Positions 1-64,000 of a stretch of 64,000 bases of DNA are shown one piece after another (the stretch's first letter is position 1; the number at the start of each line of letters is the position of its first letter). The translations under genes and the position numbers were made by a program. The notes beneath the pieces were generated by a model. The model saw nothing but the letters and a program-made list of their open reading frames with translations. It searched no databases and was not told the origin of the DNA. Source of the stretch: Rhodoferax sp. WC2427 (GTDB taxonomy: Bacteria > Pseudomonadota > Gammaproteobacteria > Burkholderiales > Burkholderiaceae_C); NCBI RefSeq assembly GCF_040822085.1, contig NZ_CP162006.1:1612001-1676000 (forward strand), written 5' to 3'.

Positions 1-137
1 AATCTGACCTGCGGTATGGGTGCCCCCCGACTTAATTTTTGATTGGGGGGTATTCACAATCCATTTCAACGGATTGGGAAATAGCAGATTGCGACAAACG
101 CAAGGCAGCCTGAACCGGGAAGACCAAAGGACACACC
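1..137 (+). promoter_or_regulatory. flhDC leader with two hairpins
   Basis: Region ahead of flhD. Two inverted repeats are visible: a run of six C (23-28) facing six G (45-50), and CAATCC (57-62) facing GGATTG (71-76) with an 8-nt loop. AAGGAC ends about 7 nt before the flhD ATG and is the probable ribosome binding site. No confident -35/-10 pair was found. The hairpins could act in post-transcriptional control, a common layer for flhDC, but that is inference. Confidence 0.35.
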
Positions 138-464
138 ATGAACACCGAACAGATCATTGCCGAAATCCGCGAGGCCAATCTGACGTACCTCATGCTGGCG
201 CAAAGCCTGATCCGCCAGGACAAGGCCGAAGCGCTGTTCCGTCTCGGTATCAACGAAGAAGCGGCCGACATCCTGGGTGCCCTCTCCGCTGCCCAGATTC
301 TGAAACTGGCCTCCGGCAACATGCTGCTGTGCCACTTCCGGGTGGAAGACAGCCTGGTCTGGAGTCTGCTGACCAACCACGACATCAAGAAGGTGGGCAA
401 CCCCGCCACCAACACCTTGCACGCCAACATCCTGATGGCTGGCCGCGTGGCCGAAGTCCTGTAA
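138..464 (+). CDS. flhD: flagellar transcriptional regulator FlhD
   Basis: FlhD forms the FlhD4C2 complex with FlhC and activates class II flagellar promoters. The protein has 108 residues, close to the usual 105-119. It has the typical N-terminus (MNTEQIIAEIREANLTYLML) and the helical core with RLGINEEAADIL and LASGNMLLCHFR. An AAGGAC ribosome binding site precedes the ATG. flhC starts 9 nt after its stop, so the two are one operon. The neighbouring hybrid kinase and diguanylate cyclase suggest that motility and c-di-GMP signalling are linked here. Confidence 0.97.
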   Translation: MNTEQIIAEIREANLTYLMLAQSLIRQDKAEALFRLGINEEAADILGALSAAQILKLASGNMLLCHFRVEDSLVWSLLTNHDIKKVGNPATNTLHANILMAGRVAEVL

Positions 465-473
465 GGAGCTCCC

Positions 474-1055
474 ATGACCACCACCGCTTCCACTGCCGCT
501 GTCGCCACCAAAGTGTCCAAGCCTTCCAAGAGCGTGCTGCAAGACTCGCAGCAGATCGAACGTGCAGCCGCGTTGATCCGCATGGGCGCCCGCATGCAGG
601 TGCTGGAATCGGAAACCGATTTGTCCTACGAGCGCCTGCTGCGCCTGTACAAAGAGGTCTCGGGCAAGTCGCCCAGCAAGGGCCAACTGCCCTTCTCGAC
701 GGACTGGTTTTTGTCCTGGCAGGAAAACATCCACTCCTCGCTGTTTCTGAACATCTACGAATACCTGTCCAAGAGCATGGACATGGATTCCATCGACATC
801 CTGACCAAGGCCTACCGCCTGTACACCGAGCAGATCGTGGCCGCCGAGGTGGACCCGCTGCTGTCGTTTACCCGGGCCTGGCGCCTGGTGAAGTTTGTCG
901 ATGCCAACATGCTCAACATGACCCAGTGCAGCAGTTGTGGCGGCAAATTTGTCACCGAACTCTACGAAAACCCCCGCCAATACGTGTGCGGTTTGTGCAG
1001 CCCACCGGCCCGCGCAGGCAAATGCAAGGGCGAGCGTACCTTGATGTTGCATTAA
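474..1055 (+). CDS. flhC: flagellar transcriptional regulator FlhC
   Basis: DNA-binding partner of FlhD in the flagellar master regulator. The protein has 193 residues, the family's usual length. The C-terminal zinc site is intact, with cysteine pairs CSSC (about 152-155) and CGLC (about 172-175). The ATG is preceded by AAGGAG at a good distance. No mot or che genes follow as they do in many relatives; the next gene is a hybrid sensor kinase 215 bp downstream. Confidence 0.97.
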   Translation: MTTTASTAAVATKVSKPSKSVLQDSQQIERAAALIRMGARMQVLESETDLSYERLLRLYKEVSGKSPSKGQLPFSTDWFLSWQENIHSSLFLNIYEYLSKSMDMDSIDILTKAYRLYTEQIVAAEVDPLLSFTRAWRLVKFVDANMLNMTQCSSCGGKFVTELYENPRQYVCGLCSPPARAGKCKGERTLMLH

Positions 1056-1201
1056 TCGCGCGAATACGGAAATGGATTGCATGGGTATCCTGCAACCAGA
1101 GAGAAGCGGCTCCAAACGAGTCGTTTAAATCCCACGAAAGTACCCGCCACAGCCTCATTTCCGCGGCCTATCGCCTTACCATAACGCTTTGAATCGGAAG
1201 A

Positions 1202-1246
1202 TTTCGATCCCATCGAAACGCAACCGAACCGGTAATAAGTCCGGTT
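1202..1246 (+). promoter_or_regulatory. palindromes upstream of the hybrid kinase
   Basis: A perfect 7-bp inverted repeat TTTCGAT-CCC-ATCGAAA (1202-1218) is followed by AACCGG-8 nt-CCGGTT (1227-1246), just ahead of the kinase ATG at 1271. Either could be an operator, and the second could be a leader hairpin. The 1056-1270 gap otherwise shows no gene. Confidence 0.3.
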
Positions 1247-1270
1247 TTAAGGCATTGGATAGGTAGCAAG

Positions 1271-4200
1271 ATGTTTCGACGTGGGAATCCAGGGCTGGTG
1301 CGCCCGCGCAGCCTGCGTTTTTACCTGATGGCTTTGGTCCTGGTGGCGTTGCTACCCATGGCCGGGGCGGCTGCGTTCGCCATGTGGCAGGTGGCCCAGG
1401 TGTACCGCGAGGCCTCTACCCACCAGCTGCAGGAAAACACCCGCACCCTGGCACAGGCGGTCGAAACCGAAATCGTCGCCCGCACCACCATGCTGGAGGC
1501 CATGGCCACTTTGGCTGCCACCGACATGGGTGGCCCGCTGGATGCCGCTGGCGATGGCCGCCTGGAGGAGGGCATCATCCTGGCGCAGGCCGGCAACGAT
1601 GCCAAACCCTCCCCGATTTCAAGCCTGGAAGCCAAAGGCCTGCCACCCGAGGTATGGGCCCGGGCGCAGGCAGCCCGGGAGCGCACCGTCTCCAATGTGT
1701 TCATGGTCGGGGCCCGCAAAGACAGCCCCCGGGTGGCCCTCAGCGTGCCATACCGCACGCCCGGTGGCGCCCGCAAGGTGCTGGCGCTGATGCTCTCACC
1801 GCTGGAGCTGGTGCGTACCTTGCAGCAGCGCAGCATCCCTTCAAACAACCTGGTGGCGGTGGTGGACGGCAATGGGCGGCTGGTGTCCCGGTCGTGGGAT
1901 TCCGAGCGGTTTGTGGGCGCCGTCGTGCCCGATTGGGCGCGGCTGCAGGTGCTGAAGGCCGATGCGGGGGTCTTTGAAGGCCGTTCGCTCGAAGGCGCGC
2001 CGATGGCCATCGGTTTCCAGCGCCTGGCGCACACCCCGGGTTGGGTGGTGGTGGCGGGGGAGCCGCTGGAGCGCTTCAATGCCCGCTGGCACCAGCCTGT
2101 GTGGACCCTGCTGGCGGGCCCCCTGCTGGTGTTGGGCGCAGCCCTGCTGCTGGTGCTGTGGATGGCCCGCATGCTGCTGCGCCCGGTGCAGGCATTGGCG
2201 CAAAACGCCGAGCGGGTGGCGACCGATGCTGCAGACACACCCGGTGGCGGCGACGCTGGCGCGCTGTTCCCGGTGGCAGAGTTTGAAGGCCTGCGCCAAA
2301 GCCTGGGGCATGCCGACAAGGTACTGCGCGCCCGCGCCGAAGCCCTGCGCGCCAGTGAGGCCCGCTACCGCCAGCTCAGCCAGGCGCTGACGCTGGAAAA
2401 GGAGCGCCTGCTGCTGGCCACCCAGGCCGGCGGTGTCGGCATTGTGGAGCTGGACTTTGCCGAGAGCCGCTACCTCTGGGACGACCAGGCCTATGCCGTG
2501 TTTGGTGTGCCGCACGGTGGCTTCGACGGCAGCGAGCAGCAGTTGCTGGCGTACTTTCACCCCGACGATGTCCGCGCCATGGTTCGGCAGTGGCACACCG
2601 CACTGCGCAAGACCTCCATGCTGGATATGGAGGTGCGCATCGTGCAGCCCTCGGGCGCGGTGCGCACGGTGCAAATCTTTGGGCGGGTCCACCGCCATGC
2701 CGACGGTCGCCTGGCGCGCGCCATCGGCACCGTATGGGACGTGACCGCGGCCCGCGAAGCTGCCGATGCACTGACCGCCGCCAAAGACGCAGCCGAGGTG
2801 GCCGAACGCGACAAGAGCGCGTTTCTGGCCTTCATGGGCCATGAAATCCGCACTCCCATGAACACCGTGCTGGGCATGACCCGGCTGGTGCAGCAAACCG
2901 AGTTGTCGGGCAAGCAGCGCAACTACCTGGACAAGATCGACGTATCGGCCCAGTTGCTGCTGGGCATCGTCAACGACCTGCTGGACCTGTCCAAAATCGA
3001 GGCTGGCAAGATGGTCCTGGTAGAGGCCGAATTCACCCTGGAGTCGCTGCTTGAATCGGTGTCGGTGGCCCACGCCCTGAAGGCCGAAGAAAAAGGCCTG
3101 GAGATCGCCTACGCCGTCGGGCCCGACGTGCCCGCACGGCTGGTAGGCGACGCGCTGCGACTCAACCAGGTGCTGGGCAATCTGGTGGGCAATGCCGTCA
3201 AGTTCACGTCCCGGGGCGAAGTGGTGGTGTCGGTGGTGCTGGAGTCGGACAGCCCGGCTGGCGGCTACCGGTTGCGGTTTTCGGTGCACGACACCGGCGT
3301 GGGGCTGGACGCAGCGCAGATCGCCCGCATGTTCTTGCCGTTTTCGCAGGCCGACAACCAGGTCAGCCGCGACTACGGTGGCACGGGGCTGGGCCTGTCG
3401 ATCTGCAAGCAACTGGTGGAGCACATGGGCGGGTGCATTGGTGTCACCAGCACCCGCGGGCTGGGCAGCACGTTCAGCTTCACGGTGCCCTTACGCCACC
3501 CCGGTGTAGCGGCTGCACCGGAGGTGCCGCGCAATGCGTCGGTACTGCAGCGGCGCCGCCTGCTGGTGGTGGACGACAACGCCAGTGCGGGCGGCATCCT
3601 GGCCCAACTGGCGCGTGGTTTTGGCATGCTGGTGCATGTGGTGGACTCGGGCCCCGCCGCCCTGGAGCATCTGCGCGCGGCCCACGACAACGGCCGCCCG
3701 TTCGAGCTGGTGCTGATGGACTGGCGCATGCCCGGCATGGATGGCCTGCAGGCGGCCCGGCAGATCAAGACCGACGCGGCGCTGGCCGGTGTGCCGATGG
3801 TGCTGATGGTGACCGCCTTCGCCCGCGACGAGCTCCTCGTCGAGGCCCAGGCGGTGGGCCTGGCCGGGGTGCTGATCAAGCCCGTCACCCAGTCGTTGGT
3901 GTTCAACACCCTGGCCGATGCGCTGGGCCACACCTGGACCGGCCCGCCCGGCGAGGACGGCGACACCCCGCTGGACCTGGGCCGCCTGCAGCAGCGGCGT
4001 GTGCTGCTGCTGGCCGAGCGGTCGCAGGAGCACCAGGCCATGGTCGGCTTTTTGCGCCAGGCTGGTATGGAGGTGGACACCGCCCGCAGCAGTACCCAGG
4101 CGCTGGCCCGGCTGCAGGCCGCACCGTGCGATGTGGTGCTGGTTGCGCACCACCTGCCCGGCCTGGACGGCCTGGCCGCCACCCGTGCACTGCGCAACGA

Positions 4201-5425
4201 CCCGCGTGGAGCCCATTTGCCGGTGATCGGGTTGCTCTACACGGTCGCTGGCCTGGCGGCTGCCGAGCCGCAGGCCTGCCGGGCCGCGGGCATGGACGAC
4301 TGCCTGCCCGGACCGGTGGACACCGAGGACCTGGCCCGGCGGCTGGTGCAATGGCTGCCCAAAGACCCCGCGCTCGCCGCGCTGGCGGGCCTGCGCGTGC
4401 TGGTGGTGGACGACAACGCCCTCAACCGCGAAGTGGCCAGCGAATTCCTGCAGGCGGTGCGCATGCAAGTGGTGCTGGCCGCCGACGGTGCACAGGCCCT
4501 CGAATGCCTCGAACAGGAGCATTTCGACATGGTGCTGATGGACCTGCAGATGCCGGTGATGGACGGCCTGACCGCCAGCCGTGAGATCCGCAAACAGGCG
4601 CGTTGGGCCCGGTTGCCACTGATTGCCCTGACGGCGCACGACTCACAGGTGGGCCACCCTGCCACCGTGGCGGCGGGTATGGATGCCTATCTGGGTAAAC
4701 CCATCGACGAGATGGCGCTGTACCAGACCCTGCTGCAATGCCTGCCCCAGCCGCGCGCCATGGCCAGCCTGGCTGCCGAAGCACCCGCAGAAGTTCCGGC
4801 CGACCTGCCGGACGGCTTGCCGGGCGTCGACCTGCGCTTGGCCCTGGCCCGCCTGGGGGGCCGCCAGGCCAGCCTGCAGCGCGTGCTGCGCGGTTTTGTG
4901 CGCGACTTCGCCAGCCTGTCGGCGCAGTGGCGGCCCCCCCGGCCCGTACCGTCGCGCAACACCGTCTCCGCCCAGGCCCACACCCTGAAGTCCACCGCCC
5001 GCTACCTGGGTGCCGATGCGCTGGCCGACGCCGCCGTACACCTGGAGCAACTGGCGCCGCACGCCACCCCCGAGCAGTTGGCCGAAGGCGTGGCGGCGTT
5101 CTGCCAGCATCTGGACACCGTGATCGGCAGTGCCACCGGCTTGCTGGCCGACAGCCGCTACAGCGCGCTGGCCGACGCTGCCACCGAATCGGTGGATGTG
5201 GCGACCCTGTTGTCGCGCATCGGCAAGGCCCGGCCCATGGTGGCGCAGGGCAACTATGCCGCCGCAGAGCTGTTGCTGGGCATCCGGTCGGGGCTGGCCC
5301 GTACCGCGCTGGTGCGCCTGGCCGATGCCGCGCTGATCCAGTTTGAAGACCTCAACCTGTCTGCCGCCAGTGGCACCCTGGAGGCGCTGGCCGAGGCCCT
5401 GGCAGACAACCATGGAGCCGTCTGA
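1271..5425 (+). CDS. hybrid sensor histidine kinase with three REC domains and Hpt
   Basis: A 1384-residue membrane hybrid kinase. Order: TM helix (about 17-40), a periplasmic cache-like sensor (about 45-275), TM helix (about 277-300), a linker, a PAS domain (about 375-495), HisKA with the H-box FMGHEIRTPMN (His about 524), an HATPase with DTGVGL and GGTGLGLSI, three receiver domains, and a C-terminal Hpt with AHTLKST (His about 1237). REC1 (Asp about 817) and REC3 (Asp about 1091) keep the phospho-acceptor. REC2 has Ala where the Asp should be (about 959, in LVAHHLPGLDG) and is probably a non-phosphorylated pseudo-receiver. The gene is followed, with coupling or a 4-nt gap, by a REC-GGDEF gene that is its likely phosphorelay target. 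The signal sensed is unknown. Confidence 0.93.
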   Translation: MFRRGNPGLVRPRSLRFYLMALVLVALLPMAGAAAFAMWQVAQVYREASTHQLQENTRTLAQAVETEIVARTTMLEAMATLAATDMGGPLDAAGDGRLEEGIILAQAGNDAKPSPISSLEAKGLPPEVWARAQAARERTVSNVFMVGARKDSPRVALSVPYRTPGGARKVLALMLSPLELVRTLQQRSIPSNNLVAVVDGNGRLVSRSWDSERFVGAVVPDWARLQVLKADAGVFEGRSLEGAPMAIGFQRLAHTPGWVVVAGEPLERFNARWHQPVWTLLAGPLLVLGAALLLVLWMARMLLRPVQALAQNAERVATDAADTPGGGDAGALFPVAEFEGLRQSLGHADKVLRARAEALRASEARYRQLSQALTLEKERLLLATQAGGVGIVELDFAESRYLWDDQAYAVFGVPHGGFDGSEQQLLAYFHPDDVRAMVRQWHTALRKTSMLDMEVRIVQPSGAVRTVQIFGRVHRHADGRLARAIGTVWDVTAAREAADALTAAKDAAEVAERDKSAFLAFMGHEIRTPMNTVLGMTRLVQQTELSGKQRNYLDKIDVSAQLLLGIVNDLLDLSKIEAGKMVLVEAEFTLESLLESVSVAHALKAEEKGLEIAYAVGPDVPARLVGDALRLNQVLGNLVGNAVKFTSRGEVVVSVVLESDSPAGGYRLRFSVHDTGVGLDAAQIARMFLPFSQADNQVSRDYGGTGLGLSICKQLVEHMGGCIGVTSTRGLGSTFSFTVPLRHPGVAAAPEVPRNASVLQRRRLLVVDDNASAGGILAQLARGFGMLVHVVDSGPAALEHLRAAHDNGRPFELVLMDWRMPGMDGLQAARQIKTDAALAGVPMVLMVTAFARDELLVEAQAVGLAGVLIKPVTQSLVFNTLADALGHTWTGPPGEDGDTPLDLGRLQQRRVLLLAERSQEHQAMVGFLRQAGMEVDTARSSTQALARLQAAPCDVVLVAHHLPGLDGLAATRALRNDPRGAHLPVIGLLYTVAGLAAAEPQACRAAGMDDCLPGPVDTEDLARRLVQWLPKDPALAALAGLRVLVVDDNALNREVASEFLQAVRMQVVLAADGAQALECLEQEHFDMVLMDLQMPVMDGLTASREIRKQARWARLPLIALTAHDSQVGHPATVAAGMDAYLGKPIDEMALYQTLLQCLPQPRAMASLAAEAPAEVPADLPDGLPGVDLRLALARLGGRQASLQRVLRGFVRDFASLSAQWRPPRPVPSRNTVSAQAHTLKSTARYLGADALADAAVHLEQLAPHATPEQLAEGVAAFCQHLDTVIGSATGLLADSRYSALADAATESVDVATLLSRIGKARPMVAQGNYAAAELLLGIRSGLARTALVRLADAALIQFEDLNLSAASGTLEALAEALADNHGAV

Positions 5426-5429
5426 CACG

Positions 5430-6356
5430 ATGGATATGCTGTCCCTGCCCACCGTGCTGATCGTCGATGACGACCGCACCAGCCGCACCGTGCTGGCCGA
5501 CCTGTTGTACGGAGAATGCCGCGTGCTGCTGGCCAAGGACGGCCCCTCGGCCCTGCAAAGGGTGCGCGAAGAACCCGAGATATGCCTGCTGCTGCTCGAC
5601 ATCGCCATGCCCGGTATGGACGGCTACGAAGTGCTGCAAGCCCTGCACGCCAACCCCCGCACCGCCCATGTCGCGGTGATTTTTATCAGCGGCCTCAACG
5701 ATGCCCGCAGCGAAGAGCAGGGCCTGCTGCTGGGCGCGGTGGACTACGTGGTCAAACCCATCCGCCCGGCGATTGCGCGCATCCGCATCCGCAACCACCT
5801 GCGGCTGATTGCCCAGCGCAAGGAGCTGGAGCGCCTGGCCAGCCGCGATGGCCTGACCGGCATTGCCAACCGCCGTTCGTTCGACGAGTCGCTGCAGGTG
5901 GTCTGCCAACTGGCGGCCCGGCGCAAGGAATCGCTGGGGCTGTCGATGATCGACGTGGACTTTTTCAAGCAGTACAACGACCTGTACGGCCACCCGGCGG
6001 GCGACGACGCACTGCGCCGCATCGCCCAGGTGGTGGCCAGCTTTGCCCGGCGGCCCTACGACCTGGCGGCCCGCTACGGTGGCGAAGAATTCGTGCTGCT
6101 GCTGCCCGGCGTGCCCGATCTGGACCACCTGCTGGAGCGTCTGCGCACCGACGTGATGGCGCTGGGCCTGCCGAATGCGGGCTCGGACGTGGCCAGCGTG
6201 GTCACCATCAGCATTGGTGCGGTCCACATCAGCGCTGGTGGTCGGCACGACCCGGCATTGCTGTTGGAGCAGGCCGATGCCATGCTCTACCAGGCCAAAC
6301 ACCAGGGCCGCAACCGCGTGGTGTCGGGCGCTTACGCCTCGACCAGCCGGTTTTAG
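5430..6356 (+). CDS. response regulator diguanylate cyclase (REC-GGDEF)
   Basis: Synthesises cyclic di-GMP under control of a receiver domain. The REC domain (about 5-125) has the acidic patch VDDD and phospho-acceptor in LLLDIAMPGMDG. The GGDEF domain (about 140-300) has SRDGLTGIANRR and the active-site motif GGEEF. An allosteric I-site RxxD (RPYD) lies five residues before GGEEF, so product inhibition is expected. The ATG at 5430 was chosen because GGAG lies upstream and it starts just after the kinase stop. ATG 5412 (14-nt overlap) is the alternative. Coupling to the kinase makes it the obvious output of that relay. Confidence 0.92.
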   Translation: MDMLSLPTVLIVDDDRTSRTVLADLLYGECRVLLAKDGPSALQRVREEPEICLLLLDIAMPGMDGYEVLQALHANPRTAHVAVIFISGLNDARSEEQGLLLGAVDYVVKPIRPAIARIRIRNHLRLIAQRKELERLASRDGLTGIANRRSFDESLQVVCQLAARRKESLGLSMIDVDFFKQYNDLYGHPAGDDALRRIAQVVASFARRPYDLAARYGGEEFVLLLPGVPDLDHLLERLRTDVMALGLPNAGSDVASVVTISIGAVHISAGGRHDPALLLEQADAMLYQAKHQGRNRVVSGAYASTSRF

Positions 6357-6829
6357 CGGGCCAGTGTGGTGTCCAGCCGGCGCAGGCTGGCTACCGTGGC
6401 CAGGCAGGCCTGGGCCACTTCTGCACCCTTGTGCACAAAGTGGTCGCCAAAGAACTGCTGGTGCTCGGCGTGGCTGTGGAAGTGGTGCGGTGTCAGCACG
6501 GCGCTGAACACCGGCACGCCCGTATCCAGCTGCACGGTCATCAGCCCCTGGACGACGGCGTTGGCCACAAATTCATGGCGGTAAATGCCGCCGTCCACCA
6601 CCAGGGCACAGGCCACGATGGCATCGAACTGGCCGCTTTGGGCCAGCTTCTTGGCGTGCAGCGGAATTTCAAAGGCGCCGGGCAACTCCAGGATGTCGAT
6701 GGCTTCGCGCGGCACGCCCTGGCGTGCCATCTCGGCCAAAAAGCCGCCGCGGGCCTGGTTGACGATCTCGGCATGCCAGGTGGCTTGGACGAAGGCGATG
6801 CGGACGGGGGTGGTGGCGGTTGTGGTCAT
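6353..6829 (-). CDS. ribH: 6,7-dimethyl-8-ribityllumazine synthase, type II-like
   Basis: Condenses 3,4-dihydroxy-2-butanone 4-phosphate with the ribitylamino-pyrimidine to give lumazine, the riboflavin precursor. The protein has 158 residues. It carries the substrate-site ELPGAFEIP and the C-terminal HFHSHAEHQQFF..HFVHKGAE pattern recalled from RibH2 (decameric) enzymes rather than the icosahedral RibH1. The start at 6829 gives the conserved MTTTATTPVRIAFVQATW; no strong Shine-Dalgarno is visible. The last 4 bp overlap the convergent cyclase gene. It stands alone, away from other rib genes, behind an FMN riboswitch, which agrees with RibH2 genes known to be FMN-controlled in Brucella. Confidence 0.9.
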   Translation of the reverse strand: MTTTATTPVRIAFVQATWHAEIVNQARGGFLAEMARQGVPREAIDILELPGAFEIPLHAKKLAQSGQFDAIVACALVVDGGIYRHEFVANAVVQGLMTVQLDTGVPVFSAVLTPHHFHSHAEHQQFFGDHFVHKGAEVAQACLATVASLRRLDTTLAR

Positions 6830-6918
6830 GAAAGGTGTTGGCAAAAAATGTTCCAACCCAGGACGCACGCGCGCAGGCACAGACCGCCAAAAACGGGTGT
6901 GCACATGGCGCGTTCTCT

Positions 6919-7191
6919 AAGAACGTGTTTGCGGGTTCTTTGATGTCGCGTTGGGGTGCAATCGGGATGAGTTGGTTGTCGGAGACCGCAGCATGGGCTC
7001 CCCGCCCATGCAAGGGTTCCGGCAGACAAATCGCCCGATTTCACCCCAACCCGAAGGGCCGGTGCCTTTTCGGGCGCTCAGCGTCGTTACAAAACCAGCC
7101 AAGGCGGAAAGCCTTGGCCTGGGTTTTGCACCTAGCTGCGCATCCCGAACAGGCATCTGCGCGACCCCAAAGAAACCGTAAACACGTTCTT
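6919..7191. mobile_element. MITE-like inverted-repeat element in the ribH leader
   Basis: A 273-bp segment bounded by long imperfect inverted repeats. The outer 12 bp, AAGAACGTGTTT, are identical at both ends (6919-6930 and, inverted, 7180-7191). CGG, TTCTTTG and GTCGCG blocks continue the match to about 32 bp with 4 mismatches, and TCGGGATG matches again further in. No transposase or convincing reading frame lies inside. This is the structure of a miniature inverted-repeat element, or of a very long RNA hairpin. Its right end overlaps the 3' strand of the FMN riboswitch P1 stem. No clear target-site duplication was seen. Confidence 0.6.
7092..7118 (-). terminator. possible terminator hairpin in the ribH leader
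   Basis: Perfect 8-bp stem GCCAAGGC/GCCTTGGC with a 5-nt loop (7098-7118). Read on the minus strand it is followed by TGGTTTTG, a weak U-run. It lies about 70 nt downstream of the riboswitch aptamer and could be the termination part of the switch. The U-tract is poor, so this is tentative. Confidence 0.4.
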
Positions 7192-7332
7192 GCATCCGGA
7201 CTATGATCGTCGGCTCCGGAATCGCACCGGAATCTGCTGACCCCTTGCATGGCAAACCACGCAAGGGCGCTCGCGGGCTTGTGCATCGCTGCCATCACCG
7301 CCGGTGGGGAATTGCACCCCGCCCTGAGAACG
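7185..7332 (-). promoter_or_regulatory. FMN riboswitch (RFN element)
   Basis: Read on the minus strand, the conserved RFN blocks occur in order: TCTCAGGGCGGGGTG, ATTCCCCACCGGCGGT, AAGCCCGCGAGC, GGTCAGCAGAT, CCGGTGCGATTCCGGAGCC, GACGATCATAGTCCGGATG. P1 is closed by CGTTCT (7327-7332) pairing with AGAACG (7185-7190). It lies about 355 nt upstream of ribH and should lower ribH expression when FMN is plentiful. The long distance is explained by the inverted-repeat element between aptamer and gene. Confidence 0.97.
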
Positions 7333-7408
7333 CTGTTCTGCACGGCTGCGTGCAGAGGCCTCAAGTGTAAGGCTAGGCTTACAACCTGTGCTTATAAGGT
7401 AAATATGC

Positions 7409-7453
7409 GGCTGGCGCTTATTGCATCAGCGTGAGCAGCTATCAAAAGCATAG
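7409..7453 (-). repeat. dispersed hairpin repeat, copy 1
   Basis: Copy of the window-wide repeat (core TAGCTGCTNACGCTGAT-NNN-ATAAGCGC), lying between the end of the lipoprotein gene at 7523 and the riboswitch. Confidence 0.8.
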
Positions 7454-7522
7454 TGTTGTGCCATACGCATTCCACCAACCGCTTGACTGGGTGGTTCCAC
7501 CGCAACCCTGTTGGAAGGGCGT

Positions 7523-8116
7523 TTACTGGCGCAGGGCTTTCGACTCACCGAGTGCAGTGACCAGTTTGGCCAAGGCATCGTTGGAGGCACGTACAGCAGA
7601 TAGCGAGAAATTGCTCTTGAAATCTTCGTATTCGGCGCGGCCTTCGCCTTGAACTCGCACTGTCTCGAGGGTTTTGCCGTCAACGTCGGTAATGGCGCAT
7701 GTCAGTTGGATACCAAATTGCGTGGGGGGCCAGGTGAACGGGCTAGGGGACGATGAGGTAGTGGTGATTTCAGGTGTGATGAGCAGGCTTACACCGTTGG
7801 CTTTCCATGCGGCAATGTCTTTGGGATCTTTGATTTTGCTGACATCGCTGAATGCCGCAGACAGCGCCTGGTATAGCCCTGTCTCCAAGTCGCGGTAAGG
7901 GAAGTAGCGGATCTTGTCGCCGCCACCGCCAGGAGAGGTAATCTCCAGTGCCTTCGATGCATCAGAAATATAAAACCCCACTTTTTTGGGGATGACGGTT
8001 GTTGCGTTGGCGGTAGGGATGACTTTGGAATCAGGAGTCATGCTGATCGGGTGGGCGCAGCCGAACAGGACCACGCACGCAGCGGTGGACATGCAGATTT
8101 GGAAAAAGCGTTTCAT
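7523..8116 (-). CDS. putative lipoprotein, unknown function
   Basis: A 197-residue protein with a lipoprotein signal peptide (MKRFFQICMSTAACVVLFGC, lipid-anchored Cys about 20), so it is probably in the outer membrane facing the periplasm. The mature part mentions no recognised catalytic motif. It has mixed beta-strand character, with a GGGG turn near residue 69 and a region rich in Thr/Ser/Pro near 120-130. It follows another lipoprotein gene by 14 nt and the pair is likely co-transcribed. The family was not recognised. Confidence 0.75.
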   Translation of the reverse strand: MKRFFQICMSTAACVVLFGCAHPISMTPDSKVIPTANATTVIPKKVGFYISDASKALEITSPGGGGDKIRYFPYRDLETGLYQALSAAFSDVSKIKDPKDIAAWKANGVSLLITPEITTTSSSPSPFTWPPTQFGIQLTCAITDVDGKTLETVRVQGEGRAEYEDFKSNFSLSAVRASNDALAKLVTALGESKALRQ

Positions 8117-8130
8117 GGTTTAAGGCCGGT

Positions 8131-8706
8131 TTAGTTTTTGAGGGATTGGATAAAGTCGGAATCGGATACCAGTGCATCAATCAGCTTTTGCACCATGATG
8201 GGATAGTTGTTGGCTGCCAGCGGAATGGCGACAGCACCTGCAAATGCGCTTTCCCATGTGTGGACGATGGACTTGGTTTTTTCAAACCGGACCTGCCCTT
8301 CACGCTTGACGGTGAAGCGGGCTTCAAGCTGTCCTTCGTTGGTAGACAGACCGCCAGCATCAATATTGTTTTTCAGCAATACGCCGCTGATGGTGGTTCC
8401 GGACTGCGGCGCATACAACTTGGCCATTTCAAGCTCGGTGCGCAAGGCTGCTGCTATGTAGTCGCCATAGTTTTTGCCAACCGGTGTTTGCATGCTGGCT
8501 GCACGCAGTTGAATGGCACTGGCACCCTTCAGGTTTTCTGCAGGTGAGATGCCTGCCACGGTGACCGTGCCCGCACCCGACTTTTTCAATGCTTCCACAT
8601 TGTCAATAGACGGTGCATAACTGGGAGCCGGACCTGCGCAACCCACCAAGAATAGACAGGCTATGCCGACAAGAGCGAACGATGTACTTCGGTAAATTTT
8701 TTGCAT
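8131..8706 (-). CDS. putative lipoprotein, unknown function
   Basis: A 191-residue protein from the start at 8706, chosen because it gives a clean lipoprotein signal (MQKIYRSTSFALVGIACLFL then LVGC). An upstream ATG at 8787 would add 27 residues without signal-peptide character. The mature region contains VTVAGISPAENLKGASAIQL and an alternating strand pattern. It is the first gene of a two-lipoprotein unit and is preceded by an AT-rich stretch that probably holds the promoter. No function can be assigned. Confidence 0.75.
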   Translation of the reverse strand: MQKIYRSTSFALVGIACLFLVGCAGPAPSYAPSIDNVEALKKSGAGTVTVAGISPAENLKGASAIQLRAASMQTPVGKNYGDYIAAALRTELEMAKLYAPQSGTTISGVLLKNNIDAGGLSTNEGQLEARFTVKREGQVRFEKTKSIVHTWESAFAGAVAIPLAANNYPIMVQKLIDALVSDSDFIQSLKN

Positions 8707-9005
8707 GAAAAGTAAATTTTTAGATAAAAATCGAGCGGATTGTATGTGATCAAAATATCTATAAATCTGTGAAAATTTACTTTTCAAAAATATTTTTCGT
8801 ATGCAATTTTTGGGACTGACTCAACCCTTTGGCGCGGAACATGCTGTTGGAATGTGCAATCACCCAAGAAGACTAGGCACGTTCGTGGGAGCGGTGCACG
8901 AAGCTGCTTTTCAGCGCGCATGGGCGATCTAATCCCATGGGGATTTCTTCGTTGGCGGTGGAGCGGTATCTACCACCATGGGGTAGGTCAAGGCATGGTG
9001 CAAGA
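8707..9005. other. non-coding stretch upstream of the lipoprotein pair
   Basis: No gene seen. Positions 8707-8815 are AT-rich, unlike the surroundings, and probably contain the promoter of the lipoprotein pair (minus strand). The rest is GC-rich and has no recognised motif. The dispersed repeat follows at 9006. Confidence 0.4.
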
Positions 9006-9060
9006 AATAAGCTGCTTGTGCTTATTTCACCAGCACAAGAAGCTATCAAAACCATAGTAT
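9006..9060 (-). repeat. dispersed hairpin repeat, copy 2
   Basis: Degenerate copy with a good internal stem, GCTGCTTGTGCT facing AGCACAAGAAGC (9010-9042). It ends 2 bp before the rhaK stop codon. Confidence 0.75.
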
Positions 9061-9062
9061 TT

Positions 9063-10481
9063 CTATGCCGCAAAAAGCAGGCAACTCTCCAGCCACTGCC
9101 GGTGGTATTCCCCTAACCCGTCCAGCCGATAGGCCGGTGCGGCCAGCAGGTGCTGGGATGCCGTGGGGTGGCTCCAGCGGCCCAGCATCCAGGCACCGCG
9201 GGCGGTGCCCTCCATCGCGTCGATGCTGGCGTAGCAGGTGTGGCCGGTCAGCAGGGCCTGCAGCAGGCCCAGGAAAAGCCGGTTATGGGCGAGAGGGCCT
9301 TCGACGACCACGGTGGTGTCGGACGCGCCGGGGCGCAGTTGCTGCACCAGCCAGGCGGTGACTTGGGCGCAGTACAGGGCGGCCAGGGCCGAGCGTTCGG
9401 CGGGGGCCAGGGCCTGCAGTGCGAGGGCTTGGCCTGCACGCAGTACCTCGCCGGTGCGGTGCATGAACGGGCCGCCTTGCGGGGCGAAGCTGGGCAGTGC
9501 GCTGGTGTGGCTGCGCAGCAGGGCTTGGGCATCTTCCAGCGTGCCCAGGTCGGCGGGGGCACCGTCCAGCAGGGCAGCGAATTCGCGGCCGCCCATGAAG
9601 CGGGCGGTGGGCGTGGCCTGGCCGCGCACGTTGACGTTGCACAGCATGTCGCGCTGTGCGTCCAGCGTGCCCGTGGGCGCGTCGGGGGCCATCAGCACCG
9701 TCCAGGTGCCGGAGGACACCACGGTCAGCTCGGCCGTGCTGGACAGGTAGCGGGCCAGGCAGGCGTTGCTGTCGTGCACGCCCACGTGGATCTCGCAACT
9801 GTGCGGCAGGCCCAGGGCATCGGCCAGTGCCGGGCGTACGCAGCCCAGTACCTGCCAGGCCGGGGCCAGGGGGGCGAACTTGGCTGCCCAGCCCTGCGCT
9901 TTGGCCAGGGGCGCGAAATCCTGCCGGTCTGGTGCCCACAGCTGGGTGTGGCAGCCCAGGGACGACACCTCGCTGGCCGCCACGCCGCTGAGCCACCAGG
10001 CCCAGTACTGCGTGTAGGGCAACAGGGTTTGGGTGCGGACCCAGGCCTCGGGATAGGTGTGTTGCAGCCAATAGAGCTGGCGGGCGGCGTTCAGGCCTAC
10101 CGGCAGGTCGGGCGCATAGGTGACGTCAAAGCCGTCGCGCTGGCGCTGGTAGGCGTGGTGCAGGGCGCTGGTTTGCCCGGCAAAGGTGTCGCACTCGTAG
10201 TCCAGCGGCGGCCAGGCCAGGCCGTCGGCGGTGATGCCTACAAAGGCCGCGCCATGGGTGCTGGTGACCACGCGGGCGCAGCGCCGGGTGAGGGCGCTGG
10301 CCGCCAGCGTGTTGCAGATCCAGTCGGTCAGGCCGCCAATGTCCAGCGCGCTGTAGCCCAGCGGGGATTCGACAGGCGCGTTCTTGCGGCCATGCTGCTC
10401 CAGCACGCTGCCATGGTCGTCCACCAGCAGCAGTTTGGCGTGGCTTTTGCCGATGTCGATGACGAGGGTCAGATCGTGCAC
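9063..10481 (-). CDS. rhaK: FGGY-family sugar kinase (rhamnulose kinase-like)
   Basis: Phosphorylates L-rhamnulose (or rhamnose) to feed the aldolase RhaD. The 472-residue protein starts with the FGGY nucleotide-fold signature LTLVIDIGKSHAKLLLVDD and has the substrate-site HGAAFVG and GVHDSNACLARYL, with VSSGTWTVLM in the second domain. It is the last gene of the operon, 4 nt after the mutarotase. In Rhizobium leguminosarum the equivalent kinase is needed for rhamnose uptake as well as metabolism, so a transport role is possible. Sequence alone would also allow fuculokinase; the operon decides for rhamnose. Confidence 0.85.
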   Translation of the reverse strand: MHDLTLVIDIGKSHAKLLLVDDHGSVLEQHGRKNAPVESPLGYSALDIGGLTDWICNTLAASALTRRCARVVTSTHGAAFVGITADGLAWPPLDYECDTFAGQTSALHHAYQRQRDGFDVTYAPDLPVGLNAARQLYWLQHTYPEAWVRTQTLLPYTQYWAWWLSGVAASEVSSLGCHTQLWAPDRQDFAPLAKAQGWAAKFAPLAPAWQVLGCVRPALADALGLPHSCEIHVGVHDSNACLARYLSSTAELTVVSSGTWTVLMAPDAPTGTLDAQRDMLCNVNVRGQATPTARFMGGREFAALLDGAPADLGTLEDAQALLRSHTSALPSFAPQGGPFMHRTGEVLRAGQALALQALAPAERSALAALYCAQVTAWLVQQLRPGASDTTVVVEGPLAHNRLFLGLLQALLTGHTCYASIDAMEGTARGAWMLGRWSHPTASQHLLAAPAYRLDGLGEYHRQWLESCLLFAA

Positions 10482-10485
10482 GGTG

Positions 10486-10806
10486 TCAATCCAGGTGGAA
10501 CAGGCAGGGCAAGGGCTCGGCCACCGGGCTGCCGTCGGGGTTCGCGCGCATCAGGTCGGCCATGTACGCCCACCAGCGCTGCATTACCGGGTGCTGGGGC
10601 AGGCTGTCCATGCCGTGGCCAGGCGTGCGGCGCAGCACGGCGAAGAGGGTGTGGTGTTCTTCATCCAGGTAGATGCTGTAGTCGCTGACACCTGCCGACT
10701 TCAGCAGGGCCACCAGCTCGGGCCAGATGGCGTCGTGGCGCTTCTTGTACTCGGCCACGCAGCCGGGGTGCAGGAGCATGCGAAAGGCGTACTTCTCGTT
10801 GCTCAT
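10486..10806 (-). CDS. rhaU: L-rhamnose mutarotase
   Basis: Interconverts alpha and beta anomers of L-rhamnose. The protein has 106 residues, matching the RhaM/RhaU family. It shows the family's [27 protein letters not shown] and NPDGSP elements, including the active-site His and the Trp-Trp pair. Its ATG overlaps the stop of rhaQ by 4 bp (ATGA), so translation is coupled. The gene is called rhaM in enteric bacteria and rhaU in rhizobia. Confidence 0.95.
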
Positions 10807-11765
10807 GCAAATACCCGCCTGCGTTTGAACAGCTTGGGCAACACCATGGACACGATCAGCAGCGCGCCGATCACCATGGACATCACGATGCCGGTCACGT
10901 TGGCCATTCCCATGGCAAAGGTGAACAGGCCCAGCAGCAGCACCGCCAGCATGGTGCCCACGATACTGCCGCGCCCGCCCTCGATGGCCACGCCGCCCAG
11001 GATCACCATGGTGATGGCGTCCAGCTCCCAGCCCATGGCGATGTTGGGGCGGGTGCTGCCGATGCGGCCGGTCAGCAAAATGGCGGCCAGCGCAGCCATC
11101 AGCCCGGCAAACACAAACAGCGCCAGCCGGTAGCGGTCGGCCTCGATGCCCGAGAAGCGCGCCGCCACCGGATTCGCGCCAATGGCGTACAGCCTGCGGC
11201 CCAGCACGGTGCGGTGCAGCGTGATGCCCACCGCCACGGCGGCCACCAGCAGGATGGCGAACTCGATGGGCAGGGTCAGCCAGCGCACGCCGATTACCTC
11301 GCCCACATAGCTGTTGCCCAGGGTGGAGAACACCTCGGGGTAGCCCGAGATGGCCTTGTCACCCAGCGCCACCATGGCCAGGCCCCGGTACAGCGACAGC
11401 GTGCCGATGGTGACCACGATGGACGGCAGCTTGTAGTGCGTGACCAGCACGCCGTTGACCGCACCGGCCACGCCGCCGGTGGCAAAGGCCGCCAGCACCA
11501 TGCCCAGCGGACCGGCCCCGGCCTGCATGGCGTAGCCCATGGCCAGCGAGCACAGGGCCAGGATGGCGGCAATCGACAAATCGATCTCGCCGGTGATGAT
11601 CAGCAGGGCCAGGGCCAGCGCCAGAATGCCTTTTTCGCTGAAGTTGAAAGTGCTGTCGGCCAGCGCGTCCACCGACATGAAGCCCGGCTGCGCCCAGCCA
11701 AAGCCCGCCAGCAGCAGCACCAGCAGGGCCAGCAAAACCCGCTCCCATGTGTTCCAGGCCTTCAT
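10803..11765 (-). CDS. rhaQ: rhamnose ABC transporter permease
   Basis: Inner-membrane permease of the CUT2/ribose-type ABC importer family. It has 320 residues and multiple hydrophobic segments. The EAA-like region is typical for the BPD_transp_2 family: [17 protein letters not shown] near residue 55 and [16 protein letters not shown] near residue 260. The start at 11765 gives [20 protein letters not shown] and overlaps the rhaP stop by 4 bp. It pairs with RhaP to form the channel. Confidence 0.92.
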
Positions 11766-12760
11766 GCCGTGGCTCCTTTTAATGTGCTTGTCTTGTGTTC
11801 CAGAATCTGGCGGCCCGCACGCCGTTCGGACCGCGCATTGACGGCTACCGAGATCAAGATCACGGCCCCGGCAATCGCCTGCTGCCAGAACGGCGACACC
11901 TGGATCACCGGCAGTGCCCCGTTGACCACGCCAATGAACAGCACGCCCAGCGCAGCGCCCAGCACCGTGCCCACGCCGCCGCCAATGCTCACCCCGCCAA
12001 TCACGCAGGCGGCCACCACCGTCAGCTCGTAGCCCGCCGCCAGCTCGGTGTAGGCGATGGAATAGCGCCCCACCCACAGCAGCCCGGCCAGCCCGGCCAG
12101 CATGCCCGACAGGGTGTAGACCATCATCAGCCGCTGGCGCGCCGAGATGCCCACGTAGGCCGCAGCATGCGGGTTGCCGCCCAGGGCGTAGATCTCGCGG
12201 CCCTCGCGGCGCAGCTTCAAGAACACCGCCGCCAGTACCAGCACCACCAGGGCAAACCACACCAGCGCGGGCAAGCCCAGCCAGGTTTCGCGCGGCAGGC
12301 CCTTGATGGCGGGGTGGATGTCCTGGTCGGACACCCAGGCGCCCTTGCTGGCCACAAAAATCGCGCCCCGGTAGGCCGACAGCGTGCCCAGCGTCACCAC
12401 GATGGGTGGCAGGTCAAAGCGGGTGATGAGCCAGCCGTTAACCGCGCCCAGCAAGGCCCCCACGGCCAGTGCCACCAGCAGCAGCACCGGCACCGAGGCA
12501 CCCGGCCAGGCCTTGCCCAGCAGCGCGCAGACCATGCCGGTGAGCGCCAGGTTGGAAGCCACCGACAGGTCGATGCCACGGGTCAGCAGCACCATCATCT
12601 GGCCCATCACCAAAATCGCCAGGATGGCCGAATCGTTGGCAATGTCCAGGCCGTTGCGCCAGGTTAAAAACACCGGGGCGCGTGCGCCCACGGCCAGGGC
12701 GATGGCGGCGATGATGGCCAGCAGCAGCCACTCGCGGCGGATGGAAGAGAAGTTTTTCAT
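11762..12760 (-). CDS. rhaP: rhamnose ABC transporter permease
   Basis: Second CUT2-type permease, 332 residues, with about eight to ten hydrophobic segments. It has the family motifs LLTRGIDLSVASNLALTGM (about 60-78) and GGVSIGGGVGTVLGAALGV (about 253-271). Its ATG overlaps the stop of the ATPase gene by 4 bp. RhaP and RhaQ are paralogous, so the membrane part is a heterodimer. Confidence 0.92.
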   Translation of the reverse strand: MKNFSSIRREWLLLAIIAAIALAVGARAPVFLTWRNGLDIANDSAILAILVMGQMMVLLTRGIDLSVASNLALTGMVCALLGKAWPGASVPVLLLVALAVGALLGAVNGWLITRFDLPPIVVTLGTLSAYRGAIFVASKGAWVSDQDIHPAIKGLPRETWLGLPALVWFALVVLVLAAVFLKLRREGREIYALGGNPHAAAYVGISARQRLMMVYTLSGMLAGLAGLLWVGRYSIAYTELAAGYELTVVAACVIGGVSIGGGVGTVLGAALGVLFIGVVNGALPVIQVSPFWQQAIAGAVILISVAVNARSERRAGRQILEHKTSTLKGATA

Positions 12761-14301
12761 GCGGCTACCGCCTCTAGTTCAAAAACAGCCACCGCCGGGC
12801 TGGGCGGGGGTGCATGGCCCAGGCCTGAAGCGGCCGCCACGATCTGCTCGGCATGGGCGTCGGCGCGGGCGAACTCGGCCACCTGCAGGCCCCGGCGCAT
12901 GACGATGGTGCGGTGCGCCAGGTGCATCACCTCGGGCAGCTCGCTGGACACCAGAATCACCGCCAGGCCTTGCTCCACCATCTCGGCGATCAGCTGGTAC
13001 ACGGCCTGCTTGGCCCCCACGTCGATGCCCTTGGTGGGCTCGTCCAGGATCACGATGCGCGGGTCCAGCCCCAGCCATTTGGCGATCACCACCTTTTGCT
13101 GGTTGCCGCCCGACAGGCCCGACAGCAGGGTGTCGGGCGATTCCGTCTTGATGCGCAGGCGCTCAACCATGCGTTGGCACAGCGCCGATTCACGCAGCTT
13201 GGACAGCCAGATGCCGCGGGAGAACCGCGCCAGGCCCGCCAGGCTGATGTTGTGCTCTACCGAAAAGCTGAGGATGGCCCCCTGGCGCTGGCGCTCCTCG
13301 GGCACGTAGGCAATACCCGCCGCAATCGCGTCGCCGGGGCGGCGGGCGTTGAGTTTTTGGCCGTTGACCACAAAGTCGCCGGTGGCGGCAGGGTTCAGGC
13401 CCATGATGGCCAGCATGGCCTCGCTGCGGCCCGAGCCCACCAGGCCGTAAAAGCCCAGGATCTCGCCGCGGCGCAGCTCGAACGACAGGTTCTGGAATTC
13501 GGTGGGGTGCGACAGGTCTTTCACCGACATCACCACCTCGCCCGGGGTGGAGGCGATGTGCGGGTAGATCTGGTCAATGGCGCGCCCGGCCATCAGCTTG
13601 ACCAGCTCCTGCTCGGTGGCATCGGCAATCGCGCCGCTGCCCACGGCGGTGCCGTCGCGCAGCACCAGGTAGCGGTCGGCCACGGCAAAAATCTCGTCGA
13701 ACTTGTGGGTGATGAAAATCACGCCCACGCCCTGGTCGCGCAGTTGGCGCACGATGCCGTAGAAGTCGCGGATTTCGGCCTGCGACAGGGCGGCGGTGGG
13801 CTCGTCCAAAATTACCACCGCGGCTTTTTGCGACAGGGCCCGGGCGATCTCCACCAGATGCCGTTCAGCCAGGCTCAGGTCCTTGACCATGGTGGTGGCG
13901 TTGAAGCGCGCACCGATCTGCTCCAGCACGGCCTGGGCCTGCGTGTGCATGGCCGACCAGTTTATGAACGGGCCGCGCATGATGTGGCGGCCCACGTAGA
14001 TGTTTTCGGCCACGCTGAGTTCTTCGAACATCACCGTTTCCTGGTGCACCGCCAGGATGCCCGCGGCCTGCGAGGCCTGGGCGTTGGCAAAGGTGTGGGC
14101 TACGCCGCGCAGCGAGACTGTGCCCTCGTCCACCGGGATCACCCCGGTCAGCATCTTGACCAGGGTGGATTTGCCCGCGCCGTTCTCGCCCACCAGGGCC
14201 AGCACTTCCCCGGCGCGCAGCTCCAGGTCCACCCCGCGCAGCGCGTGGGTGGCACCGTAGCGCTTGTGGACACCGCGCAGGCTCAACAAAGCATCAGTCA
14301 T
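12757..14301 (-). CDS. rhaT: rhamnose ABC transporter, double ATP-binding protein
   Basis: Energises rhamnose uptake. The 514-residue protein has two fused ABC domains, as in RbsA-like proteins. The first has Walker A GENGAGKST (about 38-46), signature LSLAERHLVEIARAL and Walker B VVILDEPTA. The second has the degenerate Walker A GLVGSGRSE usual for this family, signature LSGGNQQKV and Walker B IVILDEPTKG. It follows a terminator-like hairpin after rhaS, which should make it less abundant than the binding protein. Confidence 0.93.
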   Translation of the reverse strand: MTDALLSLRGVHKRYGATHALRGVDLELRAGEVLALVGENGAGKSTLVKMLTGVIPVDEGTVSLRGVAHTFANAQASQAAGILAVHQETVMFEELSVAENIYVGRHIMRGPFINWSAMHTQAQAVLEQIGARFNATTMVKDLSLAERHLVEIARALSQKAAVVILDEPTAALSQAEIRDFYGIVRQLRDQGVGVIFITHKFDEIFAVADRYLVLRDGTAVGSGAIADATEQELVKLMAGRAIDQIYPHIASTPGEVVMSVKDLSHPTEFQNLSFELRRGEILGFYGLVGSGRSEAMLAIMGLNPAATGDFVVNGQKLNARRPGDAIAAGIAYVPEERQRQGAILSFSVEHNISLAGLARFSRGIWLSKLRESALCQRMVERLRIKTESPDTLLSGLSGGNQQKVVIAKWLGLDPRIVILDEPTKGIDVGAKQAVYQLIAEMVEQGLAVILVSSELPEVMHLAHRTIVMRRGLQVAEFARADAHAEQIVAAASGLGHAPPPSPAVAVFELEAVAA

Positions 14302-14322
14302 TTAAAAATCCAGCTTCGCATT

Positions 14323-14356
14323 AAAAAAGGGGCACCTACCCTGACAGAGATGCCCC
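14323..14356 (-). terminator. intra-operon terminator/attenuator after rhaS
   Basis: On the minus strand GGGGCA...TGCCCC forms a stem with a loop of about 16-18 nt and is followed directly by TTTTTT. It sits in the 98-bp gap between rhaS and rhaT. Partial termination here would keep the periplasmic binding protein in excess over the membrane complex. Confidence 0.65.
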
Positions 14357-14399
14357 AGAAAACTGTACAGCCAGCGCCCGCAGGTGCCAGCGGGCTCGC

Positions 14400-15392
14400 T
14401 TAGAAGAACTTGGCGAATTTCTCGACGTTGGTCGCGTCATAGGTGAAGGGCTCGGACATGGCCGCTTCGCCATTTGCGTCCAGCGTGACGGTGCCCACAC
14501 GGCCCAGCGACACCTTGTCGCCCGCCTTGCCGGTGACCTTGCCCGAGATGAATTGGCTGGCCGCGTAGATGGACGAGTAGCCCAGGTCGATCGGGTTCCA
14601 GATGGCGAAGGACTTGACTGCGCCGCTCTTCACGTGGCCGGCCATTTCAGACGGCAAACCCAGGCCGGTCACGAAGATGGTACCGACCTTCTTTTCATCC
14701 TGTACGGCCTTGGCCGCAGCCGCCACGCCCACGGTGGTGGGGGCAATGATGGCCTTCAGGTTGGGGTAGCTCTTGAACAGGCCTTGGGCTTCGCGGTAGC
14801 TCTTGTCGGTCTGGTCGTCACCGTAGACCACGCTGACCAGCTTCAGGCCCTGGTAGGCGGGCTGGGCCAGCACTTTCTTGGCTTCTTCGATCCAGATGTT
14901 CTGGTTGGTGGCCTGGGCCGTGGCCGACAGCACCGCGACTTCACCGGTGGAGCCAATCGCGTCTGCCGTCATCTTCACCAGTTTTTCGCCGATCAGCGGG
15001 TTGCTGGAGGGGTTGAGGTGCATCATGCGGCCGTCTTTGCGCACGCCCGAGTCGAACGAGATGACCTTGATGCCACGGTCCATGGCGCGCTTGAGCACGG
15101 GGGCCAGCGCGTCGGGGTCGTTGGCGGAAATGACGATGGCCGACACCTTCTGGGCGATCAGCGCGTTGACGATTTCGATCTGGCCTTCGGCCGTGGCCTT
15201 GGCCGGGCCGGTGTAGATGATGTCGATGTTCTTGAGCTCTTTGGCGGCCTCTTGCGCGCCCTGGTTGGCGGCATCAAAGAAGCCGTTGCCCAGGCTCTTC
15301 ACCACCAGGGCGATCTTGTCGGCGGCAAAGGCCGGGCTGGCCAGGGCTGCGCTCAGTGCCACGGTGATCAGGGTTGCGAGTTGTTTCTTCAT
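14400..15392 (-). CDS. rhaS: rhamnose ABC transporter substrate-binding protein
   Basis: Periplasmic sugar-binding protein of the type 1 (ribose/autoinducer-2-like) fold, 330 residues. A Sec signal peptide ends at ALASPAFA-ADK (about residue 23). Family features include VVKSLGNGFFDAANQGAQEA, VNALIAQKVSAIVIS and the hinge region near VTGLGLPSEM. The Shine-Dalgarno AGGAGACAAC precedes the ATG. A small GC-rich hairpin (GGCGGCA/TGCCGCC) lies in the upstream gap. It is the most upstream of the transport genes, right after rhaI. Confidence 0.94.
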   Translation of the reverse strand: MKKQLATLITVALSAALASPAFAADKIALVVKSLGNGFFDAANQGAQEAAKELKNIDIIYTGPAKATAEGQIEIVNALIAQKVSAIVISANDPDALAPVLKRAMDRGIKVISFDSGVRKDGRMMHLNPSSNPLIGEKLVKMTADAIGSTGEVAVLSATAQATNQNIWIEEAKKVLAQPAYQGLKLVSVVYGDDQTDKSYREAQGLFKSYPNLKAIIAPTTVGVAAAAKAVQDEKKVGTIFVTGLGLPSEMAGHVKSGAVKSFAIWNPIDLGYSSIYAASQFISGKVTGKAGDKVSLGRVGTVTLDANGEAAMSEPFTYDATNVEKFAKFF

Positions 15393-15512
15393 GTTGTCTC
15401 CTGGATGTCGTTGTTGGTATCAAAAATTGCCTTGAAGGCCGGAGTCGCTACCGGCGGCAGCTTGGATTTGCCGCCAGTGTCGATGGGGTGCGCTTTGCCG
15501 GTGCAAATCCGC

Positions 15513-16805
15513 TTAAACAATGCCGCTGCTGGGGCCGCTGGCGGGGCGGATGGCCGCCATGTCCGTGCGGTAGCCGCTGGCGCGGTAGGTGGCCACCGGG
15601 TCCACTGCGCCACCGGCTTCCAGGCGGATTTTTTGCAGCAGCGGGGTCACGTCGGTGTGGAAGGCGGCCTTCAAGGTCTGCGCGGCCATCAGCACGTCGT
15701 TGCTGTCCTGGTAATTGGTTAAGGCCACGCGGTCCACCAGCAGGGCCTGGGCGTAGCAGCGCTGCACGGTGATGGCACTGGTCATCAGGCTCTCGATGGG
15801 GTCGGTCACGTTGTGCGACTGGTCCAGCATGTAGGCGGGGTCGAAGTTGGGGGCTTTGCTTTGCGCTGCGTCCACCAGCTCGTTGAACACCAGGAACAGC
15901 TGGAACGGGTTGATGCTGCCGCTGTCCAGATCGTCGTCGCCGTATTTGCTGTCGTTGAAGTGGAACCCGGCCAGCTTTTGCGCATGCACCAGGCGGGCCA
16001 CGATCATCTCGATGTTGGTGTTGGGCGCGTGGTGGCCCAGGTCTACCAGGCAGCGGGCTTTCTCGCCCAGGGTTTGGGCGGCCAGCAGGCTGGAGCCCCA
16101 GTCCTGGATCACGGTGGCGTAGAAGGCGGGTTCGAACATCTTGTGCTCTAAAAACATCTGCCAGCCGTCGGGCAGGGCGGCGTAGATCTGGCGGTTGCTG
16201 TCCAGGTAGCGGTCGAACTGGCGGCGGAAGTGGCTTTGGCCGGGGAAGTTGGAGCCGTCGCCAATCCACACCGTCAGCGCCTTGCTGCCGATCTGCTTGC
16301 CGATCTCGATGCACTCGATGTTGTGCGCCACGGCCTGGGCGCGCACGCCGGCGTCGGCATGCGTCAGGCTGCCGAACTTGTACGACAGCGGCTGGTTCTT
16401 CTGGTCGGAGAAGGTGTTGGAGTTGACCGCATCAAACCCCAGGCCGAAGGATTCGGCGTGCTGGCGCAGCTCTTTGTAGTCGTTCACCTTGTCCCAGGGG
16501 AAGTGCGGCGACACGGTGGGCGTGCAGCGCACCAGCTGGTGGATCACGCCGCAGTCTTGCAGCTTGTCGAACACGTTGCGCGGCTCGCCCTGGCCAGGGA
16601 AGCGGGCGAAGCGCGTACCGCCCGTGCCCACGCCCCAGCTGGGCACGGCCACGGCGAACTGCGCCACGGCGGCTTTCAGCACGTCGATATCTACACCCCG
16701 GCGGGCCAGCTGTTCGCCCAGGTTTTCATAGTCTAAATGCACTCTGGCGCTTGATTCATGAGCGTGAGTAGCTATTAATTCGGGAGCAATTTTGGTGGTG
16801 GTCAT
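15513..16805 (-). CDS. rhaI: L-rhamnose isomerase (rhizobial RhaI type)
   Basis: Converts L-rhamnose to L-rhamnulose in the cytosol. The 430-residue protein belongs to the rhizobial-type isomerase family: SWGVGTGGTRFARFPG, the metal-binding TEHKMFEP-like segment (LEHKMFEPAFY), DLGHHAPNTNIEMIVARL, HFNDSKYGDDDLDSGSI and a C-terminal VDPVATYRASGYR are all present. Residues about 8-22 (PELIATHAHESSARV) are encoded by a copy of the dispersed repeat, which is read in frame. The rest of the protein looks intact, so the insertion is apparently tolerated at the N-terminus. It lies 32 nt after rhaD in the same operon. Confidence 0.94.
   Translation of the reverse strand: MTTTKIAPELIATHAHESSARVHLDYENLGEQLARRGVDIDVLKAAVAQFAVAVPSWGVGTGGTRFARFPGQGEPRNVFDKLQDCGVIHQLVRCTPTVSPHFPWDKVNDYKELRQHAESFGLGFDAVNSNTFSDQKNQPLSYKFGSLTHADAGVRAQAVAHNIECIEIGKQIGSKALTVWIGDGSNFPGQSHFRRQFDRYLDSNRQIYAALPDGWQMFLEHKMFEPAFYATVIQDWGSSLLAAQTLGEKARCLVDLGHHAPNTNIEMIVARLVHAQKLAGFHFNDSKYGDDDLDSGSINPFQLFLVFNELVDAAQSKAPNFDPAYMLDQSHNVTDPIESLMTSAITVQRCYAQALLVDRVALTNYQDSNDVLMAAQTLKAAFHTDVTPLLQKIRLEAGGAVDPVATYRASGYRTDMAAIRPASGPSSGIV
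16743..16780 (-). repeat. dispersed hairpin repeat, copy 3, inside rhaI
   Basis: Copy of the repeat in minus orientation (ATAGCTACTCACGCTCATGA then ATCAAGCGCCAGA), lying entirely within the rhaI coding region and translated in frame. It is the only copy found inside a confident gene. Confidence 0.85.
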
Positions 16806-16837
16806 GGTCGTCTCTTTGGTTTTGTTTGATCGCCGAA

Positions 16838-18940
16838 TTAACGCGGGAAGGCCGCAAGATTACCCGCATCCACGTTGATGATGTTGCCGGTCGATTTGGC
16901 GGCCAGGTCGCTGGCCAGGAAGTAGGTGGCTTCGGCAATGTCTTCGGGGAACACGCTGCGTTTGAGCATGGAGCGGTCGCGGTAGAAGGCTTCGAGTTCT
17001 TCCTCGCTGATCTTGTTGGCGGCGGCGCGCTCCTGGCTCCAGGCACCCGTCCAGATCTTGCTGCCGCGGATCACCGCGTCGGGGTTGACCACATTGGAGC
17101 GGATGCCCAGCGGTGCGCCTTCCAACGCAAAGCTGCGCGAGAGCTGGATCTCGGCCGCCTTGGCCGCGCAGTAGGCGCTGGCCTGGGCGCTGGCCACCAT
17201 GCCGTTTTTGCTGGCGATATACACCATGGCACCGCCGATGGCCTGGGCCTTCATCAGACGGAAACATTCGCGGCCCACCAGGAAGTAGCCGGTGGCCAGG
17301 ATGTTCTGGTTACGCATCCACAGCGCCAGGCTGGTGTCTTCGATGGGTGCGGCGGAGGCAATACCGGCGTTGGACACCAGAATGTCTACCCCGCCAAACT
17401 CCAGCGTGGCCTGCACGTAGGCGGCAATCACCGAGTCTTCGGACGTGACGTCGCACACCATGCTGCGCACCACGTCTTTGCCGTAGCGCTGGGCCAGCGC
17501 GGCGCGGGTGCTTTCCAGCGCTTCCACGTCGATGTCCAGCAGGGCCACGCAGGCACCCTCGTTCAGGAAGCGCTCGACGATGGCGCGGCCAATGCCGCCT
17601 GCGCCGCCGGTCACCAGCGCCACCTTGCCGACCAGAGGCTTTGCCTTGGGCATGCGCTGCAGCTTGGCTTCTTCGAGCAGCCAGTATTCGATGTCGAAGG
17701 CCTCCTGCTCGGGCAGGCCCACATAGGTGTCGATGGCATTGGCATCGCGCATCACGTTGATGGCGTTGATGTAAAACTCACCGGCAATGCGCGCCGTGGC
17801 CTTGTCCTTGGCAATCGACACCATGCCGATGCCGGGCAGCAAAATGATCACCGGGTTGGCATCGCGCAGGGCCGGGCTGTCGGGGCGCTTGCAGCGGTCG
17901 TAGTAGGCGGCGTAGTCGGCGCGGTAGGCCGCCAGTTTCTCTTCCAGCGCGGCGGCCAGGGCGGCGCCTTCGAGCTGGTACACGGCGGCTTCCAGGATCA
18001 GCGGGCGGATCTTGGTGCGCAAGAAATGGTCGGGGCAGGAGGTGCCCATGGCGGCCAGCGGGGCCAGTTGCACGCTGTTCACAAATTCCATCACCGCAGG
18101 CTGGCGGTCTACATGCATCAGCTTGTGGCCGCTCTTGGAAGCCAGGCCGCGCAGCACCGGCAGCACACGGGCCAGGGTGGCGTCTTGCGCGGCGGTGGCC
18201 AGCGATGCCCGCGCCACGCCGCCAAAGGCCACGGCCTTGCGGGCTGCGGTCTCGCGGCCCAGCCAGTTTTGCGCATGGGCGATCACACCCACGGTGTTCT
18301 CATAGCAGCTCTTGGCCGTGTCGCCCCAGGTAAACAGGCCGTGGCCCGCCAGCACCAAACCGCGCTGGTCGGGGTGGGCCGCCTGGTAGCGCTGCAGCAT
18401 CAGGCCCAGCTCGAAGCCGGGCTTGCGCCAGGGCAGCCAGCCCACGGTGCCTTCAAAAATCTTGGCGGTCAGCGCTTCGCTGTGGGCCATGGCGGCAATC
18501 GCAATCACCGCGTCGGGGTGCATGTGGTCCACATGGGCGAAGGGCAGGTAGGCGTGCAGGGGCGTGTCGATGCTGGCGGCGCGCGGGTTCAGGTTGAAGG
18601 TGCAGTGCGGCAGGTAGGCCACCATCTCGTCTTCAAACTGCGGGCCGCGGTACAGCTTTTGCAGCGCATTGAGTTTGTCCATGTACAGGGTGCTGAAGCC
18701 GTCGAGCTTCATCGAGCCCACGTCGCCGCCCGAGCCCTTGACCCACAGCACGGTGGCGTCCTGCCCGGTCAGCGGGTCTTTTTGCACCAGCTTGGCCGAG
18801 GTGTTGCCACCGCCGTAGTTGGTGATGCGCAGGTCGGAGCCCAACAGGTTCGAGCGGTACAGCAGCAGGCCGGACGCATCCAGTGTGGCCGCATGGGCAT
18901 CGTTCCAGGTGGGGAAGGGGGCGGTGGTAGGTGTGGACAT
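16838..18940 (-). CDS. rhaD: bifunctional rhamnulose-1-phosphate aldolase/short-chain dehydrogenase
   Basis: Cleaves rhamnulose 1-phosphate to dihydroxyacetone phosphate and L-lactaldehyde; the fused dehydrogenase domain is thought to oxidise the lactaldehyde. The protein has 700 residues. The N-terminal class II aldolase domain (about 20-400) has YGGGNTSAKL, a metal-site HVDHMHPDAV and GLVLAGHGLFTWG. The C-terminal SDR domain (about 440-700) has the NAD site VTGGAGGIGRA and catalytic Tyr and Lys in SAYCAAKAA. The start at 18940 was chosen because upstream residues to 19078 do not fit the family. It is first in the operon and transcribed divergently from the LysR gene. Confidence 0.94.
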   Translation of the reverse strand: MSTPTTAPFPTWNDAHAATLDASGLLLYRSNLLGSDLRITNYGGGNTSAKLVQKDPLTGQDATVLWVKGSGGDVGSMKLDGFSTLYMDKLNALQKLYRGPQFEDEMVAYLPHCTFNLNPRAASIDTPLHAYLPFAHVDHMHPDAVIAIAAMAHSEALTAKIFEGTVGWLPWRKPGFELGLMLQRYQAAHPDQRGLVLAGHGLFTWGDTAKSCYENTVGVIAHAQNWLGRETAARKAVAFGGVARASLATAAQDATLARVLPVLRGLASKSGHKLMHVDRQPAVMEFVNSVQLAPLAAMGTSCPDHFLRTKIRPLILEAAVYQLEGAALAAALEEKLAAYRADYAAYYDRCKRPDSPALRDANPVIILLPGIGMVSIAKDKATARIAGEFYINAINVMRDANAIDTYVGLPEQEAFDIEYWLLEEAKLQRMPKAKPLVGKVALVTGGAGGIGRAIVERFLNEGACVALLDIDVEALESTRAALAQRYGKDVVRSMVCDVTSEDSVIAAYVQATLEFGGVDILVSNAGIASAAPIEDTSLALWMRNQNILATGYFLVGRECFRLMKAQAIGGAMVYIASKNGMVASAQASAYCAAKAAEIQLSRSFALEGAPLGIRSNVVNPDAVIRGSKIWTGAWSQERAAANKISEEELEAFYRDRSMLKRSVFPEDIAEATYFLASDLAAKSTGNIINVDAGNLAAFPR

Positions 18941-19193
18941 GAAAGCGGTTCTGGAGTGGAAGGTGTTGCTTGGCTGCAAGTCTAGAAACAGCCGTGCATA
19001 TCCACAACCAATGCTTATTGATGATTTGACAAAGTTTTTCTTATACTTGGGGACCGCCACCGTAGGGGGTCGCCCCATGGGCGTTTAGGGCCTGAAATGC
19101 TGCGTTGCAGCTTAGGGAAACTCCCTGCCAACCCGGTGGCCCCGAGCCGATTTCGCCCACTGTCCAAAGCCCGCATTGCGGGTGAAACCCTGC
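18941..19193. promoter_or_regulatory. divergent promoter region rhaD/lysR
   Basis: A 253-bp gap between divergent genes, where LysR proteins normally bind. The AT-rich part, 19000-19050, contains a rough dyad (CAAAGT...ACTTGG around 19029-19050) that could be the LysR site. A perfect CCCGC-ATT-GCGGG palindrome lies just before the LysR ATG. No well-spaced sigma-70 promoter could be fixed by eye. Confidence 0.4.
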
Positions 19194-20117
19194 ATGAAAA
19201 ACACCACCCTGCGCCAGCTCCGTATTTTTGAAGCCGTGGCCACCACGCTGAGCTACTCGCGGGCCGCCGAGCAACTGCACCTGACGCAGCCCGCGGTGTC
19301 CATGCAGATCAGCCAGTTGCAGGAAGACGCGGGCCAACCGCTGTTCAGTAAAACCGGCAAACGCCTGGTGCTGACCCCGCCCGGCGAAGCCCTGCTGCGC
19401 CACACCCGCCGCATCCTCGACCAGGTGCGCATTGCCGACGAGGCCATGGCCGCCAGCCGCAGCGGCGAGGGCGGCCTGCTGCACCTGGGCGTGGTACCCA
19501 CGGCACACTACTTTGCGCCCGCGCTGCTCATGGCCTTCAAGGCACGCCACCCCGGCATCCGCTTCAAGCTCACGGTGGAGCGGCGCGACAAGATCCTGGC
19601 CATGCTGCAAGACCACCAGCTCGACGTGGCCATCGGCGGCTACCCGCCCAGCGAGGCCGACGTAGAAGCCGAAACCTTCGCCCGCAACCCCCACTGCATC
19701 GTCGCCCCGCCCAACCATCCCTTGGCCGCCCAGCGCAAGCTCACCTGGGCGGACTTGCGCACCGAGGACTTCATCTTCCGCGAACCCGGCTCCGCCACCC
19801 GGCAGTTTCTGGAGCACCTGCTGCAATCCCAGTCGCTGCAGGTGAACGTGTCGATGGAGCTGTCTGGCAACGAAACCATCAAACAGGCCGTGATGGTGGG
19901 CATGGGCATCAGCTTCCTGTCCGCCCACGTGTTCCAGGTCGAGCTGGCCGCGGGGATGTTGGCGGTGCTGGACCTGCAGGACATGCCCAAGATGCTGGAC
20001 TGGTGTTTGCTGCACCGCCGCGATGCCGTGCCGTCGGATCTGGGGGCGGCGTTTCGGGACTTTGTGCTGGGGGATGGGGCGGGGTTTGCGGAATGTCGGC
20101 TGAGCGGGCGGGGGTGA
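19194..20117 (+). CDS. LysR-family regulator, probable rha regulator
   Basis: A 307-residue LysR-type regulator. The N-terminal winged helix-turn-helix is clear (LRQLRIFEAVATTLSYSRAA, LHLTQPAVSMQISQLQ), followed by a substrate-binding domain (about 90-295). Its closest remembered relatives are CbbR-like. The start at 19194 gives MKNTTLRQLRIF. It is divergent from rhaD, so control of the rhamnose operon is likely by position. Rhizobial rha operons use a DeoR-type RhaR instead, so the regulator is unusual for this pathway. The inducer is unknown. Confidence 0.85.
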   Translation: MKNTTLRQLRIFEAVATTLSYSRAAEQLHLTQPAVSMQISQLQEDAGQPLFSKTGKRLVLTPPGEALLRHTRRILDQVRIADEAMAASRSGEGGLLHLGVVPTAHYFAPALLMAFKARHPGIRFKLTVERRDKILAMLQDHQLDVAIGGYPPSEADVEAETFARNPHCIVAPPNHPLAAQRKLTWADLRTEDFIFREPGSATRQFLEHLLQSQSLQVNVSMELSGNETIKQAVMVGMGISFLSAHVFQVELAAGMLAVLDLQDMPKMLDWCLLHRRDAVPSDLGAAFRDFVLGDGAGFAECRLSGRG

Positions 20118-20135
20118 GGGTTAGGGGCTAACTTG

Positions 20136-20184
20136 GCAGCCTGCGCTTATGGAATGGGCGGGAGCAGCTATGGATTTTGTAGTA
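20136..20184 (-). repeat. dispersed hairpin repeat, copy 4
   Basis: Degenerate copy just after the LysR gene, recognisable by CCTGCGCTTAT and GAGCAGCTATGG. Confidence 0.65.
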
Positions 20185-20202
20185 TGAGCTGTTTGAGAGT
20201 GG

Positions 20203-20275
20203 GTGAGCCGATTGGCGTATCGGCTCACGCCTAGGGCCGATATTGAGCCGATTCCCTTACGTATGGGCCGATGTT
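20203..20275. promoter_or_regulatory. cluster of RGCCGAT motifs, operator-like
   Basis: A perfect 10-bp inverted repeat GTGAGCCGAT-6 nt-ATCGGCTCAC (20203-20228) is followed by three more half-sites, GGGCCGATA, GAGCCGATT and GGGCCGATG, within 73 bp. Such a cluster looks like a binding site for a transcription factor. No intact gene starts beside it; the neighbour is the broken end of a hipA remnant. It may be the orphaned promoter of a lost gene. Confidence 0.5.
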
Positions 20276-20288
20276 GCCGTTGCCTATT

Positions 20289-20537
20289 TCATGGGCGCCA
20301 AGTGCCGTCGAGCAAGCCAAAGTCGTTCTGGCGGGATACCTGCAGTGCCTGGGCTACCTGCTTGCGTTTGTCGCCTTCGGGCGGTGGCCCGGCCACGAAC
20401 GGACGGGTGGCGCGGGCGGCGATCGGTGCGGGTTGCAGCGGCGGCGAGGGGGACAGCGCGCGGGCACCGCTGTGGGCCAGCCATTCGGGCGTGTGGTGGA
20501 AGTTGAGCCGCCCGTTCACCTGCGCCAAATGGGCCTG
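20289..20537 (-). pseudogene. hipA-like toxin kinase, N-terminal remnant
   Basis: Translation in this frame gives HipA-family N-terminal sequence: GRLNFHHTPEWLAHSGARAL, RATRPFVAGPPPEGDKRKQV and AQALQVSRQNDFGLLDG. It then breaks off; the kinase core of roughly 300 further residues is absent. No plausible start codon context remains. It is the truncated remnant of a type II toxin-antitoxin gene, next to the hipB remnant. Confidence 0.75.
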
Positions 20538-20542
20538 GCATG

Positions 20543-20755
20543 CTATGCACCCTCCGAGGCGGATGGCAAACCTTCCACCGCCAGGCAACCTTCCAGCGCC
20601 TGCAGCACCCGCAAAATGTGCTCCAGCCGCAGCGTAGGCTTGCCCGCCTCCATCTCCACCACAAAGCGCACGCCTACGCCTTGCAGAAATATCCTGTTCG
20701 GGGTGGAGAGGCCCGCACGCCCGCCATTGACGGGACCGGCATGCGCGTTCACCAT
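20543..20755 (-). pseudogene. hipB-like antitoxin remnant
   Basis: A short frame with the C-terminal half of a HipB/XRE helix-turn-helix protein: VGVRFVVEMEAGKPTLRLEH followed by ILRVLQALEG. The first helices needed for a complete domain are missing or scrambled. Order and strand match a hipBA operon whose second gene is the remnant at 20289-20537, in a different frame. Both are probably non-functional. Confidence 0.7.
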
Positions 20756-20778
20756 GCCTATGCTGGAAAGGAGACTCC

Positions 20779-21591
20779 ATGGCTGAGAGCGACAAGGTGT
20801 TCGCGGGTTCGATCCCGAAGTTTTACGACACGCTGATGGTTCCGCTGATCTTTGGGGCCTATGCCGCCGACCTGGCCCAGCTGGTCGCGGGCTTTTCGCC
20901 CGGCGCGGTGCTGGAGACGGCGGCGGGCAGTGGGGTGGTCACCCGGGCGCTGGCACCCCTGCTCCGGGCCGATGCGCGCTATGTGGTGACCGACCTCAAC
21001 CAGCCCATGCTCGACTACGCCGCCGCCCGGCAGGGGGTGGATGGCCGCATCGCGTGGCAGCAGGCCGATGCGCTCGCACTGCCGTTCGACGATGCCGCGT
21101 TTGACGTGGTGTGCTGCCAGTTTGGTGCCATGTTTTTCCCCAACCGGGTGGCGGGCTACGCCGAGGCGCGCCGCGTGCTGCGGCCGGGCGGGCGTTTTGT
21201 CTTCAATGTCTGGGACCGTATCGAGGAGAACGCCTTTGCCGATGCCGTCACCCAAGCCGTCGCCACGCTGTTTCCGCAGGATCCGCCGCGCTTCCTGGCC
21301 CGCACGCCGCACGGCTACCACGATACCGCGCAGATTGGCGAGGAGTTGCGCCGCGCAGGGTTCCACCACGTCCAGATCCAGACCCGCGAGAAAGTGAGCC
21401 ACGCGCCCTCGGCACGCGACGCCGCCACCGCCTACTGCCAGGGCACGCCGCTGCGCAACGAAATCGAGGCGCGCGATGCCAGCCTGCTGCCGCTGGCCAC
21501 CGACCGCGCAACGCAGGCGATCGCCAGCCGCCATGGCACAGGTCCGGTGGCCGGGAAAATCCAGGCCCATGTGATCGTGGCGTGGGGATAG
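20779..21591 (+). CDS. class I SAM-dependent methyltransferase
   Basis: A 270-residue methyltransferase of the Methyltransf_11/UbiE-like type. Motif I is VLETAAGSGVVTRAL (about 43-57), the acidic residue after strand 2 is in YVVTDLNQPML, and QQADALALPFDDAAFDVV is motif II. AAGGAG lies 7 nt before the ATG. The substrate cannot be told from sequence; members methylate quinones, small molecules or lipids. It stands alone beside the hipBA remnant. Confidence 0.85.
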   Translation: MAESDKVFAGSIPKFYDTLMVPLIFGAYAADLAQLVAGFSPGAVLETAAGSGVVTRALAPLLRADARYVVTDLNQPMLDYAAARQGVDGRIAWQQADALALPFDDAAFDVVCCQFGAMFFPNRVAGYAEARRVLRPGGRFVFNVWDRIEENAFADAVTQAVATLFPQDPPRFLARTPHGYHDTAQIGEELRRAGFHHVQIQTREKVSHAPSARDAATAYCQGTPLRNEIEARDASLLPLATDRATQAIASRHGTGPVAGKIQAHVIVAWG

Positions 21592-21690
21592 CGAGATCGC
21601 CCAAAACCCTAAAGCCCCTGGGGCATCGCACTGCGGCTACCCTGAGGTCCATTCAGTTTTTGACCCCCACTCCGCCAAGGAAGCCATCGC

Positions 21691-22566
21691 ATGACCGACA
21701 CCACCGTCTACACGCCCCCCAAAGTCTGGACCTGGGACCAGGAAAACGGCGGGCAATTCGCCAACATCAACCGCCCCGTCGCCGGTGCCACGCATGACAA
21801 GCCGCTGCCGGTGGGCAAGCACCCGCTGCAGCTGTATTCGCTGGCCACGCCGAATGGCCAGAAGGTCACGATCCTGCTGGAGGAGCTGCTGGCGCTGGGC
21901 CACACGGGTGCGGAATACGATGCCTGGCTGATCCGCATCAACGAAGGCCAGCAGTTTGGCAGCGGCTTTGTGGAGGTGAACCCCAACTCCAAGATCCCGG
22001 CCCTGATGGACCGCAGCGGGGCCGAGCCGGTGCGGGTGTTTGAGTCGGGCGCGATCCTGCAGCACCTGGCCGAGAAGTTTGGCGCGTTCTTGCCCGCGGG
22101 CGGCGCGGCGCGGGCTGAGTGCCTGTCGTGGCTGTTCTGGCAGATGGGCAGTGCGCCGTTTCTGGGCGGCGGGTTTGGCCATTTTTACGCCTACGCCCCG
22201 GCCAAGTTCGAGTACCCGATCAACCGCTACGCGATGGAAGTCAAGCGCCAGCTCGACGTGCTGGACCTCCGCCTGGCCCACCACACCTACCTGGCCGGAG
22301 AGGACTACACCATCGCCGACATGGCAGTGTGGCCCTGGTATGGCGGGCTGGTGCTGGGGCAGCTCTACGGCGCGGCCGAGTTCTTGAGCGTGCACGAATA
22401 CACCCATGTGCTGCGCTGGGCCCAGCAGATCGCTGCGCGCCCCGCCGTACAGCGCGGGCGGATGGTCAACCGCACCTGGGGCGAGCCGTCCGAGCAGTTG
22501 CACGAGCGCCATGCGGCCAGCGATTTCGACACGCATACGCACGACAAGCTGGCAGCCAAGGCTTGA
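21691..22566 (+). CDS. yghU: glutathione-dependent disulfide-bond oxidoreductase, YghU type
   Basis: Nu-class glutathione transferase that reduces disulfides and organic peroxides with two bound glutathiones. Length is 291 residues (E. coli YghU 288). Characteristic stretches are VWTWDQENGGQFANINRP, LPVGKHPLQLYSLATPNGQK, VEVNPNSKIPAL, GGGFGHFYAYAP and the C-terminal QLHERHAASDF. AAGGA precedes the ATG. It is monocistronic and bounded downstream by a dispersed repeat. Confidence 0.95.
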   Translation: MTDTTVYTPPKVWTWDQENGGQFANINRPVAGATHDKPLPVGKHPLQLYSLATPNGQKVTILLEELLALGHTGAEYDAWLIRINEGQQFGSGFVEVNPNSKIPALMDRSGAEPVRVFESGAILQHLAEKFGAFLPAGGAARAECLSWLFWQMGSAPFLGGGFGHFYAYAPAKFEYPINRYAMEVKRQLDVLDLRLAHHTYLAGEDYTIADMAVWPWYGGLVLGQLYGAAEFLSVHEYTHVLRWAQQIAARPAVQRGRMVNRTWGEPSEQLHERHAASDFDTHTHDKLAAKA

Positions 22567-22570
22567 TTGA

Positions 22571-22625
22571 TATGCTATTGATTCAGTAGCTACTCACGCT
22601 GATGAAATAAGCGCTAGAGGCATAA
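22571..22625 (+). repeat. dispersed hairpin repeat, copy 5
   Basis: Well-preserved copy (GTAGCTACTCACGCTGATGA, ATAAGCGCTAGAGGC). Its right part extends into GCGCTAGAGGC-ATAAAATG-GCCT-CAA-CTAGCGC, a hairpin that includes the possible ferredoxin start codon at 22627. Confidence 0.85.
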
Positions 22626-22626
22626 A

Positions 22627-22875
22627 ATGGCCTCAACTAGCGCGTACCGCCCCATGCCACCCGCCCGCACCGTCCCCAAACCCGTGATCGACACCAGCCG
22701 CTGCACGGGCTGTGGCTGGTGCGTGCCCACCTGCCACCTGCATTTGCTGTCGCTGGAGCCGCAGGGCTGGAAGAAGTTTTCGGTGCTCAGCGACATCGAC
22801 GCTTGTACCGGCTGCCGCAAATGCGCGGTGCGCTGCCCGTTCGACGCCATTGCGATGGTGCAAGCCGAGGGCTGA
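22627..22875 (+). CDS. 2[4Fe-4S] ferredoxin-like protein
   Basis: An 82-residue electron-transfer protein with two complete four-cysteine motifs, CTGCGWCVPTC and CTGCRKCAVRCP, each binding a [4Fe-4S] cluster. The start is uncertain. ATG 22627 lies inside a repeat-derived hairpin, and ATG 22654 (MPPARTVPKP) would also give a complete ferredoxin of 73 residues. Neither has a good Shine-Dalgarno. No redox partner gene is adjacent, so its role is open. Confidence 0.85.
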   Translation: MASTSAYRPMPPARTVPKPVIDTSRCTGCGWCVPTCHLHLLSLEPQGWKKFSVLSDIDACTGCRKCAVRCPFDAIAMVQAEG

Positions 22876-22902
22876 AAACCGCCCCCGTGGGCTTGCGGCC
22901 CA

Positions 22903-23229
22903 TTACCGCTGCAAGGCCGCTTCCAGCTCTGCCTTGTTCATTTTGGAGCGGCCCTTCAGGCCCCGCTGGCGGGCTTCGTTGCGCAGTTGCAGCAGGGTAC
23001 GGCCGCCCGGGCCCTTGTGCGAGCGCAGGCCGCCGCGTCGGCTGGGCGACATGTCGTTGAGCGAGGAGGCGCTGGCCTCCGCCGACTCACCCTGTTGCGC
23101 CCGCTCCTTGTTGACGACGCGCGCCGCGATCTCCTCGGCCAGGGGTTCGGGCTTGCCGCGTTCCAGCAGGCTGGTTTTGATATGGCTGTATTGGCGCTCA
23201 CGTTTGGCGCTCCAGGCTTTGTTCGGCAT
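22903..23229 (-). CDS. Rho_N/SAP-like domain protein, unknown function
   Basis: A 108-residue basic protein. The N-terminal part has MPNKAWSAKRERQYSHIK, and the C-terminus (TLLQLRNEARQRGLKGRSKM then NKAELEAAL) looks like the helix-extended-loop-helix of the Rho N-terminal/SAP type, suggesting nucleic-acid binding. Homologues are sometimes called plasmid stabilization proteins without clear support. AAAGGAG before the ATG at 23229 decides the start against an upstream in-frame ATG at 23259. It lies 45 bp after the DsbA-like gene and may be the last gene of that unit. Confidence 0.75.
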   Translation of the reverse strand: MPNKAWSAKRERQYSHIKTSLLERGKPEPLAEEIAARVVNKERAQQGESAEASASSLNDMSPSRRGGLRSHKGPGGRTLLQLRNEARQRGLKGRSKMNKAELEAALQR

Positions 23230-23274
23230 AGCTGCTCCTTTAAGGGGATAAAAAAGCACCAGGGCTTACCGGCC

Positions 23275-23814
23275 TTAGAACGCTGCGCGCAGCGCCTCGG
23301 TAAGCTTCTCCAAACCCAGCGACACATCGACCAGCGTGTCGTTGAGAAAAAACGTCGGCGTGGCGTGCACGCCGCTGCGGTCGCCTGCGCGGCGGTGTTC
23401 TTGCACCCGCTGGGTGTAGATGCGGTCATTCATCTCGCCACGGTAGCGCAGCATGTCCAGTCCTGCGGCTTCGGCATAGCCCGCCAGGGCTTCGGCATCC
23501 AGGTGCTGCTTTTGGGCAAACAGCAGGTGGTGCATGGGCCAGAACTTGCCCTGCGCCGCAGCGGCTTCAGCGGCTTCGGCGGCCAATTCGGCTTGCGGGT
23601 GCAACTCCATCAGCGGGTAGTGCCTGAACACGAAGCGCAGGCGGTGGCCCTCGGTGTCCACCAACTGGCGCACCAGCGGCTCGGCCTGGATGCACGCCGG
23701 GCATGCGTAGTCGCCGTACTCCACCAGCGTGAACCGGGCATCCAGGCGCCCCATCACATGGTCGGCGGCGGACAGGCCCGCTTCGGGGGTGTCGCGGGGG
23801 CCTACGCGGGTCAT
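23275..23814 (-). CDS. DsbA-like thioredoxin-fold oxidoreductase
   Basis: A 179-residue thioredoxin-fold protein with the DsbA-type active site CPAC in EYGDYACPACIQAEPLV and a cis-Pro loop in HATPTFFLND. It lacks an obvious signal peptide when started at 23814, so it is probably a cytosolic DsbA-family/FrnE-like oxidoreductase. The ATG overlaps the stop of the osmC gene by 4 bp (ATGA), showing translational coupling and supporting this start. Confidence 0.88.
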   Translation of the reverse strand: MTRVGPRDTPEAGLSAADHVMGRLDARFTLVEYGDYACPACIQAEPLVRQLVDTEGHRLRFVFRHYPLMELHPQAELAAEAAEAAAAQGKFWPMHHLLFAQKQHLDAEALAGYAEAAGLDMLRYRGEMNDRIYTQRVQEHRRAGDRSGVHATPTFFLNDTLVDVSLGLEKLTEALRAAF

Positions 23815-24269
23815 GGCTTTGCCGTCGCAGAGCCGGGCAGCAGCGTGGCCTGCAAGGTGATTTCGGGCACGCTGGCCAAGGCTTTGGATAAGGGGCAATT
23901 GTGTTTGGCGGCCAGTGCCAGCGCCTGGAACTGCGCCTCATCCAGACCGGGCACGCTGGCTTTCAGGGTCAGGGCGATCCGGTCGATCCCAAACCCTTCC
24001 CCCTGCGGCACCAGGCGCACTTGGGCCTGGGTGTCTACCGTGGCGGTGGCAAAGCCGGCCTTGTCGCAGGCAAACGAAAACGCCATGGCAAAGCAGGCGG
24101 CATGCGCGGCCCCCAGGATCTCCTCAGGGTTGGTGCCCTTGCGGTCGTCTTCAAACCGGCTGGCAAAGCCGTAAGGGTAGGCCTGGAGCGCGCCGGTTTC
24201 GGTGCTGATCTGTCCCTGGCCTTTTTTGCCGGGGCCTTCCCAATGGACGGTGGCGGTTTTTTCGATCAT
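23811..24269 (-). CDS. osmC: OsmC-family peroxiredoxin
   Basis: Reduces organic hydroperoxides using two cysteines. The protein has 152 residues. The two conserved Cys are in AAHAACFAMA and KHNCPLSKAL. GTNPEEILGAAHAACFAMA is typical of the OsmC branch. The start at 24269 gives MIEKTATVHWEGPGKKGQGQ. It is coupled to the downstream thioredoxin-fold gene, which may recycle it. Confidence 0.92.
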   Translation of the reverse strand: MIEKTATVHWEGPGKKGQGQISTETGALQAYPYGFASRFEDDRKGTNPEEILGAAHAACFAMAFSFACDKAGFATATVDTQAQVRLVPQGEGFGIDRIALTLKASVPGLDEAQFQALALAAKHNCPLSKALASVPEITLQATLLPGSATAKP

Positions 24270-24357
24270 GGCGGGGCCTTTCGTAGTGATTCCTCCATGG
24301 TGGCCGTGCCCGCCGACGGGGTCTGTGCGGCAGCGCACAGAATGCCCCGCGCCGGTT

Positions 24358-24756
24358 TTACAGGCCCTCGAACAGCCCCCCGACGTCCAGAATGTCGTAG
24401 GCGATGTCGGGGCGCTGTTCCAGGCTGCGCTTGATGGCGGCGGGGATGGATTGGCGGGTTTTGCGGCACAGGCCGGGCTGTTCATGCACCAGAATGACGA
24501 TGCCGCGCAGGCTGCGGACCTCGTTGGGGCTGGTGCCGATGCTCAGCCGGATGCCGAGTTGCTGCTCCATCCGCGCTTCCAGGCGGCGCAGGTCGGCCAG
24601 GCTTTCCAGGTTCTCCAGCCGCTGCAGCAGGCGCAGCTCGTCCTCGCGGGTCAGGCGCAGCACGCGCAGGTCGCCCAGCGGGTTTTCCAGCAGCGCGTCG
24701 CGCCCGCAGTTGCAGGCACCGGGCGGGCATTGGGTACGAATGGGGGTGGGGGGCAC
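24358..24756 (-). CDS. conserved protein of unknown function with CNCGRD motif
   Basis: A 132-residue protein starting at GTG 24756. It has three cysteines near the N-terminus (CPPGACNCGRD), then an amphipathic helical region (TREDELRLLQRLENLESLAD), and a C-terminal part with EQPGLCRKTRQSIPAAIKRS. I recall similar proteins in related Burkholderiales but no function. The cysteines might bind metal. An 88-bp gap separates it from osmC, with a small palindrome CTGTGCG-CGCACAG. Confidence 0.7.
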   Translation of the reverse strand: MPPTPIRTQCPPGACNCGRDALLENPLGDLRVLRLTREDELRLLQRLENLESLADLRRLEARMEQQLGIRLSIGTSPNEVRSLRGIVILVHEQPGLCRKTRQSIPAAIKRSLEQRPDIAYDILDVGGLFEGL

Positions 24757-24795
24757 GGCGACGCTCAGGCCTGATCAGGCTTTTATATGAAAAAT

Positions 24796-24845
24796 AGGGC
24801 TCTGGTGCTGATGCTAACGGCATAAGCAGCTATCGAATGGATAGC
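24796..24845 (-). repeat. dispersed hairpin repeat, copy 6
   Basis: Degenerate copy (GGCTCTGGTGCTGATGCTAA, CATAAGCAGCTATCGAATG) between the CNCGRD gene and the tartrate dehydrogenase stop. Confidence 0.65.
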
Positions 24846-24858
24846 GCGCAATATGTCC

Positions 24859-25926
24859 CTATTCCAGATGTGCCGCAATCGCCGCTCCCATCTGGGCGGT
24901 GGATGCGCTGCCGCCCAGGTCGGGCGTGCACGGCCCGGTGATCAGCACTTTCTCGATGGCTGCGACGATGGCGTCGTGGGCTGCGCGGTGGCCCAGAAAG
25001 TCTAGCATCAGCGCACCCGACCACACCATGGCCACGGGGTTGGCGATATTTTTGCCCGCGATGTCGGGGGCCGAGCCATGCACCGGCTCGAACAGCGACG
25101 GAAAACTGCGCTCGGGGTTGAGGTTGGCCGACGGCGCCAGGCCGATGGTGCCGGTGCAGGCCGGGCCCAGGTCGGACAGGATGTCGCCAAACAGGTTGCT
25201 GGCCACCACCACGTCAAAGCGGTTGGGCTGCAGCACAAAGCGGGCGCTGAGGATGTCGATGTGCTGCTTGTCCACCGCCACGTCCGGGTAGCCCTGGGCC
25301 ACGGCATCGGCGCGGCTGTCCCACCAGGGCATGCTGATGGCGATGCCGTTGCTCTTGGTGGCGACGGTCAGGTGCTTGCGCGGGCGGCTCTGGGCCAGTT
25401 CAAAGGCGTATTTGAGCACCCGGTCGGTGCCAAAGCGCGAAAACACCGACTCCTGGATGACGATCTCGCGCTCGGTCCCCGCATACATGGTGCCGCCCAG
25501 GTTGGTGTACTCGCCCTCGGTGTTTTCGCGCACCACGAAGAAGTCGATGTCGCCCGGCTTGCGCCCGGCCAAAGGGCAGGGCACGCCCTCGAACAGGCGC
25601 ACCGGGCGCAGGTTGATGTACTGGTCGAACTCGCGGCGAAACTTGAGCAGCGAGCCCCACAGCGAGATGTGGTCGGGCACGGTGGCGGGCCAGCCCACGG
25701 CGCCGAAGTAGATCGCGTCCATGGGCTGCAGCTGGGCCTTCCAGTCGTCGGGCATCATCTGGCCGGTGCGGGCGTAGTAGCCGCAGTGGGCCCAGTCGAA
25801 GGGGTGGAACTCCAGGGCGATGTCGAAGCGCCGGGCGGCGGCCTGCAGCACGCGCAGGCCTTCGGGCATGACTTCCTGGCCAATGCCGTCTCCGGCGATG
25901 ACGGCGATCTTGTAGGTGGGGGACAT
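24859..25926 (-). CDS. ttuC: tartrate dehydrogenase/D-malate dehydrogenase (TtuC/DmlA family)
   Basis: NAD-dependent beta-decarboxylating dehydrogenase acting on tartrate and/or D-malate. The 355-residue protein carries the isopropylmalate-dehydrogenase fold signature with IAVIAGDGIGQEV at the start. It also shows GAVGWPATVPDHISLWGSLL, NLRPVRLFEGV, RENTEGEYTNLGG and metal-ligand NLFGDILSDLG, which fit the TtuC/DmlA branch rather than LeuB. It is monocistronic. Which substrate is physiological cannot be told from sequence. Confidence 0.9.
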   Translation of the reverse strand: MSPTYKIAVIAGDGIGQEVMPEGLRVLQAAARRFDIALEFHPFDWAHCGYYARTGQMMPDDWKAQLQPMDAIYFGAVGWPATVPDHISLWGSLLKFRREFDQYINLRPVRLFEGVPCPLAGRKPGDIDFFVVRENTEGEYTNLGGTMYAGTEREIVIQESVFSRFGTDRVLKYAFELAQSRPRKHLTVATKSNGIAISMPWWDSRADAVAQGYPDVAVDKQHIDILSARFVLQPNRFDVVVASNLFGDILSDLGPACTGTIGLAPSANLNPERSFPSLFEPVHGSAPDIAGKNIANPVAMVWSGALMLDFLGHRAAHDAIVAAIEKVLITGPCTPDLGGSASTAQMGAAIAAHLE

Positions 25927-25994
25927 GGGGGCGTCTTTCTGGTGGCGGTGCTGGTTGCAGGCCGCATGCTAGACCATCTGCAGGGCGCACCAGG

Positions 25995-28106
25995 CTAATG
26001 GGTAGAGACTTCCAGGGCCGCAAGCTGGGCCTCCAGCGCTTCCACGGGGACGGGGCGGCCAAACAGGTAGCCCTGGAAGTAATCGCAGCCGTGTTTTTGC
26101 AGAAAGGCGAACTGCTCTTCGGTTTCTACGCCTTCGGCCATGGTTTCCATCTCCAGCGTGTGCGCCATGGCGATGATGGTGTGCACGATGACCGCGTCGC
26201 TAGGCCGAATGCCGATGTTATGCACAAAAGACTGGTCGATCTTGAGCTGGGTGAGCGGCAACTGGGTCAGGGTGCTGAGCGATGAATAGCCGGTGCCAAA
26301 GTCGTCCATCGCAAAGCACACACCCATCGCTCGGAGCGCTTCCATCTTGGTCAAGACCTCGGACGTATCGAGCATCACGCTTTCGGTGACTTCCAGCTTC
26401 ACCAGCGCCGGATTGGCCCCGCTCAGGGCGAAGGCCTGCCGTACCGTGGCAACGAAGTCGGTTTGGTGGAATTGTTTGGCGCTGACGTTGACGGCCATGC
26501 ACAAATGGCGGGTCAAGGGGTTTTTCTCCCAGGCTTTGAGCTGGGTACAGGCGGTTTCCAGCACCCATTTGCCAATTTGGAGAATGAGCTCGGTTTCTTC
26601 GGCCAAGGGGATGAACTCCGCGGGCGACACCATGCCCCGGTCGGGATGTTGCCAGCGCACCAAAGCTTCTACGCCCATGATGCGGCGCTGGCGGTCCCTT
26701 TGGGGCTGGAAAAAAAGGTGCAGCGCGCGGTGCTTGACCGCATGGCGCAGTTCGTTTTCCATGGCGACATGCCGGTTCACCGCCGTCTGCATCGTGGCAT
26801 CAAAAAAACGCAAGGTGTTGCGCCCCGCTTTTTTGGACTGGTACATGGCCAGGTCGGCATGCTGCAGCAGGTCGGCGGCGGTTTCGCTCTGGACATACAG
26901 GTCGATGCCGATACTGGCCGTACATCGGAAGTGGTATTCGCCCAGGTCGAAGGGTTGGGCCAGTTGCGCCAGTATTTTTTCGGCCAGGTGCACCGCCTTG
27001 GCTGCCGCTTCCAGGCGTTCTGCACCGAGGTCTTCCAGCAGAATGGCAAATTCGTCTCCGCCCATGCGGGCCACGCTATCGCCTTCGCGCACGGCCTGGC
27101 GCAATCTACGGGCGGTTTCCACCAGCACCTGGTCCCCGGCTTCGTGGCCACAGGTGTCGTTGATGTGCTTGAAATGGTCCAGGTCAATGAACAACACCGC
27201 GCCGTGCAAGCCGCTGCGCCGGGCTGTTGCCACCGCCTGGTTCAGCCGGTCCAGCAGCAACCGGCGGTTGGGCAGCTGGGTGAGCGCATCGTGGTAGGCC
27301 ATGTAGGCGATCTGGTCCTGGGCGCGTTTGCTGGCGGTGATGTCGATAAAGCTGCCGACATAGTGGGTGACCTCACCGCACGCGTCTGTCACCGTGGAAA
27401 CGCTCAGCCACTCGACAAATATCTCGCCGCTTTTGCGCCGGTTCCAAATCTCGCCGCTCCAGGTGCCCTGGGCGTTCAGCGATGCCCACATGGCCTGGTA
27501 GAAGTCCTTGGAATGGCGCCCCGAGCTCAGCATGCGGGGCGTCTGCCCCTGGACTTCCTCTGCGGAGTAGCCGGTGAGCTCGGTGAATGCGCGGTTGACC
27601 TGCAGGATGCGCTGGTAGCGATCGGTGATGAACATACCCGACAGCGACTCAAAGGCTGCCGCCGACACCCGCTGCTTGGCCTGGAGCACCTGGTTTTCTG
27701 TCAGGTCGAACATCAGTGCGCGGCAGACCTTGGAGTCGCACTCCAATTCACCGGTGCTGCTCAAGGTAATCGGCATGCAGGTTCCGTCCCTGCGCACCAG
27801 TTCCAGCTCCAGGGCCTGGTCTGCGCTGGACGAGTTCGCTGCGTTCATGCGGAATTTGTCCTGGCTTGCCGGTGTTAGAAAGTCAACCAGCTTCTTTTTG
27901 CCGATGACTTCTTCGCTGGCGTAGCCTAGCCAGGCCAGTTCGAGGGCATTGATCGACAGGTAGGTACCGTCGGCATCGAGCGTATGGCTGCCAAATGGCA
28001 CGCGTCCGAACAGGTGGTTGATCTCCCGCTCCATGGCGAGCAGCCTGTCGGTGAGACGTGCCACAGTGGAGTCTGTCATTTCCGGAGAAGCGAAGACTGT
28101 GGCCAT
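25995..28106 (-). CDS. PAS-PAS-GGDEF-EAL c-di-GMP signalling protein
   Basis: A 703-residue cytosolic protein. Two PAS domains (about 35-145 and 150-265) precede a GGDEF domain (about 270-435) with intact GGDEF and an I-site RxxD (REGD), and an EAL domain (about 445-695). The EAL residues appear complete: EALVRW, NVSAKQF, EVTESV, DDFGTGYSS, KIDQSF, AEGVET and QGYLFG. It may both make and degrade c-di-GMP, as dual proteins do. ATG at residue 10 (MTDSTVARL) is an alternative start. No transmembrane helix was seen. Confidence 0.93.
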   Translation of the reverse strand: MATVFASPEMTDSTVARLTDRLLAMEREINHLFGRVPFGSHTLDADGTYLSINALELAWLGYASEEVIGKKKLVDFLTPASQDKFRMNAANSSSADQALELELVRRDGTCMPITLSSTGELECDSKVCRALMFDLTENQVLQAKQRVSAAAFESLSGMFITDRYQRILQVNRAFTELTGYSAEEVQGQTPRMLSSGRHSKDFYQAMWASLNAQGTWSGEIWNRRKSGEIFVEWLSVSTVTDACGEVTHYVGSFIDITASKRAQDQIAYMAYHDALTQLPNRRLLLDRLNQAVATARRSGLHGAVLFIDLDHFKHINDTCGHEAGDQVLVETARRLRQAVREGDSVARMGGDEFAILLEDLGAERLEAAAKAVHLAEKILAQLAQPFDLGEYHFRCTASIGIDLYVQSETAADLLQHADLAMYQSKKAGRNTLRFFDATMQTAVNRHVAMENELRHAVKHRALHLFFQPQRDRQRRIMGVEALVRWQHPDRGMVSPAEFIPLAEETELILQIGKWVLETACTQLKAWEKNPLTRHLCMAVNVSAKQFHQTDFVATVRQAFALSGANPALVKLEVTESVMLDTSEVLTKMEALRAMGVCFAMDDFGTGYSSLSTLTQLPLTQLKIDQSFVHNIGIRPSDAVIVHTIIAMAHTLEMETMAEGVETEEQFAFLQKHGCDYFQGYLFGRPVPVEALEAQLAALEVSTH

Positions 28107-28225
28107 AGGTACTACCGCGCGGCTTCAGGTGCTCTGGTGGAGCACAACGGCCAGATACCGCCCAGTATGCGGCACCGCTGGCTTTGCCAAGGAGTCTGCA
28201 TGGAATCGCATGGGGATCCGCCTGC

Positions 28226-28714
28226 TTATTTTCTGACCGATTTGGCGATCAAGTTGGCCTCATTCGCCATTTTGGCGGCCGTGGCCGCAGCGGCTGTAGC
28301 CCGCGACGTGGCGCTGGCGGCTTCCGCCGACGCCTGCAGCGCCGTCTCTTCCGCCTGGAACGCTGCCGCAGACGCGGAGGCGGAGGCGGCTGCGGATGCC
28401 GCTGCAGCAGCCTCGGATGCGGCTACGGCGGCAAGCATGGCGGCTTCGGCGGCAGATTCGGTGGCCTCGATGATCGGAACGATCGAGGCTTCCTTGGCGG
28501 CCTTTTTCGCACTCTGGCTTGCCAGGGCCGATTTTTCTGCCGCCACTGCGGCCCGCATCGCGGCCTCCAGTGCGCTGGCCGTCAAGGATTTCATCGAGGT
28601 CAAGGCCGCCGTATAGCGTTTGTTGACGATCAGGTAGCCCTCCCGAAGAACCTGTATGTCGTTTTCCAGTTCTGCCAGTTTTCCGAATATCTTTTGTTCA
28701 GATTCCGAGGTCAT
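28226..28714 (-). CDS. alanine-rich coiled-coil protein, unknown function
   Basis: A 162-residue protein. Residues 1-50 look like a regular helix (IFGKLAELENDIQVLREGYL). Residues about 55-150 are strongly alanine-rich, with Glu, Ser and Lys spaced as in a long helical rod (for example AASEAAAAASAAASASAS). GGAGA before the ATG at 28714 supports the start. No signal peptide or catalytic motif was found. It could be a structural rod, a membrane-surface protein or a DNA/polymer-coating protein; none can be preferred. It is a single gene between the GGDEF-EAL gene and dpp. Confidence 0.7.
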   Translation of the reverse strand: MTSESEQKIFGKLAELENDIQVLREGYLIVNKRYTAALTSMKSLTASALEAAMRAAVAAEKSALASQSAKKAAKEASIVPIIEATESAAEAAMLAAVAASEAAAAASAAASASASAAAFQAEETALQASAEAASATSRATAAAATAAKMANEANLIAKSVRK

Positions 28715-28860
28715 GTTGCTCTCCATCTGTTTCAAATCTTTAACCAATCTTGTGATTTTATGACTCTACGCCCCATCCACAGGAATGTATGCGATTCCGA
28801 GAAATTGAAACCAATGGTATTCCCCGCCTGGGGTCGGATAGGGCGCGTCAGGGGCGATTT

Positions 28861-28920
28861 GCTATATATTAAATAGCTGCTTACGCTTGTCAGATAAGCG
28901 CAGGCAGCTATTTTCTTATA
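28861..28920 (+). repeat. dispersed hairpin repeat, copy 7
   Basis: Copy whose outer ends pair perfectly (AATAGCTGC / GCAGCTATT), followed by a T-rich tail. It lies directly after the dppF stop and could terminate transcription. Confidence 0.8.
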
Positions 28921-28926
28921 GAACAC

Positions 28927-29904
28927 TCATTGTGCGTTGATCGTCTCGGCATGGTGGCAGGCGACCTCGCGCCCCAGCAGGGGACGCAGCAACGGTTCTT
29001 CGGCCGAACACCGTGCGGTGGCGTACGGGCAACGCTTGTGGAAGGCGCAGCCGCTGGGTGGGTTCAGCGGGCTGGGTAGCTCGCCGGTAATCTTGATCTT
29101 CACCCGGCGCTGGCTGCGGTCGATGGACGGGGTGGCCGACAGCAGGGCCTGGGTGTAGGGGTGCAGCGGGCGCTCGAAGATCAGGCCCTTGGCACCCACC
29201 TCGACCGCGCGGCCCAGGTACATCACCATCAGGTCATTGGCCACGTGCTCCACCACCGCCAGGTTGTGCGAGACAAACACGTAGGCGGTGTTGAACTCTT
29301 CCTGCAGGTCCATGAACAGGTTCAGCACCTGGGCCTGGATGGACACGTCGAGCGCTGACGTGGGTTCGTCGGCCACCAGGATCTTGGGCTGCAGAATCAT
29401 GGCGCGGGCAATCGCGATGCGCTGGCGCTGGCCGCCCGAGAACATGTGCGGGTAGCGCTGCGCGAACTCGGGGCGCAGGCCCACGCGGCGCATGGTGTCA
29501 TGGACCTTGGCGGTGCGCTCGGCGGCGGTCAGCTTGGTGTTGAGCAGCAGCGGCTCGGCCAGCTGGTCGGCGATCTTCTGGCGCGGGTTCAGCGAGGCGT
29601 AGGGGTTCTGGAACACCATTTGCACCTTGCTGCGCATGGCTTTGCGCTGGGCGCTGCTGGCGCTGTCGAGTGCCTGGCCGTCCATCACCAGCGTGCCGGA
29701 AGTGGGGGCTTCGATCAGCGTCAACTGGCGCGCCAGCGTGCTTTTGCCGCAGCCGGACTCGCCCACCACGGCCAGGGTTTTACCGGCCTGCAGCTGGAAG
29801 GAAATGCCGTTGAGCGCCTTCACCTGCAGCCTGGGCTTGAACGCCCCCTGGGCCACGCCGTAGTAGCGGGTGAGGTTCTGGGCTTCTAAAACAACCGTAC
29901 TCAT
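28927..29904 (-). CDS. dppF: dipeptide ABC transporter ATP-binding protein DppF
   Basis: ATPase of the peptide importer, 325 residues. It has Walker [10 protein letters not shown] (about 43-51), signature [14 protein letters not shown] and Walker [13 protein letters not shown]. The C-terminal oligopeptide/dipeptide extension contains [15 protein letters not shown], a cysteine-rich segment typical of DppF/OppF. Its ATG overlaps the dppD stop by 4 bp. It is the last gene of the operon. Confidence 0.95.
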
Positions 29905-30875
29905 GCGGCCACCTCTTCAGTCAAAGGGAAGAAGCAGCGCACGCCAAAGCCGTTGTGTTGGGCCAGCGCGGGGCGCTCGGTGGTGCAGCGGTCTTGCACG
30001 CGGGGGCAGCGCGGCGACAGCAAACAGCCCCTGGGGCGGTCGTACTGGCCGGGCACCATGCCTTTGAGGGTGCTGAGGCGGCGCGCGCCGTGGCTGCGCT
30101 CGGGCACGGCCTGCAGCAGCGCGTCGGTGTAAGGGTGGGCGGGGTGGTCGAACAAATGGGCCACGCTGCCGGTTTCTACGACCTGGCCCGCGTACATCAC
30201 GGCCACGCGGTGGGCCACTTCGGCCACCACGGCCAGGTCGTGGGTGATCATCACCAGGGCCATGTTGTGGGCTTTTTGCAGATTGACCAGCAGGTCCATG
30301 ATCTGCGCCTGGATGGTCACGTCCAGCGCGGTGGTGGGCTCGTCGGCGATCAGCAGGCGCGGCTTGCAGGCGATGGCGATGGCGATCATCACCCGCTGGC
30401 TCATGCCGCCCGAGAGCTGGTGCGGGTACACATCCAGGCGGCTTTTGGCGGCGGGGATTTCCACCATCTCCATCAGCTCCACCGCGCGGGCGGTGGCCGC
30501 CGCTCCGCGCAGGCCCATGTGCTGCTTGAGCACTTCGATGATCTGGTAGCCCACGGTGAAGCTGGGGTTGAGCGAGGTCATCGGGTCCTGGAAGATCATC
30601 GCCATGTCCTTGCCCAGCAGCTTGCGGCGCTGGGCGGGGGTGATGGTCAGCAGGTCTTGGCCGTCGAAGTTCAGGGTATCGGCGGTGATGCGGCCCTGGC
30701 CGTCGAGCAGGCCCATCAGGGCCATCATGGTGACCGATTTGCCGGAGCCGGATTCGCCGACGATGCCGACGATTTCGCCTTGCGAGACCGTCAGGTCCAG
30801 CCCGTCCACGGCCCGGAAAGCCCGGCCTAGGGGGCCGAACTCTACGGAGAGATTTTTGATTGTGAGCAATGCCAT
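29901..30875 (-). CDS. dppD: dipeptide ABC transporter ATP-binding protein DppD
   Basis: Second ATPase of the importer, 324 residues from the start at 30875 ([14 protein letters not shown]). Walker A GESGSGKS, signature [15 protein letters not shown] and Walker [13 protein letters not shown] are intact. The C-terminal extension contains the conserved cysteines ([15 protein letters not shown]). A longer upstream extension to 31004 overlaps dppC and was not used. Confidence 0.95.
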
Positions 30876-30892
30876 CGTGGTTCTTTGTAGTT

Positions 30893-31819
30893 TTATGCGG
30901 CGGTCTTGAGCTTGGGGTCGAGCGCGTCGCGCAAGCCGTCGCCCATCAAATTGATGGCCAGTACCGAGAACAGAATCGTCAGCCCGGGCAGGGTGACGAC
31001 CCACCAGGCGCGCTCGATGTAGTCACGGGCCGAGGCCAGCATGGTGCCCCACTCGGGCGCAGGCGGTTGTACGCCCATGCCCAGAAAGCCCAGAGCCGAG
31101 ATTTCCAGAATCGCCGCCGAAAAGCCCATGGTGGCGTGCACGATCAGCGGGGCCATGCAGTTGGGCAGCACGGTGACAAACATGATGCGCAGCGTGCCCG
31201 CACCGGATAGCCGGGCGGCGGTGACGTAGTCGCGGTTCAACTCGGTCATGGCCGAGGCACGGGTGAGCCGCACGTAGGCGGGCAGCGACACCACGGCAAT
31301 CGCCACCAGCGCGTTGCCCAGCCCGGGGCCGAGGATGGCCACAATCGCCACCGCCAGCAGCAGGGCGGGCAGGGCCATCATGATGTCCATGATGCGCATG
31401 ACGACGGAGTCCAGCGCACGGCCAAACGTGGCGGCTACCAGCCCCAGCACCACGCCAGGAATCAGCGCCAGCAGCACCGAACAAAAGCCGACGAACAGCG
31501 ACAGCCGCGCGCCATGGATCAGGCGCGAGAGGATGTCGCGGCCCACCTCGTCGGTGCCCAGCAGGAACTGCGACGAACCTCCGTCCACCCAGGCGGGCGG
31601 GGTAAGGAAGTGGTCGCGGAACTGCTCGATCGGGTTGTACGGTGCCACCCAGGGCGCAAACAGTGCGGCCAGGGCGACGATGGCCATGAACACCAGGCCA
31701 ACGACCGCGCCCTTGTTCTTGGTGAAGCCGCGCCAGAACTCCTGCCAGGAGGAGGGCGGCGCGCCGGGTGCGAGCTCCAGTTCGTCGGTCACTGAAGGGG
31801 TGGGGAGAGAGGTTTGCAT
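30893..31819 (-). CDS. dppC: dipeptide ABC transporter permease DppC
   Basis: Inner-membrane permease, 308 residues. It has an N-terminal OppC_N segment with the first TM helix near 38-60 and a BPD_transp_1 domain with about five further helices. The [20 protein letters not shown] signature is typical of DppC/OppC. The EAA loop is near [12 protein letters not shown]. It starts 6 nt after the dppB stop. Confidence 0.95.
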
Positions 31820-31825
31820 GTTGTT

Positions 31826-32854
31826 TTACTTGTTGTGCCGGATGCGCGGGTTGGCCACGCCATACAAAATATCGACCACAAAGTTGGTCACGATGACCAG
31901 GGTGGCCACCAGCAAAATGCCGCTTTGCACCACGGGGTAGTCGCGCCGCCCGATGGCATCGATCAGCCACTTGCCGATGCCGGGCCAGGAGAAGATGGTC
32001 TCGGTCAGTACCGCGCCGCCCATCAGCGTGCCCACCTGCAGGCCAATCACCGTCAGCACCGGAATCAGCGCATTGCGCAGGGTGTGGATGAACACCACGC
32101 GGGCAGGCGACAGGCCCTTGGCGCGGGCGGTGCGCACATAGTCTTCGCGCAGCACTTCCAGCATGCTGGAGCGCGTCATGCGGGCAATCACCGCCAGCGG
32201 AATGGTGCCCAGCACGATGGTCGGCAGGATCAGGTGCTTGGCCGCGTCCCACAGCGCCCCGGCGTTCAGGCTGGGGTCGGCCCGCTGGGCGCGCCAGGCA
32301 TCGATGAGCATGAAGCCGGTGTCGGGCGGAATGTCGAACATCAGGTCAATGCGGCCCGACACCGGGGTCCAGCCCAGGCCGCTGGAGAACAGCATGATCA
32401 GCATCAAACCCCACCAGAAGATGGGCATGGAGTAGCCCGTCAGCGCCAGGGTCATCACGCCGTGGTCCAGAAACGAGCCGCGTTTGACCGCCGCCGTCAC
32501 CCCGGCCACCACGCCCACCACCAGCGCAAACAGCAGTGCCATGACGGCCAGCTCCAGCGTGGCGGGGAACAGGATCTTGAATTCGGTCCACACCGGGTTC
32601 TGGGTCTTGAGCGAGGCGCCCAGGTCGCCGTGCAGCAACTGGCCCAGGTAGTGGAAGTACTGCACCGGCAGCGGCTGGTCCAGGCCCAGCTGCTTGAGGG
32701 CGGCAGCGTGCATCACCGGGTCGATCGAGCGCTCGCCCATCATCACTTCGATGGGGTCGCCGGGGATCATGCGGATCAGTGAAAAAGTCAGCAGGGTGAT
32801 GCCGAAGAAGGTCGGCACCAGCACGGCGAGGCGTTTGAGGATGTAGAAGAACAT
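31826..32854 (-). CDS. dppB: dipeptide ABC transporter permease DppB
   Basis: Inner-membrane permease, 342 residues from the start at 32854 (MFFYILKRLAVLVPTFFGIT). It shows the DppB-type first helix, the IPGDP motif (RMIPGDPIEVMMG), and the EAA loop in DYVRTARAKGLSPARV. A terminator-like hairpin precedes it, so it is probably expressed at a lower level than dppA. Confidence 0.95.
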   Translation of the reverse strand: MFFYILKRLAVLVPTFFGITLLTFSLIRMIPGDPIEVMMGERSIDPVMHAAALKQLGLDQPLPVQYFHYLGQLLHGDLGASLKTQNPVWTEFKILFPATLELAVMALLFALVVGVVAGVTAAVKRGSFLDHGVMTLALTGYSMPIFWWGLMLIMLFSSGLGWTPVSGRIDLMFDIPPDTGFMLIDAWRAQRADPSLNAGALWDAAKHLILPTIVLGTIPLAVIARMTRSSMLEVLREDYVRTARAKGLSPARVVFIHTLRNALIPVLTVIGLQVGTLMGGAVLTETIFSWPGIGKWLIDAIGRRDYPVVQSGILLVATLVIVTNFVVDILYGVANPRIRHNK

Positions 32855-32862
32855 AAGGCTGC

Positions 32863-32908
32863 TTAAAACGAAAAAGCAAGGTGGCAAACCATGTTCACCA
32901 CCTTGCTT
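32863..32908 (-). terminator. intra-operon terminator/attenuator after dppA
   Basis: AAGCAAGGTGG (32874-32884) pairs perfectly with CCACCTTGCTT (32898-32908) around a 13-nt loop. On the minus strand it is followed by TTTCGTTTT. It lies between dppA and dppB and would reduce transcription of the membrane components relative to the binding protein. Confidence 0.75.
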
Positions 32909-32928
32909 TCTTTACCGACACAAAAGGC

Positions 32929-34521
32929 TTACTTGTTGCTCACACCGGCAAAGTCAAACACTGCAAAGGGACTGATCTTCAGGCCGTCTACGCCTTTGGC
33001 CATGGGCAGGCTGACGGTGGAGTGGGCGATGGTGGACCAGGGCATGTCGCGCTTGAAGACTTCCTGCGCCTTCATGTACAGCGTGGTGCGCTCTTTGGGG
33101 TCCAGGCTGTTGCGGGCCTTCAGCACCAGGGCGTCAAACTCCTTGCTGCAGTAGCGCGAGTAGTTGGAGCCGCCCACGGCTTCGCAGGTCAGCAACACGC
33201 CCAGGAAGTTGTCGGGGCTGGCGTAGTCGCCGCTCCAACCCACCAGGCCGGCATCGTGTTCACCGGCCTTCATGCGCTTCAAGTACTCGCCCCACTCGTA
33301 GCTGACGATCTTGGCCTTGACACCGATCTTGGCCCAGTCGGACTGGATCATTTCGGCCATCAGCTTGGCATTGGGGTTGTAGGGGCGCTGCACGGGCATG
33401 CTCCACAGCGTGATTTCAAAGCCGTCGGGGTAGCCCGCTTTTTTCAGCAGCGCCTTGGCTTTTTCGATGTCCATGGGCGGGTTCTTCAGCGCCGGGTTAT
33501 ACGACCACAGCGACGAAGGGAAGGGGTTGCTGGCTTCCTGGCCCTGGCCCTGGTAGACCGCGTCGATGATGGCCTTGCGGTTGATCGCCATGTCGAGCGC
33601 CTGGCGTACTTCGAGCTTGCCAGTGGTGGCTTTTTCGGTGTTGTACGACAGGTAGCCGATGTTGAAACCGGGGGCGGTGATGACCTTCAGCTTAGGGTCG
33701 GCCTTCAGGGCGGCCAGGTCTTGGGGCTTGGGATAGGACATGGCCTGGCATTCACCGGCCTTGATCTTTTGCGCGCGCACGGCACCGTCGGTGGTGATGG
33801 CAAAAATCAGGTTGTCCAGCTTCACATCCTTGGGGTTCCAGTACTGCTTGTTGCCCGCGTAGCGGATTTGCGAGTCTTTCTGGTAGCGCTTGAGGATGTA
33901 CGGGCCGGTGCCCACGGGCTGCTGGTTGATCAGCGCGGGTGTGCCCGCGGCCAGCAGCTTGTCGGCATGCTCGGCGGACAGGATGGAGAACACCGGCATG
34001 GCGATCTTGGCCAGCAGGTCAGGGTCGGGCTTTTTCAGCAGGAAGACGACCGTGTTTTCGTCGGTCTTGCGCACTGAAGCCACATTGCTGTCCAGGCCCG
34101 TGTCACCGGCGTAGGGGTACTGCGCGGGGTAAGCCTTGGCGAATGCGTTGCCCTTGTCGAACATGCGCATGAACGTGAATACCACGTCGTCGGCATTGAA
34201 ATTGCGGCTGGGGGTGAAGAACTCGGTGGTGTGGAACTTCACGCCCTTGCGCAGGTGGAAGGTGTAGGTCAGGCCGTCGGGCGCGGTGTCAAACGACTCG
34301 GCCAGGGCGGGGACCACCTTGGTGGTGCCGCGCTCGAACTCGACCAGGCGGTTGAACAGGGCCATGCCTGCGGCATCGAAGGTTTGGCCGCCGGTGTATT
34401 GCGCAGTGTCAAAGCCTTCGGGGCTGGCCTCGGAACAGTAGACCATGGTGCCTGCGGCGTGGGTTGCCAAGGCTGCGACGGTCAGGCCCAGGGCCAGAAC
34501 CAGTTTGCTCAAATTTTTCAT
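32929..34521 (-). CDS. dppA: dipeptide-binding periplasmic protein DppA
   Basis: Periplasmic peptide-binding protein of the SBP_bac_5 family, 530 residues. A Sec signal peptide ends near ALATHAAG (about residue 22). Family landmarks are VYCSEASPEGFDTAQYTGGQ, YTFHLRKGVKFH, RNFNADDVVFTFMRM, PVGTGPYILKRY and LVGWSGDYASPDNFL. It is the first gene of the dpp operon. Peptides released by a secreted protease such as the sedolisin at 42.9 kb could be substrates, which is inference. Confidence 0.95.
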   Translation of the reverse strand: MKNLSKLVLALGLTVAALATHAAGTMVYCSEASPEGFDTAQYTGGQTFDAAGMALFNRLVEFERGTTKVVPALAESFDTAPDGLTYTFHLRKGVKFHTTEFFTPSRNFNADDVVFTFMRMFDKGNAFAKAYPAQYPYAGDTGLDSNVASVRKTDENTVVFLLKKPDPDLLAKIAMPVFSILSAEHADKLLAAGTPALINQQPVGTGPYILKRYQKDSQIRYAGNKQYWNPKDVKLDNLIFAITTDGAVRAQKIKAGECQAMSYPKPQDLAALKADPKLKVITAPGFNIGYLSYNTEKATTGKLEVRQALDMAINRKAIIDAVYQGQGQEASNPFPSSLWSYNPALKNPPMDIEKAKALLKKAGYPDGFEITLWSMPVQRPYNPNAKLMAEMIQSDWAKIGVKAKIVSYEWGEYLKRMKAGEHDAGLVGWSGDYASPDNFLGVLLTCEAVGGSNYSRYCSKEFDALVLKARNSLDPKERTTLYMKAQEVFKRDMPWSTIAHSTVSLPMAKGVDGLKISPFAVFDFAGVSNK

Positions 34522-34757
34522 GTTGCTCCAAATAGATCAAAACGCAAAGGCAGACGTGCACCTCGATGGTGCTCGAATCGTGCGGCACGGGGATTGGTAC
34601 ATACCCCAGCGTCTGCCAGCCGAATTATCAGCAGGTTCTATGCCACGGATGGGGCCAACGTCGCCTGCGCGTCACCAGGTTTGAGATCGATTTTTTTGTA
34701 TTATTTTGTAATAAATAATATTTTTGCATACAATTTGTTTTATTAAATTTATGATCT
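34522..34757. promoter_or_regulatory. divergent promoter region dppA / EAL gene
   Basis: A 236-bp gap between divergent genes. The stretch 34688-34750 is very AT-rich (many T and A runs), in sharp contrast with the flanks, and is the likely promoter area for one or both genes. No operator was recognised. Confidence 0.4.
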
Positions 34758-36782
34758 GTGACCAGTTCGCAGACCCTCAATGCCGGAAAACTGAACCCCA
34801 CGATGCTCGATGTATGGCTGCCCTTGCTGCAAGAACAGTTTCGCAATTACCCCGTGCTGATGCTGCAGGCTGCAGCCATCGTCGGTGTTTTGAGTACCGT
34901 GCTGGGCCTGCGGCGCAAAACCGCGCCGCTGCTGGGTTCGGGTGGCGTGGCGTACGGCTGGGCGCTGGGCATTTCCGGGTTCTTGCTGGTCGGCCTGGCA
35001 TTTGACTTTCTGGCGCTGCCCTCAAAACCTTATCTCAATACCGACGTGCTTTTCCTGGGCGGCCTGTTTGGCGGCTGGCCGGGGGGTGCCATCTGTTGGG
35101 CGTGCATGGTGTGCGCCCGCCTGCTGTTCGGCGGGCTCACCAACGGCTTTACCGCCGCCATCGACATGGCTGTCCTGGCCCTGGGCGGCATCCTGATGCA
35201 CCGCTGGGCGGCGGGTAAAAAGTTGGTGGAACTGTCGCTACGCGATGTCTGGGTGGTGTGGCTGGCCAAGATGGCGTTCAGTCTGGGGTCGGTGGTGGCG
35301 ATTGGGGGGCTGGGGCTGATTCCCGGCAAGACCAACCAGAACCTGCTGGTGTTGCGCCTGCTGGGGGCGGCGCTGTCCTGGGCGATCCTGGGCGGCCTGC
35401 TGGTGCTGCTGCGCCGCGAAGCGCGCGATCGCGAGGTGGCCGAGCGGGCCCAGGCCCAGGAGCGCACCGACCCGCTCACCGGTTTGCCCAACCGCCGGGC
35501 CTTGCGTGAACACCTGGATGCCTTGGCGACCCGCGCGGGCGAGGGGGCCAGCAGCGTGCTGACCCTGGAGCTGTCCAACCTGGGCGAGATGGTGCGCCTG
35601 CACGGACATGGCTGGTCCGACCAGTTCTGGGGCCAGCTGGTGGCGGCCGTGCGCGCCCATGCGCTGACCTGCCCCCTGCAACCCTACGATCCGCACTACT
35701 TCATGCTGTCCGACCTGACCCTGTCCATCGTGCTGCGCGGGGTGACGCTGGAGAAACTGCAGTACACCGGCATGGCCGACCATTTTTATGCCGAGCTGTC
35801 CGACTACCTGCTGCGCACCCGCGCGGGCGAGGCTGCACCCCGTCTGCGCATGGGGGTGGCCATGGGCAACGACGGCACGCACAAGTCGGCCGATGCCATC
35901 TTGCGCAACCTCAGCCTGGCGCTGCAAAGCGATGCCCGGCCGCTGCGCTACTTTCACCGCTCGTTCGAAGAAAAAGCGCTGCTGGACGAAAAGCTGCGGG
36001 CCATGCTGGTCGGCTGGATCAGCGCGGGCCGGGCACCCCTGGCCTACCAGCCCAAGTGCGATCTGCGCACTGGCCAGGTGCTGGGGGCAGAAGCCCTGCT
36101 GCGCGCCAAGGACGCGAGCGGGCACCCGATTTCGCCACCGCTTGTGCTGGAGGTGGCGGCGCGCAACCAGCTGCTGATTGAATTCGAGTGGTGCACGGTG
36201 GAGACCGTGGTGCACGCCATCGGCGTTGGGCTGGCGGCCCAGCGGCCCTTGCCGCTGGCGGTCAACGTGTCGGCGGCTTCGCTCACCGTGCCGGGGTTTG
36301 GCCTGCGGGTGGTGTCGCTGCTGCGCCGAACCCGCACCCCTTGCGATTTGCTGACCGTGGAGGTGACCGAGAACAGCCCGGTGCCCGATATCGACACCGT
36401 GGGCGAAAGCATGGCGGCCATGGCCAGCGCCGGGGTGAAGCTGTCGCTGGACGACTTCGGCACCGGCTACTCGGGCCTGTCCATGCTGGCCAAGTTCACG
36501 TTCACCGAGATCAAGATCGACCAAAGCATGGTGGCCCGGCTGGAGCAGCCCCGCATGCAGGCCGCCGTGTCGCTGGCCCAGGAAAGCGCCGTGCGCTACC
36601 ACGCCAGCCTGGTGGCCGAGGGCGTAGAAACGCCCATGCAGATCGAGCGCCTGTACGCGCTGGGCATCCGCTGCGGACAGGGCTACCACTTTGCCCGCGC
36701 CATGGAACTGGCCAGCCTGCTGGCCTGCGGCCGCCTTCCCCACGGCGTGCCCGTGGTGGCCGAACCGGTCTCCCAGTGGTAA
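34758..36782 (+). CDS. membrane EAL phosphodiesterase with degenerate GGDEF
   Basis: A 674-residue protein. Five to six hydrophobic segments (about 30-210) resemble the 5TM-LYT sensor module. The GGDEF domain keeps the DPLTGLPNRRALREHL start but has lost the GGDEF motif (about 310, YDPHYFMLSDLT). The EAL domain (about 420-655) retains EALLRA, NVSAAS, EVTEN, DDFGTGYSG, KIDQS, EGVET and QGYHF, so c-di-GMP hydrolysis is likely. The start is uncertain: GTG 34758 or ATG 34803 (MLDVWLPLLQ); neither has a clear ribosome binding site. Confidence 0.9.
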   Translation: MTSSQTLNAGKLNPTMLDVWLPLLQEQFRNYPVLMLQAAAIVGVLSTVLGLRRKTAPLLGSGGVAYGWALGISGFLLVGLAFDFLALPSKPYLNTDVLFLGGLFGGWPGGAICWACMVCARLLFGGLTNGFTAAIDMAVLALGGILMHRWAAGKKLVELSLRDVWVVWLAKMAFSLGSVVAIGGLGLIPGKTNQNLLVLRLLGAALSWAILGGLLVLLRREARDREVAERAQAQERTDPLTGLPNRRALREHLDALATRAGEGASSVLTLELSNLGEMVRLHGHGWSDQFWGQLVAAVRAHALTCPLQPYDPHYFMLSDLTLSIVLRGVTLEKLQYTGMADHFYAELSDYLLRTRAGEAAPRLRMGVAMGNDGTHKSADAILRNLSLALQSDARPLRYFHRSFEEKALLDEKLRAMLVGWISAGRAPLAYQPKCDLRTGQVLGAEALLRAKDASGHPISPPLVLEVAARNQLLIEFEWCTVETVVHAIGVGLAAQRPLPLAVNVSAASLTVPGFGLRVVSLLRRTRTPCDLLTVEVTENSPVPDIDTVGESMAAMASAGVKLSLDDFGTGYSGLSMLAKFTFTEIKIDQSMVARLEQPRMQAAVSLAQESAVRYHASLVAEGVETPMQIERLYALGIRCGQGYHFARAMELASLLACGRLPHGVPVVAEPVSQW

Positions 36783-36787
36783 GACGG

Positions 36788-36850
36788 TTGCTATTGAATC
36801 AGTAGCTGCTTACGCCGATACCATAAGCGCTGGCGCCTTATTTTTCATAA
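36788..36850 (+). repeat. dispersed hairpin repeat, copy 8
   Basis: Well-preserved copy (GTAGCTGCTTACGCCGATA, CATAAGCGCTGGCGCC, TTATTTTT), starting 5 bp after the EAL gene stop. Confidence 0.85.
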
Positions 36851-36922
36851 ATTTCAGCGGGCTGCCGCCCTGCCGCTTTGGATGCGCCCGGGCTTGGCAG
36901 CAGACGCTCGGCGGCCATTCGG

Positions 36923-37303
36923 TCAATGGGCGATGGGTACGCCCGCCATCAGCTTGCGCATTTCAAACGCCTTGCGGGCCATCGCCACCAATTGGTTTTC
37001 GGTCGGGTGGTCCACCACCTCATAGCCCACGATCTGCGGGGCGAGGAGGGGGCGGTGCTTTTCGGCGTAATGCCGAAAATCGGCGGTGGCAGTGTGCGAG
37101 CCGGTCACCAGCACCTGCTGGACGCCGTCCAGCGCGTCGCAGACTTCGCCGAAGAATTCGTGCACGGTGCGGACGCCGCTGTTGTGCTGGCCGGTGGGGT
37201 GCTTGTGGGCCTGGATGCGCTGCGGTAGCACCTGCTCGGCATTGAATTGCACTACCAGGGCGGATTGGTGGTCGGTCAGTACGACGGCATGGAACAGCGG
37301 CAT
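36923..37303 (-). CDS. 'translational machinery' family protein, function unclear
   Basis: A 126-residue protein beginning MPLFHAVVLTDHQSALVVQF. It resembles a small proteobacterial family annotated as translational machinery protein, whose members look like the C-terminal domain of eRF1/Dom34: a VLVTGSHTATADF strand-loop and an IVGYEVVDHPTENQLVAMAR helix. The actual role is not established. The start at 37303 lies 1 nt after the stop of the DksA-like gene, so the two are co-translated. Confidence 0.65.
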   Translation of the reverse strand: MPLFHAVVLTDHQSALVVQFNAEQVLPQRIQAHKHPTGQHNSGVRTVHEFFGEVCDALDGVQQVLVTGSHTATADFRHYAEKHRPLLAPQIVGYEVVDHPTENQLVAMARKAFEMRKLMAGVPIAH

Positions 37304-37304
37304 A

Positions 37305-37676
37305 TCAAAGTTTCCTTTCAAAAATCGAGGCACAGGCCACGCAACGCAGAGACTGGGGCTCCACGCGCAGGCGTTCAAAGGGTATGGGCTGCGCGCAGTC
37401 CACGCAGGTGCCAAAGTGGGTGTCTTGCAGGTGTTGCTCGGCCCGGTTGATGGCCGCCAGCTCGCGCACGTCCATGTCGGTCAAGGCCATGTCGACCTCG
37501 CGTTCGCCCGCGTTTTGCGGGAAGTCGTCGCTGCCCTGTGCCAGGGCGTCCTGGGCGTGGTCGACCCGGGACTGACCGTTGTTGTGTTGCGCCAGATCGC
37601 TTTGCAGCGCAAGTCGGCGCGCCTGCAAGGCGCTGCCAATCGTGTGGAGCTGCTCTGGACTGAGGTGGTTGTGCAT
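37305..37676 (-). CDS. TraR/DksA-family zinc-finger protein
   Basis: A 123-residue protein of the DksA/TraR family. Members bind the RNA polymerase secondary channel. A coiled-coil-like N-terminus is followed by a C4 zinc finger, CVDC...CVAC (about 98-117). The GEREVDMALTDMD segment resembles the DksA tip helices. AGGAG before the ATG at 37676 supports this start over 37700. A likely FNR/ANR box lies 48-61 nt upstream. Confidence 0.85.
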   Translation of the reverse strand: MHNHLSPEQLHTIGSALQARRLALQSDLAQHNNGQSRVDHAQDALAQGSDDFPQNAGEREVDMALTDMDVRELAAINRAEQHLQDTHFGTCVDCAQPIPFERLRVEPQSLRCVACASIFERKL

Positions 37677-37723
37677 GGTGGTCTCCTGTGTTTGCATCAT
37701 GGGCGCGGAGGGGCGGCAGGGTA

Positions 37724-37737
37724 CTGATACAGATCAA
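37724..37737 (-). promoter_or_regulatory. probable FNR/ANR box
   Basis: TTGATCTGTATCAG on the minus strand matches the FNR consensus TTGAT-N4-ATCAA with one mismatch. Its centre is about 54 nt upstream of the DksA-like start codon. That is compatible with a class II (-41.5) activator position for a transcript with a short leader. It suggests oxygen-responsive control of the DksA-like/translational-machinery pair. Confidence 0.55.
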
Positions 37738-37796
37738 TGGCGGGCCAGTAAACATCGCCGGATTTGGCCGCAACCTGGGTAGGGAGATGCGTTTTA

Positions 37797-37857
37797 TTGC
37801 TATTTAAATCGTAGCTTCTTACGCCCAATGGATAAGCGTGAGCGGCTATTTTTATTG
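37797..37857 (+). repeat. dispersed hairpin repeat, copy 9
   Basis: Copy with GTAGCTTCTTACGCCCAATG, GATAAGCGTGAGCGGC and a T-rich tail, between the divergent DksA-like and aldo-keto reductase genes. Confidence 0.8.
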
Positions 37858-37930
37858 GTATTGTTGATGCGCTGCACTAATTCGCCTGCGGTGCGATACT
37901 TGCCGTCCCCCCTACAACGAGACACGCACC

Positions 37931-38914
37931 ATGCAATACCGCCCCCTTGGCCGCACCGGCTGGAACATCTCAACCGTCAGCTTCGGCGCCTGGGCCATTG
38001 GTGGCACCTGGGGCGAGGTCAGCGACGCCGAATCCATGGGCGCGTTGCACCGCGCGCTCGACCTGGGCGTGAACTTCTTTGACAGTGCCGACGTCTACGG
38101 CGATGGCCGCAGCGAGCGCCTGCTGGCCCAGCTCAAGCGCGAACGCAGCGAACCCTTCTTTATTGCCACCAAGGCCGGCCGCCGCCTGAACCCGCACGTG
38201 GCGGGCGGCTACAACCGCGAGAACCTGACCGCCTTTGTGGAACGCAGCCTGGTGAACCTGAACACCGACGCACTCGACCTGCTGCAACTGCACTGCCCAC
38301 CCACCGACGTCTACTACATGCCCGAAGTGTTTGGCGTGCTGGACGACCTGCAAAAGGCCGGCAAGCTGCGCCACTACGGCGTGAGCGTGGAGAAGGTGGA
38401 AGAGGCGCTGAAGGCCATCGCCTTCCCCGGCGTGCAAACCGTGCAGATCATCTACAACCTGTTTCGCCAGCGCCCGGCCGATCTGCTGTTTGAGCAAACC
38501 CAGAAGCGCGGCGTGGGCATTCTGGCGCGGCTGCCGCTGTCCAGCGGTTTGCTCAGCGGCAAGATGACCGCCGACAGCCATTTCGAAGCCGACGACCACC
38601 GCCTGTTCAACCGCGAGGGCGCGGCCTTCGACAAGGGCGAAACCTTCTCCGGCCTGGACTACGCCGTGGGCCTGCAGGCCGTGGAAGCCATGCGCCCCCT
38701 CGTGCCCGAGGGCATGACCATGGCGCAAATGGCGCTGCGCTGGATCCAGATGCACCCGGCCGTCACCTGCAGCATCCCCGGCGGCAAGCGCGCCTCCCAG
38801 GTGGCCGATAACGTGGCCGCCGCCGACTTGCCCGCCTTGAGCGACAGCACCATGCAGGCCCTGGCCGCGGTGTACGAGCGCTTTGCCAAGCCCCTGGTGC
38901 ACCAACGCTGGTAA
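37931..38914 (+). CDS. aldo/keto reductase
   Basis: NADPH-dependent carbonyl reductase, 327 residues, TIM-barrel fold. Catalytic residues are visible in order: Asp in FFDSADVYGDGRSE with Tyr in the same loop, Lys in IATKAG, and His in LLQLHCPP. The protein resembles the YhdN/general-stress AKR group. It is followed after 7 nt by a beta-hydroxyacid dehydrogenase gene, so the two probably act in one pathway of unknown substrate. Confidence 0.9.
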   Translation: MQYRPLGRTGWNISTVSFGAWAIGGTWGEVSDAESMGALHRALDLGVNFFDSADVYGDGRSERLLAQLKRERSEPFFIATKAGRRLNPHVAGGYNRENLTAFVERSLVNLNTDALDLLQLHCPPTDVYYMPEVFGVLDDLQKAGKLRHYGVSVEKVEEALKAIAFPGVQTVQIIYNLFRQRPADLLFEQTQKRGVGILARLPLSSGLLSGKMTADSHFEADDHRLFNREGAAFDKGETFSGLDYAVGLQAVEAMRPLVPEGMTMAQMALRWIQMHPAVTCSIPGGKRASQVADNVAAADLPALSDSTMQALAAVYERFAKPLVHQRW

Positions 38915-38921
38915 GGCGAAT

Positions 38922-39833
38922 ATGACCACCGAAACCATCGGCTTCATCGGCCTGGGCCTGATGGGCCACGGCATGGCTAAAAACATCGTGGACAAGGGCT
39001 ATGCGCTCACGGTCTACGCCCGCAGCGATTCCGAGGCGGTCACCGACCTGCTGCAGCGCGGTGCCGCCCGGGCCGACTCGCCCCAGGCACTGGCCGCACA
39101 GGCCACGGTGGTGTTCTTGTGCGTGACCGGCTCCCAGGACGTGGAGGCGCTCATTCGTGGGCCGAACGGCCTGGCCAGCGGCCTGCGCCCGGGGTCGGTG
39201 CTGGTCGACTGCTCCACCGCCGACCCCACCTCCACCGTGGCCCTGGCCGTCGAGTTGGCCGCCATCGGCGTGACGCTGGTGGACGCGCCCCTGAGCCGCA
39301 CGCCCAAAGAGGCCTGGGCCGGCACGCTGGACACCATGGTCGGGGCCGACGCCGCCACCTTTGCGCGCATCCAGCCGATTTTGGCCACCTGGGCCGGGCG
39401 CATCGTGCACATCGGCGCGCTGGGCGACGGCCACCGCATGAAGCTGGTGAACAACTTCATCTCGCTGGGCTACGCCGCGCTGTACGCCGAGGCCCTCACC
39501 GTGGCCCAGGCCGTGGGCATCGCCCCCGAGCGCTTCGACGCCGTGGTCCGCGGTGGCCGCATGGATTGCGGCTTCTACCAAACCTTCATGGACTACACCC
39601 TGAATGGCAACCGGGAGGCGCACAAGTTCACCCTGAAAAACGCCTACAAGGACCTGCGCTACCTCGGCTCCATGGCCGACGCGGCGGGTATCGCCAACAG
39701 CCTGGGCAATGCCGTCAAAAACAGCTTTGGCCTGGCGCTGGCAAATGGCGGCGAAGACCTGTTTGTACCCATGCTGCCAGAGCTGGTGGGCCGGTTGAAC
39801 GGGGTGGATCTGGTGCCGGGTGCGGTGAAATAG
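38922..39833 (+). CDS. NAD(P)-dependent beta-hydroxyacid dehydrogenase
   Basis: A 303-residue member of the 3-hydroxyisobutyrate/tartronate semialdehyde reductase family. It has the Rossmann motif GFIGLGLMGHGMAKNI (about 6-21), substrate-site SRTPKEAWAG, and the catalytic Lys in KLVNNF (about 174). The start at 38922 gives MTTETIGFIGLG. Which hydroxyacid it oxidises is unclear; the upstream aldo-keto reductase suggests a small carbonyl metabolite. Confidence 0.9.
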   Translation: MTTETIGFIGLGLMGHGMAKNIVDKGYALTVYARSDSEAVTDLLQRGAARADSPQALAAQATVVFLCVTGSQDVEALIRGPNGLASGLRPGSVLVDCSTADPTSTVALAVELAAIGVTLVDAPLSRTPKEAWAGTLDTMVGADAATFARIQPILATWAGRIVHIGALGDGHRMKLVNNFISLGYAALYAEALTVAQAVGIAPERFDAVVRGGRMDCGFYQTFMDYTLNGNREAHKFTLKNAYKDLRYLGSMADAAGIANSLGNAVKNSFGLALANGGEDLFVPMLPELVGRLNGVDLVPGAVK

Positions 39834-39955
39834 ACCCGTCCGGGCTGCTTCGGTGCCCAAAAAGCACCCATGCTCGGTTAAAGTCTTGCCGTACAACGGC
39901 GTGCCCCTGCCGCCGAATGGATTTCACCGATGGATGCGAAGCGAGACCCCGTGCG

Positions 39956-41725
39956 ATGACGCAGCAAGCGACCATTTCTAGTGAACAGACCATTGCCACC
40001 GCGCCCAGCCTGCCACTGTTGCGCGCGGTAGCCGACACCCTGGACAGTTTGGGCGTTGCCGTGTGCGTGTTTGACGATACCGACCACACCCTGCTGTGGA
40101 ATGGCAGCTTCCTCAAGTTCTTCCCCGAGCATGCCGGGCAGGTCCACGCCGGGGAGCCCTACCGCGCCAACCTGCGCCGCTTCTACCAGGGCCGGCTGGC
40201 GGCGGACGAATTGGCGAAGATCGACAAGTACATCGACAGCGGGATCGCCCGCCACCGCACCCAGCAGCGCCCCTTTGCCTTTGAGCACCTGGGCGTGCGC
40301 CTCTGGGTGGCCTCGCTGCCCCTGCCCGGCGTGGGCCGCATCCGCATCTGGCAGGCACACACCTCGGCGACCGACCCGCAGGGCCCGACCATTCTGGCCA
40401 CCACCGCCATTGACGGCGCAGCCCTGTTTGATTACGTGGCCGACGGTGTGATGGTCACCGGGGCCGATGACCGCATCCTCTGGGCCAACGCACCGTTTGT
40501 GCAGCTGTACGGCCTGCCCAGCCGCACGGCCGCCACCGGCGCGCACCTGGAATGGGTGTACCGCACCGCCTGGCAGGGTCAGGAGCCGCAGAGCCCGGCT
40601 CTGTTTGACGCGGGCTTGCTGACCCTGGCGGAGCACACCCACTTCACCGGGTCACCGTTTGAGCTGCCCCTGCCGGGTGCCCGCTGGAGCCGGGTGATCG
40701 GGCAGCGCAGCCCGGACGGCAAGGGCTTCTGGGCGCACGTCGACATTACCGTGCTCAAAGGCCAGCAGCAGCAACTGCTGGAGGCCGAGCGCCGCGCCCG
40801 CGAGAGCGAGGCCATCCTGCAAGAGAAGTCGGCCCTGCTGGAGGCCACATTGGCGACCATGGAGCAGGGCGTGATGATGGTCAACGCCGAGCGCGTGGTG
40901 GTGGTCTGCAACCGGCGCGCCCGGGAGCTGCTCAACCTGCCCCAAAGCCTGGTCGACAGCCGCCCTACGCTGGACGCGCTGGCCGACTACCAACTGGCCT
41001 CGGGCGAGCTGGTCCAGGTGCCGGACGAGGTGCTGGCCACCGTGCGCACCGGCGATATCTTTGACCGGCCCTATGCCTACGACCGCACCTGCCGCGACGG
41101 CCGGGTGGTGGAAATCCACAATATTCCGATGGCGGGCGGCGGCGTGCTGCGCACCTACACCGACATCACCGAGCGGCGCCGTGCCGAAGAACGTATCCGC
41201 CACGTGGCCCGCCACGACGGCCTGACCTCGCTGGCCAACCGCGAGGTCTTTCTGGAGAGCCTGGCGGCAGCGGCCGCCGCCGCAGTCCCCGGCACGGTCG
41301 GGTTTGCCGTGCATTTCATCGACATCGACCGCTTCAAACCCATCAATGACCACTACGGCCACGCCATCGGCGACAAGGTACTGGCGTTGATTGCCGAGCG
41401 CATGCGCACCGTGGCCCGCGACGGCGATGTGGTGGCCCGCATGGGCGGCGATGAATTTGCGGTGCTGCAGTGCCGGGTGGAGCAGAACGAGCAGGCGCGG
41501 GGCCTGGCGTACCGCATGCTGGAGGGCATAGGCCGCGACATGGAGGTCGAGTCGCACCAACTGCAGGTGGGCGCGTCGATCGGCGTCGCCCTGTACCCCA
41601 GCGCAGGCCTGGATGCCGACACCTTGCTGCGCAACGCCGATGCCGCCATGTACGCCGCCAAGGCCCAGGGGCGCGACTGCGTGCGGGTGTTCGGGGACCA
41701 CGACAATCCGGCATCGGTGTACTAG
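39956..41725 (+). CDS. PAS-domain diguanylate cyclase
   Basis: A 589-residue cytosolic protein with three PAS-like segments (about 20-125, 150-270 and 290-415) followed by a GGDEF domain (about 420-580). MGGDEF is intact and an I-site RxxD (RDGD) lies five residues upstream. A coiled-coil linker (GQQQQLLEAERRARESEAIL) joins the sensory segments. The start is uncertain: ATG 39956 is used, ATG 39917 would add 13 residues, and neither has a strong ribosome binding site. Confidence 0.9.
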   Translation: MTQQATISSEQTIATAPSLPLLRAVADTLDSLGVAVCVFDDTDHTLLWNGSFLKFFPEHAGQVHAGEPYRANLRRFYQGRLAADELAKIDKYIDSGIARHRTQQRPFAFEHLGVRLWVASLPLPGVGRIRIWQAHTSATDPQGPTILATTAIDGAALFDYVADGVMVTGADDRILWANAPFVQLYGLPSRTAATGAHLEWVYRTAWQGQEPQSPALFDAGLLTLAEHTHFTGSPFELPLPGARWSRVIGQRSPDGKGFWAHVDITVLKGQQQQLLEAERRARESEAILQEKSALLEATLATMEQGVMMVNAERVVVVCNRRARELLNLPQSLVDSRPTLDALADYQLASGELVQVPDEVLATVRTGDIFDRPYAYDRTCRDGRVVEIHNIPMAGGGVLRTYTDITERRRAEERIRHVARHDGLTSLANREVFLESLAAAAAAAVPGTVGFAVHFIDIDRFKPINDHYGHAIGDKVLALIAERMRTVARDGDVVARMGGDEFAVLQCRVEQNEQARGLAYRMLEGIGRDMEVESHQLQVGASIGVALYPSAGLDADTLLRNADAAMYAAKAQGRDCVRVFGDHDNPASVY

Positions 41726-41732
41726 GGTCCCA

Positions 41733-41795
41733 GCTATGCTCCTGTTTTGATAGCTTCTTACGCTGATTCCGTCAGCGTAAGGGCCCGATTTTTCT
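41733..41795 (+). repeat. dispersed hairpin repeat, copy 10, terminator-like
   Basis: The copy contains a perfect 10-bp stem CTTACGCTGA (41757-41766) / TCAGCGTAAG (41772-41781) followed by GGCCCGATTTTTC. It lies between convergent genes and probably works as a terminator for the PAS-GGDEF gene. Confidence 0.85.
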
Positions 41796-41815
41796 TAAAT
41801 CCGGGGGCGGTCCGC

Positions 41816-42592
41816 TCAGGCCATCAACTCTGCCAGCTGCGCCCGCAGCGCGGCGTTCTCTGCCGTCAGTTCGGCCACGGTCTGCTTCAGGCGGGCAATG
41901 ATGCCCTCGGGGGAGTCCGGCTCGGTGCGCTCCACGGCCTTGGCGGCGCGCACCTGGCGGGCGGCCTGCTGCAGCTCTTTCTTGCCCCCGGCGGCGGCGG
42001 CCATCTGCGCCTCGGCGGGCAGGGTCGCCACGGTGGCGGCGGTGCTGATGGAGATGGTGCCGGCTTTCACGGCGGCCACCAGCTCGGGCGCAGCCGACTT
42101 CTGGATTTTCTCGATCTGCGTGAACGTGCTGTTGCTGATGCGTGCCGACTTGGCCAGCGCCTCGCGGGTCAGCACGGGCTCGGCAGCGGGGGCCACTGCC
42201 GCAGGCGTTGCCGATTCCTCCCACGGCGCGGTGGCGCTGGCGGGGGCTTCGGTTTTGGCGGGCTGCTCGCGCCCGGCCAGGATGTCTTTCTTGCGCAAGG
42301 CCAGCACGCCACGCTGGAAGTCCGACACGCTGCGCCGCCCCAGGTGCTGGTCGATCATCCACAGGTGCACATCGTCCAGCGTCTGGAACGCGGTGTTTTG
42401 CACGGTGTTGAACGGGATGTTGTGCGCGCTGCAAATGCCGTAGCGGTTGTGCCCATCCACCAGCACATCGCCCCACAGCACCAAGGCGTCGCGGCAGCCC
42501 TCGGCCAGGATGCTGCGCTCCAGCGCGGCGTGCTCGTCAGGGGTGAGCGGGTCGATATAGGCCAGCAAGTCGTCATTAACCGTGATGTTCAT
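41816..42592 (-). CDS. ParB/Srx-fold domain protein
   Basis: A 258-residue protein. The N-terminal ParB-like domain (about 10-100) has RDALVLWGDVLVDGHNRYGI. An Ala/Pro-rich linker (about 110-140) follows, then a helix-turn-helix-like section (REALAKSARISNSTFTQIEK, about 145-200) and a C-terminal leucine-zipper-like coil (IIARLKQTVAELTAENAALR). No parA or origin is nearby, so this looks like an orphan chromosomal member, possibly of plasmid origin. ParB-like domains act in DNA binding, CTP hydrolysis or nuclease roles, and the choice is open. Confidence 0.8.
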   Translation of the reverse strand: MNITVNDDLLAYIDPLTPDEHAALERSILAEGCRDALVLWGDVLVDGHNRYGICSAHNIPFNTVQNTAFQTLDDVHLWMIDQHLGRRSVSDFQRGVLALRKKDILAGREQPAKTEAPASATAPWEESATPAAVAPAAEPVLTREALAKSARISNSTFTQIEKIQKSAAPELVAAVKAGTISISTAATVATLPAEAQMAAAAGGKKELQQAARQVRAAKAVERTEPDSPEGIIARLKQTVAELTAENAALRAQLAELMA

Positions 42593-42756
42593 TTTTTAGC
42601 GGAGTCTGCAATCAAAGGGGGCGCGATTGTAGAAGCCGCCAGAACGTGAAATTTGCCCGCTGTTTATGTAACACTTTGTGAAACAATGCGTTCGCAGCCC
42701 GAGGAAAACCATGTTCCTGGCTGTCGCAGTCAGCGAGGCGGCTTCTTCGAAGCAAA
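42593..42756. other. non-coding spacer before the c-di-GMP riboswitch
   Basis: No gene recognised. This part of the gap between the ParB-like gene and the sedolisin should contain the divergent promoters. AACACTTTGTGAAACAATGC near 42670 is the most AT-rich spot. Confidence 0.3.
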
Positions 42757-42857
42757 TCTGACAAGGGCAAACCTGGCGAAAGCCGGGGACGCAAAGCCAC
42801 CGGGCTTCGGCGCTGCACAGCAGCACCATGCTAGCGGGGCTACCGGGCAGGGTCACG
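42757..42857 (+). promoter_or_regulatory. cyclic di-GMP-I riboswitch (GEMM-I)
   Basis: All conserved blocks are present in order: AGGGCAAACC, a GAAA tetraloop on a TGGC/GCCG stem, GGGGACGCAAAGCC, the CCGG receptor side, and the closing GCTAGCGGGGCTACC. P1 can be closed by TGAC (42759-42762) and GTCA (42852-42855). It lies about 60 nt before the start codon of the secreted sedolisin. Whether it turns the gene on or off cannot be read with confidence, because no clear terminator or anti-Shine-Dalgarno stem was recognised. Confidence 0.95.
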
Positions 42858-42915
42858 TCAAACCCGTTTCTGTCCGTTGCCGCCCTTCGTATCTTTGGCA
42901 TTGAATGGCGACGAC

Positions 42916-44454
42916 ATGTTGGTACCTACCCCCTTATCCCGTTCTGCTGCACGCACCGCCGTGGGCAGCCTGTCTGTACTGGCCCTGCTGGCCCTGAGCG
43001 CTTGTGGCGGCGGTTCTTCGGATGTGGCCGCAACATCTTCCGCAGAAGCGGTGGCCACCGTCGATGCCGTGGCCCTGCTGGCCGATGTGCCCACCGAAGC
43101 CGTGCCCACCTTCCACATGGCACCGGTGGACATCAGCGACCCGTCGCTGGTGCCCAGCGATACCGACGCGGTGCGCACCGAAACGGTGTTGCCCGCCATG
43201 GAAGGCATGGCCACTGCCCGCCTGCTGCCGCAGACCGTGGCGACCGAGGCGATGGAAGCCCGGCGGTTGCTGGCCTCCACCCCCGCATCGCAAATGGGTG
43301 CGCGTGCCGCGTCGGTGGTCACCGTGTACACCCCGGCCCAGATCCGTGCCGCCTACAAGTTGCCCGCCGTGTCGGCTGCGGGTGTGGTCTCCACCGCTGC
43401 CGCCCGTGCGGCCCTGGGTGCTGGCCAGACCATTTACCTGGTAGATGCGTACCACAATCCGAACGCCTTTGCCGACCTGAACAACTACAACGCCCGCCTG
43501 AACCTGCCCACCTGCACCAACGTGGCGATCCCGGCCACAGCGGCATTGCCCCTGGCCGCCGCCAACCCGAATACAGGCTGCACCTTCAGCGTGGTGTACG
43601 CCGGGGCAACGTCTGGCCGCACTTCGGTGGCCCCGGCGTACAACGCCGGCTGGGCGGCCGAAATCGCGATGGATGTGGAGTCGGCCCACGCCATCGCGCC
43701 GTTGGCCCGCATCATCCTGGTCGAAGCCACCTCCGCATCGCTGTCCGCCCTGGCCAACGCCATCACGGTGGCCAACAACATGGGCCCGGGCGTGGTCAGC
43801 ATGAGTTTTGGTGCCGGTGAAGGCAACTGGACCGCATCGGTAGACAGCCTGTTCGACGGCAAGGGCATGCAGTACACCGCCTCCACGGGCGACTCGGGTG
43901 CCGCCGTCAACTGGCCTGCCGTATCCAGCAAGGTGCTCGCCACCGGCGGTACGTCGCTGAACTTCAACGGCAGCACCCGCACCGAAACCGTGTGGTCGGG
44001 CACTGGTGGCGGCACCAGCGCCTACACCGCCGTCCCCGCGTACCAGTCTGCGCTGTCCAAAACCATCACCAAGCGCCGGGTGGCCGACGTGTCCTCGGAC
44101 TCAGACCCCTACACCGGCCAGTACGTGGGCATCACGGTGCCCGGTGGCGCGTTTGGCTTCATGTCGGGCGGCGGCACCAGCATTGCCGCACCCGAATGGG
44201 CGGCCTTGCTGGCCATTGCCAGCGCCCAGCGCGCGGTGGTCAAGCTGCCGGTGCTGACCAGCGTGCACAAAGCCCTGTACCAGAGCGTACTGCCGAACGC
44301 CAGTTTCTATGCACAGGCCTTTCTGGACGTGACCAAGGGTGCCAACGGCAGTTGCTTCACCTGCACCGCCACCACAGGCTTTGACGCCAGCACCGGTCTG
44401 GGCACCCCGAATGGCGGCTCTTTGCTGGCGCTGCTCAGCACCATCAAACAGTAG
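42916..44454 (+). CDS. sedolisin-family (S53) serine-carboxyl protease, lipoprotein
   Basis: Acid-type secreted endopeptidase, 512 residues. The N-terminus (MLVPTPLSRSAARTAVGSLS then LSAC) is a lipoprotein signal with Cys about 31. A possible pro-region (about 35-135) is followed by the peptidase domain. The Glu-Asp-Ser triad is visible: E about 249 and D about 253 in AAEIAMDVESAHAIAP, the oxyanion Asp about 326 in STGDSGA, and Ser about 422 in SGGGTSIAAPEWAAL. A calcium-site motif FLDVTKGANG lies near the C-terminus. The c-di-GMP riboswitch just upstream makes its expression depend on this second messenger. An unusual TTG start at 42877 is less likely. Confidence 0.92.
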   Translation: MLVPTPLSRSAARTAVGSLSVLALLALSACGGGSSDVAATSSAEAVATVDAVALLADVPTEAVPTFHMAPVDISDPSLVPSDTDAVRTETVLPAMEGMATARLLPQTVATEAMEARRLLASTPASQMGARAASVVTVYTPAQIRAAYKLPAVSAAGVVSTAAARAALGAGQTIYLVDAYHNPNAFADLNNYNARLNLPTCTNVAIPATAALPLAAANPNTGCTFSVVYAGATSGRTSVAPAYNAGWAAEIAMDVESAHAIAPLARIILVEATSASLSALANAITVANNMGPGVVSMSFGAGEGNWTASVDSLFDGKGMQYTASTGDSGAAVNWPAVSSKVLATGGTSLNFNGSTRTETVWSGTGGGTSAYTAVPAYQSALSKTITKRRVADVSSDSDPYTGQYVGITVPGGAFGFMSGGGTSIAAPEWAALLAIASAQRAVVKLPVLTSVHKALYQSVLPNASFYAQAFLDVTKGANGSCFTCTATTGFDASTGLGTPNGGSLLALLSTIKQ

Positions 44455-44466
44455 TTTCCCGCGTGG

Positions 44467-44504
44467 AAAAGCCCGCAATGCCTGGGGGTGTTGCGGGCTT
44501 TTTT
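44467..44504. terminator. strong bidirectional terminator
   Basis: AAAAGCCCGCAA...TTGCGGGCTTTTTT, with a 12-nt loop, lies between the convergent sedolisin and unknown gene. The stem is flanked by A and T runs, so it works in both directions. Confidence 0.92.
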
Positions 44505-44534
44505 GTGCCTTCAGGGCGCTACAGGTGCACGCGT

Positions 44535-45095
44535 TCAGAGTGCGTCTTCGGCTTCTCTGGCCAGCTTGCGAAGCTTTTTTTGCCTCTTTTCCAACTCTTC
44601 GGTGGCTACTTTCGCCATCGTGAGAAATTGGCTGTTGGACTGGTGCGCGGCGTCTATGAGTTGGGAGAGTAGCGGGCCAATGTCGTCGATGATCAGCCGC
44701 TCGTCGTGCTGCAAGTCGTACAGCAGGCGGTCTATCTTTTCAATGTTCTCGGTTCTTACGGATGCCTTGGCCAAGTCGAATGGTCGTGTGAAGCGGTCAC
44801 GGGTTTCGCGAAGCCCGCGGCAAATTTTGAACTCGGAAAATGCTTCAAAGAGTTTGCCCTGGGTTTCGGCCAGGTACGCCTGCAAAGAGGCTTCTGCACC
44901 CGGCTCCGACGACCGGGCGATCACCTTGGCGCCCTCGATGCGCGATTGGACAAGACCGAGTCCCCGGATGAGCTCGTCTGCCACCGTGCCAACGGCATCC
45001 CGGATCTGCTGTCGATTTTCTGCATTGGCGTTGGCCAGTTTCGGCAAGACGCTGACAAATTCGACCAGCTGCTTGAAGGTAACCAGGATGGGCAT
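44535..45095 (-). CDS. helical protein of unknown function
   Basis: A 186-residue protein predicted from its composition to be almost entirely helical, with coiled-coil character (FKQLVEFVSVLPKLANANAE, TEELEKRQKKLRKLAREAED). No signal peptide, membrane segment or known motif was recognised. It is a single gene, transcribed toward the terminator at 44467. Its function is unknown. Confidence 0.65.
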   Translation of the reverse strand: MPILVTFKQLVEFVSVLPKLANANAENRQQIRDAVGTVADELIRGLGLVQSRIEGAKVIARSSEPGAEASLQAYLAETQGKLFEAFSEFKICRGLRETRDRFTRPFDLAKASVRTENIEKIDRLLYDLQHDERLIIDDIGPLLSQLIDAAHQSNSQFLTMAKVATEELEKRQKKLRKLAREAEDAL

Positions 45096-45239
45096 AGCCT
45101 GCTCCAGAAAGGGGGTGGATCACAAACCGTCTCGTTACAGCTTAGCCAATGCAGGACCAGAAGGGTTCGCCGCGGCAGTGGTCTGTCCCTAGATTTGGGG
45201 ATGTTTGGGGCGGCTGCACACCGGGGGAAAGCCGGGGCG

Positions 45240-46463
45240 TCAAAACACCTCATCCCCCCTGGGCTCAAAGTGCGGCACCGCGTTCATGTCGTGCCGCAGT
45301 TTCGAAAGCGTGTGGTACATCCGTTTGCGCGCCCGGCTCTGGTTGCCCAGGGGGCGGTGCTCGGGAATGCAGTGCCAGGGGTTGTACGACAGGCGTTTGG
45401 CAAACTCCATTTGCGCCGGGGAGTCGAACTTTTGCTGCGGGATGCGCAGCGTGGCGGCCGAGATGCGGGGCGACAGGCGCTCGGGCCACAGCACCCCGGC
45501 GTTCTCGATGGGCATGAGGTGCGGGTCGGTCTGCACCTGCAGGCGCACATCCAGCTCCACGTCGCCTGCCGCCAAGGACGCGACCATGGCGTTGCGCAGG
45601 TAGTCGTCGGGCGGGCGCAGTGGCAGGCGGGGGATGGGGGTGCGGTGTTTGGTCTTGGGCCAGAACGAATACTGCATGGCCTGGCCCTCGCCCAGCAGGT
45701 ACGGCACGCAGCTGAAGTAGGGCGCCTCCAGCGGGCTGCTTTGGGTTTTGGTCCACAGGCCTTGCATGATGGCGTCCAGCACGTGGGGGCGGTGCAGGTT
45801 GAAGAAGTAGAAGATCTGCGCGTTCTTCAGGCTCTCTTTTTGCAGCTGGGCGTTGGCGATCACATCCGGGGTGACGAAGGTGGGCGGCGACACCCCAAAC
45901 ATGTCTTGGGTGAACTTTTCCTCGTCCATCAGCTTGGGGCCGGGCACGTCCATCAGCTTGACGCTGATGCTCATGAAGCCCACATCGTCGATGTCGGGCG
46001 TGACGTAGGGGCCGGGGCCGGAAAAACGCACCCAGGCCGGGTAGCTGCGCGGGGTGGCGTAAATGCCGTGGCGCAGCTGGGCGGGCAGGTCGGGGTGGAC
46101 GATGAATTCGGCCCGCACGATGCCCTGGGTTTTGGTGTTGCCGCCGCGCTCGAAGCCACCGGGTTTCCACAGCGCACGCATCTGCTCCTGGAAGCTCTGG
46201 ATGATGGAGTCCACGCAGGCTTCTTCACCCGGCAGGATGCGTTCCTCCGCCAGTTGCAGGCCCTCATTGGGGCGCTGGGCGTTGATGAGGGCCGTGGTCA
46301 GCCGGGTCAGCGGCTCCAGCAGCAAAGCCTCGAAGGCCGGGCGCAAAAACGGGTCGAAGCGGCGCTCCAGCTGGATCAGCGCCAGCGAGGTGTCGGACAG
46401 CCAATTGCGTACGGCGGAGCCGGTGTTGGCGCGGGGCACCGGGCGGCTGGAGTTCGAGTTCAT
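45240..46463 (-). CDS. catalase-fold heme protein
   Basis: A 407-residue member of the catalase-like superfamily of small heme proteins (related to minicatalases and allene-oxide-synthase-like proteins), without the long clade domains of true catalases. A distal-side HGIYATPRSYPAWVRFSGPG (His about 135) and a proximal segment YNPWHCIPEHRPLGNQSRAR followed by KRMY are visible. Whether it breaks down H2O2 or works on organic peroxides is unknown. It overlaps the DyP gene by 4 bp and is last in a six-gene redox cluster. Confidence 0.8.
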   Translation of the reverse strand: MNSNSSRPVPRANTGSAVRNWLSDTSLALIQLERRFDPFLRPAFEALLLEPLTRLTTALINAQRPNEGLQLAEERILPGEEACVDSIIQSFQEQMRALWKPGGFERGGNTKTQGIVRAEFIVHPDLPAQLRHGIYATPRSYPAWVRFSGPGPYVTPDIDDVGFMSISVKLMDVPGPKLMDEEKFTQDMFGVSPPTFVTPDVIANAQLQKESLKNAQIFYFFNLHRPHVLDAIMQGLWTKTQSSPLEAPYFSCVPYLLGEGQAMQYSFWPKTKHRTPIPRLPLRPPDDYLRNAMVASLAAGDVELDVRLQVQTDPHLMPIENAGVLWPERLSPRISAATLRIPQQKFDSPAQMEFAKRLSYNPWHCIPEHRPLGNQSRARKRMYHTLSKLRHDMNAVPHFEPRGDEVF

Positions 46464-47857
46464 AGCGATCCTAGGTAGCGCAGGGCGCGGATGCCGGGCA
46501 AAAAGAAGTAGGCCCCGCCGCGCACGGTGACGAACTGCGGCAGGCCGGTGAGGTGCTGGTCGGGGCCGGTGGGCTGGGGCATGGAAAAGCCGTCCTGCGC
46601 GGGTTTGCGGATGCCCACCAGCGGGTCGGTTTCGCCGTGCAGCCCGGCAAACTGGGGCGCGTTGAGCCAGGCGGCCTGCACAAATTCAAACTGGCGGGCG
46701 ATGTTGGCACCCAGGCAGATGAAGTACAGACCGGATTCGGTGGTCCGGTACTCGCGCCCGCGGCGCAGCAGGCGGTGGAAGCGGGTGGAGGCCACGCGGT
46801 CCTGGGCCAGGGCCGGGGCATCGAAGCCCAGGGTACGGGTCAGCCAGCCGATAAAGCCGGGCTCCCCGGGCGGCAGGTCGGCGGTGCGCGGGTTGGCGCG
46901 GCGCACGTGGGCACCCAGCGGGCAGTGGGTGCCGCGCGGGTCGGCGGCGTAGGTGAAGCCGTTGGGGTCGCCGGGTGGGGCATCGGCCAGCGGATGGCCA
47001 TCCATCTTGCGCCCCACCAGGGTGGCGGCCAGGGTTTCGCGGGTGGCCGTGTGGTGTTGGGCCACGCTGTCCAGCCAATGCCAGAAGCCTTGCACGTCCT
47101 GCTGCAACTGGCGCAGCACCAGGTAGCTGCCGTTGCGGCCCAGGTCGGCCCGGTCGGGGGCATCCTCGGCGCGCGGCAAGGCGGGGTGGGGCGGCAGCAG
47201 CGGTCGGTCGGTGTAGCCGCCGTACTCGTTAGGGTAGCCCAGCAGGGTTTCGCCCAGGCAGCTGAGGTTGCTGTAAGTGGTGTGCTCGGCATCCACGGCG
47301 GGGCGGGTGCGCTCCCAGTCCAGCGCGGGCTGGGAGATGCCGTCTTTGAAGCCAAACGGCTCCACCTCGCCCAGGTCGGCGCAGGGCAGGCGGGCCAGGA
47401 TGGCAAAGCCCGCCGCCATGTTGCCTTCAATGTGGGCCTGCCACGCCGCCAGGTGGCCGGGCAGGGCGTACAGCATCAGCAGCAGGTGCGGAATGCGCCC
47501 GCCCGTGCCCCACTGCCACTGGCTGGGCGCGTTGGCCCCCACATCGCCCAGGCGGCGGGCGCGGCTGGGGTCGGTGCCCATGCCAACCAGGAATTCGCTG
47601 GAAAAGCCCTGCACCGTGGCCTCGGGCACGCCCAAGGCGCGCAGGCCTTCGCTGGTCAGGGCCAGTTGCAGCATGGTGGCGGGCGGTGGGTCGGCGGTGG
47701 CGGCGCTGGCGACCGGGGCCGTGGCCAGCCAGGCGCGGGCCTGGATGGGGTCTTGCACCCGCAGCAGGAGGAAGCAGGCTTCGGAGTGGCGTTTGTAACC
47801 AAAGCGGACGATGCCCTGGATGTCGTCGAACTCGGTGGTCATCGCATCGGGGTTCAT
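46460..47857 (-). CDS. dye-decolorizing (DyP-type) peroxidase
   Basis: Heme peroxidase, 465 residues. It has the DyP GXXDG motif (GFKDGISQP, about 169-177), the proximal heme His in CPLGAHVRRANPR (about 320) and the distal Arg region RFHRLLRRGREY. No Tat or Sec signal is visible, so it is probably cytosolic, or encapsulated if an encapsulin exists elsewhere. The start at 47857 was chosen because it forms an ATGA overlap with the upstream gene. Substrates are likely phenolic or dye-like; the true one is unknown. Confidence 0.9.
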   Translation of the reverse strand: MNPDAMTTEFDDIQGIVRFGYKRHSEACFLLLRVQDPIQARAWLATAPVASAATADPPPATMLQLALTSEGLRALGVPEATVQGFSSEFLVGMGTDPSRARRLGDVGANAPSQWQWGTGGRIPHLLLMLYALPGHLAAWQAHIEGNMAAGFAILARLPCADLGEVEPFGFKDGISQPALDWERTRPAVDAEHTTYSNLSCLGETLLGYPNEYGGYTDRPLLPPHPALPRAEDAPDRADLGRNGSYLVLRQLQQDVQGFWHWLDSVAQHHTATRETLAATLVGRKMDGHPLADAPPGDPNGFTYAADPRGTHCPLGAHVRRANPRTADLPPGEPGFIGWLTRTLGFDAPALAQDRVASTRFHRLLRRGREYRTTESGLYFICLGANIARQFEFVQAAWLNAPQFAGLHGETDPLVGIRKPAQDGFSMPQPTGPDQHLTGLPQFVTVRGGAYFFLPGIRALRYLGSL

Positions 47858-49143
47858 AGCAACCTCAGCCAATCTTGCAGCTCTGCGTCGGTGGGCGCGG
47901 GGTTTTCCAGTCCGGCGCGGATGCGCTGGTTACGCAGCAGGTCGGCCAGGGTCAGGCCGGGGTAGGCCTTGTACCAAACCTGGGTGGGAACCTGGTGGCG
48001 GCGCTGGAAGTATTTGAACGCTTGCTCGTGCCGGGCGCCGCCCAAAATCAGCCAGTCGGTGCGTGGCCAGCCGATGCCGTTGCCAAACACCAGGTTCAGG
48101 CCCCAGGCCACTTTGTTGATGAAGTCGTCCATGTAGCCCTGGTGGCTGCCGTCGTAGTTGCTGGTGAAGACCACGCGGCTTTTGCCGTCCAGAAAGGCCC
48201 AGCGGGCGAAGTGGATGGTCTGCACCCGCGCCAGGTGGCCGCGGATGAACACGTGGCGGCAGGCGTAGTCGATCAGCACCAGCAGCACTGTGACCAGGCC
48301 GCGCCGGAAGGCGCCGGGCTTGACCGGGCCGATCGCGGTGTACTGGTTGCTGACGTCAAAGTCTTCGATGTCCTGCAGTTCCTGCAAAGCGACCGGGTCG
48401 GGACGCGGGCAGAGCACGGGGTCGGTGGTTTCGCGGCGGCGCAGGGCGTAGACCAGCCAGGGCAGCAGCACGATGAACACCGGCAGCAGCACCAGGCCCA
48501 CCAGCGGCACGCCGAGCAGGTGCACCAGGTTGGCGATTTCCCAGCCCAGCGGCGGGATGGCGGGTGGCGTCAGGTGCAGGTGGCCTGCGAGGATCTCGGC
48601 ATCCACAAAGCTGCGCAGGTACTGGTGGGTGCGCTGCGCATCGGCTTCGATGTTGCGCGGCACCCGCTCGGACAGGGCCTTTTGCAGGGCGGCTTCTTCA
48701 CGGATCTGCTGCACGCTGCGGCCGCGCCAGTTCACGTAGGTGGCGGCCAGCGGCAGGTCGTGCGCCCGCATCCAGGGGGCGAGGCCGTCGCCCTGGGTGA
48801 AGCCTTCGCAGTGGGCAAAGATGCGGCCCAGCCCGGCCCCGGCGCGCTGGGCCATCGCGTCCAGGCAGGCATGTGCCGGGCCGTCGCAGTCGCCCATGAA
48901 AGCCAGGTAGGTGGGCAGGCGCGGGCGCGGCAGGCCCAAGGTGGTGAGGTCGACTTGCAGCGCATCGTCGAGCAGCACAAAGCGCGCAAAGTGCAGCTGC
49001 GGGAACTGGCCAAACGGCAGCAGCGCGTTGTGCGGATCGGCCAGGCCGGGGTTGGCGTTCATGGTTGCCAGCAGCGCCCGCAGATCGGCCTCGCGCCCAG
49101 CCAGCAGCGGCGCAACGACCATGAAATGCGACTGCGGAGTCAT
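47854..49143 (-). CDS. membrane protein with duplicated motif, unknown function
   Basis: A 429-residue protein. Two similar halves are visible: LHFARFVLLDD...YLAFMGDCDGPAHACLDAM near residues 50-100 and IHFARWAFLDGKSRVVFTSNYDG followed by SHQGYMDDF near 300-335, suggesting a duplicated alpha/beta-barrel-like domain. One hydrophobic region (about 210-240) probably crosses the membrane once or twice. No catalytic residue can be named. It sits between the 143-residue protein and DyP, 4 bp overlapped with DyP, so a role in the same redox process is inferred. Confidence 0.75.
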   Translation of the reverse strand: MTPQSHFMVVAPLLAGREADLRALLATMNANPGLADPHNALLPFGQFPQLHFARFVLLDDALQVDLTTLGLPRPRLPTYLAFMGDCDGPAHACLDAMAQRAGAGLGRIFAHCEGFTQGDGLAPWMRAHDLPLAATYVNWRGRSVQQIREEAALQKALSERVPRNIEADAQRTHQYLRSFVDAEILAGHLHLTPPAIPPLGWEIANLVHLLGVPLVGLVLLPVFIVLLPWLVYALRRRETTDPVLCPRPDPVALQELQDIEDFDVSNQYTAIGPVKPGAFRRGLVTVLLVLIDYACRHVFIRGHLARVQTIHFARWAFLDGKSRVVFTSNYDGSHQGYMDDFINKVAWGLNLVFGNGIGWPRTDWLILGGARHEQAFKYFQRRHQVPTQVWYKAYPGLTLADLLRNQRIRAGLENPAPTDAELQDWLRLL

Positions 49144-49180
49144 AGTGTGGGTTTTTAGGCCGTTTTTCAACCATCAAATT

Positions 49181-49240
49181 GGCTGCCCGTGCTGATTCAA
49201 TGAGCACGGGCAGCTATCAAATTTTTTATCAAAATCTATA
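49181..49240 (-). repeat. dispersed hairpin repeat, copy 11, perfect stem
   Basis: Perfect 12-bp stem GCTGCCCGTGCT (49182-49193) / AGCACGGGCAGC (49203-49214) with a 9-nt loop, then a T-rich stretch on the plus strand. It lies inside the redox cluster, in the only long gap (103 nt). Confidence 0.9.
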
Positions 49241-49246
49241 GCGTGG

Positions 49247-49678
49247 CTAAAACTGCAGGCAGAAGTCGATCAGCCGCTCTTTGCCCCAATACACCTTGCC
49301 CAGGTAGAAGCCGGGGCCGATCAGGCGGATTTCGTCGCGGATGTAGTGGGCCAGCACCGAGGTGTCGGAGTAGTCCAGCACGATGCATTCCTTGCCATCG
49401 AACCAGCTGTCGTCCTTGTAGACCCGGGCCACCACGGCCTCGATGCCGAAGGGCAGCACCTTGTTTTTGAGAGAGCCTTTTTGGGCATCGAACACTTTGC
49501 CCTGCCAGCCAAAGTGGTTGATGATGGAGGCGATGCTGTGGGTGTATTTGGTGCCGGGCGCGATGATGGCCGTGCCCTCGGCCCCGCCATCGGGGATGTC
49601 GCCCGCCGGGCTGGCGCGGAACAGGTCGTCCAGCTCGGTCTGGCTCATTGCCAGCAATTGGTGCACGTCGTAGGCCAT
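49247..49678 (-). CDS. conserved protein of unknown function in redox cluster
   Basis: A 143-residue protein starting MAYDVHQLLAMSQTELDDLF, with AAGGAG before the ATG. The central part is beta-rich (YTHSIASIINHFGWQGKVF, ECIVLDYSDTSVLAHYIRDE), and it ends in IDFCLQF. No signal peptide is seen. The family was not recognised; the fold could be a small lipid- or ligand-binding barrel. Position directly after the GMC gene (19 nt) suggests a partner role. Confidence 0.7.
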   Translation of the reverse strand: MAYDVHQLLAMSQTELDDLFRASPAGDIPDGGAEGTAIIAPGTKYTHSIASIINHFGWQGKVFDAQKGSLKNKVLPFGIEAVVARVYKDDSWFDGKECIVLDYSDTSVLAHYIRDEIRLIGPGFYLGKVYWGKERLIDFCLQF

Positions 49679-49697
49679 GGTTTTCTCCTTCGGAAGG

Positions 49698-51545
49698 TCA
49701 GGGGTGGAGGATGGCATCGGCCGCCTTTTCGCCCACCATGTAGACGGCGGCGGCGATGAAGAAGCCGGGGATGCGCGGGAATACCGATGCGTCCACCACC
49801 CGCAGGCCACGCGTGCCGTGGACCCGGAAGTCGGGGCCCAGCACGCCGCCGCCCGTCACCGGGCCGATGGGGCAGGAGCAGGACGCGTGGTGGCCCCAGG
49901 CGGTGTTGCGCACGTAGTCGGCCAGTTCGGCATCGCTTTGCACGCCGGGGCCGGGCAGGCATTCCTCGGCGATCAGGCCGCTGGCCAAAAACGGCGCGGT
50001 AAGGCGGCGCACGGCACGGATGGCCTGCACCACGGCCTGCAGGTCGGTGCCTGCAGCGTCGCTGCCTTCTTCAAAGTAGCGGAAGTTGACCAGCGGCGCT
50101 TCCAGCGGATTGGCCGAGCGCAGCGTGACGGTGCCTGCGCGGTTCAGGGTGTGGGCCTTGAGGATGGCCCAGGTGAGGCGGTCGCTGTGCTGCCGGATGA
50201 CCTCGGAAAAGCCCGGCGCGTAGCCCTCGAACCGGGTGGGCAGGGCCATGCAGAAGATGTCGGGCTCGGCCTGGTAGGGGCTGGATTTGGCTATCAGGCC
50301 CAGCATTGCGCCGTTGGCGGCGTACATGCCCGAGCGGTCGTTCTTCCAGCGTTCCCAGACCGGGTCGCCCCGGGTGAACCGCGCCTCCCGCAGGCCCTGC
50401 CAGGGCTGGCGCATGCGGTGGGTGAGGGCAACCTCGTAGCGGTCTTGCAGGTTGCGGCCCACGCCCGGCAGGTCCACCCGCACCGGGATGCCGTGGGTGC
50501 GCAGGGCGGCGGCAGGGCCGATGCCGGACAGCATCAACAGCTGCGGGGTGTTGAAGGCGCCGCCGCACAGAATGACTTCCCGGCGGGCCTGCACCTGGCG
50601 GATGGGGGCTGCGGCCGGGTTGGGCCGGGGATGGGCGTGGTACAGCCGCTGGCCTTTGCGGTACTCGATCCCGCAGGCCGCGCCCTCGGCATTGAACAGC
50701 ACGCGGGTGGCCAGGGCGTGGAGTTCGATGTGCAGGCGGTCGGGGTGCTTGTCGCGCACCTGCAGCAGGCGCTCGCGCGCGCCGACGCGGCTGTGCCCCG
50801 CGGTGCTGATGGGCGTGTAGCACAGGCCTTCGAAGCTGCCGCCGCCCCAGGGCCGGGCGTTGGGGTCGCCGCGCACGCGCAGCCAGCGCAACAGGCTGCG
50901 CAGCGGGGTGGGCAGGCCGTGGGTGAAGTTGCGGGCGGTGCGGGCCAGCAGGTCGACCAGCTGCGCGTCGCCCAGGGCTTCGGGTGGCACCGAGCGCTCG
51001 GTGTGCAGCCAGCCGTGCCAGCCGTGGCCGCTGGGGTCCAGGCCCAGGCGCTGCAGGGCGCGCCACACCGGGCGGTGCTGGCAGGCTTCCAGCCGGGCAA
51101 AGTAGCGTTGCATGTGCTTGGCACGCCAGCTGGCGTCGCCGGTCAGCTCGGCGATGTGGTTCCAGTCGGAGTCGTGCGGGCGCATGAAGATCATGGCGTT
51201 GTGCGCCGTGCAGCCGCCCAGCCCGGCGGCGCGCGGGTACAGCACGCCCTGGCGGGCGGCGCTGTATTTGGGGTCGCGCGCCTGCCGGGCCTCGTCGGCG
51301 TAGTGGCGGACTTGGAAGTTCCAGGCCATGGCTTCGTTCTCACAGGCAAAGGCGTGGAAGCCGGGCACGTCGTAGTCGTCGGGCAGGCGCGGCTCGCCCG
51401 ACTCGGCTTCCAGGCGCGGGTCGCCCCCCGCTTCCAGCACACAGACGCGCTGGCCCGCCTCTACCAGCCTGGCGGCCAGGGTGCCACCGCCTGCGCCCGT
51501 TCCCACGATGATGGTGTCCCATGGTTGGCTCTCAAGAATGGGCAT
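49698..51545 (-). CDS. GMC-family FAD-dependent oxidoreductase
   Basis: Oxidises an alcohol (choline-, glucose- or cholesterol-type) with FAD, 615 residues. The dinucleotide site is [17 protein letters not shown] (about 11-27). The family signature is [16 protein letters not shown], the second signature [17 protein letters not shown], and the catalytic His-His/Asn region is [12 protein letters not shown]. No signal peptide was seen. Electrons could go to oxygen, giving H2O2 for the DyP peroxidase, or to a cytochrome. The gene starts 4 nt after the di-heme cytochrome gene. Confidence 0.92.
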
Positions 51546-51549
51546 GGAA

Positions 51550-54075
51550 CTAAAAGGTTTTGAGGAAGGCGATCAGCGCGCGCTTGTCGTCGTCGCTCAG
51601 CTCGGGTTCGGTGCCAAAGGCTTTTTCGTCGGCGCTCAGGCCTTCTTGCTGGTTGAACTCGGCCGTGCCGAAATAGTGGCCGCGGTTGACCACGAAGTCG
51701 GGGCATTTGCTCAGGCGCAGCAGCGGGGCCCGCAGGTTGGCAAACTTTTCGCGCAGCTCCGCGTCGGGCGCGTTGCGGGCCTTGAACAGGTCTACCGGCA
51801 GCTTGAGCAGCACCTCGGCCAGGTCGCGCTTGTGGGCCAGCGCGTCGCCGTCTTCGGGCTGCAGCTTGAGGTTGGCAATCAGGCTGACCGGCATGCCCTT
51901 GGGAATGGGCCCCAGGGTGATGTCGCCGCCCAGTGACGGGATCAGGCGGTGCAGCACTTTGCGCAGGGGCTGCAGCACGCTGGGCACAAAACCGGCGGGC
52001 ACGATGATCTGGCTGCGTTGGTCGGTGCGGTCGATGGTGCCGGGCACCTGGTTGCCCAGCACGCTGTCGCGCACGCGCTGCTCGGGCCACAGCATCTGGT
52101 TGATGGACGCGTCAAACACGGCCATGCGCCCGGCCACCGACGGGTCGCCGTTGAACGGCCCCACGGTGTTGTTCAGCAAATACGGCGCGGTAGACCACAG
52201 GCTGACCAGGGACGGCACGCGGGTGTAGCCGCGCCCGCCTGCGGGCATGGCGTAGGGCACGTTGGCCCCGGTGAACGGGTCGCTCAGGGTGACCGTGCCC
52301 ACGCTGGGCAGCTGCTTGTAGGCGGTGGACGAGAAGTTGTCCCAGATATTGCCGCCCAGCGCGTTGCTGGCCAGCGGGCTGCACACGTTGGTGCGCAGCA
52401 GCGTGGCGGGGATGCGCGCCTCGGTGGACAGGTAGTTGCCCTGCAGGAAATCGGGCGCCTGCACGATCTGGCGCATCAGTTTTTTATAGCCCTCGGTCTG
52501 GGTCCAACCCCAGTAGGCCTTGAAGCAGCCCAGGTAGCCGCCGCCTGCGCATTTTTGCGGCTCCAGGCCCAGATCGGGCGGGGGCGTGGGGGCTTTGCTG
52601 GAGTGGCAGCGGGCGCAGGTGTCGGCAAACACCTGCTTGCCGCGGTCCAGCGTGGCGCCGTCGGCCTGCAGGTAGGCGGCGCCGCCGGGGGCGTTGTGCA
52701 GGTAGTCGGGCTGGGCGGCCTTGAGGAAGAACAGGGCGGTGTTGGGCGTGCCCGCTTCCGTGGCCTGCCAGTAGCCAGAGTTCTTTTGCGCGGTGGCGAT
52801 CGGGATGGGGGTGATGGCTTTGCCGCCTACCACCGGGTTGAAGTGCAGCATCCACTCTTCGCTGAACAGGCCGATGTTGAGGTACACCCGGTTCAGCGCG
52901 CCCAGCAGGCCCACCGAGTCAGAGCCGTCTTTGAGCACATGGGGCACGCGGGCGATGTGGGTGGCGGGGTCATAGAACTCGGTCAGCGGGCCGCTGGTGA
53001 CGAAGTCGTTGAACTGCTTGTTGTCGCGCTCGCCGCCGTTCAGGGGTTCGTGCCACAGCTGCTTGCCCTGGGCCATGCGCTCGGCAAAGCCGTACACCGC
53101 GTTCATGGTGCGCGGGTTGTTGATGCTGTCGGTGGAGATGAGCGAGGTGTCCATGGCCCCGGGCCGGAAGCTGTGGGCCAGCTGGTACATGTAGTTGCGC
53201 TGGCCCTCGGGTTGGTTGGCGTTGTGGATGAACAGCCGGTCCACCCACATGTACTGCGCGCCCACCGACGAGCTGAGGTTGGCAAACGCGGGCGCATTGG
53301 GGTTGGGCGGCGGGTTCACCGGGCTGGGGCCCACGTGGCAAAACGCGCAGGACATGCCCACGCGGTAGGGGCGCACCAGGTCCTGGCGGTTGTAATACTT
53401 TTCGTCGGTGTAGTACTTTTCGGCATCCCACGCTTTGGCCGCCTGGGCGTCGAAGGCCGGGTTGGGGAACAGGCGCAGCCCCAGGATGCCGGTGGCCTCG
53501 CCGTAGAAGGAGCCGGTGGGCAGGGTGGTGCCGCGGGACCCCACCGCCACGCCGGGGTATTTGACGGCGTTTTCAAACGGATCGGGGGCGCAGCCCGCGC
53601 TGCGCGCATCCAGCCACAGGCCTTGGTGGGCGGGGTCGGGGCCCTTGGCCGCCTCAAAGCAGGGTTCGTTGACCAGGCCCAGGTAGGCCCAGCGGTTGGC
53701 CCGCGAATAGCCCTGGCGGGGGTGGGAGCTGATGATTTTGAGCAGGTCGAACGCGCCAAAAGTGTCGCGGGTCAGCTTGTCCCACATGCGGTCGTTGCCG
53801 CCGCTCCATACCAGCCACATATTGCGCCCGGCCACCTCTTGCGGGGTCAGGGCCAGAGCCCCATCCATGTCGTGGAAATAGTCCTCGGTGACATGGGTGA
53901 AGCTGCTGCCGTTGCGCCCGGCCTGCAGGGCTTCGTCCAGCACCTTGCCCACCACCGGTGCCTGGGCGCTGGCGGGCAGGCCCGTCAACAGCAGGCAACC
54001 CAGTACCAGCAGGACCCCGCGCGCCGCGTGCTGGATGGTCCACCGTGGTGTGGTGTGCTGACGCATGTGTGCCAT
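51550..54075 (-). CDS. exported di-heme cytochrome c, distant to cytochrome c peroxidase
   Basis: An 841-residue periplasmic protein with a Sec signal peptide (hydrophobic stretch then GLPASAQA, about residue 38). Two c-type heme sites are present, CAFCH (about 243-247) and CARCH (about 487-491), inside long regions unlike small MauG/CcpA proteins. Conserved-looking segments include MWLVWSGGNDRMWDKL, YLGLVNEPCFEAAKG and NPRTMNAVYGFAERMAQ. The protein is much larger than classic CcpA (about 330 residues). I considered the rubber oxygenase RoxA, but its known motifs were not evident. It leads the redox cluster. Confidence 0.85.
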   Translation of the reverse strand: MAHMRQHTTPRWTIQHAARGVLLVLGCLLLTGLPASAQAPVVGKVLDEALQAGRNGSSFTHVTEDYFHDMDGALALTPQEVAGRNMWLVWSGGNDRMWDKLTRDTFGAFDLLKIISSHPRQGYSRANRWAYLGLVNEPCFEAAKGPDPAHQGLWLDARSAGCAPDPFENAVKYPGVAVGSRGTTLPTGSFYGEATGILGLRLFPNPAFDAQAAKAWDAEKYYTDEKYYNRQDLVRPYRVGMSCAFCHVGPSPVNPPPNPNAPAFANLSSSVGAQYMWVDRLFIHNANQPEGQRNYMYQLAHSFRPGAMDTSLISTDSINNPRTMNAVYGFAERMAQGKQLWHEPLNGGERDNKQFNDFVTSGPLTEFYDPATHIARVPHVLKDGSDSVGLLGALNRVYLNIGLFSEEWMLHFNPVVGGKAITPIPIATAQKNSGYWQATEAGTPNTALFFLKAAQPDYLHNAPGGAAYLQADGATLDRGKQVFADTCARCHSSKAPTPPPDLGLEPQKCAGGGYLGCFKAYWGWTQTEGYKKLMRQIVQAPDFLQGNYLSTEARIPATLLRTNVCSPLASNALGGNIWDNFSSTAYKQLPSVGTVTLSDPFTGANVPYAMPAGGRGYTRVPSLVSLWSTAPYLLNNTVGPFNGDPSVAGRMAVFDASINQMLWPEQRVRDSVLGNQVPGTIDRTDQRSQIIVPAGFVPSVLQPLRKVLHRLIPSLGGDITLGPIPKGMPVSLIANLKLQPEDGDALAHKRDLAEVLLKLPVDLFKARNAPDAELREKFANLRAPLLRLSKCPDFVVNRGHYFGTAEFNQQEGLSADEKAFGTEPELSDDDKRALIAFLKTF

Positions 54076-54219
54076 AGCGATCCCCCGGTTGCAGGTCAAC
54101 AGTGCGCCTTTTGCAGCCTGGTGTAAAGGGCTGGGCAAGGCGATTCAGTCTAGGCCGCTTGCCTGTGGTGGGCATCCATCAAAGGGGGGATAAATGCCGC
54201 AGGGGGCGATGGTGCGATT

Positions 54220-54270
54220 TGCTATTCAAGTTATAGCTGCTAGTGCTTATCCTATAAGCGCAGCGTGCCA
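54220..54270 (+). repeat. dispersed hairpin repeat, copy 12
   Basis: Copy (GCTATTCAAGTTATAGCTGC, TATAAGCGCAGCG) in the divergent gap between the cytochrome gene and icd. The rest of this 345-bp gap (54076-54420) shows no gene. Confidence 0.75.
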
Positions 54271-54420
54271 ATTTCACCTATATTTTGCAGCCGCGTTGGC
54301 GTACTTACTGCTTAGGCATAGGGTTAGCTGCGCAATGCATAAAGTAGACTCGCAGACAGTCGCGCTGACTTTCACACGCAGTTGCCACGCCCATTTATCC
54401 AATCCTTGAGAGGTTCATCC

Positions 54421-56658
<2,238 letters not shown>

Positions 56659-56670
56659 GTGGTGGCGTGG

Positions 56671-56730
56671 GTGCTATGTAAAAAGTAGCTGCCCATGCTG
56701 ATGGAATAAGCGCTAGAGCCTTATTTCATG
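56671..56730 (+). repeat. dispersed hairpin repeat, copy 13
   Basis: Well-preserved copy (GTAGCTGCCCATGCTGATG, GAATAAGCGCTAGAGCC, TTATTTC), 12 bp after the icd stop. Confidence 0.85.
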
Positions 56731-56738
56731 CCTGGTTC

Positions 56739-56780
56739 CAAAAATGGCTGCTCCCTGCACGGGGAGTGGCCATTTTTTTG
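56739..56780 (+). terminator. icd terminator
   Basis: AAAATGGC..CTCCC-TGCAC-GGGGAG..GCCATTTTTTT forms a long stem with two small interruptions and ends in seven T. A classical Rho-independent terminator. Confidence 0.9.
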
Positions 56781-56815
56781 GCCGGTGTGGCGCGGAAATC
56801 GGGCGCCCGGGGCGC

Positions 56816-57478
56816 CTACAACTTCCCGTACTGTGTGCCACCCGTCTTGTCACCGCCCTCCAGCGGCATCAGGTCCGACATGTATTCCTGCTCGCCCACC
56901 TGCACCCGCGGCGGGGCCTTGCCGCGCTGCAGAGCGGCCATGAAGGCGGCGCGCTCTTCGGCGGACACGGCGGGGTAGCGGTGGCGCGACAGCGGGGTGG
57001 TCGGCGGGGCACTGTTTTGGGCCAGGGTCGCCCGTGCGCGCAGGGCAGCCGTCGGCGTGCCCCCGTGGTGCGCCGGATCGCTGGCCCGGGCGGGACGCTC
57101 AAACGGCTCCTCGGACTCCAGCACCCGCCAGTAAATGCCGTCGATCACCACCCCGTAGCGCTGGTAGGCCGCCGTGCGCATGCTTTGCTCCATGGCAAAA
57201 AAACTCTTGTTCCGGGCCTGGCCACCCGCCACAAACGACTTGGCCACGTCCACCATGGCAATGAACCGGTGGTGCCGATCGTCCACCGGCATCACCTTGA
57301 AGCGGTACATCTGCGACAGCACCTCCATCGACAAAAAGGTCTCGCGGATCGACTGGTACAGGCACTCCTTGCGGTACGCCTTGCGCTCTTCCAGGTCCAT
57401 GCGCTGGCTGGGGGGCGCCGCTGGCGTGGTGCCGGTCGCGGGCGCGGTGCGGAGGAGTTTTTTGAAGAAGGTGAGCAT
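56816..57478 (-). CDS. conserved protein of unknown function
   Basis: A 220-residue protein starting MLTFFKKLLRTAPATGTTPA. The N-terminal half contains a helical, charged core (RKAYRKECLYQSIRETFLSM, RFKVMPVDDRHHRFIAMVDV). The C-terminal half is Ala/Pro-rich and disordered-looking. No known motif. I recall similar uncharacterised proteins in Comamonadaceae, without a name. A 151-bp gap separates it from the TldE-like gene. Confidence 0.65.
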   Translation of the reverse strand: MLTFFKKLLRTAPATGTTPAAPPSQRMDLEERKAYRKECLYQSIRETFLSMEVLSQMYRFKVMPVDDRHHRFIAMVDVAKSFVAGGQARNKSFFAMEQSMRTAAYQRYGVVIDGIYWRVLESEEPFERPARASDPAHHGGTPTAALRARATLAQNSAPPTTPLSRHRYPAVSAEERAAFMAALQRGKAPPRVQVGEQEYMSDLMPLEGGDKTGGTQYGKL

Positions 57479-57629
57479 GGGGTGCTTGGGGTGGAACGTG
57501 CGTTGTATTTTGCGCTGTACCGGGTGCGGGACGGCATTCCTTCTTTGGAATGCTATTGGAGTTCTATCCAGGCGGAAAACGCCAGGGGCCGGATGCCGAA
57601 ACGGATGGCATTGCCCGCGGGCCATCCCC

Positions 57630-58955
57630 TCACAACGCCAACACAAACCCCTCCACCACCGCCCCCGGCGCGCTCACGCTTTGCAGTTGCCGCGCCCCGT
57701 ACGTTCCCTCCGCAGGCACCAGTTCGGCCTGGTCCGTCAGCGCCACCAGCCCCGGGCCGAACATGCGCAAAAACGAATCGTCAAAGCGCATCACCGCGAT
57801 CGGCGCGACGATCTTTCCGTCTTCCACCCAGAAGCAGGCGAAGCGGGTCATGCCGGTCATGCGGCAGGCCTGGCGGTCGCTGTAGTTGAGGTAGTGCAGG
57901 TTGCTGATGAAGACCCCCGTGCCCAGGGTTTGGAGCACCTCGGCCTCGGGCAGGGTGCCGGGGGCCATGGACAGGGATTCGGGGCTTTCGCCGTCGGCGC
58001 TGCCGTTGGTGGGCAGGCCGTATTCCACCGCGCTGCGCGGGGCGGTCAAGCTGGCTGCTACCTGGCCTGCGCGCACCAGGGGCACGGCGTCGGGCTTGGT
58101 GAAGCCGTCGGGCTGGAAGCGCGGGGCGATGCCGTCGGCGGTGGCTTCCGTCAGCGTGACCATGGGGCTGAGCGTGGCCTTGCCCTGGTGGGCCAGCAGC
58201 AGGGTGGAGGTGCCGGTTTTCAGGTCTTTCAGGCCAAAGCCGCCCCAGGCCAGGGTGCCCAGCAGCTCGGCCACGGCCACGGGGCTGAAGTAGACGCGGT
58301 AGGCACCGGGGGCCAGGGTTTTGGCGGGCAGGGCCAGCAGGGCCAGGCGGGTGCGGGCCTCGGCCACGCGGCGGGCGAACTCTGGCGTGTGCCAGTCGGT
58401 ACCCGCGTAGCTGCATTTCACGGCCTGGTCCTTTTCGCGGTACAGGCACCAGTCGAAGTGGAAGCTTTCCACGCTGTGCCAGTTGCGCTGGCCGCGGCTG
58501 TCGGCAAAGGCGCGCACCACGCTGCCACCGGCGTAAAAGCCCACCAGATCGGTGCCTGCGGCATGTTCGGCCACGGCGGCGATCAGCTGCTCGGGCGTGG
58601 GCAGGGTGCCGGTGGCGCTGCGTGCGGTGGGGACCACCGCATCGGGCAGCAGCAGGTAGGCGTCGTCGGGCACCAGGGGGAGCTGCTCCAGCAGGGCGGT
58701 GCGCTCGGCCCGCAGCGCGGCGGTGTCGGTGGCCAGGTCGCCGCCCAGGCTGATGCTGCTGGAAGCGCGCTTGTGGCCCGCCACCACGCTGACGGTGCCG
58801 TAGCGCTGCTCCACGTGGGTGGCCTGGCGCACCTGGGCGTGGTTAAAGCGGATGAAGTCCGAGGTTTCGGCGGTGAAGTAGAGCGTGACGCGGTCGGCCC
58901 CGGGCACGGGCGTGCAGACGGCGGCGGCAAGGTCTTGGAAGTAGCTGTGCATCAT
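57630..58955 (-). CDS. TldE/PmbA-like metalloprotease subunit
   Basis: A 441-residue protein of the PmbA/TldE family. It lacks the HExxxH zinc motif and is expected to pair with the upstream TldD-like protein. Features include GVFISNLHYLNYSDRQACRM and TGMTRFACFWVEDGKIVAPI, with a typical C-terminal barrel. Its ATG overlaps the stop of the TldD-like gene by 4 bp. The pair was not called tldD/tldE outright because length and arrangement differ from the enteric ones. No peptide substrate gene is adjacent. Confidence 0.85.
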   Translation of the reverse strand: MMHSYFQDLAAAVCTPVPGADRVTLYFTAETSDFIRFNHAQVRQATHVEQRYGTVSVVAGHKRASSSISLGGDLATDTAALRAERTALLEQLPLVPDDAYLLLPDAVVPTARSATGTLPTPEQLIAAVAEHAAGTDLVGFYAGGSVVRAFADSRGQRNWHSVESFHFDWCLYREKDQAVKCSYAGTDWHTPEFARRVAEARTRLALLALPAKTLAPGAYRVYFSPVAVAELLGTLAWGGFGLKDLKTGTSTLLLAHQGKATLSPMVTLTEATADGIAPRFQPDGFTKPDAVPLVRAGQVAASLTAPRSAVEYGLPTNGSADGESPESLSMAPGTLPEAEVLQTLGTGVFISNLHYLNYSDRQACRMTGMTRFACFWVEDGKIVAPIAVMRFDDSFLRMFGPGLVALTDQAELVPAEGTYGARQLQSVSAPGAVVEGFVLAL

Positions 58956-60409
58956 GCGGCTCCGCCAAATACCGACACATCTTTGAACAGGCAAGCGGGC
59001 GAGGCGTGGCCTACGCGGATCACCTGGTTGGGCTCGCCCTTGCCGCAGTAAGGGGTGCCCATGACCTGGAAGGTGCTGGCATCGCCCACCATGGCCAGCG
59101 AGCGCCAGAACCCGGCGGAGATGCCCCGGTAGTTGGGCCGCTTGACGACTTCGGCCAGCTGGCCGTGGCGCACCATCTGGCCCCATTCGCAGCCAAACTG
59201 GAACTTGTTGCGCGAGTCATCGATGCTCCAGGAGGCGTTGGTGCGCAGCACGATGCCCAGCTCCATGCTGGCAACCATCTGTTCCAGGCTGCTGTCGCCG
59301 GGCGCGACGTTGAGGTTGCCCATGCGGTCAATCGGCGCGCGGTTCCAGCTGCAGGCGCGGGTGGTGGCCACGCCGCCCATGCTCGGTGCCAGGGCTTGTA
59401 CCCGGGCCTGCGACAGGCTACCGCCCAGGGGCCGCTGCAGGATGCCGTGGCGGATGATCCAGGCCTGTTGGGCCGCAGTGCCGTCGTCGTCGAACGCAAA
59501 ACCGGCGAACTCGTGGGCTTCGTCGGGCGCGAAGCTGACGTTGAGCAACGGGCTGCCGTAGGCGTGGTGGCCAAACATATCCAGCGTGACAAAGCTGGTG
59601 CCCGCGAAGTTGCGCTCGTCGCCCAGGATGCGGTCCAGCTCCAGTGGGTGGCCGATGCTTTCGTGGATCTGCAGCATCATCTGGTCGGGCATCAGCAGCA
59701 CGTCCATCACGCCGGTGGGGCAGTTGGCGGCACGCACCAGGGCCAACGCCTCGCGGGCCACGCGCGGGCCGTCCCGGGTGAAGCCTGCGCGGTCCAGCAC
59801 CTCCAGGCCGCCTTGCTGGCAAAAGCCGTTGTACTGGCCGGCCGAGGTGCGGGTTTGGGTGTCGCCGTCCGCGCTGGCCACCGCGGTGATGTTGGGCACC
59901 ACAAAGTCCCAGCTCTGCGCCATGTGGCCGCCGTCGCTGGTGACCAGCAGCTGCTCGGTGTGGGTGGTCCACAGGGCGGCGCTGCGGTCCACGATCTCGA
60001 CGCCGATGTTCGCGCTGGCGCACACCTCCTTGAGCAGGTCGAAGCGCTCGGCCAGCGTGGTCTGGGCGACCGGACGCTGGTTGGGGGAAGTGAAGCTGCC
60101 GGTGGCGGCGGGCCGGGGCGCCTTTTGATAATCGAACACGCTGTGCGCGGCGCTGGCGGCGGCCAAGGATTGGGCCTGGGCAAAAGCCTGGCGCAGCCCG
60201 CGGTCGGACACATCGCTGGTGGCGGCAAAGCCCTGGCCGCCGCCGTGCTGCACGCACACCATCACCCCGGCATCGCGCTCGCGGCTGGGGGCTTCGGCCA
60301 CGTCGTTGCGCACCACCAGGCGCTCGGCGGATTCGGTGACAAAACGGGCGGACCAGAAGTCCACCCCGCGGGGGGCGGCAGACTGCGCAAGGGAGGCGGT
60401 GGAGGGCAT
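58952..60409 (-). CDS. TldD-like zinc metalloprotease
   Basis: Catalytic subunit of a TldD/TldE-type heterodimeric peptidase, 485 residues. The HExxxH zinc motif is HESIGH (about 249-254), followed by PLELDRILGDERNFAGT. A cysteine for the third zinc ligand is in MGTPYCGKGEPNQ near the C-terminus. The start at 60409 gives MPSTASLAQSAA; an upstream in-frame start at 60436 overlaps a dispersed repeat and was not used. TldD/E proteins mature small peptides and degrade antitoxins, but this pair's substrate is unknown. Confidence 0.9.
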   Translation of the reverse strand: MPSTASLAQSAAPRGVDFWSARFVTESAERLVVRNDVAEAPSRERDAGVMVCVQHGGGQGFAATSDVSDRGLRQAFAQAQSLAAASAAHSVFDYQKAPRPAATGSFTSPNQRPVAQTTLAERFDLLKEVCASANIGVEIVDRSAALWTTHTEQLLVTSDGGHMAQSWDFVVPNITAVASADGDTQTRTSAGQYNGFCQQGGLEVLDRAGFTRDGPRVAREALALVRAANCPTGVMDVLLMPDQMMLQIHESIGHPLELDRILGDERNFAGTSFVTLDMFGHHAYGSPLLNVSFAPDEAHEFAGFAFDDDGTAAQQAWIIRHGILQRPLGGSLSQARVQALAPSMGGVATTRACSWNRAPIDRMGNLNVAPGDSSLEQMVASMELGIVLRTNASWSIDDSRNKFQFGCEWGQMVRHGQLAEVVKRPNYRGISAGFWRSLAMVGDASTFQVMGTPYCGKGEPNQVIRVGHASPACLFKDVSVFGGAA

Positions 60410-60411
60410 GG

Positions 60412-60474
60412 TGCTATGGAATAAGGAGCTTCTCACGCCGATCAGACAAGCGTAAGCAGCCTATTTTTTATAAA
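60412..60474 (+). repeat. dispersed hairpin repeat, copy 14
   Basis: Copy (GGAGCTTCTCACGCCGATCA, GACAAGCGTAAGCAGCC, TATTTTTTA) directly upstream of the TldD-like start codon. Confidence 0.8.
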
Positions 60475-60511
60475 TTTTGGTAACAGACTGTCCATGCTAC
60501 AGGCAGACCGG

Positions 60512-60525
60512 GTTACCGCGGTAAC
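60512..60525. promoter_or_regulatory. perfect 14-bp palindrome GTTACCGCGGTAAC
   Basis: A perfect dyad, GTTACCG/CGGTAAC, in the gap between the divergent TldD-like gene and the membrane receiver gene. Its symmetry suggests an operator for a dimeric regulator that remains unidentified. Confidence 0.4.
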
Positions 60526-60660
60526 GCAGGTCGGGTGCTGTTACGCGATGTGACCTGGGATCAGGCACAAAAATCGCATAATCTCCAGGGTTGCCGGTGC
60601 GGCGCGCACTGGCGCGCGCAGGCAGGTTGGGCGCAGCGGGTATTTACCGGACACATTTTG

Positions 60661-61263
60661 ATGAACTCTTTTGTAGAACTCTTTCAACTCTATTTGCTGC
60701 CGTTTGCCATCGGACTTGCCATGGTCGGGCTGTACATGCTGTTGCGCGGCCTGGGCAAGCAGGACGACTTGCCGCTGGGCACGGCCTCGGGTTTTGTGGC
60801 GGCCCAGCCGCGCCCTGCGCTGGCGGCCACACCGGTGGTGCCGCAACCTCCCGTGCTGCTGACCGAGCGCTCGGGTCTGCCGCACCAGGACCTGCTGGTG
60901 GTGGACGACTCGGCCGTGGCCCGTGCCAAACTGCGCAAGCTGCTGGAAGCCGCGGGCTACAGCGTGGCCGTGGCCAACGACGGTGCCCAGGCGCTGGAGG
61001 TGCTGGCCACCGGCAGCTTCTCGGTGCTGGTCACCGACCTGGAAATGCCCAACATGAACGGCTTCGAGCTGATTGCCGCGGTGCAGGGCAATATGGACAC
61101 CGAAGACATGCCCATCATCGCCATCACCGGCCACGACGAAATGCAGGCCCGGGTGCACGACTGCCAGGGCTTGTACGGCATCTTCAAGAAACCCTGGAAC
61201 GACCGCGAACTGCTCAAGCGCGTGGCCACCCTGGTGCAGATGCGGCACAAAGCCGCAGCCTGA
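60661..61263 (+). CDS. membrane-anchored response regulator receiver protein
   Basis: A 200-residue protein. An N-terminal TM helix (LPFAIGLAMVGLYMLLRGL, about 13-31) and a Pro/Ala-rich linker (about 40-75) are followed by a single REC domain (about 76-197). The phospho-acceptor is Asp about 126 in VLVTDLEMPNMNG, and a conserved Lys lies in IFKKPWND. No output domain follows. It may work by protein-protein contact at the membrane, or as a phosphate sink. The start at 60661 was chosen because it gives the clean TM segment; the upstream sequence is not protein-like. Confidence 0.85.
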   Translation: MNSFVELFQLYLLPFAIGLAMVGLYMLLRGLGKQDDLPLGTASGFVAAQPRPALAATPVVPQPPVLLTERSGLPHQDLLVVDDSAVARAKLRKLLEAAGYSVAVANDGAQALEVLATGSFSVLVTDLEMPNMNGFELIAAVQGNMDTEDMPIIAITGHDEMQARVHDCQGLYGIFKKPWNDRELLKRVATLVQMRHKAAA

Positions 61264-61331
61264 AAGGGCGCTTTGCCTTCCTCCCGAAGCCGCAGCGATG
61301 CGGCTTTTCTTTTGGGCAGAGTGGGTATGAT

Positions 61332-61393
61332 TAGCTATACTTTTAGTAGCTTCTCGCGCCCATTGCATCAGCGCAAGCGGCTTATTTCTTATC
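61332..61393 (+). repeat. dispersed hairpin repeat, copy 15
   Basis: Copy (GTAGCTTCTCGCGCCCATTG, CATCAGCGCAAGCGGC, TTATTTCTTA), ending 3 bp before the stop of the next gene on the minus strand. Confidence 0.8.
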
Positions 61394-61396
61394 TAT

Positions 61397-61771
61397 TCAA
61401 CAGGCAAACGATTCGACAAACTTCGGGTCGCCTTTGAAGCGGCACGCCAGCGTGGCGGCACTGACCACCAGCCGCGTGCCGTTGGCAAACTGCAGTTCGA
61501 TGCGCACCGGGCCCGGGGCTGCGTAGGGGAAGGGCAGGGCGGGCAGAACCCGGCCGCAGACCCACAGTTTGCCGTGGGACAAACGGCCCACGCTGTCGGC
61601 CAGCGGGCCGTCCACGGTGGCCCCGGTGCAGGCGATTTCCAGCGACTGCACGTAACCCGCACCGGCCCCGTCGGCCTGCACAAAGGCGGCGGAGAAGGCG
61701 AGGGTGAGCGCATCGGCCCGCAGCACCACACTGCGGACTTCGGAGTCGTGGAATGCGAGTTGGCCTTGCAT
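61397..61771 (-). CDS. conserved protein of unknown function
   Basis: A 124-residue, apparently all-beta protein (MQGQLAFHDSEVRSVVLRAD, alternating strands throughout) with no known motif. AAGGA precedes the ATG. It follows the GH13 gene by 12 nt and is probably co-transcribed with it. I recall small uncharacterised beta-proteins of this kind, sometimes near sugar enzymes, but no function can be given. Confidence 0.7.
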   Translation of the reverse strand: MQGQLAFHDSEVRSVVLRADALTLAFSAAFVQADGAGAGYVQSLEIACTGATVDGPLADSVGRLSHGKLWVCGRVLPALPFPYAAPGPVRIELQFANGTRLVVSAATLACRFKGDPKFVESFAC

Positions 61772-61783
61772 GGGGCGATCCTT

Positions 61784-63463
61784 TCAGAGCCGGTAGACCG
61801 TGGCCTGCCAGGGGGCCAGCAGCACCTGGCTGGCCCCGGCGGCAGCGGTGTCGCCCGCGCCGTTGTCGAGCACGGCCTCTGCCACCCGCAGGCCGCCGGG
61901 CAGGGCGTAGCGCAGGGCTTCGGTGCCGAAGTTGAGCAGCACCAGGTAGGCATGCTCCCCCAGCGTGCGGGTGTAGGCAAACACCTGCGGGTGCGCGGGG
62001 TCGATGTCCTGGTAGGCGCCGTGCACCAGGGCGGGCGTGCTGCGGCGCAGGGCCAGCAGGCGGCGGTGGTGGTGGTAGATGGACTGCGGGTCGGCGGTTT
62101 GGGCCGCGGCGTTCCAGTCGGGGTAGTCGGGGTTCACGGCCAGCCAGGGGGTGCCGGTGGTGAAGCCCGCGTGGGCATCGGCGCTCCATTGCATGGGGGT
62201 GCGGGCGTGGTCGCGGCTGGTTTCACGCAGGTGGGCCAGGTACTCGGCGGCGGGCACCTGGCCGGTCTCGACCAGCATGCGCCAGTTGCCTTTGACCTCC
62301 ACGTCGTCGTACTGTTCGATGCGCTCGAACGGGTAGTTGGCCATGCCCAGCTCGTCGCCCTGGTACAAAAACGGCGTGGCGCGCTGCGTCAGCGTGAGGG
62401 TGGCCAGGGCCTTGGCCGACAGGGCGCGCCAGGCCGGGCGGTCGTCGCCGAAGTGGGACACGGCGCGCGGGTTGTCGTGGTTGCCCAGAAAGGCGGCGTT
62501 CCAGCCGTGGCTGCCGCCGGTCTGGTCGATGCGGGTGTACACGGCCTTGAGCTGGGGCAGCGTCCAGGGGATCTTGCGCCAGTTGTCGCGGTCCAGCCGC
62601 ACGATGTCGAAGTGGAACACCATGCTCAGCTCGCCCCGGCGCGCGTCGGTAAACAGTGGGGCGGCGGCAAAGTCCACGCCAAAGGCCTCGCCCACGGCCA
62701 CCGCGCCGTAGGGAGCCAGCACCTCGCGGTGCATGTCCTGCAGGTACTGGTGCACGCGCGGGCCGCTGGCGTAGACGGCCTCGGGGTGGGCCAGGTGCTC
62801 GGGCGGCAGGTTGGGCAGGCCGTCTTGCTTGGAGATGAAGGGGATCACGTCCATGCGGAACCCGGCCACGCCTTTGTCGAGCCAGAAGCGCATCACCTCG
62901 TAGACCTCGTGGCGCACGGCGGGGTTTTCCCAGTTCAGGTCGGGCTGCTTGGTGGCGAAGTAGTGCAGGTAGTACTGGCCGGTGTGCGCGTCCCACTGCC
63001 AGGCAGAGCCGCCGAAGAACGAGGGGTAGTTGTTGGGCGGGCCGCCGTCTACCGGGTCGCGCCAGATGTAGTAATCGCGGTAGGGGTTGTCACGGGATTG
63101 GCGGCTTTGCTGGAACCAGGCGTGCTCGTCGCTGCTGTGGTTGACCACCAGGTCGATGATGAGCTGGATGCCGCGTGCCTTCAGCCCGGCCAGCAGGTGG
63201 TCGAAGTCGGCCATGCTGCCAAACTCGGCCATCACCTGGCGGTAGTCGCGGATGTCGTAGCCGTTGTCGGCGTTGGGGCTGTCAAAGTGCGGGCTCAGCC
63301 ACACCACGTCCACGCCCAGTTCTTGGAGGTAATCCAGCTTGGCGCGGATGCCGTTCAGGTCGCCTATGCCGTCGCCGTTGCTGTCCATGAAGGAGCGTGG
63401 GTAGATCTGGTACACCACGGCATCCTTCCACCAGGCAGCGTTTGAAAGTGGGCGTTTTTCCAT
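61784..63463 (-). CDS. GH13 alpha-glucosidase, oligo-1,6-glucosidase-like
   Basis: Cytosolic retaining alpha-glucosidase of glycoside hydrolase family 13, 559 residues. The catalytic triad is D205 (GFRMDVI), E259 (AVGEAFG) and D330 (FLGNHDNPR). Val after the nucleophile Asp fits enzymes acting on alpha-1,6 bonds (isomaltose, panose) rather than maltose. Start MEKRPLSNAAWWKDAVVYQI is typical. No sugar transporter is adjacent. An Asn/Asp-rich calcium-type loop (DSNGDGIGDLNG) is present. Confidence 0.92.
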   Translation of the reverse strand: MEKRPLSNAAWWKDAVVYQIYPRSFMDSNGDGIGDLNGIRAKLDYLQELGVDVVWLSPHFDSPNADNGYDIRDYRQVMAEFGSMADFDHLLAGLKARGIQLIIDLVVNHSSDEHAWFQQSRQSRDNPYRDYYIWRDPVDGGPPNNYPSFFGGSAWQWDAHTGQYYLHYFATKQPDLNWENPAVRHEVYEVMRFWLDKGVAGFRMDVIPFISKQDGLPNLPPEHLAHPEAVYASGPRVHQYLQDMHREVLAPYGAVAVGEAFGVDFAAAPLFTDARRGELSMVFHFDIVRLDRDNWRKIPWTLPQLKAVYTRIDQTGGSHGWNAAFLGNHDNPRAVSHFGDDRPAWRALSAKALATLTLTQRATPFLYQGDELGMANYPFERIEQYDDVEVKGNWRMLVETGQVPAAEYLAHLRETSRDHARTPMQWSADAHAGFTTGTPWLAVNPDYPDWNAAAQTADPQSIYHHHRRLLALRRSTPALVHGAYQDIDPAHPQVFAYTRTLGEHAYLVLLNFGTEALRYALPGGLRVAEAVLDNGAGDTAAAGASQVLLAPWQATVYRL

Positions 63464-63525
63464 GGCGGTGTTTCCGATTTTTGGGGCAGTTTAGCGCAGA
63501 GTACAGGGCTTTTGTGATGTGCATA

Positions 63526-63576
63526 AAATAGGCGGTTTACGCTCTGTGTGTAAAGACTTTTAGCTATATTTTTGGT
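63526..63576 (-). repeat. dispersed hairpin repeat, copy 16, degenerate
   Basis: Weak copy recognised by the shared ends (TAGCTA... and GCGTAAACCGCCTATTTT on the minus strand) between divergent genes. Least certain member. Confidence 0.45.
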
Positions 63577-63600
63577 AGTAAATGCCGGGGCGTGTTTCTT

Positions 63601-64000
63601 ATGATCTTTTTTCCTCTGGCCACTGTCGGTCGGCGCCGTGTGGCCGTGGGCCTGTTGGCGGCCTTGCTGGCGGGCTGCGGCACGGCCCCGGTCGAGCCGA
63701 ACCCGCCACCCGCCACCAACCCGCCCGCTGCCAAACGCCTGCCGCGCATCGGCCTGGCGCTGGGCGGCGGTGCAGCGCGCGGTTTTGCGCATGTGGGCGT
63801 GGTGCAGGTGCTGGAAGAGGCGGGCATCCGCCCGGACCTGGTGGTGGGCACCTCGGCGGGCAGCCTGGTGGCATCGCTGTACGCCAGCGGCAAGAGCGGC
63901 GCGCAGATGCAGCAGGTGGCCGAGACCATGGAAGAGGCCGCGTTCACCGACTGGACCCTGCCCATCTTCAGCCGCGGCGTGCTGCGCGGCGACGCGCTGG
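63601..64000 (+). CDS. patatin-like phospholipase lipoprotein (partial)
   Basis: The 5' part (133 codons) of a gene that runs off the window. The N-terminus is a lipoprotein signal ([20 protein letters not shown] then LLAGC, Cys about 26), followed by a Pro-rich linker. The patatin fold then begins: oxyanion loop [13 protein letters not shown] and nucleophile Ser in GTSAGSL. It resembles RssA-like patatins, which hydrolyse acyl-lipid bonds. No strong ribosome binding site was seen. Confidence 0.88.

Follow-up and report, generated by a model that had tools for sequence, protein, structure and literature searches.

The locus described here combines features of two known systems. With the FMN riboswitch (RF00050, RFN element), for which work on RFN elements has put forward the idea of an anti-sequestor, it shares an aptamer core, a riboflavin gene as target, a P1 helix and a downstream segment like that of its relatives; it differs by a ~272-nt insert in J6/1 and by the loss of the innermost P6 pair. 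The insert in turn resembles IS5-family MITEs, which are short, are bounded by terminal repeats and lie between TNA flanks (TNA targets being typical of an IS5 subgroup), and its terminus matches one beside an IS5-type transposase remnant; there is no structural difference from such elements, and what is unusual is the landing site. According to the description of the solved F. nucleatum aptamer, P1 becomes aligned with P6 on FMN binding (PMC7573352), and the insert therefore lies at a sensitive place. The closest precedent among the matches listed comes from the pneumococcal trp operon, upstream of which a BOX element is co-transcribed between two T-box riboswitches; RNA-seq led the authors of that study to infer that the riboswitches remain functional (PMC3049150). 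Both cases, as far as that account goes, place a MITE-like repeat co-transcribed within a riboswitch leader, but the BOX lies between two riboswitches, whereas here the MITE splits a single aptamer at its ligand junction and one of its ends imitates P1. Among the same matches (open-licence PMC articles, judged from titles and the opening lines of abstracts), none places a MITE inside a riboswitch aptamer, and one review treats riboswitch formation by MITEs as merely conceivable (PMC10969869).

The window, i.e. the whole stretch of 64,000 nucleotides analysed, sits in a 4.78-Mb single-contig genome in which a genome search finds one FMN aptamer. This aptamer precedes, on the minus strand, a lumazine synthase gene that we take to be of the ribH2 type, and its 3′ end runs into a palindromic element (Table 1). 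Its Rfam score exceeds the gathering score of 66.2, and the ribH2 product scores 136.6 bits with PF00885 and 245 bits, against a cut-off of 160, with NF009084 (PRK12419). The closest named relatives of this ribH belong to Rhodoferax and to a Comamonadaceae member, followed by Polaromonas, Pseudorhodoferax and Variovorax. The gene is, as judged by comparison with its orthologs, under purifying selection (omega 0.10 against congener G007; 0.10-0.23 across five congeners). The fold of the 511-nt leader lies 8.8 sd below those of dinucleotide-shuffled sequences, and 78 of the 79 aptamer columns that are invariant across 79 relatives are retained, the exception being the P6 change; many of these relatives are close to each other, and locus L056 was left out of the set for its long insert. 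Directly upstream of the aptamer, positions 7392-7460 are part of another dispersed repeat with 40 genome matches, self included. The window also holds a c-di-GMP-I-GGC riboswitch aptamer at 42757-42848 on the plus strand (67.5 bits against a cut-off of 59).

Table 1. Coordinates, in window positions, of the ribH2 leader and the element inserted in it.
Feature	Position	Strand	Basis
Target gene, ribH2-type, encoding a lumazine synthase of 158 aa	6353..6829	-	PF00885, NF009084 (PRK12419)
CGUCCUGG, candidate anti-sequestor element for pairing with aptamer 5′ segment UCAGGGCG (one G-U); putative part of the ancestral platform	6858..6865	-	duplexes of relatives
Original 3′ P1 strand GAGAACGC, separated from the aptamer by the MITE	6910..6917	-	contiguous with the aptamer in insertion-free congeners; predicted pairing
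IS5-type MITE, an extensive imperfect palindrome interrupting J6/1 of the FMN aptamer	6919..7191	.	copies, empty sites, TNA flanks
Terminal inverted repeat, distal in RNA sense	6919..6950	.	repeat alignment
Terminal inverted repeat, proximal in RNA sense	7160..7191	.	repeat alignment
FMN riboswitch aptamer, Rfam match; last ~12 nt are MITE sequence	7180..7335	-	RF00050, 87.5 bits
AGAACG of the MITE end, mimic of the 3′ P1 strand	7185..7190	-	Rfam match, folding
G-to-A change in P6, innermost pair G-C to A.C	7207..7207	-	G in 79/79 relatives
5′ P1 strand GCGUUCUC	7326..7333	-	sequence and predicted pairing

The element is a mobile MITE, as its dispersed copies, matches in related genomes, empty sites, TNA flanks and a terminus beside an IS5-type remnant together indicate. 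Its terminal repeats of 32 nt are complementary at 28 positions (88%), with CGTTCT at 7185-7190 (AGAACG in the RNA) and AAGAACGTGTTT at 6919-6930 on the plus strand, and mechanically called open reading frames overlap it. The genome holds six full copies, namely the window block and five further full-length ones at 85-90% identity. Matches occur in 9 of 60 genomes, its own included, among them congeners G003, G005, G006 and G007, and none was found within this search in congeners G001, G002 and G004; a wider draw gave matches in 13 of 150 genomes at E 1e-15, again counting its own. End detection left 48 distinct copies, duplicates and copies without clear ends being set aside, with typical ends AGAACGTGTT...AACACGTTCT and a length of 267-272 bp in 44. 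TNA stands on both flanks in 31 of these 48, and the two flanks are identical TNA in 17, against 8.6 expected by re-pairing (P 0.0006); those of the riboswitch copy, TAA and TTG, are not identical. Empty orthologous sites were found for two of three other own copies tested (the flanks adjoin in G007 and, for one, also in G002), and the flanks of the third do not adjoin in relatives.

As to an autonomous partner, the sole find is an exact MITE terminus, one end only, that directly abuts an IS5-type transposase remnant in G003; the remnant scores 51.8 bits with PF01609 (cut-off 23) but 84.5 with NF033580, below the cut-off of 110. The match to that query in genome G000 carries stops, and a solitary terminus at G000 C1:285616-285650 has no transposase adjoining it among the listed open reading frames, checked by eye. 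An end-like stretch (3/12 mismatches) occurs in two of five G022 matches, and equal scores are reached elsewhere in those loci. A choice of target by likeness to the element's own ends was considered and set aside: an exact 6-nt end match lies within 14 nt in 2 of the 48 copies (L001, L028), with ~0.2 expected, which is suggestive but too few. In L028 (G005:C77:40928-41198) the left flank GCGTTCTG stands right before the element end, as it does at the riboswitch, and an end-like target preference is possible.

The ribH leaders of five congeners (G002, G003, G005, G006 and G007) provide the orthologous empty site. They read GGATGCAAGAGAACGCG where the window has GGATGC-AAGAACGTG...CACGTTCTT-AGAGAACGCG, which shows that the original 3′ P1 strand persists on the far side of the MITE. 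From the comparison of these junctions, the FMN riboswitch was there first: an IS5-type MITE of ~272 bp landed in its J6/1, with the GGAUG motif to one side and the 3′ P1 strand to the other, and left all original parts of the riboswitch in place around the insert. The usual short J6/1 that joins P1 to the core is absent here, ~272 nt of MITE standing between the core and the original 3′ strand, which can form eight perfect pairs with the 5′ P1 strand; the AGAACG of the MITE end can form six and a G-U, with the register shifted at the junction. Among 80 named ribH loci, none of the 77 recognisable aptamers has a J6/1 insert (76 read NAAGAGA and L133 reads ATAGAGA), and in the other three a split aptamer could escape the pattern. 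For the relatives used above, the aptamer pattern matched 80 of 84 loci, the others being L065, L110 and L122, in which no aptamer was found, and again L133 (ATAGAGA).

These results bear on a sequence-only reading of the locus, which had recognised an FMN riboswitch and an inverted-repeat element and called the latter MITE-like, all of which stands, coordinates included. The search for the 273-bp element across the genome shows that it is not confined to the ribH leader, which refutes the option that it occurs only here and is not mobile, and the ribH leaders of relatives, whose comparison that reading proposed, include those of the five insertion-free congeners. It was right that the 5′ P1 strand has a possible partner in the MITE terminal repeat, but it took the AGAACG of the MITE end for the 3′ P1 strand itself and overlooked the original strand just beyond the element.

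A different palindromic insert, with ends near TGTGGTGTTGCACGC, occupies the P3 loop of the same aptamer in G006 (L056 about 902-1063, on G006:C415). It too is multi-copy: copies of ~164 bp with 89-92% identity lie in G000 (two places), in G007 (one) and elsewhere in G006 (one). That a single genus has two different MITEs in this riboswitch, in J6/1 here and in the P3 loop in G006, hints that the leader may be a recurrent landing place. An inner hairpin of ~50 bp in the G006 element (query 64-116) resembles that of the window's MITE; this stretch is scattered over many G005 contigs, where 13 of the 14 matches to the whole query lie within it. In a Polaromonas MAG (L111, about 2690-2790) a palindromic insert lies in a peripheral aptamer loop, P4 by our reading, with a core that looks similar by eye (TTAGGCGC...GCAACGAC).

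Which P1 the split aptamer would use was addressed with folding models. For the 544-nt leader with the aptamer core enforced, the model gives 1.0 for the original P1 and 0.0 for the MITE-end P1; the bound form costs 17.7 kcal/mol over the free ensemble with the former and 32.9 kcal/mol with the latter. In 56 insertion-free relatives (the parser-readable leaders from L048, L049, L054, L055 and L057-L109, whose RNAs start a few nucleotides later than the window's) the same cost is 13.3 ± 2.9 kcal/mol, with a range of 9.4-19.8 (G002 16.1; G007 19.1). The modelled cost with the original P1 in the MITE leader thus falls within the range of relatives without the insertion, although such secondary-structure energies are silent on the three-dimensional FMN site. 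At full length the free ensemble contains no P1, as expected of the ligand-free state.

The picture depends on transcript length. With the core enforced, the MITE-end P1 is predicted at 0.46-0.97 from 165 to 410 nt, the hairpin between the two repeats takes over at 420-425 nt (0.82 at 425) and the original P1 reaches 1.0 at 436 nt. With the core free, the MITE-end P1 reaches strong values at 165-180 nt and again at 400-420 nt; between 190 and 380 nt it stays at or below 0.13 at eight of ten sampled lengths, with 0.37 at 280 and 0.25 at 300 nt. The competition with P1 claimed by the sequence-only reading is recovered in modelled nascent RNA over these lengths. It vanishes when synthesis has passed the distal repeat and the original P1 strand, the MITE then pairing with itself and the MITE-end P1 dropping to 0. 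Among 25 shuffled inserts, the original P1 exceeds 0.5 in 23 with the core enforced and in 21 with it free (means 0.90 and 0.82), so that rescue by looping out the insert is general and not specific to the MITE. Occupancy of the 5′ P1 strand in mid-transcription, in contrast, averages 0.07-0.19 in shuffles (single ones reach 0.84-1.0) versus 0.86-1.0 for the real MITE. It is 0.01-0.14 when the G006 MITE serves as the insert, and three other MITE copies, in both orientations, give at least 0.89 at 19 of 24 points (0.01, 0.05, 0.13, 0.53 and 0.53 at the rest). In these models the provisional P1 is particular to the ends of the window-type MITE.

The ~80 nt from the original P1 strand to the ribH start are common to relatives without the MITE. 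In the window leader the original P1 is predicted at 0.99 when the RNA ends 47 nt before the ATG and at 0.02 when it ends 27 nt before. With the core enforced, it exceeds 0.5 in 56 of 56 relatives at the first point, in none of the 56 at the second, in 11 at the ATG and in 9 at 27 nt into the gene, so the MITE leader follows the MITE-free course, apart from a P1 that, 27 nt into the gene, exceeds that of most relatives. By length the core-enforced values are 0.99 at 470 nt, 0.02-0.03 at 490-517 nt and 1.0 at 544 nt, and the hold of the original P1 thus depends on where the RNA is cut. On these models the MITE is not the expression platform, which lies downstream and switches as in the relatives. 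A candidate for part of it is CGUCCUGG, the Rhodoferax form of a segment whose pairing with the aptamer, UCAGGGCG/CGCCCUGA, is the best duplex of the aptamer 5′ segment with downstream sequence in 52 of 76 relatives. The median strength of this duplex is reached by 26% of shuffles, so the argument for an anti-sequestor uses conservation only. The strongest duplex of the window is a different one that extends into the coding start, and L055 likewise has another, higher-scoring duplex; with shuffles often scoring as well, the CGUCCUGG/UCAGGGCG pairing is a proposal, one that agrees with an anti-sequestor in which the MITE is not involved.

Based on the above data, we propose that the MITE, once transcribed, would fold on itself in the leader RNA and bring the flanking sides of the riboswitch together, after which the original P1 of 8 bp and the ancestral platform downstream of it could function almost as they did without the insert. 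During transcription of the MITE, its end AGAACG may stand in as a provisional P1, until the distal repeat displaces it just before the original P1 strand emerges. With moderate confidence, we favor a riboswitch in which the insert in J6/1 folds out and ribH2 stays under FMN control. That control would probably be weaker or delayed, since the insert sits at the P1/P6 stack where FMN is held. The confidences attached to this and the following readings are not mutually exclusive and do not have to add up to one.

Counting against retained function is the lost P6 pair: the base is G in 79 of 79 relatives and A here, which makes impairment a serious rival. The MITE could have broken the riboswitch, such that J6/1 is split, FMN no longer stabilizes P1, the aptamer is decaying and ribH2 escapes FMN control, a loss tolerable through ribH1 elsewhere. 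This unique change at an otherwise invariant base, the insert near the P1/P6 stack that is bridged by FMN according to PMC7573352, and a second lumazine synthase gene (ribH) at C1:3524132 of the same genome all speak for it; the retained invariant columns, the predictions as in relatives for the core, the original P1 and the effect of the platform on P1, and the continued conservation of ribH and its spacer speak against it, and we regard breakage as quite possible but short of an even chance. The retained columns speak for function, although this MITE copy carries 15 private differences from the consensus at 247 sites and four mismatches between its 31-nt repeats, the most among 17 copies. 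The private differences may predate the insertion, which makes the constraint test weak: one change or fewer has P ~0.05 at a neutral rate of 0.061 and ~0.3 at a rate of 0.03.

Within the favored scheme, a stronger role for the MITE end is conceivable, in which it acts as a working provisional P1, the aptamer binds FMN while the MITE is transcribed, and folding of the MITE passes the 5′ P1 strand on to the original 3′ strand. Insert and host would then be compatible owing to a chance match between the MITE terminus and a conserved helix of the riboswitch; we hold such a relay to be rather unlikely. It is somewhat more doubtful still that the MITE itself alters expression, through a terminator-like inner hairpin or slowed transcription, and attenuates ribH2 at any FMN level. 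A terminator-like site does exist on the minus strand (7119-7097, nine pairs, tail GGTTTTGTAA), but its tail has only four consecutive T, and two such sites, one per strand, compare with 1.1 expected in shuffles; the promoter and terminator scans gave these two sites and one promoter-like match on the plus strand, nothing firm. The original proposal that the MITE was exapted as the ribH expression platform, with pairing between its two ends as the switch against P1, finds that pairing present and favored over part of the nascent lengths, but we consider it very improbable, as the MITE-end P1 is ~15 kcal/mol worse than the original P1 in the full leader, and the ancestral segment downstream is still there, its modelled behavior being that of MITE-free relatives, with P1 lost equally with and without the MITE.

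Nature has here carried out an insertion experiment at the ligand junction of a well-studied riboswitch, and close relatives that lack the insertion serve as controls. The locus offers a way to test whether a riboswitch can tolerate a long hairpin placed between P6 and P1, and what palindromic mobile elements do to structured leaders. If the MITE end does act as a relay, a mobile element would have given a riboswitch a kinetic delay and yet not destroyed it.
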